From: a virus | DNA length: 23,138 bases | Virus record (IMG/VR): IMGVR_UViG_3300009537_000189 | Span: 1-23,138 of that record | Strand: one strand, 5' to 3' | Shown here: piece by piece, positions 1 through 23,138 of the stretch | Layout: every line of letters begins with the position of its first letter | Numbering within the stretch: the first letter of the stretch is position 1 | Notes under the pieces: generated by a model | The model's database searches: none | Told to the model about the DNA's origin: nothing | The model's input: the letters and a program-made list of their open reading frames with translations, nothing else | Position numbers and translations under genes: made by a program

Positions 1-2742
1 GGCGAGCCCTTCGACAACCTGGCCGATCACTCGCTCAACCTGCTCGGCCGGAACGCCGGCTTCGACGAGTGCCTTCTTCGCTGTGGCAAGTTGCGACTTT
101 GCGGCGTCCAGTGACTTCTCGGGGAACAGTCCCTCTCCCCGGAGCACCGCCGCTTCCATCTCGTCCAGCGAGAGGAGCGCGTCGCCGTAGGACCGCTGCG
201 TGCGCACCGACGCGGTGATGATACCGCCCGTTCGCGACGTGCGGATCGACGGGTGCTGATTGACCTTCCGTGGGTTGAAGAACTCGACCGTCTCCTCGCC
301 GGCTGCCTTCAGCGCGCGGGTGCTCGGCGTCTCGACGACTGGCAGGTCCCGGTAGAGATCGGTGTCGAACATCTCGTCGACCGTGCCCTCGGCCTTTCGC
401 TCCAACGCGACCATGTTGTCGGTGGCGTGCGCTGCGGCTGCCATCGGCCGGGCTTCGGAGATCGGCGGCGGCTTGGCCTCTCGCATCTGCTCAGCGGGGA
501 GGTCGTCGTCCCCGGCGGCGCGGGACTTGCCGGCCTTGACCTGGCGCTCGCGAGCGATGCTGCTGGCACCCTGAAGGTCGCCGTCGTCGAGCATCTTCGC
601 TTCCCGCCGCAGCGAGTGCACGGCACTCGACGAGTACCGGACGCCGCGGTTGGCGGCCTCGGTCATCTTCCAGATGGCAACAGCCGTCGCGTCGATGACG
701 TCGGGTTCGAGGATAGCGCCGCCCAGCGCGAAGCCGGCGAGCAGCGCGTTGTGTGTGTCCGCCTCGAACGCCCGCCAAGCCTGGTCGATGTCGTCGGCGT
801 CGATCTCACCGTTGCCGTTGTAGTCCTGCTCGTAGTCGCCGGGCACATATGAAAGCCCGCTCATACGATAGACCTTCGGCCCCATGTTGATCATGTCGAC
901 GTAGGCGTTCAGCGTGTTCGACCGGTACAGTGCCTCGAAGGCGTTGTCACGCCGTTGCTGCCGTTCGAGGACGTTGGCGACCATCTCCATCGGCGAGCGC
1001 AGCCGCCAGTCGCCGTCGGCATCCTTCTCCATTGGGCCAAATGTCGTGATTTCCGCTGCCGCCGCTCGACGGACACGGCCGAGATCGACGCCTTCTTCCT
1101 CGTCAGTTGCCTCCTTGTAGAGCGTCTGCGCGCCGACGGTGGCGCCTTCGATGCGCTCCGTGAGCGGCAGGAAGATCTCGCGGGAGGTGTTGCCGATTGC
1201 GTCCAACGAATCGACGGTCGCACCAAACGGCGTCTGCGTCTCGACCATGACGGCGTTGCCGTCCGGTGCGAAGCCAGTGATCTCCAGCCGCGGCCGAAAG
1301 GCTTCCGCGAACGCTCGTGCATATTCGCCGCGGCCGAGCATGTCCCGAATCGACAGATCCGGGTCAGGGCTGTCGTACTTCGCCAGTGTCAGATCGTCGC
1401 CGAACTGGTTGGGCTCCGTCAGCCGCATGTACTGGCTCATCGACGGCGTGAAGTCGAGCGCCCGGTTGAAGTGGTTGTTCGCTCGTGCGGCGATCAGCTC
1501 GTTCCATGCCCGCGCCAGCGCCTTCTGGCTCGCGACTCGTCCGAGTCCTTGTGCGGCGAGGATCTGCTCGTCTTCGGTTGCGCCGAGCGTCGAGCGCTCA
1601 ATGCCCTCCTCCTCCAGCTCGCGGATGATGTCCAGCGGCCGGTCACTGTAGACGTACACGGTCTTGCGGCCGATCTTCAGCGGCGACCCGTTCTCGCGCA
1701 GATTGTGCTCGGCGATGTCCTGCACGATGTCTCGCGTCGGCCCCTCGGAAGCAAGCTTGTCCCAGGCGTTGATCATCTCCAGAACTTCGGTGTCGGTCTT
1801 GTCGTAGATCAGCGCGTAGGCCGCACTGCCGAGTTCCGACGCCTGCGTCTGCTGGTCGGTGCCGAAGATGAAGCCTGCACCTTCCCGCACTGGCAGGCTG
1901 TGCAGGCGGTCCTCATTGATACGCCCGGCCTTGTCGGTCCAGCCGACTGCATATAGCGGCGCCGCCTTCGACTGCAACCGGATGTCGGCGCCGCGTCGGG
2001 TAGCCGTCGTCGGCAGCAGGTTCTCCGACCGCAGACGCTCCATGATCCGGTCCCGGGCTTCGTCGCCCTTCAGCCGCTCTTGTGCCTCACTGCCGACGGC
2101 CGTGTCATAATCGCGCCATGCGTATGTCACAATCTCGTCAAGGTTGCTGCCGCTGTCAGCGACGGCCGCGCGCAGCTGCTTGGCATCGACTCCACGCGAC
2201 GCGCTGAAGTCCTCCACGGCCTTCGCCATCGACCGATCAGCGCCGCCTGTCTCATACTCCGACCGCAGCGCCTTGACCAGCTCCTCGGTATCCTCGCGAG
2301 AGAAGCCATACGTCGGACGTTCTGGCGCAGATAGTGACGCGAAGTCCTGTTGCGCCACTTCCCGTGTCGGGGCGAATCCGCGCCGAACGTACTGATCGAG
2401 CCGGTAGGCGTCGATAGGGTCATCGAGCAGATCGGGCTTCTTGCCGGCCATGAACTCGTCGAGACGCTTCTGTGCCGTCTCGCGATCCACGTCGAGCGTC
2501 TTCAGGTAGTCTTCGTCGATCTGGAACGTCACCGTAGGCTCTGGCGCCGCGACTGGCTTCGGCTTCGGCTTCGGCTTCGCGACGGGCTTCGTCGGCTTCG
2601 GTGCGCTGACTGGAGCGGGCTTCGGCTCCTCGACCGGCTTCGGTTCGACCAGCGGCTCCGTCGCCGGCAGCAGCGGCTTCTCCTCGACAACGCCCGTCGG
2701 CATCGACTTCGGGGCGCTCTTTGGCATCAGGGGGCGAGGCAC
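1..2742 (-). CDS. Very large virion protein, gp16-like ejection protein candidate (3' end missing)
   Basis: The frame is open from a GTG at 2742 to the left edge, giving at least 914 residues with the C-terminus outside the window. I chose GTG 2742 over the in-frame ATG at 2727 because GGAG lies 5 bases before the GTG and a promoter -10 box ends 18 bases upstream, while the ATG has no ribosome binding site. Residues about 20-65 are a Pro/Lys/Glu-rich linker with a KPKPKPKP run. The rest is a long, charged, mostly helical sequence without a domain I can name, apart from an EF-hand-like loop at residues 640-651. It follows a 222-aa Ala-rich and a 726-aa protein. That order and size series matches T7 gp14-gp15-gp16, the internal proteins ejected into the host. 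I see no lytic transglycosylase motif in the visible part. The virion role is inferred from context only. Confidence 0.75.
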   Translation of the reverse strand, partial: MPRPLMPKSAPKSMPTGVVEEKPLLPATEPLVEPKPVEEPKPAPVSAPKPTKPVAKPKPKPKPVAAPEPTVTFQIDEDYLKTLDVDRETAQKRLDEFMAGKKPDLLDDPIDAYRLDQYVRRGFAPTREVAQQDFASLSAPERPTYGFSREDTEELVKALRSEYETGGADRSMAKAVEDFSASRGVDAKQLRAAVADSGSNLDEIVTYAWRDYDTAVGSEAQERLKGDEARDRIMERLRSENLLPTTATRRGADIRLQSKAAPLYAVGWTDKAGRINEDRLHSLPVREGAGFIFGTDQQTQASELGSAAYALIYDKTDTEVLEMINAWDKLASEGPTRDIVQDIAEHNLRENGSPLKIGRKTVYVYSDRPLDIIRELEEEGIERSTLGATEDEQILAAQGLGRVASQKALARAWNELIAARANNHFNRALDFTPSMSQYMRLTEPNQFGDDLTLAKYDSPDPDLSIRDMLGRGEYARAFAEAFRPRLEITGFAPDGNAVMVETQTPFGATVDSLDAIGNTSREIFLPLTERIEGATVGAQTLYKEATDEEEGVDLGRVRRAAAAEITTFGPMEKDADGDWRLRSPMEMVANVLERQQRRDNAFEALYRSNTLNAYVDMINMGPKVYRMSGLSYVPGDYEQDYNGNGEIDADDIDQAWRAFEADTHNALLAGFALGGAILEPDVIDATAVAIWKMTEAANRGVRYSSSAVHSLRREAKMLDDGDLQGASSIARERQVKAGKSRAAGDDDLPAEQMREAKPPPISEARPMAAAAHATDNMVALERKAEGTVDEMFDTDLYRDLPVVETPSTRALKAAGEETVEFFNPRKVNQHPSIRTSRTGGIITASVRTQRSYGDALLSLDEMEAAVLRGEGLFPEKSLDAAKSQLATAKKALVEAGVPAEQVERVIGQVVEGLA
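790..825 (-). other. EF-hand/dockerin-like calcium-binding loop inside the large virion protein
   Basis: Codons for residues 640-651 of the 1-2742 gene read DYNGNGEIDADD. This fits the 12-residue calcium loop pattern D-x-[DN]-G-[DN]-G-x-[IV]-x-x-x-[DE], with ligands at positions 1, 3, 5, 7, 9 and 12. Asp at position 12 is the form usual in dockerins; most EF-hands have Glu. I see no second loop nearby, so it is a lone loop. Confidence 0.6.
2555..2578 (-). repeat. GGCTTC x4 hexanucleotide tandem repeat coding for a Lys-Pro linker
   Basis: Four perfect copies of GGCTTC (plus-strand reading) encode alternating Lys-Pro in the N-terminal linker of the 1-2742 gene. Such runs give extended, stiff linkers and can vary in copy number by slippage in steps of two residues. 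Confidence 0.8.
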
Positions 2743-2760
2743 TGGTACTCCGGCGACAGC

Positions 2761-2789
2761 AGTATAACCGACTCAGCCGGCAATGTCAC
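2761..2789 (-). promoter_or_regulatory. Promoter GTGACA-N17-TATACT for the 1-2742 gene
   Basis: On the minus strand GTGACA (2789-2784) is followed by exactly 17 bases and TATACT (2766-2761). The start GTG at 2742 lies 18 bases past the -10 box with GGAG in between, so the leader would be about a dozen bases. An imperfect dyad (ACCGAGTC, then GAGTCGGT, with GGCA/TGCC inside) spans about 2767-2800 and overlaps the promoter. It could be an operator or a weak terminator of the upstream gene. Confidence 0.65.
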
Positions 2790-2801
2790 TGCCGACTCGG
2801 T

Positions 2802-4982
2802 TTATGACCCTTGCAGTGCGCGCTCTCTCGCCTTCCGCCGAAGCTTCCCCGTCGGGTCCGGCACGTACTCCTCCTCGACGTCACCAGGCAACACGCCGCC
2901 GACATACGGCGCCAGACGCTCGTCCTTCCACGCCTTGCGCCGCTCTCCGATGGTCGCGCCCTCGGCGCCAGGAGCCGGCGCACGCTCGACCAGCGCCGAA
3001 ACATCGCCGACACGATCCGTTCGTCGCCGTGGTCGGTCGTCGGCTGCCGACACATCCTCCTCGGCGGTCTCGGGCAGTGCCGGGTCCTCGTCGGGCAGCA
3101 GCGCCTTCTCACGGGCGCGGTCATTCAGGCTGCTGCGGTCGCCGCCAATGATGTCGGCTGTGGGCCGCACCGAGTCGAAGATGTCCGGCTCGCGCCGGTC
3201 GATGATCTCGCCCCACTTCGCCAGAGTCGTGTCATCGGCAGCGCCGCCCCCGAGGATACGGATGCCGTTGAACTCGTACTCGGTCTGCTCATCGTAGGGC
3301 TTCGCGAGACTGTCGAACTCGGGGCCGCGACCGGAGATCGCCCGGCGAAGGGTCCGGCTCTCTGCCCGCGACCGTCGCTTCGCAGGATCTTCGTCCCCTC
3401 CGACACGGCGCACAATCGGTTGCATGTCGCCCGTGAAGACTTCGCGTCGCCCGTTCTCGTCGGCCGCAGCGATGTAGCTGTTGCGGTACTGGCTGAGGAG
3501 TGCCGCCTGCGAGTGTTCCCGCTCGCCGACGAATCGCCGTGCGTAGAGCGCGCGGAACTGGTCGGCCTCGGTTGGGTTCGCCGGCAGCTCCAGTGTCTGT
3601 CCGATGCCGGGAGTCGCCAGATCCTCGACCGTCAGCGCCTGTCCGCCCTTCTTCTGCACGAGGCCAAAGTCGAGCCCCTTGGCGGCAGATGCTTCCGTCT
3701 CCGCGAGGCTGCCGTCTTCCTCGACAAGGTAGACCTTGCCGGCAGCGCGGACGACGAGCCCGTCTGGACCCTCTGCGACCATCGGCGTGCCCTTGGGCAG
3801 GTAGGACACCTCGACGATCTCACCGCTGAACTGGCCGCCGCCAGGCTTCATCGCCCGACCCCAGCGGTTCTCGTGCTTCGTCTGATAGTCGTAGAGGACG
3901 AAGGCGTTGACGAGATCACCGCCCGGAATGGCGCCGACGATCTCGCCGTCCTTGTCGAACTTCGGGTAGCCGATCTCCGACATTCCGTTGTCGGCGGCCC
4001 ACAGTCGGAAGGAGTCGTCAGCCAGCAACCGGCCGAGCTGTGCCTCGTCATTGTCGTCGACATCGCCGGCCTGGATCTTCGCCCACAGCGTCTGCGCGAC
4101 ATCGAACAGAAACTCTTGGCGCTTGCCCTCCTCGGCGTCTTCCGAGATCATGCGCCGCAGCGTCTCGGGATCGGCGTTCGAGATCGACGTGACGTTGCTG
4201 AGCGCGGCGTTCAGCGCCTTCCGCGACGACGCCAGGCGCTTGTCGAGTTCCGCCTGGTCCTCGACTTCTTCCTCGGCGACGTCCTTCAGATACTTGATCT
4301 GCTCATTGATGCCGTCGATGGCAATGGACTGCCCACGGTGGACACCGCGTGCGTCTTCGATGACCACCAGCGCCCGCTGGACCTCATCGGCAGCGAGGCC
4401 CGCGTCGCGGAGTGCTGCTTCCAACTCGGCCGGGTCGCTGAAGATGTCGTACTCGCTGCCGAGCGTCTTGTCGATGACGTAGTTGACGAAACCCGGCAAC
4501 GCGAGGTCTTCGCCGCTGTTCTGCATACGTGTTGCGTCACCGGCGACCAGCTCCCAGCCGGCAGCAGCACTCCGCAAGATCGCGGAGTCGAGACCCTTCG
4601 ACATCGTTTCGGGGACCTTGTACCGCGACGAAACAATGCGCGTCAGCGCCTGGCTGCCGGACTCCAGTATCTCGCGAGCGGCATCGACCTTCGCCTGGTA
4701 GTTGTGGACGCGAGCGTTCTGCATGACTTCGGTGTACTGCGTCAGAATACTGGCGGCAGATGTCTGCGCCTTCAGCAGGTCACTGCGCAGACGGTTGCGC
4801 TCGCGGTTCATGCCCATGTCGTACTTGGACATCTGCGTCGTCGTCTCGCGGAACGTCCGCTGCTCCTCGCCCGCCAGCTTGCCGCGCGCCGTCACCTGAG
4901 CGGCACGGACGCGGCTATCGTCACCCGTCGCGGTGGCCGCGGCGGTCGGTCGATTCTGGTAGGTCAGATAGGGAGTCGCCAT
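2802..4982 (-). CDS. 726-aa internal virion protein candidate (gp15-like by position)
   Basis: The ATG at 4982 is preceded by GAGG at 5-base spacing and lies 7 bases after the stop of the 222-aa gene, so the two are co-transcribed and probably translationally coupled. The protein is hydrophilic and charged. Residues about 25-120 and 215-260 look helical or coiled-coil. A middle part (about 370-440) with short beta-like runs such as VVRAAGKVYLVEEDGS may be a small beta domain. The last 150 residues are rich in Arg, Asp and Pro and probably disordered. No enzyme motif is visible. T7 gp15, a core/ejection protein, is about 750 aa and sits in the same place between gp14 and gp16, so I propose an equivalent role from order and size alone. 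Confidence 0.8.
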   Translation of the reverse strand: MATPYLTYQNRPTAAATATGDDSRVRAAQVTARGKLAGEEQRTFRETTTQMSKYDMGMNRERNRLRSDLLKAQTSAASILTQYTEVMQNARVHNYQAKVDAAREILESGSQALTRIVSSRYKVPETMSKGLDSAILRSAAAGWELVAGDATRMQNSGEDLALPGFVNYVIDKTLGSEYDIFSDPAELEAALRDAGLAADEVQRALVVIEDARGVHRGQSIAIDGINEQIKYLKDVAEEEVEDQAELDKRLASSRKALNAALSNVTSISNADPETLRRMISEDAEEGKRQEFLFDVAQTLWAKIQAGDVDDNDEAQLGRLLADDSFRLWAADNGMSEIGYPKFDKDGEIVGAIPGGDLVNAFVLYDYQTKHENRWGRAMKPGGGQFSGEIVEVSYLPKGTPMVAEGPDGLVVRAAGKVYLVEEDGSLAETEASAAKGLDFGLVQKKGGQALTVEDLATPGIGQTLELPANPTEADQFRALYARRFVGEREHSQAALLSQYRNSYIAAADENGRREVFTGDMQPIVRRVGGDEDPAKRRSRAESRTLRRAISGRGPEFDSLAKPYDEQTEYEFNGIRILGGGAADDTTLAKWGEIIDRREPDIFDSVRPTADIIGGDRSSLNDRAREKALLPDEDPALPETAEEDVSAADDRPRRRTDRVGDVSALVERAPAPGAEGATIGERRKAWKDERLAPYVGGVLPGDVEEEYVPDPTGKLRRKARERALQGS

Positions 4983-4989
4983 GAGTTCC

Positions 4990-5658
4990 TCAGTCGAGAA
5001 GGCCGAGCTGTTCCACGAGTTTGCGCGCGGCTTCCTGCTTCTTTTCCTCGTCGGCCGCAGTCCTCGCGCCGTGCGTCAACGGTGCCTTGGCGGACGAACC
5101 AGGCACTGCCGCCGCCTGACCGCTTGCCGCCTTCGCAGCCTTCGCACCTCTGAAACCGGCCTCGAAGTCGGCCGCCGCTGTTGCCGACGTCTTTCCTAGC
5201 TGCGCCGCCTGCTGGTCGATCTCGCCACGACGAGCAGCCTGTCGCGCCAGCGCGGCCTCACGCTGCTGCTGTCCGAGCTGAGCCGAGACCGACTCCAGCT
5301 CTCCACGGGCAGCCGCCTGTTGGTTGGCGAGATCGGCACCCAGGCCACGGACGGCCTCTGCCTGCACCGCAGACCGACCGAAGCCGGCAGCGGCTCCCTG
5401 TCGGTTGAGATCAGCCTCGATACCCTTCGTCGCAGCCATCTGCTGACGAGCGACACCGCCCATTGCGGCGTTCTTCTCGGCCTCGGTCAGGCCGAAGTCG
5501 TTGGCTGCCAACCGTCGCCGGTCTTCCTTCAGCTGCTGGCGGTACAGCTTGCCGGTCTTGGAGAACTGCCGCTGAATGCCCTGCGTCAGAGACGCAGCCG
5601 TCTCCGGGTTCGTCAGCGCGTTGATCGCACCAGCGCCGAGCATCGAGAGTAGGGGCAC
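4990..5658 (-). CDS. 222-aa Ala/Gln-rich internal virion protein candidate (gp14-like by position)
   Basis: Translation starts at GTG 5658 with AAGGAG 6 bases upstream. A promoter -10 box ends at 5677, giving a leader of roughly a dozen bases. The product begins MPLLSMLGAGAINALTNPET, a short hydrophobic Gly/Ala-rich segment that could contact membrane. Then comes a long Ala-, Gln- and Arg-rich helical stretch (about 60-165) and a charged tail. This composition and size recall T7 gp14, the ejection protein that forms the outer-membrane pore. The family cannot be proven from composition, but the position ahead of 726-aa and more than 914-aa proteins supports it. Confidence 0.8.
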   Translation of the reverse strand: MPLLSMLGAGAINALTNPETAASLTQGIQRQFSKTGKLYRQQLKEDRRRLAANDFGLTEAEKNAAMGGVARQQMAATKGIEADLNRQGAAAGFGRSAVQAEAVRGLGADLANQQAAARGELESVSAQLGQQQREAALARQAARRGEIDQQAAQLGKTSATAAADFEAGFRGAKAAKAASGQAAAVPGSSAKAPLTHGARTAADEEKKQEAARKLVEQLGLLD

Positions 5659-5676
5659 GTAAAACTCCTTTCGTCC

Positions 5677-5705
5677 AGTCTATCACGAACGGCGCTCACT
5701 GACAA
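5677..5705 (-). promoter_or_regulatory. Promoter TTGTCA-N17-TAGACT for the ejection-protein-like genes
   Basis: Minus strand: TTGTCA at 5705-5700, 17 bases, TAGACT at 5682-5677. The GTG of the 222-aa gene follows 18 bases after the -10 box, with an AAGGAG site. Only 50 bases separate this gene from the one upstream. The -35 box lies inside a 14-bp palindrome listed separately. Confidence 0.7.
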
Positions 5706-5712
5706 GTGTCAG
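5699..5712. promoter_or_regulatory. Candidate operator, palindrome CTGACA-AG-TGTCAG
   Basis: A perfect 6-bp inverted repeat with a 2-base centre covers the -35 box of the adjacent promoter and overlaps the TGA stop (5711-5709) of the preceding gene. It shares the pattern CTGAC-N4-GTCAG with the terminase promoter palindrome at 15545-15558. A repressor or activator site is a reasonable inference. Confidence 0.45.
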
Positions 5713-6518
5713 ACGATCTCGCCTCCGAGCACCAGCCCCGTCGGATTGCGGACGCCGAACGTGACGCGGTTGTGGATGCTGTGGTTCCAAATCTGCGTGC
5801 GTCCCGCAGGGTTCGTGTCGGAGGGGACCACGCGCTTGATGTTGTGCTGTGTGCCGCCGCCGGGCTCCGTCAGCCCGAGCCGGAGCTGGATGTCGTGCCA
5901 GCCGGCGTTGATGTTCCTCGACATATGGTGGAAGTCGAAGTAGAAGCTGCACCAGTCCTCGTAGAGCGTCACTCGCGGATCGGCCGGGTCGTTGTCGATG
6001 AAGACGGACACGGGTAGACTGCGCCGCGTGTGCGCGACCTTCCCATAGGAGCCGCCTGCCTCGCTGAGCGAGAGCTGAAGCCGGATGTCGCCGTGGGTGT
6101 AGGACGAAACCTCCTGGTCGTTCTTCGAGCCGATGAACGGCCGAAAGACGTGGACGAAGAAGCCGATGTTCCACAGCACCGACGACTTGTAGGGGACGTA
6201 GAAGCGCAGACCGCATCCTGCGACGTTGATCAGCTCCTCACGAGCGTTGCCATCATCCACGTCGGGACCGGCATCAGCCTCGGACCAGTAGTCCACCGGC
6301 TCCCGGCTCTGTTCGCCGCGAGTGCGGACAGCCTCCTCGGGCCAGATGTGGTGGTCGCGAGCACGGAAAGCCGCCGCGAAGTTGCCGGCGTCGAGGCCGC
6401 CGTTGCTCTCCGAGTACAACCCGCGACCGGCAGTCGGCGAGTACAGGTTGAGGTTGTGTCCGTTGACCGACAAGATCGCATTGTCGGTGTACGCATACGT
6501 CGGTGCGATGGTTGTCAT
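5709..6518 (-). CDS. 269-aa beta-rich tail or fibre-like structural protein
   Basis: ATG 6518 follows the stop of the 541-aa gene after a single base, so the two are translationally coupled. I do not recognise a family. The sequence is rich in aromatic residues, Gly, Asn and Asp with alternating hydrophobics, typical of beta-sandwich virion proteins. Segments such as GWHDIQLRLGLTEPG near residue 210 resemble strands of a jelly-roll domain. There is no signal peptide or transmembrane segment. It lies between the nozzle-like gene plus its 541-aa partner and the ejection-type proteins, where podoviruses often encode tail or fibre components. It could also be a virion accessory protein that is not a fibre. 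Confidence 0.75.
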   Translation of the reverse strand: MTTIAPTYAYTDNAILSVNGHNLNLYSPTAGRGLYSESNGGLDAGNFAAAFRARDHHIWPEEAVRTRGEQSREPVDYWSEADAGPDVDDGNAREELINVAGCGLRFYVPYKSSVLWNIGFFVHVFRPFIGSKNDQEVSSYTHGDIRLQLSLSEAGGSYGKVAHTRRSLPVSVFIDNDPADPRVTLYEDWCSFYFDFHHMSRNINAGWHDIQLRLGLTEPGGGTQHNIKRVVPSDTNPAGRTQIWNHSIHNRVTFGVRNPTGLVLGGEIV

Positions 6519-6519
6519 G

Positions 6520-8145
6520 TCAACCCCGGATCTGGAAGAACGAGAGCGCGCCGCGTTGGTAGTACACGTCGGGGCTGGTCACAATCGGCCCGCCGCCGGC
6601 CTTCGACAGCCGGAAGCCGCTGCCGACGATGCCGATGAAGTCGAGGTCATATGTCGGGTCTGCGCCGGCCGTTCCGCCGGTCGTCGGCGAGTAGTTGAAG
6701 ACGTGGAAGATCGGAACGTCGTACTCGACCGGCCGGCTCAGCGTTGACGTGTTGCCGTCCGCCTGCACCCAATAGGTGTAGTTGTTGACGTAGACTTCTG
6801 TGCTGCCGAGGATGTTGATCGTAGTCAGGTCGTCTCGTTGCACGCCGAGCGCGAACGCCGCCATACAACCGATGTCGTCGCCGGGGCCGCCGCCGGGTGT
6901 ACCGTTGATCTCGTTCAGCTGTACGTTGCCCATGACGATGACCAGGCTGTCGACTCCATCGGTGAGGATGTCGACCGCACCGCGGACAGGATCGTCGAGC
7001 GTCGTCAGGTCCACGCCGGCACCGTCGTCGAGCCACCACCAACCCGTAGCGCCCGTCGCCTTCGTACCGGAGATCGTGTCGATGCCGTAGCCCGGATAGG
7101 CACAGTTGAGCTGTTGCGCGCCGGCCGGCAAGATGGTTGTGTGCGACACGTCGAGGTGTGTCGGCGGCAAGTGCTTGTTCATCAGCGCGCCGCGAGCGAG
7201 GTCGCCGTCTTCGATGTTGTTGAGCGCGGCCGTGATGATGTCAGCCCGGTTCGTCTTCATCGACGCCTGGGAGACGACGTGCCCATCGAGGAAAGTCGGC
7301 GTCTCTACCGACACCCGCGTCGGGGCGTTGGCGGGGAACACCGGGCATTCGAGCGCGAACAGCTTCCGATTGTGAATGACGACGGCGGCATCGGCCGGCA
7401 GGAGCTGCGGCACGACGGGTTGAATCGACCGCGCAACGGCCTCAATCGTGTGCGTGCCGGCCGAGACGGGAACAGACACGACAACGCGGACAGCGCCGGC
7501 CTGGGGACCGATGCCACGAATCGCCTGGCTCTTGTAGAGTCCGGGGCCGGGCAGGTTCTTCATCGACGCCGACGTGTTGGACGAGTCACGCTGACTGACC
7601 GGCTTCAGCGCTTGCGCCGACCGATGCCACTCGTCTACCTGAGCGGTGACAGACTCCGACACGACCTGGCCGTCGACACGAATCGCCAGCTGAAGCCCCG
7701 GAGCCGGCACACCGGCAATGAAACCCGTGTGCCGCGCAGCACCGCTGTCGCTGGGGATGAACTCGTGGTAGACGTAGTTGCACCAGAACACGATCCAGAC
7801 CGAACCATTGCCGGTGACGATATCCTCGAACACCATCGACTCGACCTGGCTCCAGTTGCTCGACTGCGGCACGAAGGACGCGTTCGTCAGCGTGCCGAGC
7901 GTCGGTGCGCGATAGCCGGCGCTGGGACTGCCCCAATCAGGGTTGCTGCTGACTTCGACGTAGTACGGCTTGTGGAACGCCTGGACTCCCGGCTTCGGGC
8001 TGAACTCCTTGATGTCGCCGAGGATGTCGTGCGCGTTGAGCCGCCCCGACGCCTTGTCGCCGATGGGCTGCCAGTCTTGGTTGAACTCGCGAGCCTTGAA
8101 GGGCGTCTCCGACTGAACCAGACGCTTCGGGAACTTGTAAGACAT
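6520..8145 (-). CDS. 541-aa beta-rich tail fibre/appendage-like protein
   Basis: The ATG at 8145 overlaps the stop of the nozzle-like gene by one base (TGATG), indicating translational coupling. The start MSYKFPKRLVQSETPFKARE is short and polar. The body is a Gly-, Asn-, Thr- and Val-rich chain of probable beta strands, with a segment around residues 225-245 (VVSVPVSAGTHTIEAVAR) of the type seen in beta-sandwich fibre domains. No enzymatic motif (esterase, lyase, amidase) is apparent. The neighbours make a tail appendage, perhaps a receptor-facing fibre or the protein linking fibres to the nozzle, the best guess. The 269-aa product downstream has a similar AGxHxI-type strand, so the two may be related or work together. 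Confidence 0.78.
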   Translation of the reverse strand: MSYKFPKRLVQSETPFKAREFNQDWQPIGDKASGRLNAHDILGDIKEFSPKPGVQAFHKPYYVEVSSNPDWGSPSAGYRAPTLGTLTNASFVPQSSNWSQVESMVFEDIVTGNGSVWIVFWCNYVYHEFIPSDSGAARHTGFIAGVPAPGLQLAIRVDGQVVSESVTAQVDEWHRSAQALKPVSQRDSSNTSASMKNLPGPGLYKSQAIRGIGPQAGAVRVVVSVPVSAGTHTIEAVARSIQPVVPQLLPADAAVVIHNRKLFALECPVFPANAPTRVSVETPTFLDGHVVSQASMKTNRADIITAALNNIEDGDLARGALMNKHLPPTHLDVSHTTILPAGAQQLNCAYPGYGIDTISGTKATGATGWWWLDDGAGVDLTTLDDPVRGAVDILTDGVDSLVIVMGNVQLNEINGTPGGGPGDDIGCMAAFALGVQRDDLTTINILGSTEVYVNNYTYWVQADGNTSTLSRPVEYDVPIFHVFNYSPTTGGTAGADPTYDLDFIGIVGSGFRLSKAGGGPIVTSPDVYYQRGALSFFQIRG

Positions 8146-10190
8146 CAGGCGTCGTCCTTACCGGGGAGGTTGCTCAGGTCGTGGCCGTCCGTCGTCGTGC
8201 TGATCGTGAACGCAAAGGCGGCAATCTCGATCTCGGCGGGGTACGCGACCGAAATCTCGAACCGCCAGCTCGTCGCACGCCGGATGTTGACCGGAATGCG
8301 CCGCCACGTCAGGCGACTGTCGTGAACCTGGGCCGTTCCGAGCAAGCCGCGACTGGCGACGTCGCGGTAGATCGTGGACTGCGTAAACGCATCGACAGCA
8401 CCGTCGGCCCCCAGCAGCCGGAGTGTCTGCGTCGAGTTTGGTGTTGACTCCCCGTTGCGGTAGAAACGCACGGTCGCAGTACCGTCACAGGCATCGACCA
8501 TCCCGACGAACAGCTCGTAGACGTGAACCTCGTGCAGGCCGATCTCGTCGCCGTACATATTCGCCGACTGGAACAGCGCCTCGACCTTGCCGGCTGCGGT
8601 GTAGTCGCCCGTCTCGTGGTCGACAACGAAGATGCTGGTCAGCGATTCTGTCGAGTCCCGGCCGAGCAGCAGCAGCATATCGCTGCCGTCGCGAGTCCTC
8701 GCACAGCCGGTGACGTCGATGCCGAACGACCAGCGCTTGAACGTCGACCCGTCATAGACCAGCCCCAGCGTGTTGGACGAGCTGCCAGCCGGTGCGAGGA
8801 AGCAGACGTACTCCTGGCTGACGGGATTGATCTCGGCGACCGCGAGGTGCATCCGAGTCCGGGCGATCTCGAACGAGATCAGGTCATCGTTCAGGCCGCT
8901 GATCTTCTGCGGCTGCCCACCTGGCGACATCGCGTAGAAGCCGTCGCGCGACAGCCAGATCAGCTGCCCGCTCGGGTGCGCCACGAGAGACGACGGGGCA
9001 ACGCAGCCGACACCCTCGCTGATCGACTGCGGGTTGCTGAAGTCGCTACAGTCGTAGACCGCCGACTCGGTGAACGCCAGCAGTCGGCCGCCGTGACTGG
9101 CAACGCCCGTGATCTCGCCGCCGCCCGCATCGGGGTAGGTGAACGCTGTCCGCTGGAACATGCCCGGAAAGCCGGCGTCGGACTTGCGCAGCAGCCCAGG
9201 GTCGCCGAGCATGTTGGCGATGACGAGGCTGCCCTGGTGAACGCACATGCAGTGGAACACCGGCACCGGCACGAGGTCGGGCATGATGCTGCCCAGCTCC
9301 GCGTCCGACAGCGCGTCGTTGAAGTTGATCTTGCGCCGGCCGGGAAAGCGCGCGACCAGCTGCGGGACGTTGCCGACGTTCCTTGCATCCGGCGTTCGGT
9401 AGAGCCGCCAGGCGACGCAGTGCGGGTCGTTGTGGTCGCCGTTGCCGATGACACGAAACTGCCGCATCAGGTCGTCCAGCTCGAAGCCGTGCTCGTTGTA
9501 CGAGCCGCTGGACGCATCGTATGGATCGGCCTGAATCGCGTGGATCAGTGCGGGGTTCGACGGACGGCTGGCTGCACCCAGGTTGCCGTGAACATCCTCC
9601 GGCAGCAGGTAGTAGATCCACTCGCCGGCCAGCAGCGCACCGGTCTGTCCCGCCAGCTGATCGCCAGGTGTTCCGATCCGACCCGGCCAGGAGAAACCGT
9701 GGGCGTTCGGGTAGAACGAACTCGTGCCGGTCGTAGACGGCTGCCGAGGTCCCTGGATCTGCGGCGGTGCTGGTGTGTCGTCGAAGCCGAGCGGGACGGT
9801 CATGCCGTCGTGACTGACGACCAGCGCCCGGTCGATGCCGTTCGTCCAGATGACCTTGTTCGACAGCTGCACGAAGCGGTCGGGAAAACGCGGCGAAGTC
9901 TCGTTCGTCAGGCCGCTGTGAAGCGTTTCCGTACCACGCGCCCAGCCGGCGTAGCGGTACAGTGTACCGCCGACGCGCACAAGGATCGTATCGTCTACGC
10001 CTCCGAGTAGCGTGCCCTGCCACATTCCGTGAGGACGGCCGCTGAGCGGGTAGCCAGCACCCCGGTCGGGTTCCCAGGTACACGGGCCGCGAATCGACCG
10101 CATCGTGCCGTCGACCGTCGACACGAGGTTGAGAATCTTCTTCGCCAGCATGTCCGGGGCGTAGAGCCGCTGCGCCTCGCCAGGAGGCAC
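8145..10190 (-). CDS. Tail nozzle/hub-like protein (podovirus gp12- or gp10-like candidate)
   Basis: I take GTG 10190 as the start. AAGG lies about 6 bases upstream, and no ATG or GTG occurs between it and the in-frame stop at 10235; a CTG at 10229 is the only upstream alternative. The 681-aa product starts with a segment (NLVSTVDGTMRSIRGPCTWEP) followed by HGMWQGTLLGGVDDTILVRVGGTLYRYAG and by RFVQLSNKVIWTNGIDRALVV. This series of statements about values, displays and coordinates is the pattern of the beta-propeller proteins that form the distal tail tube of short-tailed phages (T7 gp12, P22 gp10). Further propeller-like blades continue to the C-terminus, for example the Trp/Gly/Ser-rich LIWLSRDGFYAMSPGGQP. 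Family assignment is by pattern only, but size and place in the operon agree. Confidence 0.8.
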   Translation of the reverse strand: MPPGEAQRLYAPDMLAKKILNLVSTVDGTMRSIRGPCTWEPDRGAGYPLSGRPHGMWQGTLLGGVDDTILVRVGGTLYRYAGWARGTETLHSGLTNETSPRFPDRFVQLSNKVIWTNGIDRALVVSHDGMTVPLGFDDTPAPPQIQGPRQPSTTGTSSFYPNAHGFSWPGRIGTPGDQLAGQTGALLAGEWIYYLLPEDVHGNLGAASRPSNPALIHAIQADPYDASSGSYNEHGFELDDLMRQFRVIGNGDHNDPHCVAWRLYRTPDARNVGNVPQLVARFPGRRKINFNDALSDAELGSIMPDLVPVPVFHCMCVHQGSLVIANMLGDPGLLRKSDAGFPGMFQRTAFTYPDAGGGEITGVASHGGRLLAFTESAVYDCSDFSNPQSISEGVGCVAPSSLVAHPSGQLIWLSRDGFYAMSPGGQPQKISGLNDDLISFEIARTRMHLAVAEINPVSQEYVCFLAPAGSSSNTLGLVYDGSTFKRWSFGIDVTGCARTRDGSDMLLLLGRDSTESLTSIFVVDHETGDYTAAGKVEALFQSANMYGDEIGLHEVHVYELFVGMVDACDGTATVRFYRNGESTPNSTQTLRLLGADGAVDAFTQSTIYRDVASRGLLGTAQVHDSRLTWRRIPVNIRRATSWRFEISVAYPAEIEIAAFAFTISTTTDGHDLSNLPGKDDA

Positions 10191-10237
10191 GATGACCTTG
10201 CGGATGCTACGCTGGTTCGGACCGGACAGGCTTCATC

Positions 10238-10780
10238 TCACTTGCGCGAACGGCCGCGCGACTTGGTGGGCTCCTCGTCAGGCACGTCGGCCTCGACGCC
10301 GATGACGAGATCATCGTCGGGGTCACCGACCGGTTCCTCAGCGTCCGGCACTTCAACGGCTTCGACCGTGACCTGGCTCTGCAAGTCGGCGAGCCGCTGA
10401 GCGATGGCGCTGATCCGGGCGTCGGCGTCTGCCTGCATGGCCGCAAGCAGGACGGTGAAATCGACCGTCTCCTTGGCGGGGTCTTCGGCCGGTTCCTCGG
10501 CGACAGCCTCCTCGACCGGCACAGGCGGCGACACACGCTTGCGAACCGCATCGAGAATCCAGTCGGTCGGATGCCAGCGGTAGCAGTCGGTCACCTTGTC
10601 GTGCATGCCGAACGGCTCGTAGCCGTTCTCGCCGACGACCATCGCCGACCAGTTGGTGACGTCGCCGGCACTGTTCCGCTGGATGCGGACGCACGTCACG
10701 ATGCCGATCTCCTCGTCCATCGACGTGGGGCTGTAGCGGCGTAGAACGGTCTTGCCGGGAACCGGCGCTTCCTTGAGCAT
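10238..10780 (-). CDS. 180-aa acidic-tailed protein of unknown function in the tail operon
   Basis: A textbook AGGAGG with 6-base spacing fixes the start at ATG 10780, even though the same frame stays open upstream to 11005 inside the previous gene. The N-terminal 85 residues form a compact domain with a Val-rich beta part (EEIGIVTCVRIQ) and an aromatic HDKVTDCYRWHPTDWILDAV segment. Residues 88-110 are Pro/Glu-rich, 110-140 a helix, and the last 40 residues are Asp/Glu-rich, ending in a basic KSRGRSRK tail. I do not recognise it. It begins 10 bases after the stop of the adaptor-like gene and precedes the nozzle-like gene. A small tail connector or chaperone is possible. Confidence 0.8.
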   Translation of the reverse strand: MLKEAPVPGKTVLRRYSPTSMDEEIGIVTCVRIQRNSAGDVTNWSAMVVGENGYEPFGMHDKVTDCYRWHPTDWILDAVRKRVSPPVPVEEAVAEEPAEDPAKETVDFTVLLAAMQADADARISAIAQRLADLQSQVTVEAVEVPDAEEPVGDPDDDLVIGVEADVPDEEPTKSRGRSRK

Positions 10781-10790
10781 GATTCGCCTC

Positions 10791-12308
10791 CTATGACGAT
10801 GTGTAGCGCCAGCTTCGACGCTGACTGGACCTACGATAACCCGCAGGCATGATAGAGTCCACTGGATCTTGCTGAGAACGTGTCTCTCGGATGAGGTCTT
10901 TGTACCGGACGAGGTGACGTTCGGCCGACGACTGGTCCACGCCGTCTTGCAGCGCGTGGTAGTGCGCGGCCAGCTCCAGCAGCGCCTCGGCGGGCCGACC
11001 AGCACGGATCGGAGCTACGTCTTGATCATCGATCAGCTCCTCGACGGCACGGCTGATCTGCACATCGACTTCGTACCGCTTGTCGGCGTTCGGCGAGTAG
11101 CCGTAACCGTAGTAGCCGCTGCTGTAGGCCAGCGGCCGGCTGTGATCGAGTGGCGTCGTGCCAGTCCACAGCAAGTAGCCCGTCGTGGACGTCAGCGGGT
11201 CGAACTGCCCGAGCAGGTAGAAGCGATTGCTCGTCTCGGCGTCGTTGATGCTGCCGGCACCGGCCGCACGCACGGCTGTCCGTCTGCCGTAGACACGCAC
11301 GTAGAAGCCGCCGCGCCCGTGGATGAGCCCGCTGCCGGCGGTGTCGTACCAGCCATACTCCTGATCGAGTGCCGGTGCCGAGACGCGGATGCCGAGGCCG
11401 GAAGACACGGTGTGACTGAACGTGGTCGGCGGTGACGGCGCCGACTCCCACTGCGGGTCCCGAATGCCGGTGACGGACGACTGCCACTCCGCGTCGCGCG
11501 TGCCCCAGCAGTAGGTGTAGATGAAGTCGAACGTGCCCTCTTGCCAGGGTCCGACCCACGGTTCGGTAGACGGCACCGCCGGATCGACGGCGACAGTCGG
11601 CGCCTCGGTCGGCGCTGGGATCTGAAAGTGCCGCGTCTGCCAGTAGGCTTCCGGCTCGTTGATGCCGCCGTCCGCGTCGGGTTCGACGGCCCACGTCCGA
11701 GCACCGCGCCAGGTCAGGGAGCCGAGCGTCTGCCGATTCTCGCCGAACAGCCGCGGGGCGCCGAGTACGTTCTTCGCGTCGGCGCGCAGGAAGAACTCCG
11801 GCTGGTAGATGCGAAAGTCCATCAGCGTGTCGGTCGTGTTCTTCCAGGGCCGGTCGAGGCTGACGTAGTAGGTGAACGTCGGAGGGCCGCCGCCGTTGTT
11901 GACGACCCACCACTCGCGGGACTGCCGCCGATGCACCACACCGTCGGGGTCAGTGACCTCCAGGTGCATGATGCCGTCCCAGGTGCCGTCGACCTTCGGC
12001 CGGAACTGACCGACGATGGCCGACAGAAATGCCGTCGCGCCGCTCGTGGTCGAGAACACCAGCACACGGGCGTCCGTCGAGTCCACTTGCAGTCGCAGGC
12101 TGACATCGGCCGACGTGTACTGCGGATAGATGACGACATGCTCGTCGTCGGGCACAAACGCCGTCGGGATCTCGTCGGCCATCCGCATCAGCGCCCGGTT
12201 CAGCGAGCGGGTCGCCCTCGCGTTGTCGGCGGTGCCATTGCTCTGCATCGCGCGGACATCGAACAGTCGTTGCCGCAACGTAGCCAGCTTGGTATCGAGA
12301 GAAGGCAT
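10791..12308 (-). CDS. 505-aa structural protein, head-to-tail adaptor candidate
   Basis: GAGG with 5-base spacing marks ATG 12308 as the start, 39 bases inside the longest open frame (to 12347). The promoter -10 box at 12331-12326 lies upstream of this ATG but inside the longer frame, which also argues against the longer form. The N-terminal 50 residues look helical. Residues 60-430 are rich in Trp, Tyr, Gly and Thr and presumably beta. The last 80 residues are helical (AEALLELAAHYHALQDG, then an Arg-rich end). The C-terminal helical part with its Arg-rich end is reminiscent of adaptor proteins, but I cannot assign a family. The gene heads the tail operon directly after the capsid transcription unit, as connector genes do. 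Confidence 0.78.
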   Translation of the reverse strand: MPSLDTKLATLRQRLFDVRAMQSNGTADNARATRSLNRALMRMADEIPTAFVPDDEHVVIYPQYTSADVSLRLQVDSTDARVLVFSTTSGATAFLSAIVGQFRPKVDGTWDGIMHLEVTDPDGVVHRRQSREWWVVNNGGGPPTFTYYVSLDRPWKNTTDTLMDFRIYQPEFFLRADAKNVLGAPRLFGENRQTLGSLTWRGARTWAVEPDADGGINEPEAYWQTRHFQIPAPTEAPTVAVDPAVPSTEPWVGPWQEGTFDFIYTYCWGTRDAEWQSSVTGIRDPQWESAPSPPTTFSHTVSSGLGIRVSAPALDQEYGWYDTAGSGLIHGRGGFYVRVYGRRTAVRAAGAGSINDAETSNRFYLLGQFDPLTSTTGYLLWTGTTPLDHSRPLAYSSGYYGYGYSPNADKRYEVDVQISRAVEELIDDQDVAPIRAGRPAEALLELAAHYHALQDGVDQSSAERHLVRYKDLIRETRSQQDPVDSIMPAGYRRSSQRRSWRYTSS

Positions 12309-12325
12309 GCAGTCCTCGTTATGCC

Positions 12326-12354
12326 AGTCTATCGCCGCAACGGGCACTTGTCAA
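12326..12354 (-). promoter_or_regulatory. Promoter TTGACA-N17-TAGACT for the tail operon
   Basis: Minus strand: a perfect TTGACA at 12354-12349, 17 bases, TAGACT at 12331-12326. ATG 12308 follows 17 bases after the -10 box, preceded by GAGG. The promoter sits just downstream of the terminator at 12382-12412, so tail genes get a fresh start. The motif CGAGACATT (12365-12357, minus) directly abuts the -35 region and recurs between the divergent promoters at 14280-14288. Confidence 0.75.
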
Positions 12355-12381
12355 CGAATGTCTCGCGGCGGACGCACGAAA

Positions 12382-12412
12382 GCCCCGGGCACCAGTCATA
12401 GGCACCCGGGGC
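12382..12412 (-). terminator. Terminator hairpin after the capsid/decoration genes
   Basis: A 12-bp stem with a 7-base loop: GCCCCGGG pairs with CCCGGGGC, then two G.U wobbles and two more G-C pairs in the minus-strand transcript, followed by TTTCG. On the plus strand the wobble positions become C/A mismatches, so the structure is tuned for leftward RNA. The short U run suggests incomplete termination or help from a factor. It lies 60 bases after the stop of the decoration-like gene. Confidence 0.7.
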
Positions 12413-12472
12413 GGCGGACCAGCCGGAGGAGGCAGGAGGAGGCGGCAAGCCGGCCCGCTCAGTCGTGATCGA

Positions 12473-12946
12473 TCAGCACTTGATGGAGCAGAGCCCGGTC
12501 GCGGTGGCGAGAGCCGACTCGTGGGCGTAGGCGAAGGTGGCGTTGACGGCCGAGGCCACGTTGTCCGCCCGACCAGCGACCGTGTCGCCGACGATCAGCC
12601 CGTTGTCGGCCGTGAAGCCGCCAGTGTCGGCGAGAACCGACCCGAGACCTTCCTTCAGGATCCAGCCGTAGGAGCCGGCGGCGATGGCGTGCTGCGCCAC
12701 GCCGATGACCCGGACAGCCGGAGAGTCGACCGGAGCGATGATGCCGTCGCCCTTGCCGATGGTCGCGGTGTCGTGGGCGACGATGGTGCCGACCGCGAAG
12801 GCCGATGCGGCTTCGTCGTTGAAGACGTAGACCCAGGTCTGCCAGCCGTAGGAGTCGCTCAGCTCGTCGCGGATCTCGCCGAGGCTGTAGAGCGCCTCGG
12901 TATCGACCTGGGTGACGGGACCGGCGAAGGCAATCTGATGACGCAT
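12473..12946 (-). CDS. 157-aa head decoration (capsid cement)-like protein
   Basis: ATG 12946 is preceded by AGGA at about 9 bases and follows the capsid gene by 65 bases. The product is small, Ala/Gly/Val-rich and mostly beta, with phrases such as AVRVIGVAQHAIAAGSYGWI and FTADNGLIVGDTVAGRADNV. These resemble small capsid-associated proteins of the DUF2190/decoration type that bind the outside of HK97-fold heads. It ends with two cysteines (GLCSIKC). The place directly after the major capsid gene, with a terminator after it and therefore presumably abundant mRNA, fits a head protein made in high copy. The decoration role is inferred; a capsid fibre or accessory head protein is also possible. 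Confidence 0.78.
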   Translation of the reverse strand: MRHQIAFAGPVTQVDTEALYSLGEIRDELSDSYGWQTWVYVFNDEAASAFAVGTIVAHDTATIGKGDGIIAPVDSPAVRVIGVAQHAIAAGSYGWILKEGLGSVLADTGGFTADNGLIVGDTVAGRADNVASAVNATFAYAHESALATATGLCSIKC

Positions 12947-13011
12947 GAGATGCTTCCTGTGATGAGATGGGGTTCACCGGTCGGCCCCGTCGAGAGCCGA
13001 CCGGTTGCGGA

Positions 13012-14085
13012 TCAGACCGCGGTTCCGACGAGAGCGCCCTGCGCCGTCAGCTTGTTGCAGATGGCGTTGCCGTCCATCAGGAACTTGGCGATGACGACAT
13101 CCTGGTCAGCCGTGCGATCCTCGAAGGACGACAGGCTGGGCTCGCGCCGCCACTGGAGTTCCCAGAAGTCGGTGTTGAGCATGTAGACCACGCCGTCGTC
13201 AGGACCGGGAGCGCCGGCCACGAAGGTCGAAGCGGCACGGTCGAGGTAGAGCGCGTAGGCCAGCTCAGCACGCTGACCGAGTTCCAGCATCAGCGTGGTC
13301 GACCGCTCGGTCTTCTCCTCGACCATCTTGGTCCGCACCTGGGCGAGCCGGTCGAAGTCGAAGTTGGCGTAGGTGTCCACGTCGGCGTAGATCAGGTCGG
13401 GACCCTGGCCGGTCGGGTCGAAGCTGGCGCAGCGCCGGTAGAGGTCGCGGAGCTTCAGCATGCCGTCGGTCGACCAGCCGCTGGAAGTGCCGAACTGGTT
13501 GTAGTGGGCGTAGGACTCACTCTTGGCCAGGCCGAAGACCGAGTCGGTCTGCGAGCCGGGGGCCGCGAAGTCGAGAACGCCGTCGGTCAGGCCGGTGCCG
13601 ACACCGCTGGAGTAGTCGCCGTTCAGGGTGACCCAGCCAGCCGCGTTGCTGTTGCTGATGACGTTGCCGGCAGCCTGCACGGAGGCGATCAGCCACCAGG
13701 ACTCGATGTCCTGCGCCAGCGCCTGGAGGTACGCCTGCGGGTAGCGCTGGATCAGCTTCAGGGCGCCGAGCTTGCCGTCGTTGATGTCCAGCTCCAGGCC
13801 GGGGATGGCGATGGCACCGGCCACGCGGGTCGTGCGGACCTGGAGGAGCTGGGTGTTGGCGATGCGGGTGGTGCTGAACACCTCGTCACCGTTGTCGAGC
13901 CGACGAGCGGAGCCCGGAGGCCCGCCGCTGAAGGGGCGCTCGATGTAGGTGCCGGAGTCCAGCGTCTCGACCTGAGCCTTCTCCTGGAGCTTGGTCCAGA
14001 AGGGCGTCGCGGTCGCGAACGACATGATCTGGCGATCCTTTCGGTCACTCAGCGTCGTGTTTAGGGTTTCGAGGGAGAGGGCCAT
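13012..14085 (-). CDS. Major capsid protein (HK97-fold type)
   Basis: The 357-aa product from ATG 14085 begins MALSLETLNTTLSDRKDRQI, a typical capsid N-terminus, with GGATAG 4 bases before the start. The frame is open to ATG 14136, but that codon has no ribosome site and lies in a hairpin loop, so I reject it. Features that fit an HK97-type capsid are the early helix and the ERPFSGGPPGSARRLDNGDEV segment (E-loop-like). There follow a long helical spine-like stretch (GKLGALKLIQRYPQAYLQAL and on) and a mixed domain with DLIYADVDTYANFDFDRLAQ and the C-terminal YMLNTDFWELQWRREP. No N-terminal protease or scaffold domain is fused to it. It has its own strong promoter and a decoration-like gene behind it, as expected for the most abundant virion protein. 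Confidence 0.85.
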   Translation of the reverse strand: MALSLETLNTTLSDRKDRQIMSFATATPFWTKLQEKAQVETLDSGTYIERPFSGGPPGSARRLDNGDEVFSTTRIANTQLLQVRTTRVAGAIAIPGLELDINDGKLGALKLIQRYPQAYLQALAQDIESWWLIASVQAAGNVISNSNAAGWVTLNGDYSSGVGTGLTDGVLDFAAPGSQTDSVFGLAKSESYAHYNQFGTSSGWSTDGMLKLRDLYRRCASFDPTGQGPDLIYADVDTYANFDFDRLAQVRTKMVEEKTERSTTLMLELGQRAELAYALYLDRAASTFVAGAPGPDDGVVYMLNTDFWELQWRREPSLSSFEDRTADQDVVIAKFLMDGNAICNKLTAQGALVGTAV

Positions 14086-14110
14086 GTGGCTATCCGTGGC
14101 GAGGGGTGGC

Positions 14111-14154
14111 GTCGACGTGAAACGCACGTCGACCATCGTCGAAGGGTGTGCGTT
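14111..14154 (-). promoter_or_regulatory. Mutually exclusive hairpins in the capsid mRNA leader
   Basis: In the leftward transcript, one hairpin pairs AACGCAC (14154-14148) with GTGCGTT (14127-14121) and holds an inner TCGAC/GTCGA stem with a GATG loop. A second pairs GTCGACGTG (14133-14125) with CACGTCGAC (14119-14111) as a perfect 9-bp stem with a 5-base loop. They share bases 14121-14133, so only one can form at a time. The layout resembles a leader switch, but the function is unknown. There is no U run for termination. Confidence 0.45.
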
Positions 14155-14225
14155 GCTGAGTCGCCTGCCCGCTGGAGAGGACCGTTACCGGCTACCCTCG
14201 ACCACATCTGCGGTTGCGTGACGGT

Positions 14226-14254
14226 ATATTATCGCACCGGCTGATGGCTGTCAA
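14226..14254 (-). promoter_or_regulatory. Strong promoter TTGACA-N17-TAATAT for the capsid genes
   Basis: Minus strand: a perfect TTGACA at 14254-14249, 17 bases, TAATAT at 14231-14226. Transcription should begin near 14219, leaving a leader of about 130 bases before ATG 14085. That is far longer than the other leaders here. It is divergent from the promoter at 14293-14321. Confidence 0.8.
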
Positions 14255-14263
14255 TGACTTTCT

Positions 14264-14287
14264 GAGACAAATGTCGAGAAATGTCTC
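14264..14287. promoter_or_regulatory. Dyad GAGACA-N12-TGTCTC between the divergent promoters
   Basis: A 6-bp inverted repeat separated by 12 bases lies midway between the leftward capsid promoter and the rightward ATPase promoter. Inside it, AAATGTC occurs twice as a direct repeat. The half AATGTCTCG (14280-14288) is repeated next to the tail-operon promoter at 12357-12365. A binding site for a regulator of both arms is an inference. Confidence 0.35.
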
Positions 14288-14292
14288 GGCCG

Positions 14293-14321
14293 TTGGCGCA
14301 ACCGGCCGGCAGAGATAGTCT
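14293..14321 (+). promoter_or_regulatory. Promoter TTGGCG-N17-TAGTCT for the AAA ATPase gene
   Basis: TTGGCG at 14293-14298, 17 bases, TAGTCT at 14316-14321. ATG 14337 follows 15 bases later with GGAGG in between, so the leader is about ten bases. An imperfect dyad (GGCCGTTG / CAACCGGCC, 14288-14307) overlaps the -35 box. Confidence 0.55.
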
Positions 14322-14336
14322 GCTGTCGGAGGCAGA

Positions 14337-15524
14337 ATGAATCGAATCAAGCAGCAGCTGATGCGGATCCGCGCCAGTGAGCGATACCGGACGTTCGACT
14401 CGATGGTCGACGCTGACAGCTTTCGGGTGATCCAGGCGGCGCTGTCGGCGAAGACGCGGGCAGAGAGACTGACCGCCGTTGCCCGCCTGGTGCAGGTCGT
14501 CGCCAACGAGATCCTGCTGCCCCACTCTGTCGAGGACCTGGCCGAGGCGCTCGAAGCGACTGCAATCAAGATCGACAGCCGCCGAACCTGGCGGGCGATC
14601 CAAGACATCTCCTGCAACACCGACCGGTACGGCGACTTGCGCTGCCTGCGACTGGCCCCGCTCCCTGGCATCTTCGCGATCCGCTGGGAGTACCAAGACG
14701 CAGCAGACTCGCAGTGGTTCGCGACATCGCCGGAGGCAGAAGCGCGCCTGCGGCAGCACGTCGGCGACCGGTCGTGGGAGATCGGTGACCACTTGACGCT
14801 GCTGCGTGAGCACGCCGATGATGGGCTGCCGCGACCCGTCGGTTACGGCGACGCGCGCTTCGGGCCGACGCCGGCTGCTGGGACCTACGTCGGAGTGCCG
14901 GGACCCGCCGAGATCGCTGCCGACATCGTGCCAGACTCGACGACGCTGCTCGTCGGTCCCTCCGGTTGCGGGAAGACGACGCTCGCTCGCCTCGCCTGCG
15001 ATCATCTGCCCTGGGTCAAGCGGTCGCTGACCGTGCCGGGCAATCGCCTCGGCGACATGTTCGACGCGCTGCGGGAGATGCGGCCGGACCTGCTGATCAT
15101 CGACGACGTGCCGCTGTCTCACCACGTCGACAGCAACATGCTGTCAGCGATGGAGAACCTTCGACCCTACGTCGGCGCTACGATGCTGACGTTCATGTTC
15201 GACGGCGACGAGAGCCGCTTCTTGAAGCGGGGCGGCCTCTACTGGCCAGGCATGCGACCCGGGCGCATCGACCGCATCATTCTGCTCCACCGCCCCGACA
15301 CCGAACAGCGACGCGCGATTCTCGCGGCCTACCTGCCGACTGTCGCCGCCGACGTCATCGACGAGATGACTGCCGGTTCCGATGGCATGACCGGCGCCTA
15401 CCTGAAGACGCTCGCCGACGAAGTCAACCGCTGCGGACTCGACCGCTGGCAGGAGCGGCTGCTGATGCTGACCTACCAGATGCCGGTCGGCCGCGAGTCG
15501 CTGACCAAGAACGACGACTACTGA
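14337..15524 (+). CDS. AAA-family ATPase
   Basis: ATG 14337 has GGAGG 4 bases upstream. The 395-aa protein has an N-terminal helical region (1-110) and a linker. The AAA module starts near residue 185: Walker A GPSGCGKT at 207-214, Walker B LLIIDD at 252-257, and a second-region-of-homology signature MRPGRIDRIILLHRPD at 306-321. The RPGR arginine finger and following phrase are typical of classical AAA proteins such as FtsH, Cdc48 and Bcs1. A sensor-2-like segment (DGMTGAYLKTLADEVN) follows at 349-364. The Walker B ends in DD where most family members have DE, so hydrolysis may be slow or differently arranged. It has no membrane segment and no fused protease domain. It directly precedes the terminase gene. 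Roles could be unfolding for the Ntn hydrolase encoded 4.5 kb downstream, a replication or packaging helper, or remodelling of host proteins. Confidence 0.88.
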   Translation: MNRIKQQLMRIRASERYRTFDSMVDADSFRVIQAALSAKTRAERLTAVARLVQVVANEILLPHSVEDLAEALEATAIKIDSRRTWRAIQDISCNTDRYGDLRCLRLAPLPGIFAIRWEYQDAADSQWFATSPEAEARLRQHVGDRSWEIGDHLTLLREHADDGLPRPVGYGDARFGPTPAAGTYVGVPGPAEIAADIVPDSTTLLVGPSGCGKTTLARLACDHLPWVKRSLTVPGNRLGDMFDALREMRPDLLIIDDVPLSHHVDSNMLSAMENLRPYVGATMLTFMFDGDESRFLKRGGLYWPGMRPGRIDRIILLHRPDTEQRRAILAAYLPTVAADVIDEMTAGSDGMTGAYLKTLADEVNRCGLDRWQERLLMLTYQMPVGRESLTKNDDY

Positions 15525-15540
15525 CAGTCGCTGACCGGAG

Positions 15541-15569
15541 TTGACTGACAGCCGTCAGTCGGCTATGCT
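15541..15569 (+). promoter_or_regulatory. Promoter TTGACT-N17-TATGCT, probably giving leaderless terminase mRNA
   Basis: TTGACT at 15541-15546, 17 bases, TATGCT at 15564-15569. The terminase ATG lies only 6 bases after the -10 box, where the +1 base is expected. The preceding bases (CTGCCGGC) contain no ribosome binding site. This is the architecture of leaderless genes in actinobacteria. Confidence 0.65.
15543..15560. promoter_or_regulatory. Candidate operator, palindrome GACTGAC-AGCC-GTCAGTC
   Basis: A perfect 7-bp inverted repeat with a 4-base centre lies across the -35 box and spacer of the terminase promoter. Its core CTGAC-N4-GTCAG (15545-15558) matches the palindrome at 5699-5712. A bound protein would block RNA polymerase here. 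As RNA it would be upstream of the expected +1, so a hairpin role is unlikely. Confidence 0.5.
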
Positions 15570-15575
15570 GCCGGC

Positions 15576-17306
15576 ATGGCGGCGCAAGTAGACAAGATCA
15601 CGCTACCGAGCGGCGAAGTCGTCGTCCTGCCGGACGCGGACAAGATTCTTGGCTACGGCGAGCTGACGACGTGGGAAGGTCAGGACGTCGACCTGTGCCG
15701 GCTGATGTTCGCTAAGGGTCAGGAGCACCTGTTCTCGTCGTGCTGCAAAGTCATGAACGAGCAGACTGGCGTGTTTTCCTACTTGGACCCGACTCCCGCG
15801 CAGGCTCAAGTCGTTCGCGCCACCAGCGAAAACCGCTGGGTGATTGTGTCAAAATACAGGCAGGCAAAGACATCCACGATCCTGTTGATGCAGCTACTCC
15901 GCGACACAATGCTGATTCGAGGCACAGCGTCAATCATCATCGGCAACAAGGGAGCAACATCGGCAGAGATTTTCCGGCGCATCACATTCGCCTATAAGGA
16001 GATGGCAAAAGACCCTGACTTCAAGGGAATGGTCGCCCCGCTTGACCCAAAAAGAAAGAGCGAGGCGTTCGCTTTGTTCTTCGACTCGGGGTCCTCGATC
16101 CAGCTACTCTCTGCCGCGGCTTCGTCTGCCGGCGTGGGCTACAGCTCTGACCGCATCCTCTTTACCGAGGTCGGTGAGGTCGAGGACCTCGAAGACGTAA
16201 CAATGCAGCTGCTACCGGGCATCTGGAAAAGACCGCACGCCGCCGTTTGGATGGAGAGCACCACGGGCAAGATGGGCAGCGAGCACGAGCGACTGTGGCT
16301 CGAATCCTACGCAGGCAGCACTCGCTTCAAGGCCGTCTTTCTCGAATGGTGGAGAGACGACTCGTGCTGGAAAGACCCCGACGGCTTCGAGCCGACCGAT
16401 GAGGAAATCTCATACATGGAGCGGCACGAGGGCATGGACCTCGGCAACCTCGCCTACCGACGCGAGGCGATTGCATCCATCTACTCCGGCGACAAGACCA
16501 AGTTCGCCGCGAAGCATCCAAGCGACTATCGCGACGGCTGGCTCGGCGGCTCCAGCCCGACACTGCCGACGGAGCCGCTGCTCGACCTGCTGGTCAGCGC
16601 CGTCGATGACCCGACCGCGAGCCGGAAGTACGGTGTCGGCATCATCACCCCGCCAGTGCCGGGTCGGACCTACGCCGTCATCTGCGACCCCAACCGCTTC
16701 GGCGAGGATGGCGACGTTAGCGCCATCGAAGTCTTCGACCTGTGGAGCAACGAAGAGGTTGCCGTGTTCGAGGGCCGCGAACAGCCGACCGAGACAGCGA
16801 GTCGCGTGACCGACGCCAGCGACTACTACAACAACGCGCTGATCGTCGTCGAGGCGAACGCGGAAGGCGTCGTGACAGCGCTCGTCGACCGAGGCTACAG
16901 CCGTCGCATGTTCTGGTCCAAGCGCCGTTCGCCCGGATGGTGGGCGAGCACGCTGTCGATCCAGCGCGGCGAGACGCGGCTGACCGAGATGCTGACCGGC
17001 GAGGAGATCGGGCTCCGCTCTCGCGGGACCTTGCAGCAGCTCATCCCCTACAGCCCCGAGAGCCGGACCCGACGACAGCGCACCGACGGGACAAAGACGA
17101 CCCGGCACTTCGACCGTGCCCGTTGCGTTGTCATGTACGCCGATGTGCGCTGCCAGATCCCCGTTCGGCCGCCGCGGAAAGTCGATGACGATTCGGGACA
17201 AGACGTGACAACCCGTGACGACGGGGTTATAATCATTTCGTTCGCCGACGACTTCGACAAGCCGAAGCGTAGTGTTGGCCGCGGGCTGCCCTACAAACGG
17301 AGATAG
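15576..17306 (+). CDS. terL: Terminase large subunit (packaging ATPase and nuclease)
   Basis: The 576-aa protein drives DNA into the prohead and cuts the concatemer. The ATPase domain shows a Walker A variant of the terminase type, KYRQAKTS at 93-100 (compare R-x-x-Q-x-GK-[ST]). The Walker B-like strand is RILFTEVGE at 193-201, and the coupling motif is ESTTGKMG at 227-234. The RNase H-like nuclease has three acidic clusters: CDPNRFGEDGD at 370-380, VVEANAEG at 424-431, and HFD at 511-513. No small terminase is evident upstream; the preceding gene is the AAA ATPase. Codons for residues about 88-225 use many AAA, AGA, AGG, ACA and GCA triplets, unlike the flanks, hinting at recombination. The start has no ribosome site and lies on the predicted +1. 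The portal follows after 3 bases. Confidence 0.93.
   Translation: MAAQVDKITLPSGEVVVLPDADKILGYGELTTWEGQDVDLCRLMFAKGQEHLFSSCCKVMNEQTGVFSYLDPTPAQAQVVRATSENRWVIVSKYRQAKTSTILLMQLLRDTMLIRGTASIIIGNKGATSAEIFRRITFAYKEMAKDPDFKGMVAPLDPKRKSEAFALFFDSGSSIQLLSAAASSAGVGYSSDRILFTEVGEVEDLEDVTMQLLPGIWKRPHAAVWMESTTGKMGSEHERLWLESYAGSTRFKAVFLEWWRDDSCWKDPDGFEPTDEEISYMERHEGMDLGNLAYRREAIASIYSGDKTKFAAKHPSDYRDGWLGGSSPTLPTEPLLDLLVSAVDDPTASRKYGVGIITPPVPGRTYAVICDPNRFGEDGDVSAIEVFDLWSNEEVAVFEGREQPTETASRVTDASDYYNNALIVVEANAEGVVTALVDRGYSRRMFWSKRRSPGWWASTLSIQRGETRLTEMLTGEEIGLRSRGTLQQLIPYSPESRTRRQRTDGTKTTRHFDRARCVVMYADVRCQIPVRPPRKVDDDSGQDVTTRDDGVIIISFADDFDKPKRSVGRGLPYKRR
17205..17233 (+). promoter_or_regulatory. Promoter GTGACA-N17-TATAAT inside the terminase 3' end
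   Basis: GTGACA at 17205-17210, 17 bases, and a perfect TATAAT at 17228-17233 lie within the last codons of the terminase gene, 76 bases before the portal GTG. CGTGAC occurs twice here (17204 and 17214). It would raise portal expression above that of terminase. Being within coding sequence, it needs experimental support. Confidence 0.6.
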
Positions 17307-17309
17307 ATC

Positions 17310-19028
17310 GTGCCCAAACTGAAGGCGCTGTACTACCACCACCAGCGCTTTTACGAGGCAACCGAGAAGGCGCGGTTCGAGCGGGCGCACGACTACTACA
17401 ACGGGCGGTTCTACTCGTCTTCCGACCGCGACCTGCGCTACCGGGACGAGACGAACATCGCCAGCCACGCGCTGTCGAGCAAGAACCTCGTCTACGCCAT
17501 CGTCGACACCGCACTGTCCTTGCTGATCGGCAACACGATTGGCGTCGCGATGAACCCTCGGAACCAGTTCGCCGAGAGCAAGCGATCCGAGGTCGAAGCA
17601 TACCTCGACTACGTGTTCTCCGTGAACAAGATGCGGCGTCGGTCGACGACCGCGCTCCTCGACGCCGTGCTCTACGGTCGTGGCATCTTCAAGACCCGCT
17701 GGGACCAGCGCGAAGACGTCGCCAAGACGAAGACGATTCACCCAAGCCGGCTGTTCTTCGACATGGAGCAGCGCGACGCCGACGACATCTCCTACTGGAT
17801 GGAGACGACCGTCATCTCCACGAAGGAGTTTCACCGTCGCGTCAAGTCCGGCGCCTACGAGGGCAAGCGAATCGGCGACGTCAGCCCGGCCGACTACCCG
17901 AAGTGGCTGGACAAGCCGAGCGACTCCTACGAAGACATGCGCAAGGCGTTTCGATGGGTGACCGTCGTAGAATACTACGACGCCTACGAAGGCCGAGTCT
18001 GCCACTGGATCCCGCAGACCGATGAGATCGTGTTCAAGGGCGACGTGCCCTTCTCTCCCTACTCGATGTTCGCGCTGAGCCCGAACGGTCGCGACAGCCG
18101 GGGCCTGTCCGAGGTCCAGTTGATTCTGGACGACCAGGAAGCCCTCAACGCGATGAAGTCGCTGCTCAACGAGATCGCCTACCTCGCGATCCCGAAGTTC
18201 GCTTTCGACGACGCAAACCTCGACGCCAACAGCGCCCAGCGTCTGGCAGACGCCCCTCTCGGCTCATGGACGCCAATCGGCCGCGGCGAGTCCGAGACTC
18301 CCGGCGGCGGCGCGACGGTCAAGATGGAAGACCTGTTCAGCCGCATCCCGACACCGGAGAGCCCGGAGCCGGTGCTACGGGCAATCGAACGCGCCCAGGA
18401 CGACGCCGCCTTCGTGACGGCCTTCGCCGACCAGGCACGCGGCCAGGTGCAGAACGTCCGCACCGCGACCGAGATGGCGTTCGTCGAGGTGCAGTTGCAG
18501 ACCCGGACCAGCAACCGGCGCGCGATGTTCTTCGAAGCCGTCGAGGATGTCGCCGCCAAGTCGCTCGCCTACGCCAAGAAGTACATGAAGTCGCCCGTCG
18601 AGGTCAAAATGGCCGGCGAAGGCGGCTGGGTCGAGGTCGACCGCTGGCTGACCGATGTCGAAGCCGAGTGGCAAACGCTGGCGTACAACCCGCTGCGCGA
18701 CAACCCGGCCGTCCTCGGCGAGCGGGTACTCCAGATCATGGATGTGCTGGCCAACTCCGAGAACGTCGACAAGCGGGCCGTCGAGGAGTTTCTGCTCGAC
18801 TCACTGCATCTGCCGTCGTACCTGCTGCTCCCGAAGGAGGAAGTCGAGGAGCAAAAGGCTGCTGCCGCCGAACAACAGGCCGCTGCCGCTCCTGCTGCCC
18901 CCGGACCCGGCGACATCGACCCCGAGATGGCCGGAGCCCTTGTGCAGATGGGTGCCGAAGCCGGTCCCGAAGGACTCGCCGAGCTGGAAGCCCTCGGTGC
19001 TGCCGACGCCGGTATGCCGATCGCTTGA
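17310..19028 (+). CDS. Portal protein
   Basis: GTG 17310 follows the terminase stop by 3 bases, with GGAG about 8 bases upstream. The 572-aa product forms the dodecameric DNA gate of the head. Family-like features are NLVYAIVDTALSLLIGNTIG near 59-78 with the following MNPRN and the helix-rich wing segment RRRSTTALLDAVLYGRGIFK near 109-128. They continue with the Trp/Tyr-rich beta part (WMETTVISTKEF, WVTVVEYYDAYEGR) and the central segment SEVQLILDDQEALNAMKSLL with a long stem helix after it. The C-terminus (about 515-572) is Ala/Gln/Pro-rich (EEVEEQKAAAAEQQAAAAPAA), plausibly disordered or barrel-like inside the capsid. Its TGA stop lies inside the -35 box of the next promoter. Length is normal for a podovirus-type portal. 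Confidence 0.87.
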   Translation: MPKLKALYYHHQRFYEATEKARFERAHDYYNGRFYSSSDRDLRYRDETNIASHALSSKNLVYAIVDTALSLLIGNTIGVAMNPRNQFAESKRSEVEAYLDYVFSVNKMRRRSTTALLDAVLYGRGIFKTRWDQREDVAKTKTIHPSRLFFDMEQRDADDISYWMETTVISTKEFHRRVKSGAYEGKRIGDVSPADYPKWLDKPSDSYEDMRKAFRWVTVVEYYDAYEGRVCHWIPQTDEIVFKGDVPFSPYSMFALSPNGRDSRGLSEVQLILDDQEALNAMKSLLNEIAYLAIPKFAFDDANLDANSAQRLADAPLGSWTPIGRGESETPGGGATVKMEDLFSRIPTPESPEPVLRAIERAQDDAAFVTAFADQARGQVQNVRTATEMAFVEVQLQTRTSNRRAMFFEAVEDVAAKSLAYAKKYMKSPVEVKMAGEGGWVEVDRWLTDVEAEWQTLAYNPLRDNPAVLGERVLQIMDVLANSENVDKRAVEEFLLDSLHLPSYLLLPKEEVEEQKAAAAEQQAAAAPAAPGPGDIDPEMAGALVQMGAEAGPEGLAELEALGAADAGMPIA

Positions 19029-19053
19029 CGCAGTGCCGGCAGTAGACTAAACT
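19025..19053 (+). promoter_or_regulatory. Promoter TTGACG-N17-TAAACT, copy 1 of a 29-bp duplicated promoter
   Basis: TTGACG (19025-19030), 17 bases, TAAACT (19048-19053). The TGA in the -35 box is the portal stop codon (19026-19028). All 29 bases recur exactly at 19467-19495 and nowhere else that I saw. ATG 19081 follows 27 bases later with AGAGGAGG. Confidence 0.75.
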
Positions 19054-19080
19054 CCGAGGAGCATCAACAGAGGAGGACCA

Positions 19081-19470
19081 ATGCCGCTGTTCAACGTCAC
19101 CGCTGACTACGCCGAAGGTCAGATGGGTTACCTGGAGTCGTGGTTCGTCGTAGCCCCCTCGCGAGGCGCGGCAGCCGACTTGTTCCCGAAGGCGACGGCG
19201 CTGCACATCCACGACACATCGTGGGAATGGCTCGAAACTGAGGCCCTAAGCAGCGGCCGACTTCATGCGAATCGTCACGAAGCCACTGCCGAGATGGTGG
19301 TGAAAGCCGCCAGGAACGTGCTCGTAGTTCACAAGTGGCTACTTGACCTTCGCGACAAGATCGCCGAGAAAGAAGCCAACGGCGGCACGATGTTGATCGA
19401 CGTCGACCATGTCGTCGACTCGATTCTCGATGCGCCATTGCTGAGCGACAACTGCACAGCAGCCGGTTGA
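19081..19470 (+). CDS. 129-aa protein of unknown function
   Basis: ATG 19081 has an excellent AGAGGAGG site 4 bases upstream, and the gene sits between the two copies of the duplicated promoter, so it is its own small cassette. I do not recognise a family. The N-terminal half is mixed, with FNVTADYAEGQMGYLESWFV and an aromatic SWEWLETEAL. Residues 68-100 form a probable amphipathic helix (EMVVKAARNVLVVHKWLLDL) and the C-terminus has a short helix (DVDHVVDSILDAPLL). There is no signal peptide, membrane span or metal-binding cluster. The stop TGA is again part of a -35 box. Location among head-assembly genes makes a role in assembly or host take-over equally possible. Confidence 0.75.
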   Translation: MPLFNVTADYAEGQMGYLESWFVVAPSRGAAADLFPKATALHIHDTSWEWLETEALSSGRLHANRHEATAEMVVKAARNVLVVHKWLLDLRDKIAEKEANGGTMLIDVDHVVDSILDAPLLSDNCTAAG

Positions 19471-19495
19471 CGCAGTGCCGGCAGTAGACTAAACT
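19467..19495 (+). promoter_or_regulatory. Promoter TTGACG-N17-TAAACT, copy 2 of the 29-bp duplicated promoter
   Basis: Identical over all 29 bases to 19025-19053. The TGA at 19468-19470 ends the 129-aa gene. ATG 19511 follows 15 bases after the -10 box with GGAGG, so the leader is about ten bases. It probably drives the zinc-ribbon, Ntn hydrolase, membrane protein and following small genes. Confidence 0.78.
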
Positions 19496-19510
19496 GTCGG
19501 TGGAGGCAAC

Positions 19511-20017
19511 ATGCTCGTCCACAACGGACTCATCTGCGACGCCGGTCACATCGAGGAGAGCGTCTTCTACAACCGACTGGAAGATCCGCCGGTCTGCCCG
19601 GCCTGTGACGGGCCGCGCCGAGTCTGGTGGGGACACCGCCAGGCACCGACGCTGTTCAGCGACGAGAAGCCGTCGCTCAACCTCGGGCCGCAAGCGTCTG
19701 CCGAAGCCGCCGAGCTGGCAACGACTCGCAACGGGCAACTTCGATTGAAGGCGCAACTTGAAGCCGCTCACCCCGGAAAGCGGGTCGAGTTCGAGCCGCC
19801 GTCGCACAAGCGCCGCGTCGAGTACGAGGAGCGCCGCCAGCAGACCATCGACTACCGAAAGAAGGGCGGCATCGACGTGCAGGCAGCCGCCGACCTGAAG
19901 GAGGCGAAGAAGGCCAAGGCCGCAGAAGCCGCGAACGCCGTCCGTGCCGCCGGGGGAACCGCCGCGCAGGCGAAGCGGGCTGCAACCGCCGCCGCCAGCA
20001 AGGAGATCGGCAAGTGA
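19511..20017 (+). CDS. Zinc-ribbon-like protein with Ala/Lys-rich helical tail
   Basis: ATG 19511 has GGAGG 4 bases upstream. The first 40 of 168 residues resemble an FmdB-type zinc ribbon: C9-D-A-G-H13 and, after PPV, C29-P-A-C32. The usual first knuckle is CxxCGH. Here one Cys is absent, so H13 may complete the site or zinc binding may be lost. The middle is polar with an Arg-rich part (SHKRRVEYEERRQQTIDYRK). Residues 125-168 are an Ala/Lys helix (EAKKAKAAEAANAVRAAGGT). Small zinc-ribbon proteins are common next to phage portal and head genes, but their function is not settled. It overlaps the Ntn hydrolase gene by 4 bases (GTGA), so the two are co-translated. Confidence 0.78.
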   Translation: MLVHNGLICDAGHIEESVFYNRLEDPPVCPACDGPRRVWWGHRQAPTLFSDEKPSLNLGPQASAEAAELATTRNGQLRLKAQLEAAHPGKRVEFEPPSHKRRVEYEERRQQTIDYRKKGGIDVQAAADLKEAKKAKAAEAANAVRAAGGTAAQAKRAATAAASKEIGK

Positions 20018-20553
20018 CCGTTCTCGTCGCACTCGTCGACAACGGTGTCGGCTACCTCGCGGCCGACAGCCGTATCTCGTTCAACGATCTCTACGTCGAC
20101 GGGGCGAAGAAGATCCACCGTCTCGGCAAGGCCCTCGTCGGCTTCTGCGGCGACACCGCCTTCGAGGGTGCGCTCAATGGCTTTCGGCCCCTGACCGCTC
20201 GTACCAGCGTCGATGCCTGGTGTCGGGAGCTGGCCGCCGACGTTCGCCGGCAAGCCGTCGCAGACGGTCACGGTTGCGCAGAAGCGGATGGCGTCTCCTA
20301 CATCGACGCGGCGATGCTGGTCGTCACCAACAGCAGCATCACGTACATCAACGGGGCCGGTGCCGTGGACGCGATCCCCGCACACGGATTCTCCATCGGC
20401 TCCGGCGGGGCAGTCGCACTCGGCGCCTTGACCGTGATGACCGACAACGGCGGGACCGACATCCGGCGGTGCCTGGAAGTCGCCGTCGACGTTGCGAAGC
20501 GGCACATCTCGTCCTGCGGCGGAACCACGGTCGTCGAGACGGTGACGAAGTGA
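20014..20553 (+). CDS. HslV/proteasome beta-type Ntn hydrolase
   Basis: GTG 20014 overlaps the previous stop (GTGA) and has AAGGAG 8 bases upstream. The 179-aa product is full-length for HslV (about 175). MTVLVALVDNGVGYLAADSR matches the start of proteasome-family subunits. After removal of Met, Thr is residue 1 and Asp is residue 17, as in HslV (TT...GDG), with the pair Lys31-Lys32 against Lys32-Lys33 in HslV. LGKALVGFCGDTAFEGAL matches the second helix-strand region, and FSIGSGGAVALGAL carries the GSGG that surrounds the catalytic Ser129 of the family. The C-terminus (EVAVDVAKRHISSCGGTTVV) has the usual last helix and strand. It probably makes a ring peptidase, cytosolic or inside the prohead. 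No HslU (ATP-dependent partner with I domain) is adjacent, but a phage AAA ATPase lies at 14337. Roles could include head-protein maturation or removal of host proteins. Confidence 0.87.
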   Translation: MTVLVALVDNGVGYLAADSRISFNDLYVDGAKKIHRLGKALVGFCGDTAFEGALNGFRPLTARTSVDAWCRELAADVRRQAVADGHGCAEADGVSYIDAAMLVVTNSSITYINGAGAVDAIPAHGFSIGSGGAVALGALTVMTDNGGTDIRRCLEVAVDVAKRHISSCGGTTVVETVTK

Positions 20554-20822
20554 CCGAACGGCTGCTGGCGGTACTTATCCTGCTCGCGTCTCTTGTAGAC
20601 GCCGGCCTGACGATAAACGCCATCGACCGGGGCGCGACCGAAGCCAACCCGCTGATGGCGAGCCTGCTGTCCTCGACTGCCCTATTCGTCGGCTTCAAGA
20701 CGGCGTTGACGGCACTCGGCGTCGCACTGCTGCTTCGCCTGCAAGCGGTGCGCTCGCTGCTGCTGATGGCGGTCGTCTACGTCACCGCACTCTGCTACCA
20801 CCTACTGGAGGGCTGCGGATGA
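20550..20822 (+). CDS. Small three-span membrane protein, DUF5658-like
   Basis: GTG 20550 overlaps the hydrolase stop by 4 bases (GTGA). The 90-aa product has three hydrophobic segments: about residues 5-20, 42-62 and 70-85. The phrase LVDAGLTINAIDRGATEANPLM (15-36) matches the D-x-x-x-T...G-x-x-EANPLM signature I associate with DUF5658 membrane proteins. A positive-inside pattern (Arg at 27, 63 and 68) is modest. Holins are small multi-span proteins too, so a lysis role is conceivable, but no endolysin is visible in the window. It also overlaps the next gene by 4 bases (ATGA), so it belongs to a tightly coupled operon. Confidence 0.78.
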   Translation: MTERLLAVLILLASLVDAGLTINAIDRGATEANPLMASLLSSTALFVGFKTALTALGVALLLRLQAVRSLLLMAVVYVTALCYHLLEGCG

Positions 20823-21241
20823 GTCGCATTCCTGACGAGCACGATGTCAAGCCGGACCCGGCTCCGACCGAGACGATAGAAGTCACGATCCGAGACGATG
20901 ACTTTCAACGTCCGTCGCCGTTCGTGAAGCTGCTGCGCCAGTTTGCGCCGCGAACGAACCGGTCGACACTGCCGACCAGCGACGACGAGGAGCCGACCGT
21001 GAGCCCCCGAGCCGTCCGAACGTCGACAGCCGGCACCGAGCCGACGACGCCTCCCGTCGTCATCGTTCGCGAGGACGGGCTCAGTGACAGATTTCTGTGT
21101 AGACATACCCGTGACAATCGGTTACGATGGGTTACAGGACAAGCAATCGACGCACTCGGGCTCACCGCTGCGTTCGACACCGGAACCACCGTCCAAAGGA
21201 AACTCGATGCCCCCCAAGGCGATGAAGAAGAAGGCCCTTGA
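20819..21241 (+). CDS. 140-aa polar protein of unknown function
   Basis: ATG 20819 overlaps the previous stop (ATGA), which supports the start. The product is hydrophilic, with an acidic N-terminus (EHDVKPDPAPTETIEVTIRD), a basic centre (KLLRQFAPRTNR) and Thr/Pro-rich linkers; no family is recognised. From about 21080 the codons become unlike the rest (AGT, AGA, TTT, TGT, AAT, TTA). That part also holds a candidate promoter and overlaps the next start by 35 bases. The C-terminal 50 residues may therefore be a regulatory stretch that happens to be translated, or the gene may have lost an earlier stop. Confidence 0.6.
   Translation: MSRIPDEHDVKPDPAPTETIEVTIRDDDFQRPSPFVKLLRQFAPRTNRSTLPTSDDEEPTVSPRAVRTSTAGTEPTTPPVVIVREDGLSDRFLCRHTRDNRLRWVTGQAIDALGLTAAFDTGTTVQRKLDAPQGDEEEGP
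21100..21128 (+). promoter_or_regulatory. Weak promoter candidate TAGACA-N17-TACGAT
   Basis: TAGACA (21100-21105), 17 bases, TACGAT (21123-21128). It would give a leader of about 70 bases before ATG 21207. The surrounding 21080-21130 is locally AT-richer than its neighbours and contains GTGACA twice (21084 and 21111). The -10 is a poor match, so this is the least certain of the set. Confidence 0.38.
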
Positions 21242-21671
21242 CGAACTCGACAAGGAAGACACCGAGGTCGAGGCCGAGTACGAAGGCGAGATGCCGGACG
21301 GTCCAGAGCCGATGGAAGACGTCTCGGTCGAGGACGACGACTCCGCGATGGAGCCAGCCGACACGCAGGGTGCCCAGGAAGTTGGCAAGGCCGAGGGCAT
21401 CAGCGGCGAACCCGGCGCGCTGATCGCCGAGAAGCTCGGACGGCCGCCCGAGGAGGGCAAGATGCTCTACGACGCCGCGATGTCGATCCCGATGTACGCG
21501 AAGATGTCCGAGCAGGAACTCGCCGACCTGATGGACCGGGATCTCAACGTGCTGATGCGCATCGAGATGAAGGCGGCCAAGATGGAAGGCCAGGCCCCGC
21601 CGATGGAGGAGCTGGAAGTCGGCATGGAGGCCGAGTCGACGCTGCCCAAGATGCCCATCGAGGGCATGTGA
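21207..21671 (+). CDS. 154-aa acidic protein with IPMYA motif, function unknown
   Basis: I chose ATG 21207 (AAAGGA about 7 bases upstream) over an upstream in-frame ATG at 21084, whose extra 41 residues cross the promoter-like region. The product starts with Lys-rich MPPKAMKKKALDEL, then a highly acidic Met/Glu/Asp part (15-60), a Gly-rich hinge and helices. Near residue 91-110 is AMSIPMYAKMSEQELADLMD, a segment partly repeated in the next gene product. Acidic, Met-rich, helical sequences of this kind are seen in capsid assembly chaperones and scaffolds. Its position between hydrolase and scaffold candidate fits, but the role is unproven. Confidence 0.72.
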   Translation: MPPKAMKKKALDELDKEDTEVEAEYEGEMPDGPEPMEDVSVEDDDSAMEPADTQGAQEVGKAEGISGEPGALIAEKLGRPPEEGKMLYDAAMSIPMYAKMSEQELADLMDRDLNVLMRIEMKAAKMEGQAPPMEELEVGMEAESTLPKMPIEGM

Positions 21672-21728
21672 TGCCTGACGACCGTGACGACATCCTGAAG
21701 GGTGCTCGCAAGATCCCGATGTACGCGA
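21485..21728 (+). repeat. Pair of 17-bp direct repeats, coding for IPMYA
   Basis: GATCCCGATGTACGCGA occurs at 21485-21501 and again at 21712-21728, in the same reading phase within two consecutive genes. Both copies encode IPMYA followed by a Ser-containing helix start, which points to an old duplication and not chance. Confidence 0.7.
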
Positions 21729-22147
21729 CGTGGAGCGACGCCGCCATTCTGCGCGAGGCCGACAAGAGCCCCGACATCGCAATGCGTTTCTCGCAGTCGG
21801 CCGAGAAGCCGGTGCCGACAGCCTATATTGACTCAACCGGCCGCAACCTCGGCGTGTTCACCGATCCCATCCCACCCGAAGGCAAGAAGCCCTTCGTCCG
21901 CAGCATGCAGCTGACCGAGTACGATGAGAGCAAGGCCGCCGAAGAGGACGCTGACAAGGCATTCGACATCGGAGTGAAGCGCGTCTTCGCCGGTGAGCCG
22001 AACTCGTGGGAGAGATTCGGCAGTCTGCTGGGGCTCGACACGAGCGAGTACACGCAAGAGGACTTCGAGAATGCGCTACGCGACCGTGACGTCCACAAGG
22101 CCGTCCAGAACGTGCTCGCCGCGCGCAGGCGAAACCTGCCCAAGTAG
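21671..22147 (+). CDS. 158-aa protein with IPMYA motif, function unknown
   Basis: The stop of the previous gene and ATG 21671 overlap by one base (TGATG). A GTG at 21668 would add one residue and is equally possible; both imply coupling. The product begins MPDDRDDILKGARKIPMYAT. Residues 11-45 (ARKIPMYATWSDAAILREAD) resemble the IPMYA segment of the preceding protein, also followed by a Ser-acidic helix cap. The rest is polar, with a probable helical C-terminus (DFENALRDRDVHKAVQNVLA). No enzyme motif or membrane span is evident. As two consecutive genes share a motif, they may bind the same partner, perhaps the capsid or the hydrolase. Confidence 0.75.
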   Translation: MPDDRDDILKGARKIPMYATWSDAAILREADKSPDIAMRFSQSAEKPVPTAYIDSTGRNLGVFTDPIPPEGKKPFVRSMQLTEYDESKAAEEDADKAFDIGVKRVFAGEPNSWERFGSLLGLDTSEYTQEDFENALRDRDVHKAVQNVLAARRRNLPK

Positions 22148-22180
22148 CAGGACGACGAGAGCGAATCTGAAGGAGGAACC

Positions 22181-22525
22181 GTGTTCAGAGTGACCCAGCG
22201 AAGGGAGATCACTCCCGTCGTCAAGTCGAGTCCCGGCGACCCGGCCAAGGTCGCGCTGGTGATCGAAGTCAACGGGTACGCCCCGAAGGCGAACGATCTC
22301 GTCTTCGACCGCGCTTCCAGCAAGTTCCTCGGCTACCTGTTCGAGACCGAAGCGCACGCGGAGGCGCTGACAGATCCGTACACCCCGGGCTTGCACTCGG
22401 AACCGTACATCGTGTACTCGCTGGCCGACCCTACGTCCGCGATGAAAACCTTCAGCTTCGTCGAGACTGACGAGCGACTACTGCGTGACGTACTCATCGT
22501 ACCGAAGGAGGACTTGTGCCCGTGA
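22181..22525 (+). CDS. 114-aa protein of unknown function
   Basis: GTG 22181 has an AAGGAGG site with a 4-base gap. The product, MFRVTQRREITPVVKSSPGD and on, looks like a small beta-rich domain: alternating strands KVALVIEVNGYAPKANDLVF, KFLGYLFETEAHAEALTD and SFVETDERLLRDVLIVPKED. I do not recognise it. It precedes the scaffold-like gene and overlaps its start by 10 bases, so the two are translated together. A small head or connector component is a guess. Confidence 0.75.
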   Translation: MFRVTQRREITPVVKSSPGDPAKVALVIEVNGYAPKANDLVFDRASSKFLGYLFETEAHAEALTDPYTPGLHSEPYIVYSLADPTSAMKTFSFVETDERLLRDVLIVPKEDLCP

Positions 22526-23138
22526 AGAAAGCGGCTGCCGCTGTCGTCGAGACAGCGCCCGTCGTCACACCCGACACGACCGTTGAAGTCGATTCTACTA
22601 CTGCCGTTGACACGTCAACCGGCGGCGGTAGCGACGACTCGCCATCGACCGACGATGCCCTGACGGACACCGACGACGCGACGACCGACATCGGCGACGC
22701 GGACACCGACGACGCGGAGAACGGCATTGCCGACGACGCCGACGACGTACCGTGGAACGGCGAGCTGTCGACCATCGACGACCACGGCTGGTTCGCCGGG
22801 CTCGACGCGAAGGCGCAGAAGGCGATCAAGGCCGGACTCGACACCGTCCGGCGCAACATGGACCGGGGCTTCCACACGAAGTCGCAGGAAGTCGCCGACA
22901 TGCGAAAGGCGCTCCGTGACCGGGAGCGGCTGATCATCGAGCTGTCGACCGGCGAACGGGACTTCGACGGCACCATCGACACCCTGGTCGAGACGCGCCT
23001 GGCAGAGCGGACGGCCGAGCTGGAGACAGAGCTGGAGTCGCTCCGGGCGAATCGCGCCGACCCGCAGGAGATCGCCGACACCAAGGCTCAGCTCGACGCC
23101 ATCCAGGCCGAGCGAGACGACCTGGCGAAGCGCGTCGA
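22516..23138 (+). CDS. Acidic coiled-coil protein, scaffold candidate (3' end missing)
   Basis: AAGGAGG lies 4 bases before GTG 22516, the same geometry as neighbouring starts; a second in-frame GTG at 22522 is too far from it. The frame is open to the window edge (207 full codons). Residues 10-75 are Thr/Asp/Ala-rich and very acidic. A short conserved-looking part (VPWNGELSTIDDHGWFAGLD) is followed by helices with heptad-like spacing (105-207: ERTAELETELESLRANRADP and similar). Acidic, disordered start plus long helical coiled coil is the usual look of internal capsid scaffolds, which in most phages precede the major capsid gene. Here the capsid gene is on the other strand 8.4 kb away. A tail-length or other coiled-coil protein remains possible. 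Confidence 0.78.
   Translation, partial: MPVKKAAAAVVETAPVVTPDTTVEVDSTTAVDTSTGGGSDDSPSTDDALTDTDDATTDIGDADTDDAENGIADDADDVPWNGELSTIDDHGWFAGLDAKAQKAIKAGLDTVRRNMDRGFHTKSQEVADMRKALRDRERLIIELSTGERDFDGTIDTLVETRLAERTAELETELESLRANRADPQEIADTKAQLDAIQAERDDLAKRV

Follow-up and report, generated by a model that had tools for sequence, protein, structure and literature searches.

The window analysed here, a 23,138-nucleotide (23 kb) IMG/VR contig that is possibly a fragment, carries on its plus strand, at 20014-20553, a gene for a proteasome-like (group I) Ntn threonine peptidase of the family phrog_1040. This is a real gene. It encodes 179 residues from a GTG start, a ribosome-binding site (AAGGAG, 19999-20004, plus strand) lies 10 nt ahead of that start, and its GC content by codon position (0.66/0.50/0.83) is similar to the values for terminase and portal. 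Both ends overlap neighbouring genes, its start with the stop of the preceding gene and its stop with the next gene. The preceding gene (19511-20017, plus strand), which is translationally coupled to the peptidase gene, encodes a 168-aa protein with a CxxxH and a CxxC motif, a possible zinc site. This protein had been called a zinc ribbon in a preliminary description of the same DNA; the two motifs are present, but neither Pfam nor PHROG gave a family match. The following gene (20550-20822, plus strand), likewise translationally coupled, encodes a 90-aa membrane-like protein of the DUF5658 family (Pfam PF18902, E=1e-11), in agreement with the membrane protein previously described.

Upstream on the same strand lie the genes for the portal protein (17310-19028; phrog_332, phrog_156, SU10_portal), the terminase large subunit (15576-17306; phrog_2, 1.2e-12) and, directly upstream of the terminase, an AAA+ ATPase that has an arginine-finger (SRH) motif and lacks pore loop 1 (14337-15524). 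The major capsid protein, of podovirus type, is encoded at 13012-14136 on the minus strand (NF033394, E=4.1e-17; phrog_9953); its score against NF033394 is 62.4 bits for a cut-off of 80, with residues 24-370 aligned to profile positions 5-308. The peptidase gene is thus downstream of terminase and portal, as was reported, and the proposal that it belongs to a head-assembly operon is correct only in part, since the capsid gene lies on the opposite strand.

A 29-nt repeat, TTGACGCAGTGCCGGCAGTAGACTAAACT, is found in two exact copies on the plus strand, one at 19025-19053 ahead of gene 19081 and one at 19467-19495, 15 nt ahead of gene 19511. The pair flanks gene 19081, and each copy overlaps a stop codon just ahead of the next gene. 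No exact repeat of 29 nt is expected by chance, and a scan of other viral contigs for this sequence found none. The copy at 19467-19495 contains a promoter-like TTGACG-17-TAAACT, and, on its sequence, we propose it as a candidate promoter for the sub-operon to which the peptidase gene belongs.

The catalytic residues named in the preliminary description are all present. These are Thr2 (mature Thr1; codon 20017-20019, plus strand), Asp18 (mature Asp17), Lys32-Lys33 (mature 31-32) and the GSGG loop (IGSGG, residues 128-132), together with Gly46. When 12 diverse relatives, E. coli HslV among them, are aligned, Asp18, Lys33, Gly129 and Gly131 are invariant, Gly46 is nearly so, and Ser, which occurs in a few relatives, is the sole substitute at the position of Thr2. 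Lys33 aligns with Lys33 of HslV, and Gly46 takes the position of the Gly47-type oxyanion residue. Thr2 is the predicted nucleophile once the initiator Met has been removed, and this removal, which would free Thr1, is permitted by the sequence. In BPH the removal of Met to expose Thr1 was shown by mass spectrometry (PMC5777263).

Over its whole length (residues 1-176) the protein matches phrog_1040, annotated 'peptidase HslV family', with E=1.4e-15. Matches to TIGR03692 (5e-8, weak and far under the cut-off) and to T. maritima HslV from the PDB (4.6e-7) were also obtained, and in a Pfam search PF00227 did not pick the protein up. As judged from these comparisons, the similarity to the proteasome and HslV families is far beyond chance. 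A confident AlphaFold2 model of the single chain, built from nine homologs (pLDDT 87, pTM 0.84), predicts the Ntn fold, with its strands and four helices arranged as in proteasome beta-type subunits and with helix H2 at residues 66-83. Using this model, Foldseek returned BPH (5ovs, TM 0.80) and HslV (1m4y, E=1e-12, TM 0.74), the best solved-structure matches being HslV, as well as proteasome beta subunits; its phage matches, with TMq up to 0.84, included the Gordonia phage Daredevil protein and one phage protein annotated as HslV. Together, the sequence and the model support the assignment of the product as a proteasome-like Ntn peptidase with a predicted Thr nucleophile.

Residues 84-98 (DGHGCAEADGVSYID; codons at 20263-20307, plus strand), which connect H2 to the next core strand, are predicted, from the sequence and from DSSP of the model, to form a long acidic pore loop. 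The segment contains D84, E90, D92 and D98, has no Lys or Arg, and includes two short predicted strands in the region where model confidence is lowest (block means 69). BPH has a pore loop that is long and acidic and whose short strands line the pore, and in HslV its place is taken by a short linker with basic residues at the pore; BPH has no known unfoldase partner and was inactive on model substrates (PMC5777263). Because the pore loop of the window peptidase resembles that of BPH, our analysis suggests that it may be an HslU-independent, self-gated double-ring peptidase.

Relatives of the peptidase are widespread among phages: one search of phage records identified 137 records that carry them, and further ones are encoded on dozens of IMG/VR contigs. 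Close relatives were not found in single-sequence scans of IMG/VR with the peptidase, portal or AAA+ protein, nor in a two-sequence terminase scan of the same resource, and tblastn of INPHARED with the portal gave no match. In a phylogenetic tree of sequences that included no identified BPH or AAH reference, the window peptidase, with at most 31% identity to its relatives, falls inside a phage-only clade (95/88, six rows) as sister to a Gordonia phage protein (97/89), and the HslV clade (100/100) leaves it out. Forcing it into HslV was rejected only at the borderline (AU test, p 0.055). Two observations on the distribution of the family may be added. The jumbo Caulobacter phage CcrSC (NC_048048.2) has at least three peptidase-profile loci, near 764, 47.5 kb and 228.4 kb, with a further terminal-repeat copy at 294 kb. 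A gammaproteobacterial MAG contig encodes a homolog with a full-length match (L015:8001-8594), with dnaA/yidC-type genes nearby.

Phage-borne proteasome homologs are a known kind of protein, since Fuchs et al. described PPH, AAH and CPH in 2021 (PMC8665760), and the window peptidase is a divergent new member of that kind. A proteasome-type peptidase had been presented earlier as an unusual solution for a phage; given a recognised PHROG family and the homologs published in 2021 (PMC8665760), this view no longer stands. A search of the literature found no demonstrated activity or substrate for any phage proteasome homolog.

Several other readings of the locus were weighed. The HslV/proteasome-like label used previously is sound as to Ntn/proteasome-like identity, but its HslV part is not. 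Against the curated HslV cut-offs the protein scores 32.8 bits for a required 157.75 and 32.7 for a required 137, it lies outside the 100/100 HslV clade (with the AU result only borderline), and its pore loop is BPH-like; identity as HslV proper was therefore rejected. The same scores and the same position in the tree make it quite unlikely that the peptidase replaces or joins the host HslV and is driven by the host HslU, although its similarity to HslV is full-length and its best solved-structure matches are HslV. The long acidic loop, where HslV has its short basic linker, also speaks against such a partnership. No HslU gene was found in the 23 kb of this possibly fragmentary contig, and the only AAA+ protein in it is not HslU-like. 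That the protein is instead a non-degradative member of the family, for instance a ligase or a single-site processing enzyme, is very unlikely. The family does include connectase, a monomeric ligase (PMC8665760), and low similarity leaves the specificity of the window peptidase open; however, helices H1 and H2, absent from connectase, are retained in it, and between S3 and S4 there is no space for the two-helix insertion of connectase.

The AAA+ gene at 14337-15524 is on the same strand as the peptidase gene and within 4.5 kb of it, and the best profiles for its product are proteasome-activating nucleotidase, FtsH and p97/AFG2, mainly through the SRH motif (RPGRIDR). A phage-encoded ATP-dependent protease made of the two proteins is nevertheless most improbable, because the ATPase has no pore loop 1 (a gap lies opposite it in the alignment to AFG2), has no relative detected in viral contigs, and is not a conserved partner. 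It is not closely related to the AAA+ proteins that other phages with the peptidase encode, and no AAA+ partner co-occurring with the phage homologs was found by Fuchs et al. (PMC8665760). Its Walker A Lys and Walker B Asp are separated by 43 residues, a RuvB-like spacing, as against 53 in a classical AAA protein of one surveyed sequence (L031) and 45 in a RuvB-like protein of another (L033), and it carries neither an HbYX nor an HslU-type tail. An HslVU-like pair with this neighbour was not supported, on the same absence of pore loop 1 and of partner conservation; an AlphaFold2 model of the ATPase reached a pLDDT of 37 and was left out of the reasoning. The narrower proposal that the two proteins form an ATP-driven protease acting on the packaging machine or procapsid is extremely improbable, and if true the pair would be the first of its kind in a phage. 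As a separate observation, the AAA proteins encoded by Erythrobacter phage L02 (L098) and CcrColossus (L099) score strongly against Pfam AAA, and their Walker B (IEDI) is unusual.

The position of the gene raises the question of a head-maturation (prohead) protease that would cut scaffold or capsid proteins, one of the roles first suggested for it. Several arrangements fit such a role. The peptidase shares its strand with terminase and portal in the window, where profile searches found no other protease, as had been noted; the order in Sinorhizobium phage phiM5 is terminase-peptidase-portal; and among viral contigs the peptidase directly follows the portal in one (L084), heads the order peptidase-portal-scaffold-capsid in two (L095, L065) and lies three genes after the capsid gene in another (L006). 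In 4 of 14 phage lineages it is near the terminase (within 0.17; binomial p 0.20). Across all 14, however, the scaled peptidase-terminase distance has a mean of 0.48 against an expectation of 0.5 (KS p 0.29); in this test some terminase positions are weak profile matches (CcrColossus, E=1e-6), and fragments were handled as if circular. The peptidase gene ends the early/replication genes of VpV262, apart from the structural block, and is far from head genes in Gordonia phages, phAPEC8 and others. Elsewhere its neighbours are Holliday junction resolvase, WhiB and replication genes, tRNAs and ParA, thymidylate synthase or phosphoesterase, as well as head genes. The window has the capsid gene on the opposite strand; the capsid protein, whose alignment begins at profile position 5, shows no visible N-terminal leader, and the peptidase sub-operon is headed by its own promoter-like element. 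According to the phiM5 record notes, portal, scaffold and capsid proteins were found in particles, and the peptidase is not among them.

Because the distance to the terminase is random and no leader is visible on the capsid protein, the data lend no support to a conserved role as head protease, and we consider prohead maturation unlikely for the window peptidase as well. A literature search, outside whose reach most subscription journals lay, found no prior claim of a phage HslV or Ntn head protease. In three separate lineages the peptidase gene is preceded, immediately or with one gene in between, by a gene for a calcineurin-like phosphoesterase (phrog_221/20266) or an exonuclease (phrog_284), the genes lying at L068:4727-5560, L095:4847-5998, L009:8716-9921 and L014:5567-6661.

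These data allow us to propose how the peptidase may work. After removal of Met1, Thr1 would attack peptide bonds with the aid of Asp17 and Lys33 (numbered as in HslV) and of an oxyanion hole provided by Gly. Most likely the subunits assemble into a ring of two layers whose active sites face inward, and entry is probably controlled by the long acidic pore loop rather than by an HslU-type ATPase. Such an enzyme would need no ATP, and its targets would be small, unfolded or specific proteins. We consider it most likely that it serves in infection as an accessory protease acting on host or phage proteins, rather than in a conserved step of head maturation; the neighbourhood survey argues against the latter in general and draws attention to a possible ATP-independent proteolysis during infection. 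Taken as a whole, an Ntn peptidase of the BPH/AAH/PPH/HslV group that forms a self-gated ring with an accessory role in infection is the explanation we consider probable.

Among known proteins, the phrog_1040 members VpV262 ORF47 and those of phiM5, phAPEC8, RHEph10 and CcrColossus resemble the window peptidase in having the same catalytic residues and in being phage-borne. The window protein keeps H2 in its 179 residues, whereas many other members of the family, at about 130-170 aa, lack that region. Gp62 of Gordonia phage Daredevil and its relatives, some of which are annotated 'protease', are its sister group in the tree and share the same residues; gp62 differs in being only 27% identical and in sitting in a replication/early region, not beside head genes. 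In the Gordonia phages DatBoi and Mollymur the gene annotated 'protease' adjoins a Holliday junction resolvase. These two are actinophages, among which Fuchs et al. reported no AAH-bearing phages (PMC8665760). PPH and AAH are alike in belonging to group I of the same superfamily and in being carried by phages. PPH is about 140 aa long and lacks H2, whereas the window peptidase has H2 and about 40 more residues; membership in PPH was rejected on its length of 179 aa and the helix at 66-83.

HslV is similar to the window peptidase in length, in Thr1/Asp17/Lys33, in the GSGG motif and in predicted fold, but differs in its pore loop, and the window protein stays under the curated HslV cut-offs and outside the HslV clade. 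BPH (PDB 5OVS) is the closest to the predicted structure by TM-score (0.80, the best obtained), has a comparable pore loop, long, acidic and with short strands, and has a Thr that directly follows Met1, as in the window peptidase. The two proteins share 17% identity, the window peptidase is phage-borne, and BPH is a heptameric double ring, a tetradecamer; the window protein was modelled as a single chain. As a divergent member that bears H1 and H2 and a predicted BPH-like pore loop, the window peptidase broadens the group of phage proteasome homologs.
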